Shown here piece by piece: positions 1 through 64,000 of a stretch of DNA of 64,000 bases. Under the pieces are notes generated by a model. It was not told the DNA's origin. It saw nothing but the letters and a program-made list of their open reading frames with translations, and searched no databases. A program made the position numbers and the translations under genes. The first letter of the stretch is position 1. The number at the start of each line of letters is the position of its first letter. Source of the DNA: Chalara sp. BL73 (Eukaryota; Ascomycota; Leotiomycetes; Helotiales); the NCBI GenBank assembly GCA_918026815.1, contig CAKJVC010000088.1, positions 434,001 through 498,000 on the forward strand, read 5' to 3'.

Positions 1-429
1 TCAATCATATCTGAAGTCCTGTCATTCCAGCCCTTCTTTTGAGGTAAGAGACAGGTTCTTGAAACCATTTACTATATTTTCCACCTGTATCAAGCCAAAC
101 CTCTAAACAAAGCGGATAGGTAATCTGGTACTCGATAGTGCGAATTCCAATTAACTAAGTGTGAAAAAGGGTTCGGACATGCCCAGTAAAGTTGGTTGTA
201 CGGTTACAACGTTGATTATGCCACCAGAATACGGACATCTAAAGCCTCGATCTAAATAAATACCGAAAGAGCCCCTCGTCCAATTCAAAGTATCTGTCAT
301 AGCAGTGCCTCTTGAATGTTTGCTTCAGAAATGAATGGCCCTTGGAATCGTTCACTCATTATTCTCACTCTATTATTTCCCAGATATTCACTAATCAAAC
401 ACATCCGCAACACTATTACCACATCCAAC
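1..429. other. Intergenic left edge
   Basis: I see no convincing coding region, RNA gene or repeat here. The stretch is moderately AT-rich and lies downstream of the minus-strand zinc-finger ORF, so it probably includes its 3' UTR. Confidence 0.4.
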
Positions 430-825
430 TCAATGCCTCTTAAGATTCCAACACCCGCCTAAGCTCTTTCTTGTCTTACGCATCAACAGTAAAGGCACCT
501 CCTCACCCTTATGCAGGTGTAAAAAGTGTTTTCGCACATTACCCCGTCTCGATGATTTATATACACACTTCGTGCACTGAATCGTCTTGCATTTCTCATG
601 CACAGCTCTAATATGTCGCCGCAAGTTCACGCGTGCATCTTTGCCGGTATACAATTTCTTACAATCTGCGTTGTGACAATACGCTTGCGGAAGACATGGA
701 AAGTCCCCGCCAGAGCTAGAGGCAGGGGTTGTGGACAAGTGGTGGTCATTGCTAGAGCTGGGGGAGGGATTTGAGAGTCTGATCTTAATTAGGGTCATGG
801 TGGATGAAAAGGGGGGAGGTAGCAT
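430..825 (-). CDS. C2H2 zinc-finger protein, or the C-terminal part of the broken gene upstream
   Basis: This open frame of up to 131 aa ends in two zinc-finger-like units. The first is C-x4-C-x15-H-x4-H (CHNADC followed by HIRAVH). The second is a regular C-x2-C-x12-H-x4-H finger (CTKC followed by HFLHLH). A Ser/Pro-rich linker precedes them and a short basic tail follows. DNA binding in the nucleus is inferred from the fingers; no target can be named. ATG codons at 825 and 798 could both start it. The frame directly abuts an upstream acidic coding stretch in another frame, across a run of six G (plus strand 811-816), so it may be the DNA-binding end of one longer regulator disrupted at that run. 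Confidence 0.6.
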   Translation of the reverse strand: MLPPPFSSTMTLIKIRLSNPSPSSSNDHHLSTTPASSSGGDFPCLPQAYCHNADCKKLYTGKDARVNLRRHIRAVHEKCKTIQCTKCVYKSSRRGNVRKHFLHLHKGEEVPLLLMRKTRKSLGGCWNLKRH

Positions 826-2040
826 GCCTTTGTTTCTTTAACAGAGACGAGTCTGAATTGGAAGACGAGTCACTCTCATACCGCAAGGAAATAGGATTTT
901 CGGTTTGGGCGGTATTAATTGTAACGAAGTCGACATTCTCACCATCTTGTTTTTTAAGATTTTGTATTGCCCACTTTAACTCAGTCGCTTCTGTTTTTTT
1001 ATGTACGTCATTGAGTAGTCTTCTTGGTCCCATGTCATTCTATCGGAAGCACCTAGGCATCGTTTCAATGTGCTTGATACCAACGCGGTAAATGATGTGT
1101 AATCACAAGCCAAATGATGAAATTCTATGTCAGCATCAGATCGTTGCGGACATGATGAACAACCCACGCGTCCAGTGGTGATAATATACCCTTCAATCTC
1201 TCTCACAGTTTGAAGTCGGCCAAGTCTAATGAAAGTGTCTGCCATAAATAGCACTGTATCAATTGGCTCATCTGCCTTGCCCAAACCTTCTCTAATTGGT
1301 GCAAGAACAAGCTTCGCGGCCCCATCAATGAACTCAGTGATTCCTCGAACGGGACGGACGTAGCTATCAATTTCGTGCTTCTTCTGACGAGAGGCGATTC
1401 CACAGCCAGATAAGTCGAATAGAAGTTCTCCTAGGCTCGTAACAACTACGCCCGTCAGCATGGGTATGTTGATGCTAGATGGAGAGATTGAAAGAGGAAG
1501 AAAAGCAGAGTGATTAAATACATACATTTGATGAACTCTACTACGACTTGGAACATGGTGGTGTCAATAAGGCATTCTAGCAGAGACAGAACCGTAGGTA
1601 CCCCATCTACTATAGGCGACAACGAGTCTGTCTGGATAAGCAACTCAGAGTCAGCTATCAAGCAAGAGGGGTTGTTGTCTAATTGATTTGAATCGAGATT
1701 GTCAATGAGTTCATTAGAGGATAATATCCGTGCTCCGCGATCTGGCGGGTGTGTCGTTAAGACGGCTTCTGGTGGACCTGTCGTTGACGTAATATCTGGC
1801 AGGTGCTTCTCAAACGTTGTGTCTATATTATTCTCTAATTGTGGATCATTTAAACTCAAAAATCTGCGAATATAAAGTCGTCATTCGTACTAGTTTCCTG
1901 CAAGAGCCCCGTGATATAGTCATGCAATCCGTAGTTGTCAGGCCGACTATCTAAGCCGTGGCAGGTGCCTGGATCCTCCAAAGACTGCGTAGTGATTTAG
2001 AAAAACCTATCTGGCCAGTTCTTGACTTCTTTTGTTCCAT
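785..2040 (-). pseudogene. Broken gene upstream of and probably continuous with the zinc fingers
   Basis: Four reading-frame blocks on the minus strand read like one protein but are out of register. Block 1 starts at ATG 2040 (MEQKKSRTGQ...). Block 2 is acidic and ends near 1866 (...TNDDFIFADF). Block 3 runs from about 1857 through a normal-looking intron (1475-1525, GTATGT...TAG) to about 1000. Block 4 is a Ser/Asp-rich tail ending near 785. The frame changes fall at or next to homopolymers: A3 near 1980, A5 at 1858-1862 and T7 at 994-1000 (plus strand). One extra base at each would rejoin the frames. The product looks like a transcription factor with an N-terminal acidic region, joined to the C2H2 fingers at 430-825. 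It is either a decaying pseudogene or carries local sequence errors. Missed short introns are possible for block 1. Confidence 0.5.
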
Positions 2041-2127
2041 GTTATATACAATTTAAATGAATGAAAAATATGTACTTTGCTTTACTTAAGCAGAACAACA
2101 GCTAACTATATCCCTTCCAGAATGGAC

Positions 2128-3556
2128 TTAAATATACGAAGCCTCGACCAAGAAACCAACGGTGAACTGAAATTATATCAGCCTTGCTCTTTGAGGGGAG
2201 TCAGTCGAACTTGTTTACCTTAGAATGTCGTAGAATAGCGTCAAAGCTGATGGTGGAATAAGTCTATTATTGTTAGCAGAGGACCAGTTGATGATACCAG
2301 ATACTTACATCTTGAGAAGAGTGAATATACGGGTCTGAAGTGGCCATGACTTCATCACAGACATACGAAGCAGCTACCAAGAGTAAGCATAAATATTCCC
2401 ACCATCAATTTATTTTTTTTCGGTGCTTAACACTTACGGAAACCATTAGAATACGCACTAGCGTGGTCCGAGCATCCATATCCACAAGCATCTGTGGTAT
2501 AGGCAAGCCCAGTGTATTGAACCACATTCTTCCGTACGTATGCCACGAGCCCGGAGTCGGAGTAGTCGGTGTACACGCTGACTTTCCCGCTGGGAGAGTA
2601 TCCTGTCATGTCTTGGACGACAACAGCGAGGACGGTTTTCCCTGCAGAAGCATACGACCTAAACACATCGGCGGAACCCAAGAGACCACCTTCTTCACCA
2701 CCGTAGAAATGGAATTCAATAGTATTCTTGGGTGCAAACTTGGCGTTTGCGAGCACACGGAGGGCGTCCATTTGCGTCACAACACCAGATCCATTATCGT
2801 CAGCTCCTGGTCCTCTGGCAGTCGAGGAGCCTCCGGTAGAGTCGTAGTGAGCTCCCACGATTACTAATATGGACGAATCAGGCTGTGTTCTTCCTTGCTG
2901 ACTAGAAAAACAACTTACCCAGGTTCGAGCTTGTGCCTGGAATTTTGACAATAATTGATGGCTGGGAGAATGAGTGCGCAAATGTAGTTACCGTTATGGC
3001 GCTGTTAACAGAGGCGATGCTCTGGAGTTCGCTCAAAAGCCATGTTCCTGCTTGAGTTCCGTAGGTAGATCTGTAGTAACGGTTATAGAAGCTGAGTTGT
3101 TAGTATATATCTTCCCATTTCTAAATACGGAACATACTTGGTCAAAGTCAACAACCAACTTTTAGGGCCAGTTTGACTCAAGTTGGCGATCAAAGCATTT
3201 GCCTCAGTTTGATGAGTTAAAGTCGTAGGGTAGGTCACAGCAGCGACTGAAACTAATTCATCTTGAGCAGTAGAGAGCCTCGCAAGTGTGGTGTCATTCT
3301 AGTGTTGTTAGAGTTTGAGCTTGGATTAAACAAATTTACGCACAGTGATATCGGTGATGTCAATAAAGCCAATTTTTTTGGCAACGTAGTTCGTGAGTTT
3401 CTCTTCTTCAGTTACCCAGGTTCCTGGATCAGCTTCGGAAGTTTTAATCAGGCGCAAATCTGTGTAAAAAGGCTTAACGAATTTATTCGTGGCTGGAACT
3501 GCTGCAACTAAAGTCGCAGAGGCAGTAAGTGCCGAAAGTATTGAAACGTAATGCAT
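2128..3556 (-). CDS. lap1: Secreted leucine aminopeptidase, M28 family (LAP1-like)
   Basis: Seven exons (3556-3344, 3298-3138, 3091-2919, 2863-2438, 2373-2309, 2263-2219, 2166-2128) join to 1122 bases, or 373 aa. All introns are short and GT-AG. A signal peptide opens the protein (MHYVSILSALTASATLVAA) and a pro-region follows. The mature M28 metallopeptidase carries the two-zinc ligands in order: AHYD (about residue 188), ADDN (about 204), GEEGG (about 239), VVQDM (about 267) and CSDHAS. Family members release N-terminal hydrophobic residues from peptides outside the cell. The last exon encodes only a short tail (TVGFLVEASYI). The reading depends on small 3' exons (45-65 bp), chosen because frame and family end motifs (DTYSTISFD) are recovered. 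The gene has no operon-like partner. Confidence 0.9.
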
Positions 3557-6083
3557 TTTTGGGCAGAAGCTCGAGACAGTCGCGAAGATCAAACAGCCGA
3601 GATATCTTCTTGAGTATATAAATCCAGATCTTCTGATCGTGCCTGTGGGATCGGCCACGCAACCCCACAATCTGGGCAATGCTCCGGGCCACCACTCAGT
3701 AAAGGTGTGATATGTACCACCAATCCACGTACTCTTGTACCTTCCTAATTACGGCAATGATTTAAGAGGAGTGCCTGGCGGCAGTTGCCGCATGGGTTTA
3801 GCTATGACCTTCCTTTTATATACATCCCGCTATTATCTGGATGGACATTATGATATGCATGTTGAACTTGGCGATTACTTGGCATCTCTTCGATGGCTTT
3901 TGTGATTGCACAGTGGGATAACTTGGCACGGCATCAAACTCTCGGTAAGGTAGGAGGGTATGCGACTACGTAGGCAATTTTCCCACTATGCATATGGCCG
4001 CTGATAAGTACCGGCGATGGAAAATGGTCCAACCGCATCGCTTCCATCTACTTGGGATATTAGCTCAAAGCATCTTACCCAAGCTCCCCTTGTATTCCAC
4101 GAATTAAAAGATGTTTTACTTGGCTAAACCTTAGCTAGTTGCTTTGATAGGGTTACTCCAGTAGGCAGATCAGTTTTAGATGCGTACACTATTTTGCTTC
4201 TAGAAGGATCATAATTCTCTGGTCTAACATGGAGGTTTCAGATTGCGAATGGCGTGGAAAGAAGCAAGCCTTCATTCTGTCAGGAAGATATAAAGAGCCA
4301 GAATTGCTACACACAATGGCCCAGTAAAAGTTGTATTTTTAGTCTAAAGGCTAAAACCTGAAGCACAACTCTTAAAGCTGCTGGTAATTGAAGGTATCGG
4401 CTTAGATATCTTACAAGTCGCTGAACGAAGCGTGTTAATCTTGAAATTGGTGAATATTGTCCACATTCAAATGTTCTTAGTTGCGCAAATATGCGGATGA
4501 CCACATGCAGCTCTGAATTTACCTCCTTAATCCGGCATGTACCGACTTCTTATCCAATCCTAGATGGCTTCGAAACTGTTGTGTGGCAAATTTCAGTAGT
4601 ACTTGCTGTACATATATATATACGCGCAATAAAATGCCAGGTAAGAGACTCAAAAGGAGGATGCGATGATAAATTTCCAAAATTGGACCGATTCTGCAGC
4701 TTAAGCCAATTGAATACTAAGTTCGTAGTTGTTAACGCTCCAATCAGGCGAACACAACTCTGCCTGCATATTTTGATTGATTTCTGTAAGAGGAAAGGAA
4801 CAGAACTGCCAACTGAAGTAATCTTTAAACAATATTTTGCTCGTAAAAAGTCTGTCACGATTCAATCATGATTAAACGAAGTTGAAGCTGAAGATTGATC
4901 GTGTAATGCCACATGACTTATACACCGCTTCTCTGCGTGTTCTTACTCCATAGGACATAGCAGAAGGCTAGGAAGCCAAGAGATCGTTCCTCAGACGACG
5001 AGATTTTTGTTGCATATCTAACTGTCGACGGTCTCTATGGCAACTGATGGTGGCCGTCGAGGTATCTCTATTCCTCTGATTAGGTACCGCTAACCACCTG
5101 AGTCATTCAATTTGCTATGAAGAGCTGAGGATAATTTATCACAAGATTGGCTATTTTCAAATCTTAACTTCAATACATCACTGGGAATTAATTGTCTAGG
5201 TCCTCAGCTCCGAGATGTACGTGGAATGTCCGTCCCATCTTCGAAAGAGTAGAGCTGTAACCTCATTTTATGGCTAAGAACTTTAAGGTAGCGTCAAAAT
5301 ATGCCTTGGACATCAACACAGCTCATAGGGTCTCGTTGAAATTCGATATCAGCGAACGAAAATTTCATGTGAAGCTTGGTGACTTTTATGCTAGCATATG
5401 CGTTTGGATGTGAGTTTTGGGCACCATGAAGCAACGAGGTCAGAAGAAAGGTCCTTTGCAGTTATCTCCATTCCTCGACAGTGTTTTGGAATATCTAGCC
5501 GGTCATGCGTCAACTTTCAGTAATTCTAGCTAGACGTACACTGGCTGGACACTCCTTGACTAGTAAACCCGTCATGCTTAGAATGGGAGGAATACATTTA
5601 AACGTAATGATGAGTAATATTCAGCAGAATTTATGGTGCTATCTGTTGCTTCGGGTTGATTGTCGATCATAATTTATCTTTTAGTTAATATTCTTGCCGG
5701 ACACCATAATATTGAGCCAACTGCAATATTTTTGTGCCATGAACTCCGCAATTGAGTGATCAAGAAAGCCTAGGCATCTGACAGAAAGAGTAGCTTTAGG
5801 CTTCTTGGCATAAACTATTAATAATCATGGAATTCTTTTTCCTAAAATAAATTCTTGCAGCACCTGGTGATGAGATTGTATACTATATTTTAGTGCATAT
5901 ACTTTTGGCTGTTCACTTGACTCGAACATAGATGTGGAGTCAGGTTCCCCTGCCAAGGGTTGCGGGTACACAACATCTTTCTTGGTGCATGACGTCAACA
6001 AGAAACTGTCCGTCGTCCGTATCACTTTCTTTCTGAAGACCAAATACAACACAATCTCCTGCCAAACAATTCCTTTTGGAATC
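3557..6083. other. Gene-free stretch of about 2.5 kb
   Basis: The stretch is AT-rich with short random ORFs on both strands, none with recognisable motifs or introns that join into a longer frame. It contains the divergent promoters of the aminopeptidase and the phosphatase. No clear transposon end was found. Confidence 0.4.
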
Positions 6084-7490
6084 ATGTTCCTTCCATTTGC
6101 TTTAACAGCATTGGCAACTTGTGCGGTAGCCTTACAAATTCCTCTTTTCCCACAGTCGCATTCGGAGGGCTATAAATTTGATCCTTTGCTTCATCTTCCT
6201 GGAATATCGCCTTATTTCGATGCTATCGGTGCAGGACTCAATCATAGAGCACCAAGGGATTGTAAGGTGATAGCAGCGTCCTATTTAGTTCGCCATGCAG
6301 CTATATATGCAAACGACAAAGATTACGAGAATTACATCGAGCCGTTCATCAAAAAGCTCAATAGCACGCTGACGCCAACATCAGGGAAGAGGAGGAAAGG
6401 CTGGACTGGCCCGTTGGGCTTTTTCGCAAAATGGAAGAACCCAATCGACGATGCTGACAAGCAATTAGAGCAGATAACCCCTCAGGGCATTAAAGATTCT
6501 AAGAAAGTTGGCAAGCATCTATTGTCTCGCTACCCTGAGCTGGTACCCACTACCAAGAAGATATATGCAGACACAAAGTCACGCACCAAAGATACGGCCG
6601 AAGCGTTCATCCAAGCTTTTCCACAATCTGTCAAAGTAGTTGAAATTGGAAAGAACCGCTCTTCATTCCACTCACAAGATCCTCATAAGGCGTGCAAGGC
6701 CTTCACGAAAGAACCAGGAGATGGAGAATTCAAAATGTTTATGCTAAAATACACAGCGCCAGTGATTGCGCGTTTGCAGCCATTCTCGCCTGTAGAGCTA
6801 GAGGAGACGGATATAATGGGTCTTCAACAATTGTGTGGCTATGAATCTTCGATTACGGGCAAGAAATCATCGATCTGTGGGGTATTTACTGATGACGAGT
6901 GGATGGCCTATGAATACGCATGGGATTTGAAATATTCATACATGGTTGGTCATGGTAACCCGCTATCGCCATACCTCGGTTTTCCGTGGTTAAACACCAC
7001 TGCACAATTATTCGAGAACTTTCAAGATGGTACTGAGGATGACGATGGTCAGAGATTCTTTCTGTCTTTCACCCACCGTGAGGTGCCACCCTTCATCGCC
7101 ACTGCGTTGGGTTTGTTCAATAGCTCCAATGCAGCAGCTGAGGAGTTTCCAACTGACAAGGTCAACTGGTCACGAAGTTGGAAAATGGCCGAACTAATTC
7201 CGTTCCTCGGCCACGTTGGCATCGAGAAGCTGACATGTACGCGACAGGGTGGAAGGCTAGGTGAATTAAAGAAAGACAAGAACGCGTATGTAAGGATTAT
7301 CGCCAACAGTGCACCACGTCCAATACCAGCATGCCAGGACGGTCCAGGTGCGAGCTGCAAGTTCGAAGGCTTTCTGGCGCTGGTTAAGGAAGGTATGAGT
7401 GTATATGGAGATTACGACGGAATTTGTGGTAATAAGGAAGCCAGCAATAGTGAGGATTTTGTAAGAAAGTGCTACAATGTGGAAATATAG
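6084..7490 (+). CDS. Secreted histidine acid phosphatase (phytase/PAF-phosphatase type)
   Basis: This single-exon gene encodes 468 aa from ATG 6084. That start is preferred to upstream in-frame codons because it begins a signal peptide (MFLPFALTALATCAVALQIP). The histidine-phosphatase core shows the nucleophile motif SYLVRHAAIYAND (His about 71), in which the Gly of classical RHGxRxP is Ala, as is common in this fungal subgroup. The C-terminal proton-donor region reads FLGHVGIEKLTC. Several cysteines could form disulfides and there are N-glycosylation sites (NST, NTT, NSS). The enzyme is expected to hydrolyse phosphomonoesters, possibly phytate, outside the cell or in the wall; the substrate is inference. 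The gene stands alone. Confidence 0.85.
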   Translation: MFLPFALTALATCAVALQIPLFPQSHSEGYKFDPLLHLPGISPYFDAIGAGLNHRAPRDCKVIAASYLVRHAAIYANDKDYENYIEPFIKKLNSTLTPTSGKRRKGWTGPLGFFAKWKNPIDDADKQLEQITPQGIKDSKKVGKHLLSRYPELVPTTKKIYADTKSRTKDTAEAFIQAFPQSVKVVEIGKNRSSFHSQDPHKACKAFTKEPGDGEFKMFMLKYTAPVIARLQPFSPVELEETDIMGLQQLCGYESSITGKKSSICGVFTDDEWMAYEYAWDLKYSYMVGHGNPLSPYLGFPWLNTTAQLFENFQDGTEDDDGQRFFLSFTHREVPPFIATALGLFNSSNAAAEEFPTDKVNWSRSWKMAELIPFLGHVGIEKLTCTRQGGRLGELKKDKNAYVRIIANSAPRPIPACQDGPGASCKFEGFLALVKEGMSVYGDYDGICGNKEASNSEDFVRKCYNVEI

Positions 7491-7946
7491 ATGTTAAGTA
7501 CCACCTTGATAAGTAATACTAGTTTTACACAAATCAGCGCTCTGGATGGTACAAATATTGTCACTGAGAAGATATATTACACAGAGTGATTTTAAGGACC
7601 AAGTCAAATTTGAATGTTCCGCTTTTCAATGATACTTTGATATGTGCGAAAAGCCCATAGGTGCATGAGACTTTCTTTGTCACCAAGGACACACTTACCT
7701 TGATATTGTGGAGGAATCATGTGAAACTTGAAAGTTCCATTTTTTAATGATTCTTTATGATGTGTGAGAATTGTTTGTTTGAAAATTCATTCATATCAAT
7801 ACATGCAAGTGAGGTTCGGTCTATCTAAGTCTTTTTGACACACAAGCCCACCAATCTTCACTTCTATTTGCCATCAAGTTCGGATTCAAATCCTCCCGCC
7901 AAATCTATTTATATTTTTACCCTATCTAAAACCCACCAAAACCATC
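7491..7946. other. Intergenic region with a diverged direct repeat
   Basis: Between the phosphatase stop and the convergent orphan gene lies a diverged direct repeat. A stretch at about 7601-7650 recurs at about 7720-7770 with roughly three quarters identity by eye, sharing blocks such as GTTCC and AATGAT.CTTT. No gene is visible. Confidence 0.45.
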
Positions 7947-9018
7947 TCAAGCAAGATGTCGATACCACTCCTCCTCCGCTAGAGTCTTGTTCCGAAAATA
8001 CGCAACCTTGAACTTTTTATTCAAAGGGTCCTTGTGGTTCGGAAACCGCTGTCCCGAGACATGGTAGTTATCATCGAACACGATAAAAGGCTCTATCTCA
8101 GCCATGAGTTTACGCTGAGTTTTCCGTGGCAGGCCTGGATGGCCGGTCTTATTGATAGCGTATTGGTAGGCTGGCTTCACGTTCCGGCCGAAGATGATGT
8201 GGTATATGTAGATCGGGACCAGGTCAGACTGCGTGGAGCTGCGGGCTTTGTTGTACATCCCAACCTTGACTCTGTTGCGTCTAAATGTGTCAATATTGAT
8301 GTAATTTTGTGGCAATTAGAAATCGAAACTTACCGCTCAACCAAGCAATCTTCTTGGGCCCATTTCTTCATGCCTCTTTTATCCTGAGACTTATAACGAA
8401 CTGCCATTTCAGAGCTATAGGACGCTAAGCCCTTAGACTTCTTTGGCTCTGGAGCCTATGAGAGAGTTAGATCTTTGAAAAAAAAAAAAAAAGTTAGGGA
8501 CAAGAATAAACCAGCTTTATTGTTGTACCTTCCACAAGGACCACCCCCATTGGCAGAGAATACATAAACTTACCTTGTCGTTGTCGCTATTATCTTCATT
8601 GTCGGCTGTTGAGTCTATCAGGGACCGTTTGCGCTTGCCTAAGCTACTAGATGCCATTTCTTCCTCCACCTTCAAGAGGAATGTTAGCACAGATATTCAC
8701 TGCAAGAGACATTCGCGAACAACACACCTCGATAGATTGAAGGACAATTTGGACATTGTCATTTTCAGAAGTCTCTCGCTTAACCGCTACAACTTCTCTA
8801 GGGACAAGTGAATCTGGTGTACCATTGCTTTCATTTTTGGTCTCCTTCTGGTCTCCATCAATATTGGCGGACGGGTTGTGCAGTGGTGATACGGCTCTGT
8901 TGGGTGGCTTTCGCATTGATCGAGGTGCTTTAATGCGAGCGAGACGGCGCGAGGAGGCAGTTGGACGAGATTCATCAGGATCGCCAAATGTGCACTGTTT
9001 AAGGCCGCGGCTTACCAT
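7947..9018 (-). CDS. Hypothetical protein, four exons
   Basis: Exons 9018-8728, 8669-8574, 8455-8334 and 8280-7947 join to 843 bases, or 280 aa. The N-terminal half is disordered and basic (TASSRRLARIKAPRSM, LGKRKRSL). It has nuclear-localisation-like clusters and an acidic Asn/Asp stretch. The C-terminal 130 residues are better ordered, rich in Tyr, Lys and Arg (KKWAQEDCLVERRNRVKVGM, PIYIYHIIFGRNVK). I recognise no family. The clean splicing and whole-codon sum support a real gene. Nuclear location is inferred only from basic clusters. A run of A near 8477-8491 lies in the second intron. Confidence 0.65.
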
Positions 9019-11240
9019 TGTTGTGAAAGGAGTATATAATTAAGGAAATAAAAAGTATATATAGTAAAAGACGTGTGATGAGAGCGAATAATGATTACAG
9101 CCTTGCGGAAATCGTGGTTGGAAACACCAAAATTTTCTCTGCGAGAGGTAAGTATCTGCCTGGGAGGTAATTCGGAGCTTACATACCAATATACTTCTTG
9201 ATTATGTGCGCTGTTAGTCGAAGGTTCTGTTGTATGCATCAATCTTAGGTCTGAATTTGTGCAAATCAAAGTTGTGCTGACTCAATAGTCTGGTCCGGTC
9301 TTGAAAAGGACCTTAAATCCGAAACTATATTGACTCAGTGAGTTAGTGGGAACCCGAGGCCGCGAATTGGTAAGGACCCTCACAAAGTTGTGTATGCTCG
9401 CTGGTTTTGTTTATTCAAAGGGCTTATGTAGAAAAAAAAAGGAGGCCCGTTAAGATGGCAGCAATTCCCTATCCAAGAAGGAGGCTATCTCTAAAAAAAG
9501 GAGGGGCGTCGTTGAAGTGACGGTAAGACGCCTAAAAGAGAAGTTGCCGTTTAGAAAGGTGAACTGCTCAGAGAGGAGGTCGATAAAGTGACAGGAAGTT
9601 GCTAGACAAAAGATAACCGCTAAGAAAGGAGGTCGCTTAAAATAATAGTAAAGTTACAGAATGCTTCCTTTAAAGGGACAATGGAAGTTCGCTCTACACT
9701 CTCTTATTCGTCTCCCTGCAGGGCTCCTCTTAACTTATTTAAGGACAGGTTTGGAAAGATATCTGAATACCTTTGACTGAAATAAGAGGTGCTTACAAGG
9801 CAGGACTATGACCAGAGGAGAATCTTTGGTCGTTGAGTAACAAAGCACAGCGATGGAAACGCGTCTCTGTGAATTCGATGATGAATGGCACGAAGTGGTA
9901 TGCCCCGAGGTTGTAGAAGTAAAAGAGGGCTACAGAAGCAGGTACTTTTATAACCATCGAATTTAGTGTTCGAGTCACAAGGGCGATGCGTAGTTCGTAC
10001 ACTCAGACAACCACTCACCAGCCTTGACTGGTCTCCTTTGTGACTCCAGTAGCTAATCTTGAGGCTCAACCTGCAGGCGACGAAATCAAGCAGTATTTGA
10101 TTCCGGAGAAGCTCGAAGTCCCTTGCATAAGTATCTTACTATCTCACAGAGATATTACAGGTGGAGATGTAACAGCACTTGATTTTGAATGATTTTAATT
10201 AACGACTTGTAAACGCCTATGTTAGGTCTTCAATAATCGGATAATCAATGATATTAAACTGGGATTAGTAGCCCTTAGGTCTAGATAGTGCACCACCAAT
10301 ACCTAGGATACAATATATATGGAGTAATTTTATCTGTCACAACAATGACTTAACTAGATTTGACTTGTCCGACACATCATGTTAGCTTTGTACGCTCATT
10401 TGTCTTCTATACTTAGCGAATTAACTGAGTTCAGCTATACTGGAGGTCGCAACTTCCCGAGAGCCCATATGCTTATACCTATCACTTATTTAAACTTTTG
10501 AGCAACTGTTCGCTATCTTGCTGACAAACAAGGCAACAACTCCAAGGAGCTCGTTGTTCTTTCCCGACAAGGCAGCAGCCTTATATGTGCCATGACCTGA
10601 ATTTTAAGGAATCAAGGAATGAAGGAATATAAATAAATCAAAGGAATCTATTACATTCACGTCTCGTGTGTTCTGCCACAAACGTGCTATTTACTCCCAA
10701 ACATTCAAGGACAACTTGCATCTGACATCGCTGAGAATGACGCATGCATGCAATCCCATCTTAAATCTTACCTCTTAATAATCCTTAATATTGGACCTAC
10801 TCCGCATTCTTATCTTCTACAAACCACTACTATCCTAGAATGTATCACCCATGGTTTAAGCGAGCCACCCCCTTTTTTTTTGTGATCACATGACTCCTTG
10901 GCACTGTCATCTAGATATGTGCACGATTTCCTGCAATAAATGCCATTGCTACCTCAATCCAACCTTCCAGAACCGAAATAAAACATTCTAAATTCAATAA
11001 TACACATTTTTGATGTTGTCACGGCCACCTGACTTGGCAAGCGAAACAATGCAGAATATCCTTATTGAATCAAAATTTAGAATCTAGTAAAGATGTTGAC
11101 ATTATTAAGTCCTTTAAAATATATAAAGCTTTCGCACAAACTGTACAGTCTACATATTAATACAAACGCGAAGAAGGGAGAGTTACAAAACAGACTCTGC
11201 AAACCTAAACAAAGACAATCTTTGCAACCCATCCATAGCA
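9019..11240. other. Gene-free stretch of about 2.2 kb
   Basis: AT-rich sequence with short unsupported ORFs. It contains a degenerate purine-rich repeat block at 9430-9660, listed separately. No recognisable gene was found. Confidence 0.4.
9430..9660. repeat. Degenerate tandem repeat with A-run plus GGAGG core
   Basis: At least four imperfect copies start with an A/G-rich run ending in GGAGG (cores at about 9441, 9500, 9575 and 9628). Each is followed by a loosely conserved tail resembling TCGTTAAAGTGACAGTAAG. Spacing varies from 53 to 75 bp. It looks like a decayed minisatellite; function unknown. Confidence 0.5.
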
Positions 11241-13337
11241 CTACCGCGCCCCTGTCGGCACAGCAGCAGTCCTCCTCACCCTTCTCCCGCTAGCCTTCTT
11301 CGGAGCAGGAGTACTGCTCGCCGTGCTCGTCACCGTCTTATAATACTGCACCAGGGCATCCTTCAGGCCTTCCACATTATCATACGCCTTCAGCGCCGCA
11401 AAGCGGGGCAGCACCTCCTTTTTCACGCGGTCGAGCGTTTCGGCGGCCGCCTTGTAAGGGCGCGCCGTGAAGCGTGGGTCGAGTGGGTTGATGAATTTCG
11501 CGGTGTTGGGCGGGTAATTGAAGCCTGCGAGATCCGTGACGTTGAGGGCGGCCATCATAGCGTGGTCCTCGTGGACCATATTGTGACAGTGGAACATCTT
11601 CATTTAGGGTCAGTCACTCTCTCTAAATCGTAAGTGTAAGTAGGAAAACGTACATATAGCCCTTCCCACGGCATAAATCTTGCCAAGACATATATCTCTT
11701 CGTTCGCTCCTAGAAGAACGGTATCCTGCAAGGAAGCAACCTCATATGGTTCAACTTTGGCCCTTGCACCTTTCCGCCGGGCGACGACTTGGAAATCGAC
11801 GAGGTGGACGTGGATGGGGTGTAACCAGCCACCGCTTTTATTGACGAGTTTCCAGAGCTGGACGGAGCCGCGGGGTGGTTTTGCTAGGATACGATTTTTC
11901 AAGTCGTTGAATGTCACGCCGTTGATCGTCCAGTCAGAGCCCCTGAAAACATATTAGAACTCTGGCTAATAAGAGTGGTGGGATTCATGGACCTACGTTT
12001 GCTCAAAGTCAAAGACATGATCTGGGTTGTTCAGATCTTTTCCTGGTGGCAATGGCAGAGGCGCAAAACTCGACGGCAGCTGCCCATTGTTCGAGTTATC
12101 AGTAACCACTGTCCCGACGTTAAACTTCATGACTTGATCGGTATTATCATAAGGAGGGTCGGATCCGACATCCAGAAAATTCTTCATATATACGGGTTTG
12201 CCGGCATAAGGTGTAAAGTCAATGACAATTTCCCATCTCTCGGCATTGGAACACCAGATATCAGAAGCGAGGACTGGTTTTGAGGTTCGGCCACTGTCTG
12301 ATCCGACAACATAGAATTTGATATGCTTTGATGTTTCCTTTTCCGTGACAGGCAATTTATCAACGAAATAGAGACGAAATGTGCGGCTGATGGATGTGTC
12401 GAGCAGACGCAATCGATATTTGCGGGGCTCGACATTGAGGAACGGCCATGGCTGACCATTCCTAATACTTGTTAGTCCGGGGACCAAAAAAAGCTTATAG
12501 AACACAAACACATGAATAATATCGCCAAATAAACTAACACCAGGCTGGTTCGCAGGTGAATACAGCTGTCCGTTGGCTTTGTACTGTTTAGCAGAGAGTG
12601 CGAGCGGGATGTCGTATTTGCCTTGGGGTAAACCAGAAGCCTTTTCAGCATTGTCGGTGAGTAGGTAGAAGCCTGCTTGTCCATAGTAGGCATTCTCAGC
12701 CGTATAATCTTTAGCATGATCATCTGCGAGTTGCAGTGTTAGTTTAAAGAAAAGCTTTGCAATATTATAAGTGTGTGCATACGGTACCATATTGTCCGAG
12801 CATTTTGAGCGTTAGGATAGTAATAGTCCTTATAACTTCCAACCTGGACAAGATCCTCCGCCCAGCCATCCCAAGGTGGGTGCGCTATTCGATGTCAATA
12901 GCTGTCCGCTTGTATTGAGGGTGGCTGATTACTGAAAGAACCGTGCAAGTGAGTAACAGTCGGCTTATCATTCCCCTCATTGATGAACCTAACAACAGCT
13001 TCGGTGCCAAAAGTCATGCGAAAAGTAGGGCCTGGCGAGATACCATTATAACCCACAAGTTTCGTTGGTTGTAATTCCGGGTATATCTGCTGAGCGAATG
13101 GCTTTATACGGATTTCATAGTAATCAATCTTCGCGCCGTTAGCCTTCGTGTAGGTACTGTCATATAATCAGCGTTATTTACTCCAGGAGGATTTAAGATA
13201 GAGACTTGCGTAAGAGGAGCTGCAACTGGCGGTATAGGAAGAGGAAATTCATAGAAGTGCTTATAGGCAGGACTCGGACCCGGTTTGCCGTCAGCACTTG
13301 CTAACACATAGAGAAATATTACAATTAAGAACAACAT
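11241..13337 (-). pseudogene. Multicopper oxidase (bilirubin oxidase type) with one frame break
   Basis: Six exons are 13337-12933, 12884-12783, 12723-12510, 12461-11997, 11942-11654 and 11597-11241. The total is 1832 bases, one short of a whole number of codons. The missing base falls near 13145, where the N-terminal frame (...NNADYMTVP) and the downstream frame (YTKANGAKIDYYEI...) disagree. Everything else is intact. There is a signal peptide (MLFLIVIFLYVLASADG). Copper ligands are HLHG, WYHDHA, HPIHVH and HCHNMVHEDHAM, covering the T1, T2 and T3 sites. Expected length is about 610 aa. Such secreted oxidases couple one-electron oxidation of phenols or tetrapyrroles to reduction of O2 to water. 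Whether the break is biological or a sequence error cannot be decided here. Confidence 0.8.
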
Positions 13338-14650
13338 TACGGCGGCAAATATAGTACCCGAAATTCAAATGTACAATGTTCTGAAAAATGTACCAAGACC
13401 TACAAGATGGAGAAAGATCTCAAGCATCTTATACAGAAAGAAGCTGTGCCCAAATAGGAGACCTACCCCTTCCGATATGACACTCACTATCGAATATGAT
13501 CATAGCCACGTGGGAGCAGATTGTCCTTACGCCGCAGCCGCTTGTCTCAACGCAAACGCCCCTTAATTTTGCAGTAGGTTTTCAGGATATTATGCAAGGA
13601 GATGGCCATGGACATCTAAAACAGTTAGAAAGACATGATGGCATGATTTCTAATGCATAGAAATTGGCCTTGCTGGTAGGAAATTACCATCGACTTACTT
13701 TTCTGTAGGGACAGTCAATGACGAAGCACACTGACATTTGCCCTACAAAAGGAGAATCACGTCTTACTTACAACCCGCGATCCTAGCCTGGATAGAGTTG
13801 TATAACTCCCACGAGTGTAATTATACTTCCACTAGTTGTGCCTACTTCAATTAGGAGGATGAATCGATCATCTCGCACCAATTCTGGCGCCGATCGTCTA
13901 ATGCATCATGCATGCAACTCGATAGGCAGACGCAAGGAGCCGAATGTAGTACAGGTTTCCTCGCCTTATCACGTCTCAGCGTGACCCTCGAGGGCCTAAT
14001 TCAATATGTCGGAAAATAGTGTAAGACGTCCACCAAACCCGATTAGTGATCGGTGCTGAAGATTAAAGAGCCTATCTTCTACACACAAGGCCAATGTATG
14101 CCAGAAGCCCAACACCACTGGAGATACCTTGCTTGCTAAATTAAACGGCACTCTGCATGCCGAAGCATTGAAAGAGAGCACAGACAGCCAATGAAAGTTG
14201 GTATACAGCCCTTCATCAGAATTGTATGAAGTTTCAAATGAAACGTGTAGAAAGAAAATAGCATGCGAAGCTACCATCTTGAAGCAATGTAAGACCAAAT
14301 CTCTATGATAATCCAAAGAGCCAAGGAACACCTCGATCATATCTCAACTGTGCAACGGTGCGTCGAACCCTGGCTGCCACACACAAATGTAAATATTGAC
14401 CTACGAGCTCTATCTTCTATGGCTTCTCTCCACATAATTAGTGAGAATATCAGGAACTAAAGATAGTTGGAGAAACCTCAGAATCTGTCACTTTAGTAAG
14501 CCCTAAAGATCAACATATTCTTATTACTTGACATCGGATGCAATAAAAAGTCCGTGATTGCACATAAGCGATGCTATATCCGCATGTGAACAATCTACAG
14601 AGTAGAGTGAATGCAACACGCACTATGCTTACCCATTATATCGCTTCCCG
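13338..14650. other. Intergenic region
   Basis: About 1.3 kb, AT-rich, holding the multicopper oxidase promoter and the 3' flank of the vacuolar protease. Short ORFs are unsupported. Confidence 0.4.
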
Positions 14651-17600
14651 CTAAATGACAAACTGCTTGCTGCCCTCAACCAAAGCTTCGCTCCGCTTCA
14701 CGATACTTGTCCACTCCGGCGCGAATCTTTGCAGCTCGTCTAATGCTGGAATCGTTTGAGCAAGATTTTGATCCGCCCATCCACATACCACTCTTCCGCT
14801 CCTACCCTCATCTCCTGCATTCTTGCCTTCGCTTACTCGCCATTCTACATCAACAGACCACTCACGGTTCCAGTCTCTGTGCCATAATTTAATCTGATTG
14901 CTGCCATGTTCTGGGATATCGTTGCCTTTGCCGCTGTCCGAGGAACCGTGAACACGAAAAGCAGAAATTGGATCATCGAAGCGAATGGAACAGCCTCTGG
15001 TTTCTTTACCCAAGATTGTGAATGTCGCTTTGTTGAGTCCATTTTCGCGAGTAACATTGAACTTGAGCCAGTCTGTATAGCCTTTCTCTGGAGGTACGCC
15101 ATGTTTGACATTATTCACTACATTCGGGGCAGTGCCTTCATAGGAGCAAACAAGTAATCCAGAACGGGGGTCGTTTCTGGGAACCTCAGGACAGGAAAGA
15201 GTCTGTCCTGCTGCTGATGGCACATATGATATAATCTCGCGAATATATTCCTCAATCCCAGTAAGGTAAACTTTGTTTATGTTAGTGTCAAGATCAACCG
15301 TTTGCTGGAAATAGGCTTTGTATCTATTGTTGGTCGAGAATGGAAAGGCCACAAGATTGTAGATGAGAGTACCGACGAACACGAAAAAGAGAAAAATTGG
15401 TAAGTGATGAGATATGCGATGAATGAATGGTGTGATAGGAAGAAGCAGCAGAATTGAGAATAGAGCGATGACAATATATGGTGTGAGCAGCGGACTTCCA
15501 TCGGTCCCAGTTTGATCCATTGCTGTGACCAGCAGGAGGCCGACTTGTCCGAGAATTATGAGCGTGAACGGCGCAAGTAGAAGGAACTGTAGCAGCCAAG
15601 TCCATGTTGGCAAGTCTTTCGACCATCGCTGTTCTTGACCAAACGCCGAGCCTTCCCTTTCTCGATCATCATTAGCCCCATCAGTATCAGCGATAGGAGG
15701 CTGACGATATCTTTGCGAGAAGCTCAATGATGGTGTGCTATTGTTCGCACTATGTCTGCTGCCAATTAGAGGAGTATTTTCAGTGGCTTCATTCTCGCCT
15801 CCGTCATTTTCGCTTTCGTGAGTTTGGTCACCACCATGCATAGCGTTGAACCCATCTCTGGTCTCATGCTCACCATGAGATGCCTCAACAAAGGATTCTT
15901 TGGTGGGAAGAGCAAACAGTTCACAGAGCGTTACGAGCGCCGCAGAGAATAGCGCTGCATAATAGAAAACAAATATGTATCCTCCGCCGATATCATATCG
16001 ATCCTCGCCAATAGCCACAATAACAAGGACGAGCCATCCAATTGTATGGAGCCAAAGAATAACGTAGCCTCTTTGAAGTGCTGAGGGCCTGACAAAGTTG
16101 CAACCAGCCATCAAGAACCCTATGGATCAAAACCTCAGAGTTAGTTTCGTTGCCTAAATTATGATTCGGAGCGAAAGCAATTTCATCTATTATGAAACGC
16201 CAAAGTAGAGCAATGTACTCTGAGATTCTTATATCAAAGTTTCAGCCTCAGAATTCTCACTCCAATCTTTAATTGGAGTTAAGAAAATGTTTACGCTTTA
16301 TGAAGCGCTTGAGAGAGAAAATGACTTACAGAAGCTACAGAAAAACAGCGCCAGCGACATCGCCCAGACGGAGTATGATGATGAAAATACGATCAAAGGG
16401 TTGACTTTACGAAGGAGAAACGCAGCTCCAACTGTCAAGGCGCCAGATATGAGGAGCACAATAGGAAGTCGAAAAGCTCCTTTCCAGCCACCGAGTGAGA
16501 TAGATTCATTGTAATGTCCTTGTGGTTTTCGAGAGCCTGCAAAAAAGTAATACTTATCCTTCTTAACGAGAATGAAGGTGATGATGATGAGTATCAGGGG
16601 TGCAGCGATAAGCAAGGTCAATGACCAGGCGAAAAGAGTTCGTAGCTGAAAAACAGCAAAAGTTTGACCAAAGAGGTCGAACCATATGCCGGCTGATCCG
16701 CCCCCATTCCTTACTTTGTTGGGATTTCCATCACGCCTTGGCTTATCAAACTGGCTGCTTGTATCCGAGGCCAAATACTTTGTCGTCTCTACAGAAGCAG
16801 AGAGCATATGCCAGAGAGAGTCCTTAGAAGCGTGTCTAGCATCATCTTGTTCCGTATGATACTTGGATCTTGGTTCCCAAAAAGCAAGATCTAGTCCACG
16901 GTATCCTTCTTCTTCAAAAACTACATAATCGGTTCCACTTCTCACGAAACCTCGACGGAATCCATCAGCACTGACGACTGTACCAAAAGGATGCTTTGCT
17001 TTGCCGTATGCTCGAGTGACTTCTGTATCAGTTGTTCTGAACAAGGTTGCACGACCGCCAGCACCAGCGCCTTCAAGATTGAGGAAGGTATGGACGAAAG
17101 ATGCCATTGGATGGGACAAGAATGCCTTAGCGCCATATAAGCCATCTTCTTCATTATTATTGAACAGCGCAACCAGTCCTTTCTTTGGCGTATTGCCCTT
17201 AGCTGTGAAATACTTGACCAGTTGCAATGTGGTAATCACGCCCATTCCGTCATCTGTAGCTCCGTAGCCGGTCGAAACACTGTCGAAATGTGAGTTGACC
17301 AGAACACCGCCTTTTCCGTGCGTTTTCTTGTTCTGTGTCGCTAGATTCCACCATTCGCCTTCCTCATCTTCCGTTCCACGGACGTAGACGATTATATTGT
17401 TGCCTTCAAAGTATGTGCTGATTCCAGAAGGCCCAGTCGTTCCAATGCTTACAGCCGTACTCGTGTAATTTGCTGTCAAATCACTGAATACTGTAGCTGC
17501 CGGTGACTCAAGGGCTCCGGTATCAATCCCATCTAGTGTCCCGAAAGACGAAGGTAGGCCAATCCCAGTATATTGAACACCATTGGCATCAAGTATCTCC

Positions 17601-17854
17601 TCAATTCTCCTCAAAAGCCAATCCCGAACCTCATCATTTCTTCGGCTATTGAACGGATGGAAACCGTTGCTCAATTCTTGCAGATCCCCCCAAGCTTCCG
17701 TCAGGTTGAGACCGCGGTAAAGGGTCGGGTTCGATGGAGCCGGCGGAACGGTTTCGTGTATGATGAGGAGAGGTATGAATACTGCAAAATAGACAACAAC
17801 CACAGCGAATGTAGTGGCCATTGGCGTGAAGGAGAGCGGGTTCCAGAGCTTCAT
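14651..17854 (-). CDS. pff1: Vacuolar membrane protease, M28 family (Pff1)
   Basis: Two exons (17854-16330 and 16119-14651) join to 2994 bases, or 997 aa, the usual size for the family. One N-terminal membrane segment (residues about 12-33) anchors a lumenal M28 peptidase domain. Its zinc-ligand motifs are HFDSVSTGYGATDDG (about 190-205), NNEEDGLYG, NLEGAG, and a late His in SKYHTEQDD. The C-terminal half has several hydrophobic segments on both sides of an acidic loop (ESENDGGENEATENTP), typical of the multi-pass vacuolar membrane part. The 210-bp intron has GTAAGT and CATAG ends and splits a membrane segment, which the splice restores (CSF-WFLMAGCNF). It is likely a zinc exopeptidase of the vacuole; substrates are unknown. 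Confidence 0.92.
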
Positions 17855-18449
17855 AGTTGCGTTCCGTTCAGGCAGTACTGTATGATGTCAACAAGAGACG
17901 TTGACGCGCACGACGCGTTACTGATTAGAACTGTGCTGCCTTTGCATGCCTAAAATCTTGCGCCCACAAGAAGATTCGTGCTAGGCAACAAGAAAGCATT
18001 GGTTTCGTAGGTACGTTGTACAAGTATTACTCTACGGGCTCGATGCATATGGCAGGTCCTAGTTAGAGCTATTAAGTGGGGGATGAGGAGCTTCTTGCAG
18101 GTGCGGCCGCCTGACCGGCGCGGCCTCAATTGAGCAGCAAGACCCAAGGTTCGTAGAATATGTTCTTCTAAATTCTAACGAACCCCCTTCCAACTATCCC
18201 AATCAGAAATACAGAATACTTCAATGAATGGGGGCCAAAATTTCCAAGTTTGAGTTTACAGAGTCTGTTTCATTATAATGACCAGTGCGCCATGCCTGTG
18301 TCCATGCATATGCATATGTCTCCTATCATACAAAAACGCTATACTCAAGCAACAGCCGTTTCTATCTGAGGCGCAGACCTGAGCCCATGCCTGCCCTATG
18401 CCCGTCCAGACGCCCGCTTGATATGCTTTCAAGAATTTGCAAAGATGTA
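17855..18449. other. Intergenic region between MOT1 and pff1
   Basis: Both neighbours are on the minus strand, so this holds the MOT1 3' end and the pff1 promoter. No gene seen. Confidence 0.45.
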
Positions 18450-21400
18450 TTACCGCATCGTCTTCAAAAAGCCGGTCATGTCGAACTCCTCTTCGTACTG
18501 CTTGTCATCCCAAAGTTCTGCAAGGTCATCCAACCAGCCCTTCTTCCCTTTCTCTCGGACCTCACCCGTTGCATCCACCATGTCTTCTTCTCTTTCTTCG
18601 CCTGGCTTATCTATACCCTCGGCAGTTTCGCCAAGATTGAAGAGATCGAGAATCTGGTCAGTTTCCATGGTCCCCAATCCAGCATTCTGTTGATTAACAA
18701 CTGTTGACGCAACATCGATCTTAAAACGTTGAAGGCTATTCCAGCAAGTTAGCAACCTATTTTCTACAGTTCAAAGTATCAGATAAAACTTACGATAAGA
18801 TTTTCTCCTCCAAAGTCCCACGAGTGATCAATCGATAGACATTAACAACCTTCTTTTGACCAATTCTATGTGCACGATCCATAGCCTGTAAATCTTTCTG
18901 CGGATTCCAATCATGCTCCACAAAGATAACTGTGTCGGCACCGGTCAAGTTTAGACCAAGACCGCCTACGCTCGTAGTCAAAAGTAGGACATCATAAGAC
19001 GGGTCAGAATTGAACTTGTTGACAATATCTTGACGCTTCGATGCATCAACAGAACCATCCATGCGCAAATACTGCACTGATGGTAACATTTTCTTCAATA
19101 CTTCTGTTTGCACCATATCAAGCATCTCCTTCATCTGGCAGAAGATGAGAGCGCGGTGAGGAGACACGTATGAAGTCTCGGTGGTTAGCTCTTGCTCGGC
19201 TCCAGATTCAACACCGATTCCGCAATCCACAAGCAAATCTTTTAAGGCTGTGAGCTTTGGTGCATGAATCGGATCTTGAAGACTACTGCCTTGCTTGGCA
19301 AGCATACGTTGGGTCTCTGCGTAAGCTTTATGATCTTCCTTCATTACAAGAGCGGGCGAGTTGCAGAGTTTGCGCATGTATTGCAACGCCTGGAATATAT
19401 GCTTTTTCCCTTCGCTATCTCCTGCTGCTACCTTTTCTGCAATAGTTTTGCTCTCCTTCTTCGTGAAGTCCTCGAATAGCTTTCGCTGAAGGTCACTGAG
19501 GTCACAGTAATAGTTCTGCAGAATCTTGGGTGGAAGATCGTCCAAGACCTCTTCTTTGAGACGACGAAGAAGGAAAGGCAGCACCTGCTTGTGGAGAGCT
19601 TCAATTGCAAGCGAACCAGCTTCCTGCTCCTTAGAGGATGATTTGGCATAACGACTTGCAGCGATTGGTTTGGCAAACCGCTCGTGGAACACTTTCTCTG
19701 CACCAAGGAAACCAGGCATGAGAAAGTCAAAAAGAGACCAGAGTTCTAGGACATTGTTCTGGATTGGTGTACCCGAGAGAATTAATCGATGATTGCTCTT
19801 CAGTTGTTTCACAGCTATTGTGACCTTAGCCCGTGGATTTTTGATCAGGTGGCCTTCGTCGAGGACAAGGTAGTTCCAATTGAAAGGAGCGAAAACATCT
19901 GCATCATTGCGACAGATATCATACGACGTAATGACAATATCAGTCATCCCGAGCTGAGCACGGAGGCGGTTTCGGTCGGCTGGGGGGCCTACATAAGCGA
20001 GAGAGGTTAAGAATGGTGCGTAAGTTTTGATCTCCTGTTGCCAGTGCCCAGAAAGAGTTGGAGGACAAACGATAAGCGATGGCAATTTTCGCAAATCACT
20101 TGCTCCCGTCTTAGCGAATTCTGCTGCTCGATTATGGTGATCACTAGCAACAATCGTCAATGTCTGGAGGGTTTTTCCAAGACCCATGTCATCACAGAGA
20201 ATTCCATGAAGATGATACTTGTTTAGGAAATGTAGCCAGTTAACGCCTTCTTGCTGATACGATCGTAAGGTAGCTTTTATAGCCACGGGAATTTCAAAAG
20301 GCTCAATTTTGTGGGGGTCCAACAGTTGGCCGATGAATGTTCGCTCTTTATCACGACCTTTCAAAAGTTCTTGTGATAGACCTGGTGGATCAGGAATACC
20401 TGCTTCAAGCGGAACAAGTTTAACAAGTGTCGCAAAGGTGGTCGTAGCAATAAGACGAACGTCAGTGTCCGAGTCGCTCATTCGTCCCAGGACTGGCACG
20501 ATGAGAAAGATGACATAGGGCAAAATATCATCCGCCATTACATGAATAAGATGGTAGACAGCTTCAATCGCACCTTGTCGTAGTTTCAGATCACCGGCAT
20601 CCTTGATTGATGGCAGGACATTCTCTACAAGCATTGTCATGCCCTCAACCGTGATAACGCTGCAAATAGTGGCAAGACACTTTGCAGCCATGTAGCGAAA
20701 GACTGATAGTTCTGAACGAAGAGCTTTAATGATGAGCGGCGCTAGGCTAATGACGAATGAATGCAAGTTCTTGTGCAGCTTTGGTGTCAAAGTTCGAACA
20801 ACTGACAGACCATCGATGGCTGCTTGACCGGGTGATAAATCTGGATCCTTGGTGTCTGTAGGCAAATCTCCAGAAAATGCATACTGTAGTGGTTCCTCCA
20901 TAAGTTTTTTGAGTGTGGGCACCTTCTGGAGAAGCTGGTCACCAAATATTTCGGACAGTTGCTCGAGAGCTTCCTTAGCTCCTCTTCGGGTTATGCGAGC
21001 GCCTTTTGCTTCTCTGGCGAACTTTTCAGCATCTGGGTGGTCTTTTCGATCCTCTTCCTTCCGAAGTGAGAGAATGTTGTCGGTAATGGCGACATTTGGG
21101 CGTAGCTCAGGGGTTTCGGATGTGTCAATACAACTATATTGGACAAGATTGGTAACCACTTTTTGAGCTGGACCTGACCGACCGCCTTCTGCGAAAATTT
21201 GCACAAGTCTTGCCAGGGCAAGGGCTGAGCGTTGTTGTAGTTCAACGTTCTCCTCTTTCTTCACACTATCCATCATCCCTTTAATAATATGAGTGGGCTT
21301 CTTCGGAGAGACTTTCATGGAGACCAAAGCACTCGCTGCAGCTGCCTTGATGCGGATGTCCCGCTGTTCTTTAACCGCCTTAGCGTTATCAACAGCCTCG

Positions 21401-24400
21401 ACCACACCTTTGCGGGTATCGGTCAGAACTTGTGAAGCTATTATTCGTTGAGCAGTGGACATAGCTTTCTTAAGTCGCTCGAAATCTTCGCCAACACATT
21501 TTTCCCCATTGACAATTGAAAATGCATCAGGGCCTGCCTCCGGCTCCCCTTGAACAACAACAGCAAGTGCCGGCAATCTACTTTGTGACACCTTTCCAGT
21601 GTCACGGAAGGTATTGTAGAGCTGTGAGCATTGGGCGCGAACAAGTTGTGTGTAGCTAACTAGATCACGATAATGGGTTGGCCGATCTGTTTCGATAATC
21701 TTTAGCAATGTATCACTAAATCTTGCTGCTTGCTGTGGCGATGAACAATGCTTTGCGTACTCATCGAGAATCATGGCTGCAGTCAGCTGTGTTGTTGAGT
21801 AGGGAGAGGTCAATCCTTGATTAACGCATTTATCGTAAGCTACAAGGGCATTAGGCGGGATGAGAGACATAAGAAGACCCATCGCCCGCGCCGCTGACGA
21901 CCGAGAGCGAATAAGCGTATCCATGCCGACTAGGTCAACATCACCTTGCATCATATGGCCATCTACATCATGAGAAGAGGTTGCAGGAGCAGGCTCTACA
22001 ATTTTGGTGGATTTTCTTCGCTGCTTCTTTGCAGGGGGCTCTGTTGGGGATGGTGGGCGAGGAGCGATAGCTGGAACAACTCCACTAGGCATAGTATATG
22101 TGCTTCCAGAAGGCTTTTGAAATAGGGTCGCGTTCATAGGTAGAGGATGCCGTGAGACTCCAATAGGGTGCAGCGTCAATTGCATCAAAGCATCAACATG
22201 TATTTGAAATTGCTCAGCAAGCGCTTGGGGATCCTTTGCGAGGTACTGGACCATGGCTATCCAAACCTGAATAGAGAGATTCAACGTATCCATATTACGC
22301 TCAACGAGAATGTTTTGAAATATGAGTCGCAGAATCTTTCCAGTAAGCCAATCCCGAGTACCTTCTCCTTCGATATTGATGAACGTCAATAAAGCTCGCA
22401 GAACAGCGGATCGAACAGATGTGATAGTGTGGCGAAGGAATGGGTAGAGTCGCGGCACCAGCAGAGCAAATGAGTTCTCGTAGTGCTTCGCTGCGTTATT
22501 TTTCATGGCTTCGAGTACTTCTGGGAAACTGCATAGTTTTGCGAGAAGATCCATGATTTGACCAGTACTAGCACTAAGGTCATCACCAAGATTTGAGAGA
22601 CAATCCCATACAATATTAATGAGACCATCTAACGCTGCGGGTCTCAAATTGACAAACTCTCTCGCAATTGGGATGAGGGTTGCGGCGCTGACTGACCGCA
22701 CATCATCGTCAATATCGCCCAGACCTTTCATTACAGCCTCAATAACGCCATCTATCAGGTTCCCATCTTCAAGTAGCAGGTCGTTCCGGACAGCTACCAG
22801 GTAGCGCATCCCTATCATACCGCCGTGGCAAATTGCCCAGGCTGATTTACCAGGTTCAAGATCCTTTTGCATCACCATCCGGTACAGAATACGATGAACC
22901 GCATAAACGGTATTTGGTGGCAGATGAAGCATCAAGGCGCCAAGCGTTTGTCCAACTGTTTCCCGAATTGGTGCCACAACAGTATCTGAAACGTAGTCCC
23001 CGAATCTGTCAAGGACAAATACAGAGCACAATCGACAAGCAAGGTCATCAAGCCATCGTTGATTTAGGATATCGTTCTCAGAGCGAGACTTATCTTGCCG
23101 ACGGCCTGCTCCTGCACCATGGGCACGGATAATCTCTCGTAGACCCATCGCAGCACCGTGCCGGATCTCCCATTGAGCATCGAAGAGATCTACCTTAAGG
23201 AAGTCGCATAGAAGCTCAAACGGCCACTCTACACCTTCAGTCTCCTCTTCAGTCTGGAGCTCGGATTTGACAGGGACGATGGGGCCTTTGAATTCAGAGA
23301 CCACCTTTGAACTCTCATCGACCTCCTCAGTACGCCCAAGAGAAAGATAATCATTAACCTTAGATGGATCTTCAAGGCCAGCATCTGCCATAACGGAATC
23401 TACATCCGAGGTGCCAAATGTGCTTGCTCTGCGGACTGCAAGATCAACGATCTTATTCTTTGACCCCGCATGCTGTGCCTCGCGCTTTCTCTTACGTTTC
23501 AGTTGATTGAGCTGGCGTGCGCTGAGACCAACCTCGTCGGCAGGTGTGGAATCAATCGGCTTTGGTGGGTTGTGGTTGTGTACGTGTCCGTTACCATTAG
23601 ACGAGTCTGAGACTGGCGATTTACCATTTGCCGTGGGATCATATTCGTCTTCGATATACTCGCCCAAAAGGCCGAGACGACCAGGGAGTGTCTTCTTCCG
23701 ATGGGCAAGACGTTGAGTCGCATCTAGGTGCGCCAGAGCATAATTGTTATCTTTACTGGAGCCGCGGACAAGCTCCGTTCCATAAGTAATAATTGATTTA
23801 AGATCGAGAGTGGCGAGGCTCAGTTGATCTCTTGGAAGAGGAACATCAACAGGTTCCTCTTCTTCCTTGATATGAAATCCGTTTGTCTCCTTCTTAGGCT
23901 CCTCTTTTTTTGGCTCTTCTTTCAATGAACTCTCATCTCTGTTCGGATCGTATTTCTCTGCGTGATCTACGATACCTCCTAAGGCTTTGGCTGTAAGAAT
24001 ATTAGATTAGCATCACCATTCCTAGCAGTGTGAGGCTTCAGGAAGAAAACCAGGCGCATAGAGGACCCTTTCAACCAAACCAATTCAAAGAGACAAGGAA
24101 GGTGCACAAATTCCTCAGATGCCTGCCAATCTGGGAGCGAAGGAAGAAACTCAGTTACTCACTGGCAGCTATCCGAGTATCCCAATTCTTATGTCTTAAA
24201 TATGGAATGACTTTTGTGAGAAGGGAAAAGAGGTCTTCAGGATGGGCCTTTTGAATATCCGCAAGTTGCTGAGCAGCCGTGAAACGGATGTGTTGGGTGC
24301 TGCCAGTCTCTAATAAACTAAATAGTCTTGTTAGCCTTGAACTATGGGGTTTCGTCAACACCTATCGCATTGAGGAGGGATCTCTCTTTCTTAAGAGATC

Positions 24401-24592
24401 TATTGACTCTGATTGGAAACTCAAACCAATGTTATGAGAAGAATATTCGCGGGGCTTCTGGGACGGGAACCCTCAATCTGAGAAAGAACGACAAAATTCA
24501 CTCACGTGACCAATCTATCTAATCTGCAGATATGTCAGCCCAGTCAGGTTCGTTATTGGAGTGGTGCGCTCTTTGACTTACCTTGAAGCCAT
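18450..24592 (-). CDS. mot1: TATA-binding-protein-associated ATPase MOT1
   Basis: Five exons (24592-24582, 24523-24506, 24317-24163, 23990-18794, 18735-18450) sum to 5667 bases, or 1888 aa, the normal MOT1 length. Two tiny 5' exons (11 and 18 bp) supply MASRLDRLVT before LLETGSTQHIRF. HEAT repeats follow, interrupted by an acidic Lys/Glu stretch (residues about 85-105) and a central basic segment. The C-terminal Swi2/Snf2 motor shows DDMGLGKT, LDEGH, SGTPIQN and the C-lobe DRAHRIGQ. MOT1 grips TBP and uses ATP to strip it from DNA, so it sets TBP distribution at promoters. A conserved acidic tail with WLDDLAELWDD closes the protein. The 5.2-kb main exon is open throughout, arguing against widespread base errors here. 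Confidence 0.96.
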
Positions 24593-26385
24593 CTTTGCCA
24601 CGAGTTGTCATTATCTGTACGATAGAGGGAAATGAAACGGAGGCTCCATCAAATCGAAGATACGGGGTGTGCCAAGATGAAGGTAGTTGAGGGATGAAGT
24701 TGAGGCCGGCAGTTTGCGGTGGGTAAGGGGGGGTCTTGCTTATTGCTCCGTGGAGAAGGCAAGTGCAGAGGTGGTAATATCAAGCAATGAGGATATTGCG
24801 TATGTGTATATACGGGTGGGAACAGGCGGGAATAATTGTAATGAATATGAGGTTATTCGCAAGTCGAGCCCCAAGTGCGGAAAGGTGGATGCAGAAGTGA
24901 ATGGGGGACTGTGGTTGGTGGAGGGGTTAGGGTGGTTTTGTTGTGCATTGGTCAAATGTGACACGGTTTCTTTCGGGAGCTTGGGAGCTGGGAGCTGCAA
25001 TAATAATAATTGGGAATTCGGGGGGGAGGGGGGGTCTGGCTGCCTTTATCGTTCATTAAATAGCCCCCCAACGCCTGTGAGGCGCCATGGCTGCAGGGGT
25101 CGACAGCTTTAGCGAGCCCGCTAAGCCGCCCTAGCGCGAAAATCTCCATCTGGCGTGTGGTGGCCCCACCATCCTCTGGCTGACAAGACAACTAACAAAG
25201 TGAATAGGGGATAGTAGGATTATTATCAGTATCATTATTTACTTGACTTGGTACTAAATACCTAGAGAGAGAGAGAGAAAAAAAAGGAAATGTAAGACCT
25301 CTGTCCTGTCCACAGTCTGCCCAATCACCCTTCAACTGCATCTTGGTGCCTGCTCACTACCTGCCCTGTACCGAAGGATGAGTAGCAAACCACCTCTTCT
25401 ACTAATGATAAGGCACGCTACGCCCTATTCATCAGAATACACCAAGAACCATCGAATACAGTATCTCAAGAGCCGCAAACTTGGTGCACCTGGAACCAGT
25501 CTTAATGATTGTCTCGGGTCGGCATTAGGATATGGAAAATATGGCATAGCTACCACACGTAATGAATCTAAAATTTCGCTGGCTTTGGATCCCAGACTTA
25601 TGTTTCAACGGTCTTGATGCATAGGAGGTTTAGAAGCTCTGTCCATCAAACACACCATACAGCTGGAAAATCGTACAAGACATCTATCATCGTTCAAACG
25701 TGGCAACCGCCGTTTACCAACCATCTACCAAAACAAAGACCTCTAGAGAGCAATTTCATAATCAAAGTCGGGCTAGTAACTATTTATCTGCCTTTTCCCC
25801 ATAAGCCCATCATGACCTATTGAACACCAGAGATAAAGGCGGTGCCTATACATATCAAGCACAGAACTTCGACAAGGCTGTGGTATCCTTGAGGACGCCG
25901 CGACACGTATCCATAACCCATAACTTTCCGTGTTTCCCTCAAAGCGTTTCCGAGACTTCAATTCTAGATGACTTTTTGGGCTTTCTTCTGGCTCTGGCTT
26001 GATATCGAAACGAACGTAACAACATTAAACCTGATGAACTATTAACATAAACGGCAAGGTATCTCAAGTGATAAGCAATTATCTTGAGTACTGTGTAATA
26101 ATGCTCTGGAAGCCACATTTGTCGGAAACCTAGCCTAACTTGAATAGGCATAGGTCTAAGCGGGCGGTGTGTACGGCAGTATAGTCAACCTAGCCCTAGG
26201 CCTCGTCTGTGTGAGGCATCTCAACAGTCTACCTACAAGAATTCGAACCCTGATTTTGGTCGCCATACTCGATTATCTTGGTAGCTACAAAGTCCTAGTA
26301 GCTTTACATATCCCTCCTCTCTCAATGCGGTGACTGTGAAGCTCAGAGTCTTATCCTCCTTTACACACCTTCCACTCGAACCCTT
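24593..26385. other. Divergent intergenic region, MOT1/ARK1
   Basis: About 1.8 kb between two divergent genes. It includes G-rich and C-rich tracts (about 25020-25160) and an (AG)n run at about 25264-25278 followed by A8. Short ORFs (for example 25378-25617) have no support. An RNA-gene-like trace near 26240 was rejected. Confidence 0.4.
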
Positions 26386-29300
26386 ATGGCTTCCTATAAT
26401 CCTGCAACGACAACAGCCCCAAGGACTACCGTCTTTGGGGCCCCAATTCCTGTCCATGACTCGTCTGTCCCAGCTGGAACATTTGCGCCAGGGACGAAGA
26501 TACAGGTGGGGAGCCAAAAAGTAATCATACAAAAGTACTTCTCGGAGGGAGGGTTTGCACATGTCTACCTAGTCAAGATGCCCAAGGCCATTGATGGCAC
26601 AGATATTGCAGTCTTGAAACGAGTCGCTGTACCGGATAAAGAGAATCTTGCGAATATGCGGACTGAGGTAGAGACTATGAAGAAGCTGAAGGGACATCGG
26701 CCAATTGTTACATATTACGATTCACATGCGTCGCAGCTAAAGGGTGGTGGCTACGAGGTTTTTCTGCTAATGGAATTCTGCAACGGAGGCGGACTGATTG
26801 ATTTCATGAATACGAGATTACAGAACCGGTTGACTGAGCCAGAAATATTGAAGATCTTCTCGGATGTGGCAGAAGGCGTAGCTTGTATGCACTACCTTAA
26901 ACCACCACTACTCCACCGCGATCTCAAGGTTGAAAACGTCCTGATAACTTCTAATGGGAACTCGCGGCGGTTCAAACTTTGCGATTTTGGGTCGACAGCA
27001 CCACCTCGTCCTGCCGCAACTACAGCTGCTGAATGCAGGCTCATAGAAGACGATGTACAAAAGCATACGACCCTGCAATACAGAAGTCCGGAGATGATTG
27101 ATGTCTATCGAAAGCAGCCAATCGACGAAAAATCAGATATATGGGCATTAGGTGTGCTGTTATATAAGTTGTGCTACTACACTACGCCTTTTGAGGCTCA
27201 GGGCCAACTTGCTATCTTGAATGCAAGCTTTAAATTTCCGGCATATCCAATATTCTCTGATCCTTTAAAGAAGCTGATAGGTACGGAAATCCTTATCATT
27301 AATTTAAATACGTACTTACTTGCGCAGCATCTATGTTGAAAGAAAACCCAAGATCTCGACCTAATATTTATCAAGTGTTACGTGAAGCATGCTTGATGCA
27401 AGGTATTGAAGTACCAATTAAAGACGTATGTCCACCATTCAGAATTGAAGTATTTAAACTCACGGGTCTAGATATATGCCGGCAGAACACAATCCGAATC
27501 GAGGCGAAATCAACAACTTCCCAATCCAAATGCAGATTTACCGTCACCCCCAGTTGTCGGTGCCGTGTTCTCGCCCCCTCCTTCACAAAAAGCTGTTATT
27601 CCTGATGTTGTTCCAATGCGGAGAGGGAGACCAGGTGCTGCTTCACATGCACCTTCTCATACGCCAAAACCTAGTGCATCGCCAATGCGAGGAACAACGA
27701 GTGATCCTTTTGCCGCTCTTGACGGGAAGGCTGCAACGGCGTCGCCTCCAGATGAAATCTCTAATCGATTTCCGAGCCTTGATCAATTCTCGTTGTTGCA
27801 TCATGGCGGAAAGTTTGACTTTGATGCAAGCTCGCCGACCAAACCTCCTCAACGTGACCTTAGCCAGCGAGTAACAGAGAAATTGGCAGACGATGCCTTT
27901 GCTGTACTGCAATCAAAGCCATCTCCTAATCCAAGCTCGTCTACCGCCACCGCAGTTTCTCGGGCTCAAAAGATAATATCTAGTAATCCAGAGCTTCAGG
28001 CGGTTTCCTCTCCACCTACTATCCATCAGCCAACGCCTTCTCGTACACCACATAGCTCATATGTCTCACAAGGAACAATGACCTCACCCACACCTCCTAC
28101 TCCTTATCGTTTCCCAGCAGCCTCAGATCATCATCGCTCCGCCAGCCTCCCAAGAAATCAAGAAACGGGATCCAACAGGGCGCACTATCTCCGACCTGAG
28201 GAAAGCCAGAATGCATATCCTAGCAGTATATCACGAAGCCCACAGTTAGGCCATACTCGAAATATATCATCTTCACGGCCTTCACTAGAAAGTGGTAGAC
28301 CCAGTCAAGAAGTTCTAGAACCAATCGCGAGAACGAAATCGAGCAATGCACGGCCTCGACCGGCAAGTACTTACCTAGAATCAAATATGGACTACCTCAG
28401 GGGGAAAGAAAAAGAGTCATCCGGTAGGCCTTCCTTATCATCTGAGAAACGGCCATCGTACGTGCAGGAAGCAAGGGATAATGCAGTGACGGACGCGGAA
28501 GAGGAGACAAACATTGAGTCCAATGTTGACTTCTTACGTACAATGGAGGACAGCGAGACATCGAAGAAGGATAAGCGTCGTAGCAGCGGTGCTGCTAAAA
28601 AAGAGAAACGATCAAGCCTACCTTCCATATCGCTCTCTGGGACAAAGAATATCCTTGCGGGAAGATTTGGGGAAGCTTTCAAGAAGTTCGAGCACAATTC
28701 TAACAATGTTCCGGGACCTCGAACCCCCAGTCCCCTGCACGACTTAGAGCGCCGCGATCTCACACCAATTGCTGGGTCAGAAGCGACAGACGGCCGAAGC
28801 GATGATGGTAATGCTGTCGAAGATGAAGAAAACCTAAATCCAGAGCAGCGTCGAGAGCTTGAACGAAGACGCCTCTCGATCGAAGAAAAACGAGTTGCAG
28901 ATGCTGCCGCAGAATATCGGAAACGAGTCGCGGAACGTGGAGGTGGCCTAGCCCCAAGGAGCATTGGAGGGGTGTCGCGTGCGACAAGCATCCAAAATAA
29001 AGTCAAGAGCCTTCTAGAAGAGACTGGGCAGTCCTCGCCGCCCAGAAAGACAGCAGAGGGGTATGGGCGCTTTACTGACAATCCTGCCCCATCACAATCT
29101 GGTCCTCAGTCGGGCAATCCATACACCGTTCCAAGCATCGCACGAAAGCCGATAAATCAGGGCATTGTCCACTCTCGGACGCTTCCAATACAGAGCGATA
29201 TCAATTACGCCAAACCTCGAGCTCAACCACCAATTCCATCTCCAACCAATGCTTCAAAAACCGGCGGACCTAGGCCAAACGCGCCTCCCAAGCCCATGCA

Positions 29301-29493
29301 TCTCAACAGCATTAGCACAGGGCCTCAAAGTACATCTGTAAAGCCAAATTCGCTACCCGCGCGGCCGTTGCAGGAAAGAGCCGACATGAGTCCCCAAGAG
29401 AAAGAAGATTATGTCGCAGATTTCAGCAAACGATTTCCGAGTCTCTCGGGCCTGTCCGCTATAGAGATGGTGGAGCGGGACATTCAAAAATGA
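26386..29493 (+). CDS. ark1: ARK1/PRK1-type serine/threonine kinase (actin and endocytosis regulator)
   Basis: Exons 26386-27280, 27328-27425 and 27472-29493 join to 3015 bases, or 1004 aa. The kinase domain (about 40-330) shows the Gly loop SEGGFAHVY, the Lys in VLKRV, the catalytic loop HRDLKVENVL, DFGS instead of DFG-L, and SPEM in the activation segment, all typical of the Ark/Prk (NAK) family. A long disordered Ser/Pro tail follows, with family marks SDPFAALDG, RFPSLDQFSLL, an Arg/Glu helix about 780-820, a Pro-rich region, and a C-terminal RFPSLSGLSAIEMVERDI. Yeast relatives phosphorylate Pan1/Sla1-type coat proteins to disassemble cortical actin patches. It is transcribed away from MOT1. 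Confidence 0.92.
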
Positions 29494-29706
29494 GCCGAAT
29501 TATATACTGCGTACGACCATATAAAGAACGAAGTTAGAGTAGACAATGTATAGAAGGCTTTACTCCGTGGATTCATGGTGGATTGGCATTGTATATCTAG
29601 CGCTTAGATTAACGCCTAACGGAATCATGAACAGCCACTTATAGCAAGTTTTTATAATCTCTATACAAATGTGATATCCCAACACTCTTTTATTAATTAA
29701 CCATCA

Positions 29707-30045
29707 TCAAGTATTTATAGTGTCGGGACATGGGAAGACATCACACAAAAGATTTCTCGCATCTTTAACCGAAGCATCATATTCTTGCAACGAAGCAAGA
29801 GCCGCGAAAAAATAAACCCTTGGATTCGCAGTAGCTATGATGCCTTCATCGTCAAGCATATACTCTATGGAAAAGTTTCTCTCCCTCTCGCTCTCGCTCC
29901 TTCGCTCGCTCGCACCCTTCGTCAGTCTCATTAACAGCATATAAATCCCAAACGCGCAAAAAGAAGCTAGCAGCAAATCCCCCGATCCCCGTAATGTCTC
30001 CTCCCATCTCTCAATCATCACTTTCGCGCCCCCTCCCCCCCCCAT
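29707..30045 (-). CDS. Small doubtful ORF with one membrane-like segment
   Basis: A 112-aa ATG-started frame has a hydrophobic stretch (LLLASFCAFGIYMLLM) and a low-complexity Arg/Ser/Glu segment. It begins 38 bp after the stop of the RRM gene on the same strand, so it may simply be 3' UTR. I do not recognise it. Confidence 0.2.
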   Translation of the reverse strand: MGGGGGAKVMIERWEETLRGSGDLLLASFCAFGIYMLLMRLTKGASERRSESERERNFSIEYMLDDEGIIATANPRVYFFAALASLQEYDASVKDARNLLCDVFPCPDTINT

Positions 30046-30083
30046 AAAGCACTTTTACCGCTCTAAACTCCCCGATTAGAAAG

Positions 30084-32609
30084 CTAAAGAAACTCGGTCT
30101 CGATATCCTCCCATTCAACCTCGTCCCCGTCGACCTTCTCCCACGCTTCGTCCTCAGCAGTAGCGACGATATCGTCCGTCTCCCAGCCTTCACCAGCTCT
30201 AGTATTAGCTTCAGGAGCCGCTGCATCCGCCTTCTTGGGATCCATGGAGCTCTGTGTTTCACGCTCACAAGAAACTGAACCGATGATCTCGCTATTACCT
30301 TGCATGATTGCTGCTTTGAGGGACTCAGCGGTGGTGATCTGTTGGCCCTCTCGCACGGTGATTGCTGTAGGTCTGATGTCGCTTGCCTGAGCAACCTTCT
30401 CGGACTGTAGCGTCTGCTCCGCCTTGATCGCGTCTTTCTGTGTCTCCGTTGCAAACGCAGTGTCTCGATGCTTGATTGCTGCTTCGAGGGATTGCTGGGT
30501 CATCTTTTGTCGCGCCATTTGTGATGAGGTTGTTGCAAGTCGCGAGTATCTCTCCCGGATTGTCATGAGTTTTTGAGATCCAGCCTCACAATATCCAGCC
30601 TCACGTGCACGCGCAGCTGCTTGAAGTTTTGTTGCTTTTTCAATGGATTCTTGCAGTGCTGCTTGGTGAACCTCTTGCTGGTACTTTGCAACTGGCCTGT
30701 TCAAAAGCTGCTCTTGCCTATCTTCCTTCAACATGAACGGTGTTAGCGGCCCATCAGCTACATTAGTTCCTTCCATCGATTCTGCCATGGTCTGCCATTT
30801 GGCGGCTTCCAGGTCGATATTTGCCTTTGTGGTGGTTACCATCTTGTCCCGAGATCTCTTCATTCGTTCGCTAATTCGCTCCTGCAGCTTTGCGTCGACC
30901 TTGGCGGTTGAGAACGAAGACTTGACCCGGTTTTCCAACTTCCCCACAGCATTTGCATCTCCCCAAAGACAATCGGCACATAATGCTCCTTCCTCAGTGA
31001 CCGACAATGACTGAAACGGCTCTGTACACAGAAGCTCGCCAGGACAGCCCGAGTAATGAATCAATCTATGCTTGCTATGCCCACATGAATGATCTAAATG
31101 AAGTCTGTATTAGTATAATAAATCTTCAGCGTTTTTGACCGATGATTACTTACCAATTCGATAGTGCTTGCAAAATGGCTTCTGTCTTGACTGAAAATCT
31201 GGGGAAGTGCGGAGTTGAGGGGGATTAAACTCGCCTGGTGGGTAGTTTGGAAATCGAGGACGGGCGCGGAAGGTGGAAGTACAATCTAACCGAGATTTTG
31301 GAGTGTAGTGCGTTTGGCTTGGACCAAACTTTGGAATTTGAATAAGAGGTCGGCTAGCAGTTATGACATTACCTGTTTCTCCAGTGACAGGAGCCTCGGG
31401 GTCAGCTGCTGCAACTGTGTGACCTTTCGCAACCTCGGCCTCGATTGCATCAAGCTCGGGCTGGAAATCCTTGCCAAAGTTATGACCTTTGATGCTGGTA
31501 GAAGCTGGGTATGGTCGTCTCTTTGCACGCCAACTTTCGAGGCGCGCATGACCATCGATCAATTCATTCTCCGGATCTCGAAGATCTTTGTCGAGAGGAG
31601 AGTAGAAGCTGATCTTGGTCTTACGCCCGTCAATGAGAATCCCTTGCATTGCCTCCAGAGCGCGAGCTGCGTCTGCGGCAATTGTAAATTTAACATGGCC
31701 AAACCCCTCTTTATATGAACCAGAGTCTAGTACATAGAAAACACGAGCATAAGTGATCACACCAAACTTCTCAAATTCGTGATAAAGCCACTTATCGTCA
31801 ACATTGACACTCAGGTTACCGACATACAGCTCTTTCGTAAATGGCACTTTCAGCTTTGCATTCTTCGGAATACTTGTCGTGGCTGGGTGTAAGTCTTTAG
31901 GCAGCTTTTGCTCGTCATCGGGAGAGCCAAAACCCAAGCGCAGGCTAGTCTTCTTAACTGTGGTGCTTATTGGCACGACATTTAAAGAAGTGGTGGAGGT
32001 TGCTTTTAATTGCCGCTTATGATGAGGTGCTAAAGCAGATGATGACGATAAAGGGCTGAAGACGACTTCAGACCGTACGTTTGCCTTTTGAGACGATCCG
32101 CTAGATGGGGCAATGTTAGGTGAAGTACTGGTAGTTTGTGATACTCTGTCAATTTGGTGGCCGACGAGCGCAATCGGGTGATGCGCCATAGATATTGTAC
32201 CTTGAACGTCCGGGTTCGACTCTGCTTCCTCTCTACGACGCTCATCCTCCTTCATATTCTCAACAAGTCGGATACCTTCCTCGTATCTTAGCTCACACTC
32301 TTCCTTGTCGAATCCATCCAAGACCGCCTTTTGGTCAGGGTGAGACGCCAGCCAGCTCATAAATCTCTTTTCGGATCTATGAATCATGTAAATATCGTAG
32401 TAAAGCTCGTCGATCTCGTGGTTGATTAGCTTGCGTGGAGTGCTGGAGTCTTTATTGTCTTTGAATCGGAGGATCAGTGTTTTCATTGACTCAATAATTC
32501 TGTTGATTTGAACCATCCAGGTCTCTGCGTTGAACGTCTTGTATGTCTCAAGAAGTTCCTCAGCCTTGCCGAGCTGACGAGTACAATAGTCCAGGCTGTG
32601 ACTACTCAT
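30084..32609 (-). CDS. RRM protein with C-terminal Cys/His cluster
   Basis: Two exons (32609-31154 and 31093-30084) join to 2466 bases, or 821 aa. The N-terminal 150 residues are helical and charged. An RRM lies at about 260-340, with RNP2 ELYVGNLS and an RNP1-like GFGHVKFT. A Cys/His cluster spans the splice site (CKHYRIGDHSCGHSKH, SGCPGELLC, CADC). The remainder is a long coiled-coil-like Ala/Glu/Gln region ending in a strongly acidic tail (VDGDEVEWEDIETEF). RNA binding is inferred from the RRM. I do not recognise a named orthologue. The domain order is unusual. The intron has GTAAGT and a TTTAG end. Confidence 0.8.
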
Positions 32610-33237
32610 AATGTCTTCAGGTTGATGGGGTGAGGGTGAAGCACGTCGTGGACCATATAAATCGTGAAAGATTGAAGATGCTTGTCTATGTTGTGATCTT
32701 GAGCTTTGTGTAAGATTTAATTTGGATTGAAGAGTGTGCGCGAATGGTGGTGGTGGTGACGCATGGGGGGTCGGTGGGGTAAAAGGTGTAGAAGGGAATT
32801 AGGCAGAGACTTGATGTTTTCCCAAAAAGGTGGTATATCCACGAAGCACCCTAAATTCTCACAATTATCTAAGTACGATATGATATTCATTCAACAGTAC
32901 CGCTTGGTTTACTTTTCTGTCATGGAATAAGTTGCAGTCAATGAATATGATCTAAGCCAACGCTTAGATGCAACAAGAATAAAACCATCTCCTACAGTAT
33001 TCATGTGAAATAAATTAAAGAGAGCAACAGTCAAGTTAATTCAGCGATCGTGGATATGCTAGAATGAACCAATTCACAAAATAGTACCAGTCGCATAGAC
33101 AAAGAAGGTGTCGCGCCGCCATGTATGAAATGACAGCATATGGCTAAATATTTCCCATATTCTTCTCTCGCCATTCATCAGCACATTCAGCCGTTAAAAA
33201 AAAGCAATCAAATTCTGATATCGATGCATCAGAGAGA
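32610..33237. other. Divergent intergenic region
   Basis: About 630 bp between the RRM gene and the plus-strand orphan gene; presumed shared promoter. It is AT-rich and nothing else is seen. Confidence 0.45.
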
Positions 33238-34131
33238 ATGAATACGTACAAACGGAAAACTGCCAGGGAGTTATTCTCACCCTGGCCCTTGAAGCAGGAT
33301 AAATTGCAAGCTCCGTGCGATTTATTATACGAGAATGAGGATCAGTTCACAGTACTATACAAGCAAGAGAAACAAGATACCAATTTAGTAAAAGGAGAGT
33401 TGGGAAGTAATAACAAAGATACCGTCACCCAGTTTGATGCCGCGTTCGAAAGGCATGACCGAGCAATAATCACCAATTCGTTCGATCAGCAAACAATATT
33501 CGGAGCAACCAGCAACAACAAACAGCGATCAACAGGTCAAGTAAAATTTGCATCCAGGCTAAAGGAGAAGGACCTTTTAGCATGCCGCTACGAATGCCCA
33601 TACTTGGTTTTAAAAGATACGCGATATGGTGCTCAAGAGACCAAGGCGGGCATGGCAGAGGTTGGCGGACTGGATGAACCATTCATTGATCATAAGACGC
33701 CTCGGGACCAACCTATAGCTGCCCAAGCTGGCTTGATTCCAAAAACACCAGCGGATGGCGGCCTTGATGCCGAGCTTCAGCTAGCCAGTTCCCGGCCAGC
33801 GGAGGACATCGATGAGAGACTTTTGCCAGCAGACTGCATTACCACCGGCGATAGATTCGTGAGCATCGCCCTAAACTCAAACACCAGAGTACCGCAAGAT
33901 CCTGAGTGTGACTTCATCGTGGTGGACGAAATCGAGCAATGCGAAAAGGTGGATACGGAGAGGGTCCGGCCAAACCGGACATCGCGTCTCGGGAAACTTA
34001 TGCTTGATGCCGTGGTAATCCTTCCCGAAACTGTAGCTCGTGGCCTGCGGCTGCGGCGAGTCAATCGGTATATTGAAGGCAAGGTTGATCTGGCACTTGC
34101 AAAAGAAAAGAGAATTGGTGGAGGATCATGA
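33238..34131 (+). CDS. Hypothetical protein, single exon
   Basis: A 297-aa intronless frame starts at ATG 33238. The composition is soluble and charged, without signal peptide or membrane segment. The C-terminal part looks most ordered (DPECDFIVVDEIEQ, then the basic LGKLMLDAVVILPETV and RGLRLRRVNRYIEGK). Only three cysteines are present. I recognise no family. Length and codon-like composition support a real gene, but without introns or motifs this remains unproven. It could be a lineage-specific orphan. Confidence 0.5.
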   Translation: MNTYKRKTARELFSPWPLKQDKLQAPCDLLYENEDQFTVLYKQEKQDTNLVKGELGSNNKDTVTQFDAAFERHDRAIITNSFDQQTIFGATSNNKQRSTGQVKFASRLKEKDLLACRYECPYLVLKDTRYGAQETKAGMAEVGGLDEPFIDHKTPRDQPIAAQAGLIPKTPADGGLDAELQLASSRPAEDIDERLLPADCITTGDRFVSIALNSNTRVPQDPECDFIVVDEIEQCEKVDTERVRPNRTSRLGKLMLDAVVILPETVARGLRLRRVNRYIEGKVDLALAKEKRIGGGS

Positions 34132-34703
34132 TGGGAGGATAACTACTTGATGGAGGATTTTGGCAGCCTGGGGATGGAAGGGAATGGCGGCTCATACAAG
34201 GATTGGCTTTGAGAGCCATCACATCTTGGCCAAAGCGAGCTGCGCGTGGGCGTGATTCCTTCTACGCCAGAACTGGGCTTGGCTTCATGAATCCCTTGCT
34301 TCTTCAATAGGAGGTGGTTATTCGCCTATTTTCTCTTTATTGCCGCCGCTATCCGTAAAAGCCATGGTCAGTCACATCAATTCAATTGCGCTAAATATAA
34401 TTCGAGCTAAAGCTCCATAAGTACAAGAAGAGTGTACACCAGGCTCGGGCCGACCTGTTCTTAAGTTTCAACATTTAAGTACTTTGCACATTTCAGGGGC
34501 TCGGTAAATGGGCCAATTGTACACTTCACACTTTCATGTGGTGGATCTTCGGAACGACAGAAAAGTGGAGTAGCGGTTGCTCATCCCTTTTAGACAGACT
34601 CGGATAGACCAGGACGGGCAGATATTGAAGGAAATCATCGAGGAAATCAGAAAGACACCGGCCAAGCTGGGTCTAGGTCGATTAGCCAGGGAAGGGAGAC
34701 ATC

Positions 34704-34727
34704 GGCATTGGCATAGGCATAGGCATT
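34704..34727. repeat. Hexamer microsatellite GGCATW x4
   Basis: Four head-to-tail hexamers, GGCATT, GGCATA, GGCATA, GGCATT. Short, in intergenic DNA. Confidence 0.8.
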
Positions 34728-34800
34728 TCGCGTAATTGTAAGGGCAACTCTCACCCTATCCTCAATTTGCAATACAAAGGGAACTATTTCGTATCAGGGC

Positions 34801-34989
34801 TTAGAGCCCCACCAAGCCCTCCATCCTTCGAACTAGATTCCGCAGAGATCTAGCTTGCAAATCGTCCCGGATCACCCTCAATTGCTTCCGCTGGTGGCAA
34901 GAACCACAAACAAATGCACCATTAACCAGAGCGACGACACATTCTGTAACCTTGTCTTGTAATCCATACATATCCAGCACCTCATCCAT
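34801..34989 (-). CDS. Small possible protein with a CxxC
   Basis: A 62-aa ATG-started ORF with one CGSCH motif (about 33-37) and a basic helical C-terminus (IRDDLQARSLRNLVRRME). No intron evidence. It lies beside other small Cys-containing ORFs at 35.6-38 kb. I do not recognise it. Confidence 0.3.
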   Translation of the reverse strand: MDEVLDMYGLQDKVTECVVALVNGAFVCGSCHQRKQLRVIRDDLQARSLRNLVRRMEGLVGL

Positions 34990-35215
34990 AAGACATACAT
35001 GGTTTACCTAATGCCATGTACATCTCCCCATCTTGAACCACGCCCGGAAGCTGGGACACGGGGACACTTAAAGTGCAGTTTTTGAGTTCCAAGCTCCACC
35101 ACATTACCTGAAGATAGAAAAGCGTAGATTTCAACATATTTGCTCCAGCTTAATTGCAAACCCATGTGCTGACCCTCCCCCACCCATCCTCATCAAGGTT
35201 TAAGCTTAGTGTTGG

Positions 35216-35581
35216 TCAGAAGAAGCGCTGCCACAGAGTTCTTTGCTGATCCGTTTCAACGACCTCCAAGTCTGGCTCGGCGCACACGACTACCCAAGGC
35301 TCAACTTCATCCTCACCAAAGGCTACCGCTTCTTTCACGCCACCTAGATTATCGACCAACTCCCTGCTGTTACCCCAGTTTCGTGTTTCTGCAAGTGCGG
35401 CGTCAGGGTACTTTCCGGTCCCCGATGTATCCGGACCGTCTTTTGAAGTTATTTGCCAATCTTGAGCATTGTCCGAGGCCGTCGGAGGCGTGTTGTTGAG
35501 TGTCGTGGCATTAGCATTTTGGGATCGTTCCTTGTTCACGTCCTCCTTCGCACCTTTCTCTACTTGCTGCTCACTTGCCAT
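35216..35581 (-). CDS. Hypothetical small acidic protein
   Basis: A 121-aa ATG-started single exon. The first 90 residues are polar and disordered. The end is acidic and more ordered (VKEAVAFGEDEVEPWVVVC, EPDLEVVETDQQRTLWQRFF). No signal peptide or membrane segment. I recognise no family. The ordered acidic C-terminus suggests a real protein. Confidence 0.5.
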   Translation of the reverse strand: MASEQQVEKGAKEDVNKERSQNANATTLNNTPPTASDNAQDWQITSKDGPDTSGTGKYPDAALAETRNWGNSRELVDNLGGVKEAVAFGEDEVEPWVVVCAEPDLEVVETDQQRTLWQRFF

Positions 35582-35650
35582 GATTTCTGCTTGGGTCCCT
35601 TCGATTCTATCGTGTGATAGCTTCCTTATCTTTCCTACGCTGCCATTCCC

Positions 35651-35956
35651 CTAGGTGGAATTCTTTGCAGTATCGTTCTTGCAATCGCCGACATTTGGTG
35701 GTTGGACAGCAACCTCATTCTCAGCATGTGACATACCAAAATGACAGTTCCGGCAAACATCGTTGATTTTGACGACCTTGTATTGAGTTGTCATGTTTGT
35801 GCATCTTCCTGGGTGATTCTTTGGCCAGTTACACACATGAACTATGACTCTTGGTTGATTGTGGTTGCAGTTATAGCGATAGACTTCAGCACAGCATTTC
35901 TGCGAGAAGTCAGAGGCAGCGGTCCGATTTTTGGCTTGACGATGTTTGTTTGGCAT
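35651..35956 (-). CDS. Small Cys/His-rich protein
   Basis: A 101-aa ATG-started frame with eight cysteines arranged CC...YRYNCNHNQ...HVCN...GRC...VCRNCHFG. This spacing (a YxC motif, a central Cys, then a C-terminal CxxC) resembles that of the spliced small gene at 36560-36858. It suggests a zinc- or disulfide-stabilised fold. There is no signal peptide, so a secreted role is not supported. Function unknown. Confidence 0.5.
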   Translation of the reverse strand: MPNKHRQAKNRTAASDFSQKCCAEVYRYNCNHNQPRVIVHVCNWPKNHPGRCTNMTTQYKVVKINDVCRNCHFGMSHAENEVAVQPPNVGDCKNDTAKNST

Positions 35957-36559
35957 GACATTTATTTGCTGGAAGATCGTGCAGTTTGAAGGTTACAGTT
36001 GAAAAGTTGTTTAGGTGCAAAGCATGCTCAATCTTCCTTTTATCATTTCCTTTCAGGTGTGGAATCAGAACTCGCTTTCATTAGTCATATAGAAAGAAGT
36101 AGTATGACGTTTCAACTTGTGCATCTATTGTTCGATCAATTTGGATGGGCTTCTGCTCTTTGGAAGAGTCATGACAGAAAACTTAGCTAGCTAGAGACGC
36201 CTGCTTATCGTTGCTAGTCTACAGCAAATAGGCAATTCTGAACAGTGGCTCGCCTCATATGCACTTTATCTAGGAAATTTATGGAAGGCGGTCAATACTC
36301 AAGGATTAAACGACCCTCCATTTACCATTCACCGTGAATGTTCTTCTTGATTAGAACTCACAGCCGCGTGAAAGCCAGCCCATCAGGAGTCAGCAATCTT
36401 CCTTTCTCTTCTTTCCCTCCATCAACAACAACAACTCTCAGAGACAAATTTACAACAGACTCCCTTCTCTCCAAAACCTATTCAAGAGCCACCATTCTCC
36501 AACCACCATCTTGAGTATATCCGGCTCCAAAACCAAGCAAGACATCCCCAGACATCAAG

Positions 36560-36858
36560 ATGTGCAAGACCACCACCTGGTTCGTCCTCCCTCTACCTCC
36601 GCTCTTTCCCACAAGTCATCTAACACCCCAAGGTTCTACGCCTGCAACTGCATCGCGCCACCCCTCGGCCCAACGACCACGCGCTGCCAATCCTGGAGCC
36701 CCAACCACGAGACCAAGGCATGCAAGCCCGCGGACGTCACCACGGAGACGATCTGGCTCGAATCCGACTGCGACGCCCACTGCAACGGAGCCTGGGGGGA
36801 CCAGGAGGAGCGCGACGAGGCGGAGCGTCGCAAGGAGCGCGCCGACAATTACATCTAG
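36560..36858 (+). CDS. Small Cys-rich protein, two exons
   Basis: Exon 1 (36560-36579) and exon 2 (36633-36858) join to 246 bases, or 81 aa. The intron runs GTTCGT to CCAAG with a CTAAC branch site. The product begins MCKTTTWFYACNCIAPP and has further cysteines at RCQSW, ACKPAD and SDCDAHCNG, then a charged helical tail. It shares a YxC...C...C...C-x(2-3)-C layout with the minus-strand gene at 35651-35956. No signal peptide. The exon 2 region is locally GC-rich. I do not know its function. Confidence 0.6.
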
Positions 36859-37553
36859 TATGCTCCCCCCCCCCGGTTGGCGCCGTTCAATAGCTCCTTG
36901 GGGAGCATGAGGGACTAACATTGGCTGTACAGCCACGGTAGGCTCGCAAACGATCACGAGGATTCCGCCGAGTTCCTGTACTGGCGTGGCGTTGCCCGTC
37001 GCGGACGCGGTGCCTACGCTCATCGCCGGTGGAAGCAGTATCCCGCTCGCCGCAAGTAACGGGGAGTTTCCAAATTTCCCTGAAGACGAGATCCGCATTT
37101 TCATCGAGATTTTTTTTTGAGGAGTTCTGGGTCTTGCAGGATATGGGCATGCTATACAAAACTGGGGCACGAGTCGATTTGTGAGCGTTGGTATGGTCGA
37201 TATAGACTTGGGATACCTGATTCCTGAGACAGATAGCTGCGGTTCTTTGGCGTGTGATGTGTACGATTGTATAAAAACGGAAAGTTATTATCACGCAGAT
37301 TTATTGTGAGCTTTTTGAGGCGCATCTCGAAGAAGATGCCCGGGAGAGCTTCTCATCTGATGATGCTTTGAACAAGCGCACAGGTAGCGGAGCGTGAGCT
37401 AATGAAAAAAATCTTTCTCTTGTTGACGCGACTATAAGCTGTTACTATTTCTAATCTCTGGATCACACAAATGAAGATTTCAACCGCAGCCAGTACTATT
37501 TAGAGGTTGAGCACCAGAAACGCTGTCAAGCTTAACCTAATTCACTTTACTAA
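36859..37553. other. Intergenic region
   Basis: It begins with a C-run (about 36866-36874). Minus-strand ORFs here lack support and overlap the small Cys-rich gene. Nothing else seen. Confidence 0.35.
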
Positions 37554-37631
37554 TTGGCAAGTACTAGCTTGAGTGCTGCGATCAGACGGGAAATAGAAAG
37601 AAAAAGATTCTCACACCAATTACATCAACAA

Positions 37632-37979
37632 ATGAGCTTGATTGACGACTTGAACTATCCTTTTATGTGTTTCGCGCCACGCTATGCCTATGCTGTATAT
37701 CCCACAATCCGTCCACCGCCCACGATAACTGATGACATGCCATTGTGCACTTATCTCTGTCGGGCAAATCTACACAAGAAGGGTATCAAAGACACAAAAG
37801 AAACTGGTTTTGATTGTCGTAGACAAAAATGTCCTTTTGATGTGAGCCGGAACATCTGCCAGCCAATAACGTATATCATCTATGTTGTAGTCCCTTCAGA
37901 GACGAGGAAAGGTTCGCCGAAGGTTGTATATCATCGGAAGGATTTAAATGTTTTGTGTGCAAGGGGCGAAGAAGCATGA
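37632..37979 (+). CDS. Doubtful small Cys-containing ORF
   Basis: From ATG 37632 this 115-aa frame carries CTYLCRANLH and DCRRQKCPFD, reminiscent of the small Cys-rich genes nearby. Its last 49 bp overlap the 3' end of the PHD-finger gene on the other strand. No intron or family evidence. Confidence 0.25.
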   Translation: MSLIDDLNYPFMCFAPRYAYAVYPTIRPPPTITDDMPLCTYLCRANLHKKGIKDTKETGFDCRRQKCPFDVSRNICQPITYIIYVVVPSETRKGSPKVVYHRKDLNVLCARGEEA

Positions 37980-40265
37980 GTGGCGCTGACTCCTATCGAA
38001 TCGCGAATACGGCCTCCACGCATGTTTGGTGTCTGAGCACAGAAGCGGCAGATATAGACACTCGGAACACTTTTGCGATCGAGATTTATGCATTCAGCGT
38101 GAAGCCAGTTCTCGCAGGACTCACTAAGCCTTGTTAGCTATGATCTGAGCATAAAGGACTAAGGTTTCTTACCATTGAATCATGAAGCGGTCATCTTCTG
38201 GCTTGTTGCATACGCATCTTGTGTTTCCGCTCCTTGAGCTAGAAGGGGTTGACCGGTCTAGATCGGAGATAGTAGTAGGGGATAAGTTTTGCGAAGACCT
38301 GTAATAGCTTCCTCTCGAATCTTGGGCATAATGATGATGGCGCGGATTTCGTTGTTTCTGCTTCATTTGAATCTTCTTGCGGTCTTCCATTACTTTCCGT
38401 AACTCGCGGGTTGCATCTCCTAGCCCACTATCCTCCTCCATTACAGTCTCAGCTTCACTTTCGACACCATCCATTTGCAGGGAATGCTGGCTTGAAGACT
38501 CGGAATGGCTGTAGCCACTAGCGCCTGTGCTCTGCCTCCTTAATTCGTTTGAACGCCCGGCAGTCTCGAAGCTTGCAAGCTTTGGACCCTTCGGCTGTTG
38601 AGGAAGGCTGAACGAAGTATTCCGGCTTGGTACGATTATCAGCTCATCATCAGTAGATGATTCATATGGAGATGAGTCCCATTCTTCTTTAACGGAAGGT
38701 GGCGCGGATTTCCTTGGAGAGGAATCTCTTCCAACATAGACAGTCTCAGTGCGTGCCTTCCCATTGGAATCTATGGTAAATATTACCTCAGTTCGAGGTC
38801 CTGGTTGAGGAGATTCAGTAATCGAGGGCAAGATCGCAGGTCGCTGCTGCTTCACAGGAGAAGACCGGCCAGTACGAGAGGCCAAGCGGCCTTGTGGCCG
38901 CTTTCCTTTACTATCACTAAAACTTCGGTGCAGTCCTGGGCGTGCCGAACCTTTCACCGGCGAGCTCACCGTTTCCCGTCCAAAGCTCCGACCAGAGCTA
39001 CGATCCCGAGTACTGCGAGTCCGACGAAGTTCTTCCTGGTCCCTTCGTGACTCCCGTAACTGGTGCTGATAAGGCTCTCGGACTATATGACTCGTAGCTG
39101 GACGTGGTGGTGGTAAGTTGACATCTTCAAACGCTGATGTCGAGCTGATAGAATTATTCCGGCTAAAAAGAAGCCCCGGATCTACACTTCCTCCGAATAG
39201 ATCATTCGAAGCGGTTGTTGTGCTGTTGAAGTCAAAAGGTGGCAAAGATTTGGGAGCTTCAACAGCCGGAAGCGGCTTGGGTGCTTTCGGTGCTAGTGGC
39301 CGTTGACGCTTGACTGGTTGTTTTGCTATGTTCTGAGCTGCCGGGGCCGAGGCTGCTACTGGTACTTGCATATTTATGCTCTCCTGGAAAATCTGATTAT
39401 TTCGTCCCCAATCAAACGAGTTAGCAACCCTGTGACCGGTGGTAAACATAGCAGTATCTTCTGTGGTGAAGTCAAGATCCATGCCACTCATGCTTGCATC
39501 CGGATCCCAGAAGTTTTTGGCATCAGAGAATACGGGGGCAGTAGCAGGTGCAGACAAGGGATACCCAAACATATCATCCGTGGTTGAAGGGAACGCCGAA
39601 AAGTCAGGGTCGTGGGTGGGCGTTTCTGACATGCCATAGTGGCTATCTTGGCCATCATTCTGCATAGTTCCAGTCGAGAGTTTCGGCGCCAGTTTTCTCG
39701 AGCCTTTGTGCGCTGACTGTGGAGGGGTAGCAGTTTGTCCACTAAACGGTTCGTCCAACCGCTTCTCTGGCCTTCTTGGGGTCACCTTCTTCTTTGCGCT
39801 GTCATCGAATAGACCGTTTGAAAATAGATTTGGAGATAGCGCCAACTGACTGGGTGTATCAACTGCAGCCAGGGAAACACTAGGGTTCGGTGAAAGTTGA
39901 TGCACATGAGACGCTATATCCGCAGATATGTTTCCAGAAAATGTGTTTTGTTCCACTGCTATCGAGGGATGCTGAATAGGTGTACCAAGAAAAGAATTTT
40001 GATCTCCAATAAGTCGTCCAGGAGTGGAGTGGAAGACTGAGTATTCCTCTGCGAATGTCGGGGTCCACCCACTTCTATTCTCAAAACCCGCACTGGCTTT
40101 CGGCGTCTCAAAGGTTGGGCTTGGAAATTGTCCAGATGTTGGTGTTTGTCCAGGGGTTGGTGGTTGAGCGCTTGGGTTACCAAAGCTGCATTGTTTGTTA
40201 GTCCAGTGCCCTCATTCTTCAGCTCTCCTTTGGTGTCCCTACCTATATGCCGGTTCCCAACTCAT
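37931..40265 (-). CDS. PHD-finger protein
   Basis: Three exons (40265-40243, 40185-38173, 38123-37931) join to 2229 bases, or 742 aa. The long N-terminal part is disordered, Ser/Pro-rich with basic patches (KQPVKRQRPLAPKAPKP). The C-terminal PHD finger is split by the last intron (CVCNKPEDDRFMIQ-CESCENWLHAECI-NL...YICRFC). It gives a Cys4-His-Cys3 order. PHD fingers read histone H3 tail states, so chromatin-linked regulation is inferred. The 5' exon of only 23 bp provides MSWEPAYS. Both introns have good branch sites (ACTAAC, GCTAAC). No enzymatic domain is visible and I cannot assign a named orthologue. Confidence 0.85.
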
Positions 40266-43200
40266 AGCAAAATTGCCTTGCTAATGTGCGGCAGGAAGCC
40301 AGGGCAGGTTGCACTCCTGCACAATAACTAAAGGGTTGTCTGTCTCACACAAATCTCCCTGAATTCCACCCTTTTTGTGTTGGTCGTACGATCCAAAGTT
40401 TCGAATAATGATATTTAAGCAGGATTTGTTCGGCAAGCACTTTTCAGCAACGTGGATAGCAGATGTAGTTGTAGGGTCGGGAGCATAAGTTAGCCAACAC
40501 TATATCCTGCATGTATTCTAGCAAGTTCCTCTCTCCTGCGTGAATCTTGCGTTAGCCTACAAGCATGGGCGGAGATGACCAATTGAGCGTACCCAAAATA
40601 AGAATATTATGTTAGACAATAGCTGTTGAGGGGCTCAAAATCATGAGCAAACGTGCTAGCGCTGGCTGTTGATGCTGACCCGAGGCAATGGACTGCTCTA
40701 CGGAGTTCCGCCAAATACAAACTTCAGACAGACTGGCGAGCAGGAGGATAAGAATTATCTTTAGTAGACGTCAGGAAATTCGTGAAATCGTGGTAAATAG
40801 GTCGTCGTAGCACTAGATCATCATGTTTGTAGCTCTGGAATCGGATATGGTATGAAGAAAGTGGTTGCATGTAGTAACGCAAAAAATAGCCAGGATTATG
40901 AGAGCGGGTCCGAAAGAGCAGCAAACACAGCAGGAATTGTGCAAAAGTTGTGCCCGACCCAAGTAATGATTAGGATTGCATTACTGTATTATCTTGCGAG
41001 GGGGGAAGGGAAAGAAGTGGAGGAATGTAATGTTCAGAGGTCAAGGATGTGCCTGCCGGCACGGAAACCAAGATATCAGGCAACGAGGCGGTTACCGAGT
41101 AGCCAAAGTAGAAGCAAAGGTCCCGATTAAAGGCTAGAGCGTGAGCCAGTGATGGATTCACATAACTGCGAATGATGAAATTGGGGTCAGGATAAGGCTA
41201 AGGGAGGTGTAGAGAAAGGAGGATGTATCAAGAGCATAATATTGTGCACCAAGACGGGTGTTGATAGGGTGGGAGAGCGCGGTCTCCATATCAATTGGGC
41301 AGGTTGAGGTTAGCGAGGCCAGATAGATTTGACAGACACCGCCAAAGCCACAACTTCACTTCCCGTGATGAGGGATGGGATGGGGGATGGGGGATGCTAT
41401 TTTGTTGGGCGGTACCAACTTTTCCATCTATTCATTTCTAGTGGCTCATTTTGCCACCCTCCCCTTTTAGCACTTTTTGGCTTCGAACCTCAAAGTCATG
41501 TCATATAACCAATACCCACCTATCGCCTAGGCGATGGACGGAAATAAATGGCCGCAACCTCCTCCTTCGTTTGAGAGAGTTGTTGTTGGGAATTTCAATG
41601 CTGACGAGGTGCCAGTGAAGGATTGGACATTTTACGTTACGAGAGGCTTACGGACCCCACAATAGCTCTAAATGAGGGAGGTAAACAGACGAGCAGAGGC
41701 TCTGGACAGAGCAACCGTTGCTCTGAATCTTGGGGATTGGAAATTGAAGTCGTATCGGGAAAATGTTCAGTTCGTCAAATCCCCAATTTATCAAGCTTTA
41801 TTGGCTGATATCAGGTTCCAACAAACAGTTCCTCTCATCTTCCTCCTCCTGCTCCTGGACGGGGAGCCGTCAGCGTATCATTTCTCTTCCACAAATCAAC
41901 CTCTGGTGGATCTCTAACACATATGTGTACCTGCGTCGCGCATAAACTGGGCAACTAATGAATGCTCTTCGCTGCAAGCAAGAGCAGAAGCTGAGCATGC
42001 TGTTCATTTGGGACCTGCAGCCAGGGCATGATATGCTTTTGGAGTGGTCATAAATATTGTCAATGGCACATGTACCTTTGTTCCTGGCAGCCAACAAGCC
42101 AAGGACGGACAGCCAGCCACAACTTCGATCTAATAGCGTTGAGTAATCTCCCGTTTTGTTCATTCTGTAGCCCAAGCTCTCTCTGCCAACACTTCGTCGT
42201 CATCAAGCCATCTTTTGTCGCTTCTGAGCCTTCTTCTCATTCTTCGGACGACAAGATCACGTTATTGTCCGCTACCTACGCACAACTTCAATGTCCATCA
42301 TATATTTACCGAAACAGATCGTACCTCTCAACGGAACATACATCCATCACGAACGATGCGCTAGACTCGAGAATCCGGTTATTATGATTTACGTCTCTCT
42401 CCAAGCCATCTATCTTCTCACCGCTGAGGCACAATTCAACGCCGACCCCTCATGCTCCAGCGAGGAACCCGAAAGGCCATCTCGACGCCTCAAACGCAAG
42501 TCGCAAACTAAGCTATTGAGCCCCTCAATCAACCCTTATTATCGCCTTTTCGGCACCTCCACGTTCCCGCCATCCAGCAGCCAATTCATACCACTTAAAC
42601 AATAGCTCATGCAATTCCGAGACAGCAATCAATCTACAAAAAGTTCACTGCGCTTTCTCCGTCTCTTTTCCACCCGCTTAGATCTCAACATCCGTTCGCC
42701 GTTCGTACCATCATTTCCACACCGTTCAATGCCGCACTAAAAAACCCCATTACCAATCCCTTATCTATTTTCAACTACCGGTATCCAAAATAAAGAGACT
42801 CACCAGCTCAAACCAGCTGAACCCTCTTTCTTCATCCCCGCCAATCATCTCTGCACAACCTTCCTCGCTTAAACATCGCATGAATTCCCCCCTTTTCCAC
42901 TAACACCAAGATTTCCACTAATAGCCAGCTGCTTTTTATTTTCCACTCTACCGTACCACCGAGCCACCACCAAGCAAGCCATCTCGAACAACCCTCAACC
43001 ACATCAGCCTCCCAAGCTCAAAACCTTATCCACTATACGAGAACAGATACGTAAGTGCCCGCAACTCAAAAAGAAGCCGTCGCGCGCGTGACGCGGGAAC
43101 ACGTGAATCCCCGAAGCAGGTCACACATTGAACACCGCCGACAGACCAAGGTCCCCCTCCCCAATTTCCATAAAACTGCTCATCTACCCAAAGCCAGGAT

Positions 43201-44029
43201 GATGGCTGTATCCCTCTTGTTTGGCCCAAGCCCAGAAAGCGAGAAAGGAAAGGAAAAAGCTGCGCGCGCATGATACCGTGACGAAAGGGGAAACATGCTG
43301 CTTTTTCTGCCTTCGTCAGCCAAGTTTTCCAGAAACAGAGTGTGTGTTGGGTGGTGCGTGCAGGCGCTGGGATGATGGCGGTTGGTTTTTTTACCCTCTA
43401 TATCATCGAAAGTATTATTGCCAGAGAAGGACCGAAGTTTTTGGTACCACCCCTCCCCTCGGCGTCGGCGGAATGGGAAGTTTGCAAGTTCATGATTTCT
43501 CGTTTCCTGCCGAGTGACCCGGCGTGAGGAACTTGTGATGGTTTTCGTTCTATAGTTCATCCATTCATGGGTGAAGCTTGGATGCTCCTTTGATGAACGA
43601 AAAGTGCTATTGGATTTCTCGCATAGTTTTTATCTCCTCACCCTGATTGTGCGGGTTTTCTTAGTGAGACTTATCATGCTGTTTTGCGCCTCATCCTGTG
43701 TGCTATGCTAGCTGGAACATATATTTGCTTATAAAGTCTTCATTTTTGATCATTAAAGCTATCTACTAAGTAGGCATAATGACAGGTATCTACTCCGTCA
43801 TCAAAACTATGACATACCTCAATTAACCTTTTGTTTGTTCTGCTTTCATAAATCATCAAATAAATCAACACGCCCGCTTATCATAAAATCACATTACTGA
43901 TCCCCGTGGAAGCGCCATGCGCCATAAGCCAATACCTTTATTGATGCCGTTGCCCAGCCCATTCCCTTTCCATTCTTCATGCTATTGGATCCGTAGTTTT
44001 GAACAAAGGAGAGAGAAGAGAGTGCGGAA
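40266..44029. other. Gene-free stretch of about 3.8 kb
   Basis: Only short, unsupported ORFs are present. The stretch includes pyrimidine-rich plus-strand segments (42170-43000) and a 14-bp perfect palindrome at 41522-41535. It lies between the 5' end of the PHD gene and the 3' end of the Rua1_C gene, so it must hold the PHD gene promoter, and possibly long UTRs or noncoding transcripts. Confidence 0.4.
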
Positions 44030-46033
44030 TTATATCATGCCTGATAGTGGGTTTATCGGGCTGATAGTTTTCCTTTGTTGGGTGGTACTTGGTGTTGATG
44101 TGCCCGCTGAGTTGCTGGGCGTCATCTGAGGCGTCATAGGGACTTCAGTTCTTGCCTTTGCTACCATTGCTGATGCGCCCAGAGCACGAGTATGTGAACT
44201 TTCGCGACGACGCTTTGGTGCGTCCTTGATCTTTGGGTGTGTATGACACTTTAAAAGTTAGCGCTGCTGCAATGTTATGATAATTAAGTGCTCTGAACTT
44301 ACTTTATAAGCATGTCTGAACCAGGTAGTTCCTTTCTTTTTGCTGCTCACAAGAGCAACCCATTCGTTACAGCTACCACAAAGACCTTCCCATACATCGG
44401 GATTACCATCCATTCGTCGTGTCTCTTGAGGTTCCTGGAATGGACTGCCTGTTGCAGCACTGATACCGTGCGTAAAACTCTTGTCATACCAGAAAGCGCT
44501 GTTCTTTAAAACCAGCCATCGGCCTGGCTTGCAAATTCCACACCATCCCTCTCGCTTGTTCCCGTGACCTCGAACCCATTTGGGGGTGTACAAGTCACCA
44601 TCAAAGCGAAGTTCCTGCTCGTGCGGAATCAAATCCGGATCACTGGGATTCATGTCTTCAGGTGGTGGTGGAACTTGATCTTCGTGAAGTGATGCATAAA
44701 GATCAGGCGGATCGCTTAAATCGGTATAGTGCGAGTGCATTGAGTGTGGATCCGCATTGCTCTGCAACATCCGGAATAGTCCGTGCGACAACAACGGCGG
44801 CGGCGTTTCGAATTGGTGTGGCTCATGGTAATTATGAGATGGTAAGAGCATACTATTTCGTTGATAAACGTGGTTATTTGACATAAGAAATGGGTGCTGC
44901 TGTGATTGCAAATTGTGCATGTTGAGAGGTAGCTGCGCGTTAGGTAATGTCGGGGATGAGTGTCTCGACGACATCCTTGGTGGATGGCTTGTGAATGTTT
45001 CTTGTCCTGGATGGAAAACGAAGGGGGAAGGACGCCGAGTTGGCAAAGTGGCGTATGATCCTGTTGACCATCTCTTGCTTCGAGTGCTATCCATGTTGTA
45101 TGGTGCTGAGCGCATGCTTGGTCTTGGGGAAGGGGATGCCCTTCCGCGACTCTGCGTTCGTACCAGTTCAGATCGATGCTGTGGAGTCATCCTCGGCGAA
45201 GCTACAGGAGACAATTGTGTGGACGACATAAGAGAGTTTCTGTTGGATGTTGGTGGATAATCAGAACTAAAGGATGGCGCCTCTGATAGTGTTGTCGAGA
45301 AATCTTCATACGAGGGCATTTCCGAGAGGCCACCTGTAGTTGACAGAGTGAATGAAGAGCCGGACATGCGCCTCGAGTTATATGGTTGGTCGAGACTAAG
45401 TCGGTCGCTATCTATACCAGGTCCAGAGAATCTCAAGTCGAGTACTGGTACCGCTTCATCGGTCGTATAAGCTTGTCCTATCGTCATATCTGTATCGAGA
45501 TGTTGTATTTCAATACCGTCACCGCAACTCTTTTGGTTCCAATTATCTAAGAACTCATTAGTATGTCTGAGCACTACTTCCACACGACGAGGTGAACATA
45601 CGTTCTCCCATGGATGAGGGATAGAAGTCTTGCTGTACTGAGTATGTCTGGGGAAGTCCGTCACTTATTGGCTGCATGGGCATCGTCGAAGAGTCCCAAG
45701 CTGGCAAGGAGTTATACTCTTCTGGCAGGCAATAAGAAAATCCGGATTCGTGTATAGTTGCTGGCCTAGGTCTCCTTCCAGTCTGAGGAGTTGCAACTGG
45801 CGAAGACCACATCCCAAGTCCAACAGGTTCCGGCTTCATTGACATATCCTCTGGAGTCATGGTGACCGGCGGCGCGAACGATCTCGGTGGATAGTCTCGT
45901 CTAAACTTGTTGTTGGGGTTGAATGTGAAAGAAGGAGTAGATATCTGGTGGCGGCTGGATAGACTTGTTAGTGTGACGGGGGATCGAGGGGCATGTGAAT
46001 GATTTCTCACAGCTGCGCCGGCGTAGAATCCAT
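44030..46033 (-). CDS. Rua1_C-domain transcriptional regulator
   Basis: Four exons (46033-46011, 45954-45602, 45546-44303, 44248-44030) join to 1839 bases, or 612 aa. A long low-complexity Ser/Pro/His/Gln-rich N-terminus (to about 440) leads to the conserved C-terminal region. That region reads KWVRGHGNKREGWCGICKPG, then FWYDKSFTHGISAATGSPF, then GLCGSCNEWV and AYKCH split by the last intron. This matches the C-terminal domain named after the Ustilago regulator Rua1 (also DUF4451), a putative zinc-binding module. A nuclear transcriptional role is inferred by family. The stretches on both sides are unusually gene-poor. Confidence 0.82.
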
Positions 46034-49000
46034 GACGGAAGAATGCGCACGATATCGATAAAGATCTTTGGGTCGATCGCTTCGGCAGCTAGCTAGCTAG
46101 CATCATCGTCGTCAGCTTTGGGCAATTGTGAAGGAGTTATGAAGGACGCATTGAGTGGCGCGGCCCACCAAGCAAGGCCCATTGGGAGAAAAGGAAATTT
46201 GATCTTGTAACTTACCAAAAGTGATATGATGCGAGGATGTGCAACAGCCGTACGTGTTATACTGCGCCTTAAGGTGTGTAAGGAATGCGTAGAGTTTCTG
46301 AGATATTCCCCGAAACGAAATTGGATATTGATGCCTCGCGATGAGGAAGTGGGTTGGTATTACTAGATCTGGAAGTGCTGTGGCAGCGGGAAATGAGCGT
46401 GAAGAGTTGTTCTATGCAAAGTGTAGCGGCGGTATAGAAACGAACCCGTTTGGTGATCTGCGTAGCCTGGCTTGATGTAAATTGAGAGCCAGCTCCCAGT
46501 ATATAGAGCGAAGCAAAAGGGAAATTAAAAAAGACAGTTAAGGAGTGACTGATTGAACAGAATAAGAATAATAGAGACTGGCAACAAGAGCAGCGATTGG
46601 GACGGAGGCGAAAAGGTAGAAGAGGGGCGGTGCAGGCGACCCTGGAGTATATGAGGATTAAGAGAAAGCGATTACCGGGTGGAGCGCCAGGACCCGAGGA
46701 AGAGCAGATACAGTACATACAGTAGTAGAGTTACAACAACTCCTCCAACCAAGCCCACTTTCACGGAGTCACGGATCAGTCCAGTGCACGATCCCTGCTG
46801 GACGGGCTCGGGATGTCGCTTTGGAACCCATGTTGTTCGGTTTTGTTGACTTTTTGATACAAGCAAAACTGGAACTTCTCATCGCCCAAACCCAAACTTC
46901 CAATTGTGTCGTGTTATGGAGAACATTTTGGCGGAGACCTGGTAGCGAGGATGGAGGCGGAAGCTTGGCTGAGCTTGGCGCTGCCAGCTGAAGTCAGAGA
47001 GGCCCTTGTATCAAGTTGTCGAAACCGGCCAGAACGTCAAGGATAGTGAGGAAGGGGATAACCAACATGGAACAGACTACCAGCGTATGTTCGTCCAGTA
47101 AGAAGCTGAAGGGGGTGGCTGCGTGTCTCAGGAGGGAAGGGCATATACTGGATTTGGATTATATCTGGGGAGGGGGGGAGTGAACAGCCCAGGCTTAGAA
47201 GAGCAGCAGGCTGAGCGAGTATATGGCCCTCGCCTGTGCCCGTGAACTTGCTCTCACATATGCTACGAAACGAAGCACAATTTGAACTGTAATGTGTCCC
47301 TTTCCCCCTTCCCCTCCCGCTCCCCTAGAGTCCAGGCCACACGGAATTCCTAGAGAAGTGGAAGGAGAGGTAAGGGGAGAAGGGGGAGGGTGGTTTTTTT
47401 CCCCCCCCTTCCAACTAATGTTTGGAATTGGCACATCCAGATAGATGATGGCAGCAAGAGCCTGAAATCAACCCATGCCCAATAATAGTACATTACCACC
47501 CAAATTCTTTTGTCGTACCCGCTGGCCGGCTGGCTGGCTGGGTGGGTGGTGGTCCAACCCTTTTTCATGATTCATCACCATCCACCGCCCGTCAGCGAAA
47601 AGCCAAGCAGGGTCCAGGATGATGATGTTTGGTGGTGAGATCTGGGTCTTGTTTGAGGATCGTCCACACTACCCAGGATTCTCCCCCGGATGATGAATGG
47701 CCAGCAGGGCATATCAGCCCTAGTATTACTTTTAGCATACCGCACATATGAAAGTCCCAGGTACCAGCATGAGGGATCTCGAGCACGCGAAGAAACCCTA
47801 GAGCTGCTGGGCGACGGACCAGTCAGAGAGACTTTTCAAAATGGCACACGCCTAGCTGCTTTTTCGCGGTTCCAAAAAGGAGCGCAAAGATGCTGGGGGT
47901 TCATTTCGCATCGCTTCTCGCGACTGTGGGCGGTGCTGGTTGAGCAGGCACGAAGCGATGGTTTCAGTTGGTTCGAGAGAAGACGTTGTGGTTTTGTGAT
48001 TTGGCGACGTTGAATCTACCGAACTGCAGGGCAGGGGTTTGGGGGGGGGAGAAAGAAAGGGCAAAAAAAAGAGTGGGAGGGGCAGCAGGGTAGGTCGGGC
48101 AAGGCTAAGCCAGGCACACGGGTTTCAGGTTGGGGGACTTTGAAACACTTGCTCTGGTCCAATAGAATTCACTCCCCTGACTGTGGGAACTGGGCCCCTG
48201 GATGGCTGGTCTTGGCCCTAACCACCCCCCCAATAAATAGGCTTTACAGGTGCTATTGTATGCTGTAGGTCGCAGTACTGTACAGCGCTGCAAAAAGTAG
48301 TTTTGCCGGGATCGCCGCTTTCCCGAGCAAAACCCCACTGTGAAGTCACTTACACGCACTCACTCATCCATCCCCCTACTTCAATCAGCCAAGATTCGTG
48401 ATTCACACTGTAGATAACTAGGGAAACGAAGATGGGGCCAAGAGAACAATACTCTGGATTTTCCGGCTGGGATTTTTTATCTACCTAATAATGGTAACAA
48501 TAATAATAATAACTACCTTCATTGAAGTGGGATGCTTCCATCCATTCATCAGAATCCCAACCCAAACCATGGTTGATTTCAAATACATACAATCTTGCAA
48601 CTTGGTCCTTCTTTCGCTTTCAAAACAACCTTGATCGTGCTTTTCTTCCAAATACACAAACTCGATAACACCTCTTGGCAGACCCTGAAGTGTTACTAGA
48701 CCAAAGCACCTCAGACGACTTCCCAAACAGCGGTCACCACAGTCAAACCCCCTCCAAACCGCCGGAAGAGCCTCGAAGCTACAGTCGTCTGATGTTCCTC
48801 CTCGTGGTTTGGTTTGGTCATCACCTGCTGCGTTCTGTAAACTTTGTTCGTGGTCTTTGCAACACCTTCGACGTTTGCAATGTGAGATTCCTCCCGTCAA
48901 GCTTTTTCTCCATCGTCCCCTGGCTCCCATAACGCCTGAGATTAAGAGAGGACTAAATTAGCACAGAACAGATTTGCCTCTTCGCCTTGTGATCTGCACA

Positions 49001-49493
49001 AAATCTGGGTTGCTACCTCTTTCTCGGCCGCTTTTGCGTCCTGGTCCTTGCACGTGCGGGGATCATGACAACGTCGTTGAAGATGCATGAATTTCGACCC
49101 TGAAAAAGGTAATGCCAACTGCCTGAAGTAGATAGACACTGTCAATAACAAAGCTCATATGAGAATCTAGCAGGACATCCCGCCCAATAATGCTCCATTC
49201 GGCTGAAAAGGAATCTTGGTTCCACGCGGCCGTCTGCTCTGTTTCCGCTATCATATCGAAACATATCGTCCTCGATGACGCGACTTTTCAGCCCATCAGC
49301 CATCGATTCATGCGTACCGTACTGCAGAAGAAACGAAACAAGGTGTCGCCTAAGTCCCCTAACCATGACCATGACCTTGACCAACATCCATGAAAGAGTA
49401 TCTATTTTAAGGGAAGATACGCCGCAAACCCCACCAAAAAACAAAAAAAACACAACCATGAAAGACGACTGCCGCAGTGCCGAAAAGAATATC
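46034..49493. other. Gene-free stretch of about 3.5 kb
   Basis: It contains the promoter and probable 5' UTR of the Rua1_C gene, with G/C homopolymer-rich segments (47290-47410, 48030-48080), a GCTAGC tandem (about 46088-46100) and an (AAT)n-like run at about 48490-48513. A TM-like ORF near 46672-46866 lacks an ATG. No gene can be supported. Confidence 0.4.
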
Positions 49494-50195
49494 TCATTGC
49501 TTATTGATCCTTCGCCAAACCTCTGCTTCAGTCTCTTGTAACTTCGTTCCCGCAGTTTGCGCCCACTGCTTCGCTGTACTCCAAATCCCTTCACCATCAA
49601 TTACCCCATTTGAACCATTGTCAGCTTGTGAGGCGTTCTCAATCGCCCGTCTTTGTTCACCGGTCATTTCTGCTGCATAGACATTCTGCTGATAGCCTGG
49701 GGGGTGGTCTAGAGTTCGACGAGGATTATCACTACCCGTAATTGGCAATCGTACAGGATATGCTGCTGAGGGTGTCATGCTTGTACTAGTAATAGAGGAT
49801 TGTCCCGCGAAAGCTGGGGTTGGTGGTGGAATAGCCATTTGGGGAGGGACTTTCTGGGCTTCGTGCTTCTCCCCGGCCTTAGGAGGGGGAGGTATGGACG
49901 ACTGCGGTGGAATGGGGACAGCTCCTGGTTGAGGAGGAGGAGGCCCAGCGGTGGTTGAAGCAGTGGTAGGTGTAGGTTGAACAGGAGCATAGCGCAAAGC
50001 GGCGGTTGGAGCTGGCGCAGCAGCACCTGGTCGCGCTGAAGGGTAAGGGTTTGAGGTAGTGGTTGTCGTCGCCGCCGCCGCCGCTGACGGTCCTTGGTTG
50101 GACGGTATTGCGTCTGCGGTTTTAGGTGTGACTCCCGATGCTTTTACAGCATTGGGATTAATTGGGCTTGCCGTATACACCGGAATGCCTGACAT
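49494..50195 (-). CDS. Pro/Ala/Thr-rich hypothetical protein
   Basis: This single exon encodes 233 aa from ATG 50195. Most of the protein is disordered, with Pro runs (GPPPPQPGAVPIPPQ) and Ala/Thr runs. The last 70 residues form an ordered segment (DHPPGYQQNVYAAEMTGEQR, then EGIWSTAKQWAQTAGTKLQE). The amphipathic helix and the terminal WRRINKQ suggest a helical module. I do not recognise a named family. It is divergent from LEU2, with about 870 bp between. Confidence 0.7.
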   Translation of the reverse strand: MSGIPVYTASPINPNAVKASGVTPKTADAIPSNQGPSAAAAATTTTTSNPYPSARPGAAAPAPTAALRYAPVQPTPTTASTTAGPPPPQPGAVPIPPQSSIPPPPKAGEKHEAQKVPPQMAIPPPTPAFAGQSSITSTSMTPSAAYPVRLPITGSDNPRRTLDHPPGYQQNVYAAEMTGEQRRAIENASQADNGSNGVIDGEGIWSTAKQWAQTAGTKLQETEAEVWRRINKQ

Positions 50196-50583
50196 ATTAA
50201 AGAATCAGGGACCTACAACTTAACTGATTCAGAGTTAGATGATATGGCTTGTTGTAAAAATTGAGGTCAACTGAGAAGGCTTTCCAAGGCAACTAGTAAG
50301 TAAGTGTTCGTGTCCTCAAAAGGAATGAAGTAGAGGCACTGTGACATCATATCACGTGTGGTGTCTCTATAACTTGCTGAGGTTGTGCTTCAAGAAGTAA
50401 GAGGTAGGAGAAATAGGTTGTAGTATATTAAAATAAGAATTTTAGTCATAACATACTTATAAGATAATAGAAGATCAGTCAAAGATAAAAATTTTGACTG
50501 AGATATATCACTGTGTAGAGAGCCAAGTTCTATACTCATCTGCAAAGGATTTAAATCATTGAAGATTTATATCTACCCACGGA

Positions 50584-50610
50584 AGGTATCATAACTAGCA
50601 TATGATACCT
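50584..50610. repeat. Perfect inverted repeat, 9-bp arms
   Basis: Arms AGGTATCAT and ATGATACCT are separated by a 9-base spacer. Function unknown; it could be a decayed element end or a binding site. Confidence 0.75.
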
Positions 50611-50900
50611 CTTATTCGAGCACTAGGCTAGATATATAAAGCTTTATTTCTAAACTAAACATACAAAGTCAATGTAGGCTAGGAGCTTTATCTTAGCTAT
50701 TTGAGCATGCGGTCTGATATGCTCACGTTTCATGATTATGTTTAGCGGTATGCCGTACTATAATTTCTGATAAGAATATAAGGAATGCAAGGGCAACGTC
50801 AGACAAGACATAATAACCATCATGTTCTTTATAACCTTGTAAATCTTTGTTGGAGAGAAGATACTAATGAAGTCTGTCATGTCGGCAGTTGATACCCGAG

Positions 50901-50918
50901 CCGACACCCTTGTGTCGG
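50901..50918. promoter_or_regulatory. CCG-N12-CGG dyad upstream of LEU2
   Basis: The dyad CCGACAC-CCTT-GTGTCGG lies about 150 bp before the LEU2 start. Everted CCG/CGG half-sites are the typical target of Zn2Cys6 regulators. Leu3 itself prefers CCG-N4-CGG, so the spacing differs and the assignment is inference. Confidence 0.45.
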
Positions 50919-51068
50919 AAGCTGTGCGGGACACCGATAGCGGAGTTGAGGGGCATTTTAAACATCACCCACAATCTTCATACTCCAATCCAAACCCAAG
51001 AGCAAAGGCAATTGCTTTCAATAGCAGACCCAATTAATTACAATAGACTTTTCTATACATATTTCACA

Positions 51069-52416
51069 ATGGCAACTCACAACATCGTGGTATTTGGAGG
51101 AGACCACTGTGGTCCAGAAGTATGTGCTGAACAAACTTGATCCCACTTGCAATTCCAATTTTCACTTCAGCATCTCCTTGAGACTTAACTAATTGTACTC
51201 ATTAGGTTGTCGCAGAAGCTGTGAAGGTATGATGAGACACTTAATTTCGTAAAAGAGAAAGGAAACTCATGGTTGCGTCAGGTTTTCAAGGTAATCGAGG
51301 GCGAACGACCAAGTGCTGGAAAGTTCAATTTGCAGGATCAGCTTCTAGGCGGCGTATGTTATCCTAGAGTTACGTTAAGTCCCAACCGCTCTAACGATTT
51401 CAGGCCTCAATTGACGCGACCGGCGAGCCTTTGACCGCTGCGGCTCTCGAGGCTGCCAAAGCCGCTGATGCGGTACTTCTCGGAGCGATTGGTGGTCCAA
51501 AATGGGGTACAGGAAAAGTCAGGCCAGAGCAGGGAATCCTAGCTCTCCGTAAAGAAATGGGCACTTATGGCAATCTAAGGCCTTGCTACTTCATCTCCGA
51601 GTCGTTGGTTGATACCTCACCATTAAAAGCTGAGGTATGCCGTGGCACCAACTTCAACGTCATTCGAGAGCTTACTGGAGGTATATACTTTGGTGCACGG
51701 AAAGAGGACGATGGAGATGGAACTGCGTGGGACACAGAATCATATTCCCGACCAGAGGTTGAGAGGATAATCAGATTAGCTGCGCATCTTGCCCTACAAA
51801 GTGATCCTCCATTGCCAGTTTGGTCATTGGATAAAGCAAACGTTTTGGCGACTAGCAGATTGTGGCGAAAAGTCTCTTCAGAAGTTATGGCCAAGGAGTT
51901 TCCGCAACTGAAATTCGGCCATCATTTGATTGATAGTGCGGCCATGCTGATGGTGAAGAACCCAAGAGCGTTGAACGGCATTGTCGTTACAAGCAATTTG
52001 TTCGGAGATATTATCACTGATGAAGCGAGCGTCATCCCAGGTAGCATTGGCTTGTTGCCAAGCGCCAGCTTAACATCGATTCCTGATGGAAAGGGCAAGT
52101 GCAACGGTATTTATGAGCCAATTCACGGTATGCTTCGCCTAGGACATAATTAAACCACTGCTAACATCTTGCAGGTTCTGCTCCAGATATCTCTGGCCAA
52201 GGCATCGTAAACCCAGTTGGTACAATTCTTTCCGTAGCCATGATGCTCCGGTATTCTTTGAACCTGCCAACAGAAGCAAAGGCCGTGGAAGAAGCGGTTC
52301 GGAGAACCATTGAAAGCGGGATCAAGACGAAGGATGTGGGCGGGACCTCAACCACGATTGAAGTAGGCGATGCTGTTGCTGCGGAACTTAAGAAAGTCTT
52401 GGCTGAGATTAAGTAA
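51069..52416 (+). CDS. leu2: 3-isopropylmalate dehydrogenase
   Basis: Five exons (51069-51119, 51206-51226, 51282-51353, 51404-52127, 52175-52416) join to 1110 bases, or 369 aa, the family length. Exon 2 is only 21 bp (VVAEAVK). The sequence [17 protein letters not shown] gives the N-terminal substrate loop. [34 protein letters not shown], the catalytic-site [13 protein letters not shown] and the NAD-site HGSAPDI are all present. The enzyme oxidatively decarboxylates 3-isopropylmalate in leucine biosynthesis. A CCG-N12-CGG dyad upstream may mediate pathway control. Confidence 0.96.
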
Positions 52417-52861
52417 ATACAAAATATTATCACGACGGATGGCCTTGAGATATTTTCCCATACTATAGCCTGCAATCTTGACTAGCTTCGTCGCATATAT
52501 ATCATGTTAGGACCTCTATGCATACCATAGAGAGAGGTAAAGCGCGGGCAGGGTTCTGGTGGTCCGTATTCATTATCATTTCCAAGTTTCAGGGTTCATT
52601 CCATGGGTTATAAATCTTACCATCAAGAACATACTAGTGGTACATGATCAGGATAGCGAACAGCAGCCTTTACAGAGGATTCCTATAAATCTATTTGATG
52701 ACCATCTAGATGAAGCCTCGGCCGATAAGTTTATGTTGCACTAACGCTATACATATAAACGCATCACCATGACCCCGTCCTCCGCGTTGAGGTGTGATCT
52801 TGCAGAGTTGGAGGTCTTAACGTCCCTATACATAGACATACATGGGACACATATGCATCTT
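52417..52861. other. Convergent 3' intergenic region
   Basis: It separates the converging LEU2 and SEA4 genes. Only short ORFs; nothing else seen. Confidence 0.45.
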
Positions 52862-55800
52862 CTATGGAGTATCCTCCCTTCTATTATTGGTCTTCAGCGC
52901 ATCTCGCGGAGCCTGTCGTCTCTCGTTGCATTGGCATCGGCACTCGGGTACAGGGCACTCAACATGCCGACCAAACCAAGCAACGGCATGATCCATATGC
53001 GTTACATGCTTGCACTTAAGACAAAAGCTAGGAAAATTCGTCATCCGCCGCTTAGCTGGATCATTCGAGAGCTCGGGGCGGTCCGAACGAGGTATCCCCA
53101 CGATCTCCATACATATAGCACACCGGGCCAGATGTGAGCCACACTTAGGGCAGCATAAACCGGCATTGATGCCAGTACTTACCAGCGGATTCCTGCTATC
53201 TGTTGTGGTTGTGGTTGGGCCTGATGCTGTTTTTTGTAATGCTCCCGAATTTCCGGGGTCGTTGGCTGTTTCCATATCGCATTTGAGGCAGCGGATGGTC
53301 ACTTGTCGTGGTGGAGGCTTAATAGCTGGTGCTCCATCTCTCCCACGGCTTTTGATGGTCGACTGTTGTTCGAATTTAACACGTAGGATATACTCTTTCC
53401 GGCGCTGTAAGAAATCTTTGTAATTTTTCCGCCAGGCTTCGCAACGCGAGTCGTCCATGTAGCGAGGATAGCAGAATGACATAATCAGAATTGGCGTTTG
53501 GAAGTCAACAAACTTTTCGACATACTTTGCGAGGATATCTACCATACTATCGCTGATCCCAGACAAGACTATGCCCTCAATATGTCCAGTTCGAGCAGCT
53601 TCTTCCATTTGCTGAGAAAGCCATTCTGTGAGTTGCTTGTCGTTGAAATTACGAAGCGCAACTCCAGCACGATCACGTAACGGGAGGGCAGTCTCATTCG
53701 CGATTGATGCCCAATCTCCGGAGGTTATATATCTGTAAATAGCTCGAAGATATGGATCATTGGCTATCTGCGGGTGGTTTTTAAGCTCTTTGGTCCATTC
53801 TCCTGTATTGATGTCTAGATTAGAGGCGCTCTGTAGTTTAATATCCAATGCCATTGCTATGAAGAGCAAATCGGTGCCACCTTTCTTCAAGAGCTCCACG
53901 GTAAGCTGTGGGGCACCTTCAAATAAAGCCCACGCCGCAGCCGTCGTGAACTTGCCCTCTTCTATCAAGTCGGCGAGATCGCGGTCAAATTCTTCAGGCT
54001 GCTTAACGAGACCACAAATTGCGAGGCAAAGTTGTCGGTGCTGCGGTTTACTAGTAGGCACACCTTCGAAGTGTGAACGACCAGCCTTTTTGTTGAGAGA
54101 TGCAATTAAATGTTCCCATTGAGTTACATCAGGAATGATAGTGCTATCAACTAGTCTGTGATTCGGCTTTTGCCCTAGAAACGTTAAGCTATATCATAAA
54201 TAAATTTATCGGAGTCGTTGCATACCGAGTAAGTTGTTCCAAATCGTGTATACTCCTAGATAACTGAGGTCTAGGGTTCCAGCTATCATGCCCTCATTTT
54301 TGGCAGCCTCTTCTGCTCCTGTAGTGGTTGATCAGGAAATGGGTTTATCATTAACATGGCATGGCTTACCTTCAATCCAATCCCAAACATACCAAAGCCC
54401 GGGGTCCTCATCCGCTATCTCCTTGTTTTTAGTAGGATTGAAAAGATAGCCTTCTTTTGCTCTTCTAAGCATTGTGTGCACAATGAGGTCGTTTTTTGTA
54501 TTGGGCGAATCTGAAACTGTGGCAGAAGAATGACGCTGCTGATCATGTAAGTCTTGACGCGAATGGAGAGGCACTTTGCGAGAGGTATCATTAATATCCT
54601 GATTAGAATTCTTTGAGGTTTTGATTTGCTCTGACTGTCCAGTCAAACTAGTCAAACTAGACTTCGTCTCGAACTGATTTCCAGTAGCTAAATTTGCAAC
54701 AGGATTTGCGGTCGACTTCAGCGCATGCGTAACTGCAGATTCTACGATCTTTTTTGTGATCTTAGAGGTAAACCGATCAGACCCGAATAGAGGAATACTT
54801 TCCTTGATTTCAGTTGCAAAAAGTGGCCCTAAAATCTGCTCTCGTTCAATAGGATCCTTAAAATCCATTAAGCTCAAATTATTTTCGTCAACTTAGGAAG
54901 TTCTGATTAGTCCTTGTTAAATGAAAACGAGATTTTAACTTACGGCGCTGTGGTGGCTTCCATGGGATCACGTTTGCCAGTAAACCAGCAGTTGGTGCTG
55001 GCATACCTATGATCTCGAAAGATCCGTGAGCTCTCAGGGCCACAACACGACCTGGAACATCGGACGTGCCCATATTGATCCAGTCGAAAGACACGATTCT
55101 GTCGTCATACTTTTGCTCGTGATCTTGCTTGTTGAACGGCCACTGGAGATCGTAGGATTTCCTGACCTCCAAAAGCTCAGGACTTTCAAAGTTATCATTT
55201 AGTGAACCTGGCTCTACATATTCCTTGCTAGTCTTAAAGACTTGTAGTTGCCCTGCGCCTGATAGTACTCCTAAAGTGCCACGTTGATCGCGGCAGTAAC
55301 GCAGCTGCCGAATATACGATGGCTTCTCCGTATCTATTGCACGGTCTAATTTGAGAGCGGCTCCCCACGGTATCTCATCCTCATCTATAGATTCAAGATA
55401 CATTGGTGATGCATTGGCTCGACTTGCAGCGCGCCGGTCCCATACTATAAGCCCCGGCTGGTCTAAGGATGAGGAGGCAAAATAGTTCTGGTCTGCGTAG
55501 TCGATTGCAATATTATTGTTGCATCTGGTCTGGAAAGTCAATACACTAAAGTTCGGATCTACATATTGTCAGGTTGGCATTCCCAAATCAGGAAGGGTTG
55601 TCACACCTCTCAGGTCGTGGACCTTGACGCTCGAGTTCTTGATGCCAGCAACTAGTGTTTGAGGCTGGTCTTCGAAGAATCTAATACTTGCAACTGATAC
55701 ACTATGCTCTAGCTTCTTAGGTTCTATACTCGACGTTGAAACTCCGGTCCATCCTGGCTGCTTTGGATCCCAACCTGAGAGACGCTGATTCAGATTCCAT

Positions 55801-56183
55801 ATCTGTAGACACGCATCGTTGCGTACCCTATCGAATCCAACCGCGAGTAGCCCAGCTGTGCTGAAAGCCACAGATTGACAAGGTCTTTGGAGCTTCAATG
55901 GTAGGGTGTGGAATTGAGCAGAATCATCATCAATTCTCACGAGATTGACCTCTCCCCTTGAATTGCCCATGGCTACCAGACCAGGAACTGTAGGTGACCA
56001 GTCATAAGCGGTGAGAGGAGGAAAGTCATTGTGCTTGAAGGTTCTCTGATATTCAAATCTACCAGGCTGGGCGTGACCATTGGCATGATATATCTGAACA
56101 ATTCTATAGTTCAAGTTGATGCTCATGAATTCGTCACGAGTCGGATTGGGTGACCACCGAATAATACCATCATTACGTTCCAT
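52862..56183 (-). CDS. sea4: SEA/GATOR2 complex subunit SEA4 (Mios)
   Basis: Five exons (56183-55607, 55558-54944, 54891-54370, 54318-54226, 54174-52862) join to 3120 bases, or 1039 aa. The N-terminal WD-repeat propeller starts near residue 1 (RWSPNPTRDEFMSINLNY, TAYDWSPTVPGLVAMG, VHDLRD-PNFSVLTF). A long helical solenoid follows. The C-terminal zinc RING-like module has CLKCD, CPKCGSHLARCAICM, FCLKCKHVTHMDHAVAWF and CPVPECRCQC. Sea4/Mios works in the vacuolar or lysosomal coat-like complex that counteracts the TORC1-inhibiting GATOR1/SEACIT branch. The gene is divergent from EFG1 with a promoter of about 490 bp. Confidence 0.9.
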
Positions 56184-56674
56184 CGTGGAACACCATGCGA
56201 TCTCTCAACCAATTGATAGGGGCTATATTGACACTATTCCGCTGGCTCTTTTGAGGGTCGTCTTGTCGTGCATGTGAACTAAAGTACGGTCTCCCCTTTG
56301 GAAGATATTTGGAGACCTATGACTTTGGCATTATTGTGGTCGCCATATAGTATGATCCCGAGATGCTTTCCTCCAAACCGATCTCCCAAAACTAATTTCC
56401 TATAACCCTGTCTTCATATATTCGACAAGACCCAGACCAGATGCACCCCCTATAAGCTCTGGTTTGGGCGTTAGGAGCTGTAGGAGCTGGTAGAGCCGTT
56501 CTGAGGTCACAGTACTACATTCACAACGTGATCGGCGATAAGATAAAGACGCGGCCGCATGCACGGGACTCAACCAGGGCCAGTTCTAGACTCTGGGACA
56601 ATAAAATTTACGTCCAAGGTCAACTTCGCCAACACGATCAAAACAGCAAATCCGGGCTTGGTCTAAAAGAAAAT
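56184..56674. other. Divergent promoter, SEA4/EFG1
   Basis: About 490 bp shared by two housekeeping genes. In-frame upstream codons before ATG 56675 are not needed, because the conserved EFG1 part starts at MAPKRKLED. Confidence 0.5.
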
Positions 56675-57647
56675 ATGGCTCCAAAAAGGAAGCTGGAGGA
56701 CTCGGAGCCTCAGGCAACAGTCCACGAGTCTCGACAAGCTCAAATATATGGCAAGAACCCGAAGCCGGCCAAAAAGCCCCGCAACTTCGAGTCTTCAGCA
56801 CCAACGCAAGTCCATGCCTCAAGCGTCAACGCTATAAAGAAGCGTATTCGCGATGTTACTAGGAGGCTGGAACGATCTGATGCCTTGCCAGCCAATGTGC
56901 GAATTGAAGATGAGAGAGCATTGGCGGGATACGAACGGGAGCTGGCGGCTGCTGAGGCAGAAAAGACACGGCAGAAGATGATCAAAAGATATCACAAAGT
57001 CCGGTTCTTTGGTAAAGAGCGAGGCGCATGCTTCTCATTATCCAAATTGCTAACTTCAAATAGAACGTAAGAAGGCTGATCGATCAATAAAGAAACTTCG
57101 CAAACAGCTGCTGGAAGCTACGACCACTGAAGAGGTACAGCAACTGAAGCACCAGATGCACGTGGCCGAAGTCGACCTAAATTACACAAGATATTGCCCA
57201 CTTAGCGAGATATATATAAGTTTGTACCCCCCAAAGGACGAAGATGGGGAAGATAAAGATTCTCAGCAAGAGTCAGTTCAGACCAAACCACCGTTGTGGG
57301 TTGAGGTGGAGAGGCACATGGAGGAAGGAACACTCAATCAACTGCGAAACAGGTTACCGCCCCCTCCTGTTAAGAAGATTGTCAGAAGGCCAAAGAGCAA
57401 ACCAACCAAACATGTGAAGCTTGCCATTTCTAAGCCACAGCCTATCCCCATAGATTTGACTGGATTGAATCGACGGCAGAGAAGGAGTCAGGCAGGTATC
57501 ACTCAGAAGACCAAGACGAAAACGAAGCATAAGTCTATAGGATTTGAGAAGAACCAGGCATTCGGGGCAACAGAAGGAGCAAAGGCTGACAAGACGTACG
57601 AAAAAGACGACAATGGCAGCGAGGATGGAGGCTTCTTTGAGGAGTAA
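56675..57647 (+). CDS. efg1: rRNA-processing protein EFG1
   Basis: Exons 56675-57011 and 57064-57647 join to 921 bases, or 306 aa. The conserved coiled-coil core is VNAIKKRIRDVTRRLERSDA, then LPANVRIEDERALAGYERE, then KMIKRYHKVRFFERKKADR, which spans the splice. This is the EFG1 signature. The C-terminus is basic and Lys/Thr-rich (RRQRRSQAGITQKTKTKTKH) with a short acidic end. EFG1 acts in the nucleolus in the small-subunit processome during early 18S rRNA maturation. The intron is GTAAAG to AATAG with a GCTAAC branch. Confidence 0.9.
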
Positions 57648-57650
57648 AGT

Positions 57651-58223
57651 CATTATAGAGGTAGTGCAGCATTGCTTGGAGTTACAGATACCCTTTAAGT
57701 TAATAAGTTATATGGCGATCGTAGAATGCAGAAACCCCATACGGCGATGAATGCTATCTACCACTACTCAATGAAATAATTTTCAGTGTCAATTCCATGT
57801 TTAGGTCGTAGGCTGGGAAAGTCTTTTACAGTTCTTTTGTACGCATAAACGAATCCTTTGTAATCACGTTCACGACATAAACACAAAGAAGTAACGTACT
57901 CATCTAACATATGATATCATCCTTCTTTGAGGTTTGCATCATCCTACATTACTTAAGATATGAAAACAATAGATGTGACTGCTTGTACTGTAATTGGGAT
58001 TGGGTGCAGATCTTGCACGTGAACTGTCAGTACGGGAAGCAAGGGCGGCCCGAATGACACCAACAACTGTATCCTATTGTCACATTTTGGCCACCATTAT
58101 CCATTCCAAGCGCTAGCTTTTCAATTTACCACCCCTTTCTAGACTTCAAGTACTCATTTCATTACGAGTTTCGACGTTCTGACATTGTGTACTTGATATC
58201 TGGGATCTCGCACAGTAGGCAAA
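57651..58223. other. Intergenic region between EFG1 and the dsRBD gene
   Basis: AT-rich promoter and UTR region between two plus-strand genes; no gene seen. Confidence 0.45.
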
Positions 58224-59301
58224 ATGAATCCACCAAACTTCTCTTTCAATCCACAACCCCCACCACCCTACCCGACCTCTCAAATCCCTCAAGTTAGTCG
58301 AACTTTCCAGTCCATCGAAGATTTCGTTAGAGAGCAAGATCAGTTAGATGCTGTCAAGTCAGCAGAACTGAAGGCCCGCGCTGCTACAGCCCTTGCAAAT
58401 TCCAATCCCAAAAAATTCAAAAAGGCACCCATCGATGTTGAGGCTGTAGCAGCGGAAGCTCGTGCTGTTGCTGAGATCGAAGATACCAACTGGACTGGCA
58501 GACTCGGCGGTATGGTCTTTGTTCCCTTCTATCTACTCTTTTCCTTGTCAATTGTGTCCTAACATTTTCGTAGAGTATCGTGCAGCTCATCCAACTCCAG
58601 TGAAGGGCTTAGAGTATACTGAAATAGGCACTGGCAAGTTTCGTTGTACTGTCAAGATTCATGAAGCCCCGCATATACAGTTTGGCGATAGCAATGTGTC
58701 TTTTACCAAGAAGAAAGATGCAAAGCAATTTGCATCTAAGAAAGCTATCGACTGGCTGATATATAGCGGATTCATGCCACCTAATGGCGCCGTCAGATGG
58801 CCCAAGCCTACTCCAATTCCAGCAGCGAAAGTGATTGGACCGAAAATTCCTACTACAACCCTGACACAGAAAGCTACAACATTTGCTGGCCAGATCCCAG
58901 AACTCTGCCACAGTCTCGGTTTCAAGATTCCCACATACAAGATTGAGCGGATATCTGAAGAGGCGCCACTGTACAAAGGTTATGCTCACTTTCCAGGTGA
59001 TCCTCGAATCGAAGGCAAGATCGGAGAGGTGACGGATATTTACGGGCAAAAGAACGCGAAGGAGAAGATAGCGGCGATTTTGTGGTCTTTCCTTAAGGAC
59101 ATAGAAAGGCAACGACTGGAGAAGCATGAAGAAAAACAAGATGAAGAAAAAGAAGAAGAGGAGGAAGAAGAAGAAGACCGTAAGCGTAAACGCAGTCAAA
59201 CTCCAGGAGAAGATCAGAATGCGGGTAAGGCAATAAAGGTGGAAGAACCAAATTTAGAAGAGAATGTAAGGAAGTCGTTGAAGCTGGAAGAATCGAAATA
59301 A
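58224..59301 (+). CDS. Protein with double-stranded-RNA-binding-like domains
   Basis: Exons 58224-58509 and 58574-59301 join to 1014 bases, or 337 aa. After a Pro-rich start and a short helix, a dsRBD-like unit spans about 96-165 (PVKGLEYTEIGTGKFRCTVK, VSFTKKKDAKQFASKKAIDW). A second related unit lies at about 205-275 (LCHSLGFKIPTYKIERI, YGQKNAKEKIAAILWSFLKD). The C-terminus is acidic then basic (a run of Glu, then RKRKRSQ) and looks nuclear. No catalytic RNase III or deaminase domain is present. RNA binding is inferred from fold-pattern residues. Confidence 0.75.
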
Positions 59302-59543
59302 GTTTAGACATGTTGAAGTCAGGACGTAACATCCAAAATTTCCCGATTTACTATTTCGGGAGTATGGCAGGGCTTTTGGGATTGCTAACAATAGGACGCA
59401 TGAAGCATGGATTTAGTGTTAATGTCAACTCACAATTATCTAACTTCATTAATAGATGTGGTGAATACAACATCTAGGCCGGGTATGCCTTAATGGAAGC
59501 ACTCTTTGATTTCCAATCTGTTACTGCTCATTAACGGCGAAAC
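59302..59543. other. Convergent 3' region
   Basis: A 242-bp gap between the converging dsRBD and TPT1 genes; nothing else seen. Confidence 0.45.
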
Positions 59544-60731
59544 TCATTCATCAATCTCGCCAGCCTCTTGGTGTGATAGCTTTGTATTTGCCTTCCCAGC
59601 GCTCTTATTATTCCTCTGCTGGGGAATCGTCTTTGGTTCTTTTCCCCTTGGAGGTTTCCGGTTTTTCTGAGCTTGGGGCAGTTCAGCAACCCGCTTTCCA
59701 TCTTCCCAAAGAACACCGACATTCTCCCTCCGTCCTACCACCTTCGTGAAGTACTTCGTCTCAAGTACCCCATGCTCACTTCCCTCGGTGAGCACTACCC
59801 CATTCTCGCTTATCCACCAGATACCGCCATCTTCTAGGCTTTTTCTGATATTTATGTATATCAGAAGTTCAGCATCACTTCTCATGCCACTGATCACTCC
59901 TTGCTTATCTTCCGGTAAGCCAGTACTGAAATGAATGTGATTCCTAGACATCTTGCTCAGACCTCCCGAACTCAAGATGGGCTCGTAGAATGCGAAATAA
60001 GTGCCATGGATAACGACTTCGGGAACATTGCCAGCGTCTATAGTGATGGGTGCCAGATGGGCTGCTGAATCTATAGCGATGGAGTGGCCTTGGTTAGCAC
60101 GTATCACCCAGTCGGTTGGGTCTTCCGAAGACGGATCAGGCGGAGTTTGGAGCTTCGGGTTGGCTTTCATAGAGAAACGCTGTTTAGCGTTATCCGATAC
60201 CGCCGTGCGGATATCATCAAATGTGACTTTCAAAGACCTTAGACGGCTCCATTGCATCTGGGCATGATTAGCAGAAAGTCCTTTGACCGTATAACTCAGC
60301 ACACGTGACCATCTGGGATGCTGTGCCTGAATAGACCAGGATTGAGTATATACCACTTGATCTAGCCTTGCAAAGCCTTCATTGTCCAGCGGAACGCCTT
60401 CGGACTCGGCGGCATGTCTTAGGAGCCGCGATAGTGCTTTCGAGATCTGGACCTCTCTATCCTGGCCCCTTCCTCCCCGTCCTCCATCACGACCAGATCT
60501 GCCTTCTCTGCCTCCTCGACCTCCCTTGCCGCCTCGCCCACCTCGCCCACCTTTATTCTCCCTGTCTCTCCTGTCCATATTCATATTTTTTGAGGCGGAT
60601 GGATGATCCATCTCGTGGTCCATGGTGTGGATGAATACTCTTGCCGCCTTTTTGAAGTTCGAAATTGAGGGTACCGCTGGTGTATATTTCCTTCTAAGTG
60701 CAGTCCTAATAGGAGACAGCCGCTTTATCAT
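59544..60731 (-). CDS. tpt1: tRNA 2'-phosphotransferase TPT1
   Basis: Exons 60731-60354 and 60257-59544 join to 1092 bases, or 363 aa. The intron (60258-60353, 96 bp) is in frame with no stop, so unspliced RNA would add 32 residues between LDQV and MQW. The N-terminal extension has a basic amphipathic start (IKRLSPIRTALRRKYT), a second Met near residue 37, and an RGG-type Gly/Arg stretch. The catalytic domain shows SRLLRHAAESEG, FDDIRTAV, IRANQGHSI, VIHGTY, SRNHIHFSTG and MRSDAELLIYIN. TPT1 transfers the splice-junction 2'-phosphate of ligated tRNA to NAD+. The start codon is uncertain. Confidence 0.92.
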   Translation of the reverse strand: MIKRLSPIRTALRRKYTPAVPSISNFKKAARVFIHTMDHEMDHPSASKNMNMDRRDRENKGGRGGRGGKGGRGGREGRSGRDGGRGGRGQDREVQISKALSRLLRHAAESEGVPLDNEGFARLDQVVYTQSWSIQAQHPRWSRVLSYTVKGLSANHAQMQWSRLRSLKVTFDDIRTAVSDNAKQRFSMKANPKLQTPPDPSSEDPTDWVIRANQGHSIAIDSAAHLAPITIDAGNVPEVVIHGTYFAFYEPILSSGGLSKMSRNHIHFSTGLPEDKQGVISGMRSDAELLIYINIRKSLEDGGIWWISENGVVLTEGSEHGVLETKYFTKVVGRRENVGVLWEDGKRVAELPQAQKNRKPPRGKEPKTIPQQRNNKSAGKANTKLSHQEAGEIDE

Positions 60732-62311
60732 GTCTCGAGGAAAGGCGCATACGCTGTATTATATCTCGTGGCGCTAATGGTAGGAATATGTTAACTCGCT
60801 TAGGAATTGCCTAGCAACAACGACATTCAATGATCGCTGAACACATCTTTGAGTCATACCGAGAGACTAGATATTCAAAGCCATCTCGTTCGTCGACTAG
60901 ATTGCGATATTTATGGAATATTAAAATTCTTGGGATATTTTACTCACACTAGTGGCTGTATGTTCATCCTCATGATTACCACGGGACTCCCAAATATCAG
61001 GATGGTAGGGATCTCTCAGTGCGGGCCATCTTCATGTTTAGATGCTTGAACCTCTTTCTATCCCAAACCTTAGCAAAGCTTCGCCAGTAATGGTATTTTT
61101 TTTGAGGCTAAATGACTACTGGGTCAGGCGACAGTTCTTTATGTTCTCATCGTAATGTCACAAATACCTGAGACCTCTCAAAATGATATGCCTTTGCATA
61201 CTCGACATTTTCTAAGAAATCAAGCCTCCTTGCCTACGCCTTTTGATTGATATATCCTAGAATATTGATAGCAGCAAAATATTCGGTGTTTGGTACTAGT
61301 GTTGACTCTAAGTATCACCATATAGCAGTCTGGGGCTTCCATTTAAGCTTACAATAGAGATTTTCATTCATACAGATCTTTCAGCATCAAGGGACTGCTA
61401 GTACTGTCTAACTCATGCACAGCTACAAGCTTTGAGGCTGTGTTGCTTCCAGGCTTCTCCATCAAATTTCACTCCGGTGGTCTTCGATCGATAGGGACCA
61501 GTAAAAGCCTACGATTTTTGGGACGAGTTATTGCACTAGTCAGGAGTCTTTTGTCTAAATTCGTGTTTAGAGCCTAGAAATTTTCAAGCTTCAAAGTATT
61601 GAGCAACTCCATCTGCGATTCAGCGGCGGACCTGACAGGCATGCAGAAAAGGCTGCTCTTCTTGAAGGCGGTCATCCTACAAGGGGCATTGATCACGAAG
61701 TTGTCTCCTTGGGTACTTATGGGGTTTTGCACTTGGAATAGGTAGCACTCGTCTTAGTGACCTTAGCTTCGTCCAGAAATCCCTTTCCGAGAAAATATTA
61801 GCAGAAAGATACTAAAGGATTGAAGGCGGCTCGGACGTTGCGAGTCAGGTGGGTCAGATTCCTAGAGCCCCATGCTCTCAGTTGCACTAATGTTCGGCTC
61901 TATTGCAAACTTTGATATATCAAAGTATCATAGCACTAGGTAAGTTGAGTATAGGCTTGTGCACCAAGCTCATCACCGTTGGTTCAACTCTTATTTGCAT
62001 CAAAGCGTCGGTATGAGACCAATCTCCAATGGCAACAGACTGGTTGTAGGGATGTATCTGGTCTGGTAACCTGGTTGGTGTTAGATGTGCTAGGCTGGAA
62101 TGTATCTTATTATTCTAGGCATGGTTAAAAGCCCTAGTGATATGGATGTGTCATAGCGTTTATGAGTATTTTTATTGTACGCCTGTTATCTCCGTCATCT
62201 AAATTCTTGAGGTCCAGACATGTCGATTAGATGAGCCCGGTTGAGTACGAATGTCCCAGGGTTTGTAGGCAAATTCCTTCTTCACAACCATCTCTAGGAC
62301 AGTGTGCAATG
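60732..62311. other. AT-rich gene-free stretch
   Basis: About 1.6 kb between TPT1 and the U6 gene with no supported ORF. It is the downstream flank of U6 and the upstream flank of TPT1. Confidence 0.45.
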
Positions 62312-62317
62312 AAAAAA
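62312..62317 (-). terminator. RNA polymerase III terminator of U6
   Basis: A run of six T on the minus strand directly after the U6 3' end (CTACCAATTTTTT), the normal Pol III stop. Confidence 0.85.
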
Positions 62318-62470
62318 TTGGTAGCTTCTCTTTGATTGAGCGTGTCATCCTTAGTGCAGGGGCCATGCTAATCTTCTCTGTATCGTTTCCTACGCGTGAT
62401 ATTAGCCATCGTCTCAATGCTTCTTGATGAAAGGTATGCCTACAAATTGACCAAATGCCCGAAGGCGAAG
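62314..62470 (-). ncRNA. U6: U6 spliceosomal snRNA, interrupted by an intron
   Basis: Exon 2 (62389 down to about 62314) carries the near-invariant U6 core: GAAACGATACAGAGAAGATT, then AGCATGGCCCCTGCACTAAG. It includes the ACAGAGA box (62375-62381), the AGC triad (62367-62369) and the U4-pairing region GATGACACGCTC. Exon 1 (62470-62444) has a GCC-TTCG-GGC 5' hairpin and GGTCAATTT. These join as GGTCAATTT-GAAACGATAC exactly as in other fungal U6 RNAs, once a 54-nt GT-AG insert is removed. The mature length is about 103 nt. The 5' end is placed after a T7 run that would otherwise stop Pol III. The TATA box at 62504-62511 fits a Pol III U6 promoter. Confidence 0.9.
62390..62443 (-). other. Spliceosomal-type intron inside U6 snRNA
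   Basis: A 54-nt insert begins GTAGGC and ends ATCACGCGTAG, with a CTAAT branch-like site 12 nt before the end. It lies just 5' of the conserved GAAACGATACAGAG. The donor is weaker than the GTAAGT/GTATGT used by neighbouring genes. Confidence 0.8.
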
Positions 62471-62503
62471 AAAAAAAGAAGAGTTTGTAAGAGGGACGCT
62501 GAG

Positions 62504-62511
62504 ATTATATA
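62504..62511 (-). promoter_or_regulatory. TATA box of U6
   Basis: TATATAAT on the minus strand, 34-41 bp before the inferred U6 5' end. Confidence 0.65.
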
Positions 62512-62699
62512 CCCTAGAAACCGACTAGCGGTGGCCAGAATCAACCACCGTACAAAGTGAATCACTCATTCCAATGTTCCTTCTAATTGGCCGCTTCCCA
62601 GGCATCCAAGCATCCCTTCCCGATTCGGTAATTCACCAACCACCTCGCTTAATTCCGCACTAGTGATTGCGCTAGCAAAGCCCTTCCATTCTCCAAGGA

Positions 62700-62706
62700 T
62701 ATAAAA
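62700..62706 (+). promoter_or_regulatory. TATA-like element upstream of U2
   Basis: TATAAAA about 50 bp before the homology-inferred 5' end of U2, with a pyrimidine-rich stretch between. The spacing is somewhat long, so the true start may lie a few bases upstream. Confidence 0.5.
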
Positions 62707-62753
62707 CCAGAGCTCCTCTCCCTCTCCTTCTGTTTTCTTTTCCTTTCTTCTTT

Positions 62754-62940
62754 AGCTCTCTTTGCCTATTGGCTTAGATCAAGTGTAGTATCTGTTCTTT
62801 TCAGTTTAATCTCTGAAAGATGGTCATAGACCATCACATTGATTATTCTTATTTTTGTCCCGCTCGGGCTCTCCTCTGGGCTTGCTCATGAGAGCTCGAA
62901 CTGTGTCTCTGGCATTACACTGCCGCCAGATGATGCGACC
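62754..62940 (+). ncRNA. U2: U2 spliceosomal snRNA
   Basis: The 5' end reads CTCTCTTTGCCTATTGGCTT followed by AGATCAAGTGTAGTATCTGT, the U2 hallmark. GTAGTA at 62785-62790 pairs with intron branch sites. CAGTTTAATCTCTGA (stem IIa) and the GATGGTC-ATA-GACCATC hairpin (IIb) follow, then the Sm site ATTTTTG (62851-62857) and a CCCGCTCGGG hairpin. The terminal stem-loop IV is TCTGGC...GCCAGA (62908-62930), with a loop of the U2B''-binding type. No intron is seen. U2 is the core of the branch-site-recognising U2 snRNP. The 3' end is approximate. Confidence 0.93.
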
Positions 62941-64000
62941 ATCTTTTCATTGAGATCTTAGCTTTGCTGAGACTTGAAGAAGGATCATGATATCTGTAGC
63001 AGCATGTCTTTCAGCCGTGGCTATGGTGCATAAGAATGTGTAAAGTTTTGGCAACTGAAATTCTGTGTATGCCATCGATAGCTCACGATACATCTCGTTC
63101 TCTAGTATTGTAGCGTAGGATGCTGTCGTATCGATCTTTTTATTAATATCGAGATACAAACTAATACAGGTGCCACATCTCACGCAACACAGACTTTGGT
63201 GGAAGCAGATACTTCCCGTCCACCAGATAGATAGCCTTATCCGTCATCCAGCATCAAATACAGCCTCCCAAGATCTCCACAAATGGATTTTTCACTACCT
63301 CTCATTGGAAAACGCACAAGCGTAATGAAATTCCCAGGAAGCCATGAAAAATAATGAATGCGTTGAGAGCGCCTGGCCATAACAGCATCCGCACTGAACA
63401 ACCACAGACGAAGCCGACCTAATGACCCTCCCCTTCATGAACCGCCGTCCAACACCCATCCCGAACGCGAATCCGCATCACCAACTCACCAAGCAGACCA
63501 AAACGAAGAAGGACACCCACCCCCTCCACGCCCTTCTCAATAACTAGGTAGCTAGCCGCCTCGACGTCAACATATACAAGCCGGACAAACAGCCACCGTA
63601 TAACCGCGGTCCCGCCTCAACCACGCGCAGACGGCTCTCACGATATCAGCAAGTGAGGGGGGGAGGACATACCAAAAACCATCCAAGCGCCTTCCGCCCC
63701 CCTCAAAGGAGGCAAAGCCGACCCGCCCGCGGTTCTCCCGTGCTCGTGAACGACGGGGGGCCTGAAGCTGCTCGCACGTACATGGACCGCCTCCCGTTCA
63801 TGCCTGCGCAGGCCCTGAAAACGGGAAGATGCCGGGGGCGGTGGGACGGCAAGATGGGGAGGCGGGTATGCGTTGATGCGAATGAAGGAGAGGAAAGATG
63901 ATATGCAATGGTGGTGGTAGTTATTGTTGTGTATAGAATCAGTTCCTCAAATGGGGATGAGATTAATCGGTTGGCATTTATGGATGAGGTTTACGGATTT
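62941..64000. other. Right-edge region with a GC-rich block
   Basis: After the U2 gene the sequence is unremarkable until about 63,420. It then becomes GC-rich, with a short plus-strand ORF from ATG 63422 (MTLPFMNRRPTPIPN...) and another open frame at 63653-63901. Possible splice signals exist (CAA/GTGAGG at about 63651), but I cannot build a convincing protein. Confidence 0.3.

Follow-up and report, generated by a model that had tools for sequence, protein, structure and literature searches.

An interrupted U6 snRNA gene in Chalara sp. BL73, with spliceosomal-type introns in U4 genes and a likely U3 gene of the same genome

Introduction

A U6 snRNA gene interrupted by a 54-nt insert occupies positions 62312-62466 on the minus strand of the window, the 64,000-nucleotide stretch of the Chalara sp. 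BL73 genome analysed here, as identified by an Rfam match and by direct reading. Judging from its sequence and from that of its relatives elsewhere in the genome, it is very probably one of several working U6 genes, and the insert a GT-AG intron that would be removed by the U2-type spliceosome. The intron, which had been the subject of an original prediction made from the window, is one of eight that we found in the U6, U4 and U3 genes of this genome.

Introns in U6 genes are established in Schizosaccharomyces and in basidiomycete yeasts. The intron-bearing genes of Schizosaccharomyces were reportedly described by Tani and Ohshima, and a survey by Canzler and co-workers in RNA Biology (2016) is said to have found U6 introns common and independently gained across fungi. 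An interrupted U6 gene is a known fungal oddity and is not new in itself. Interruption of U4, by one intron or by three, may be new, as may a 3' hairpin common to U6 and other snRNA genes.

The interrupted U6 gene of the window

The covariance model proposed as a check of the original prediction, Rfam U6 (RF00026), matches positions 62422-62313 of the minus strand with 72.4 bits and an E value of 2.2e-16, against an Rfam gathering cut-off of 44. In this alignment the 5' portion is wrongly threaded into the intron, so that automatic annotation would misplace the U6 5' end; the true 5' exon lies at 62466-62444. Read on the minus strand, the gene consists of GCCTTCGGGCATTTGGTCAATTT, the 54-nt insert and GAAACGATACAGAGAAGATTAGC...CTACCAATTTTTT, and removal of the insert leaves the usual fungal U6 order. 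Exon 1 (62444..62466, minus strand, with an inferred start) holds the 5' hairpin GCC-UUCG-GGC and UUUGGUCAAUUU, and exon 2 (62312..62389, minus strand), which runs from GAAACGAUACAGAGA to UUUUUU, is covered by RF00026 and by 78/78 nucleotides in a DNA search. The ACAGAGA box, the AGC triad, the internal stem-loop sequence and the 3' T run, a T6 run at 62317-62312, are all present by direct reading. Once spliced, the U6 core (that of copy L003, identical in the window copy) is predicted to pair with the three U4 RNAs of this genome, over their 5' part, at duplex energies of -25.4, -25.4 and -26.6 kcal/mol, calculated without a shuffle control.

The intron itself (62390..62443, minus strand) begins with GTAGGC and ends with GCGTAG, and it contains the branch-site-like sequence GGCTAAT (62401..62407, minus strand, by sequence reading), in which the second A of CTAAT is followed by 12 nt. 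Its 3' border lies 8 nt upstream of the ACAGAGA box. The original prediction had described a GT...AG insert of this length, with a CTAAT site, a few bases 5' of the box and with its junction at 62389/62444; all of this, coordinates included, is correct, and the strand, which had not been given, is minus. The splicing signals are weak, namely GTAGGC at the 5' end and CTAAT instead of CTAAC. Like the U6 genes of Schizosaccharomyces and basidiomycete yeasts, this gene of a fungal host holds a GT-AG intron of some 50 nt that has a branch motif and sits in conserved U6 sequence near ACAGAGA.

The chance occurrence of such an insert was gauged with an intron signature comprising GTRNGN, CTAAY with 11-14 nt after its A, a final AG and a length of 48-62 nt. 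Across 20 dinucleotide-shuffled versions of the window, about 2.6e-5 of positions start a full signature. The unshuffled window contains it at 8 places, against 3.3 (SD 1.6) in the shuffles, which is a modest excess; when the length and branch limits are dropped, the window shows no excess (31 against 28.4 in shuffles). Recurrence within the genome is a stronger test than these chance statistics for the window.

U6 copies across the genome

At least six U6 copies are present in the 58.7-Mb genome, the same six being returned by a covariance search and by a DNA search; the number is a lower bound because only the best candidates were scored by both. Three of the six (L003; L005, the window copy; and L006) are interrupted at one and the same point, CAATTT^GAAACG, by introns of 58, 54 and 53 nt, respectively. 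All 101 exon nucleotides, those of exon 1 as well as the 78 nt of exon 2, are identical among the three, whereas the alignment scores of their introns exceed those of shuffled sequence by only 0.4 to 1.5 SD. A removed intron predicts just this, unchanged flanks on either side of a centre that has drifted but has kept its ends and its branch motif. Identical exons combined with unalignable introns thus favour removal of the insert over a dead gene copy, and they support the earlier claim of an mRNA-type intron in U6. Gene conversion in short tracts, instead of selection, could also keep the exons identical.

The remaining copies, L001, L002 and L004, are uninterrupted sequence variants, the last of them damaged. 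L002 is 93% identical over the 87-nt query, with AAAAAG replacing GAAACG, and L001 is 88% identical over query positions 10-87, with several insertions and deletions of one to three bases; both stray from the sequence usual for U6. L004 stems from a recent duplication of L001 (98.6% identity over 4.6 kb), and a 7-nt gap in it deletes the 5' hairpin. L001 forms a head-to-head pair with a diverged U2 gene, and the 4.6-kb duplication (L007 against L010, on contigs C5 and C185 of G000) embraces this U6/U2 pair. Among the interrupted copies, L006 has identical exons and is without the 3' hairpin described below, and its TATA-like element stands at 30 nt, which makes its activity doubtful.

Several copies interrupted at the same site by unalignable introns, beside intronless variants in one genome, set this fungus apart from the yeasts with interrupted U6 genes mentioned above. 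A collection of viral contigs contained 0 matches to exact patterns of the interrupted U6, U6 exon 2 and U4, and a collection of genome contigs contained 0 to the first two of these; neither collection is suited to fungal DNA.

Alternative readings of the insert

The coexistence of intron-bearing and intronless snRNA genes might reflect a mixed assembly, in which the two sets come from two organisms or from a hybrid. A diverged intronless set, comprising U1 L035, U2 L026/L027, U4 L013 and U6 L001/L002, does stand beside the majority set and is clearly unlike it, as such a mixture would have it. The two kinds nevertheless meet on one contig, C5, where a majority-type U1 gene (L029) lies 54 kb from the divergent U6/U2 pair. 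Moreover, the loci are alike in base composition (45-49%), and the one protein tested, a 999-aa part of a Mot1-like gene, has a single full match, the next reaching 39% identity over half the length. We therefore regard a mixed origin as improbable.

The original prediction had also allowed for a second intact U6 gene elsewhere that would show the window copy to be a silent pseudogene; on that reading, the intronless copies would supply the cell's U6. Uninterrupted copies do exist, in L001 and L002, and L004 shows that damaged copies occur, so the window copy is not proved necessary; the sequences of these copies differ from it, however, and their existence does not show it to be dead. A silent copy would be hard to reconcile with exons that have stayed identical in three interrupted genes whose introns have drifted past alignment. 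It also sits poorly with the TATA-like element and the 3' hairpin, of a covarying kind, that the window copy retains. Finally, the intronless copies are the very ones that lie off the usual U6 sequence, L002 through AAAAAG in place of GAAACG and L001 through its insertions and deletions. Taken together, these points make a pseudogene very unlikely.

Retention of the insert in a variant form of mature U6, or an unrelated insertion with a chance likeness to an intron, is scarcely credible, given one site, kept signals, similar lengths and unalignable sequences in three copies and a signature that chance supplies at about 2.6e-5 per position. A working U6 gene with a spliced intron is the reading that we carry forward.

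Introns in U4 genes and a likely U3 gene

Three U4 genes were found, of which L013 is uninterrupted and diverged. L014 (1435-1630, G000:C82) contains one intron of 58 nt after nucleotide 32, and L015 (1329-1625, G000:C3) contains three, of 54, 53 and 51 nt, after nucleotides 9, 32 and 48, the sites having been counted by hand on the spliced sequences. By U4 structure, site 9 falls within the U6-pairing stem, and sites 32 and 48 belong to the 5' stem-loop. L015, split three times, scores under the Rfam cut-off. After splicing in silico, L014 and L015 are identical over their first 90 nt, and the four nearest differences fall in the 3' hairpin, where pairing is preserved (by eye), one of them changing G-C to A-U. 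On account of this identity and of these pairing-keeping differences, both genes look functional.

Introns in U3 snoRNA genes occur in yeasts. A likely U3 gene, L059 (1194-1500, G000:C125), which we take to be U3 by eye from its motifs, resembles them in having one intron near its 5' end, here of 51 nt, and differs from them in nothing notable.

Rhodotorula hasegawae has introns in its U1, U2 and U5 snRNA genes, and we know of no report of introns in U4. The present genome resembles that of R. hasegawae in that mRNA-type introns interrupt snRNA genes besides U6, but the genes concerned differ: two of three U4 genes are interrupted here, whereas none of the seven U1 and none of the six U2 genes found is, each of these spanning its model from first to last position. 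The interruption of U4 as well as U6 also distinguishes this genome from the yeasts with interrupted U6 genes named above.

All eight introns (three in U6, four in U4 and one in U3) are 51-58 nt long, run from GT to AG and contain CTAAY, whose second A, itself included in the count, lies 11-14 nt from the end. Compared with one another, the introns of U4 L014 and U3 L059 form the best pair, with agreement in 43/59 columns and a score of 22.5 against 6.7 (SD 3.1) for shuffled sequences. Scores more than 2.5 SD above shuffles were also obtained for the U6 L003 intron with U4 L015 intron 2 and with the U3 intron, for the U4 L014 intron with L015 intron 1, and for L015 intron 1 with L015 intron 3 and with the U3 intron. 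Because shuffling broke the shared branch motif and 28 comparisons were made, part of this likeness is to be expected. Some of the introns, such as those of U4 L014 and U3 L059, perhaps share a common origin.

Promoter elements and the 3' hairpin

At the window U6 gene, two features like those of Pol III genes, the T6 run and an A-box-like sequence, occur beside a TATA-like element, TATATAAT (62504..62511, minus strand), that begins 45 nt upstream of the proposed start, and beside a 3' hairpin of the U1/U2/U4 type. The A-box-like sequence, TGGTCAATTTG (62443..62453, minus strand), spans the exon-intron border, its last G being intron base 1. It is found in this position in 3/3 interrupted U6 copies and 0/3 uninterrupted ones, and it is kept across the border because the intron starts with the G that the box needs. 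The U6 intron of S. pombe carries a B box; here, unlike in S. pombe, the B box GGTTCGANTCC, sought with up to two mismatches from -130 to +450 of ACAGAGA, was found in none of the six U6 copies.

Promoter elements were tabulated for 22 genes (five U6, three U4, one U3, seven U1 and six U2, with L004 left out). In 21 of them, a TATA-like or TTAAG element begins 36-54 nt upstream of the proposed start, a spacing taken without a control, the exception being U6 L006. Directly before the proposed start, CTTC is present in 11 of the 22, the window U6 included.

The 3' hairpin element of the window U6 gene, TTTCATT...TGAAGAAG (62277..62314, minus strand), is common to U1, U2, U4 and U3 genes and to most U6 genes, and most of the genes considered here have such an element behind them. 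A strict pattern for it, drawn from the same snRNA genes, matches at five places genome-wide, downstream of U4 genes in three cases and of U6 genes in two; a reversed control gives 0 matches. A looser pattern has 24 matches, of which 15 follow the 22 snRNA genes, one follows U3 and eight lie elsewhere, against seven in the reversed control. The hairpin is mostly confined to these RNA genes.

Its pairing was assessed in 20 of 23 genes, omitting the near duplicates L004 and L026 and the element-lacking L006. In the proposed structure, which was drawn from the tested sequences themselves and is biased in its own favour to that extent, 90.8% of cells pair, compared with 32-57% when the structure is slid. 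In 500 shuffles, the observed pairing, the number of doubly changed cells and the covariation score were never equalled; all seven inner pairs are changed on both sides, a count that by itself was reached by 31/500 shuffles. An automatic fold kept six of the seven inner pairs and drew the outer helix differently. In four U6 copies, two of which have the same pairs in six of seven, 24/28 cells pair, a number that drops to 9-14 once the structure is shifted by one or two columns, and three pairs are changed on both sides against none after the shift. Such covariation within U6 suggests at least occasional transcription of the stretch past the U6 T run, which would be odd for a Pol III terminator.

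U6 elsewhere is known to end at a Pol III terminator, and yeast snRNA genes have RNase III (Rnt1/Pac1) processing hairpins downstream. The present hairpin is like the latter in standing just beyond the snRNA 3' end; it is unlike them in being one related element that follows U1, U2, U4 and U3 and also U6.

Proposed production of U6 and U4

If the window gene works as proposed, a U6 precursor would be transcribed with its 54-nt intron, the ordinary (U2-type) spliceosome would cut the insert out, yielding a U6 with the standard fungal order, and the mature U6 would then join U4. With two of the three U4 genes found interrupted likewise, splicing would have a part in making each partner of the U4/U6 di-snRNP. 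Since mature U6 and U4 are needed for splicing, their supply would be self-dependent, although the uninterrupted variant copies may ease this loop, which then need not be a strict chicken-and-egg problem.

A broader scheme, tentative and in our estimation rather unlikely, can be drawn from the same sequences. In it, the U4 and U6 halves would derive partly from split genes and partly from the diverged intronless set, and U6 would be made through a promoter like that of U1, U2 and U4 and through hairpin processing, perhaps from a Pol II-like precursor extending past the T run. If true, U6 would lie within a transcript competent for splicing, and its supply would depend on the spliceosome's own output.

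Introns in the RNAs of the spliceosome offer a test of how introns spread, reverse splicing into neighbouring RNAs being one example, and of possible self-regulation of splicing capacity. Those described here lie in regions near the catalytic core, where reverse splicing or some other route may have put them. The three-intron U4 gene, the U6 introns with unalignable bodies at a common site and the intronless variants allow a natural comparison within one genome, and the hairpin common to U6 and other snRNA genes turns the identity of the polymerase that makes U6 into a testable question.

Other snRNA genes

Rfam returned one above-cut-off match for U5, L028 (50.4 bits against 40), which we doubt to be U5, as only three base pairs close the loop and no snRNA promoter or 3' element was seen beside it. 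Searches with two U5 loop-to-Sm patterns led to a single, unconvincing place and to one sequence present in three copies. The U5 loop motif occurs at 108 places, against 119 in a reversed control, and no convincing U5 was seen among the first 40 matches listed. Three identical copies of a stretch with the U5 loop motif (L074-L076, on C84 and C198) are probably a repeated element. The U1 matches score 46-54 bits, under the Rfam U1 cut-off of 69.5, and a U1, U2 or U5 gene in split form might have been missed by the searches.

The divergent U2 and U6 genes were considered as minor-spliceosome RNAs and rejected, their branch-recognition and ACAGAGA sequences being of the major type. In the diverged U1 gene, L035, the second stem-loop carries changes on both strands of its stem (by eye).

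Within the window, an intronless U2 snRNA gene (62752..62944, plus strand; Rfam RF00004, 159.9 bits) lies head to head with the U6 gene and is followed by its own 3' hairpin element (62945..62982, plus strand), found by pattern search. Head-to-head snRNA pairs of the kinds U6-U2, U1-U4, U2-U1 and U6-U1 occur in the genome, at 62466/62752 of the window and at C82:294.6-295.3 kb, C174:26.0-26.6 kb, C164:69.9-70.8 kb and C5:403.5-404.5 kb.
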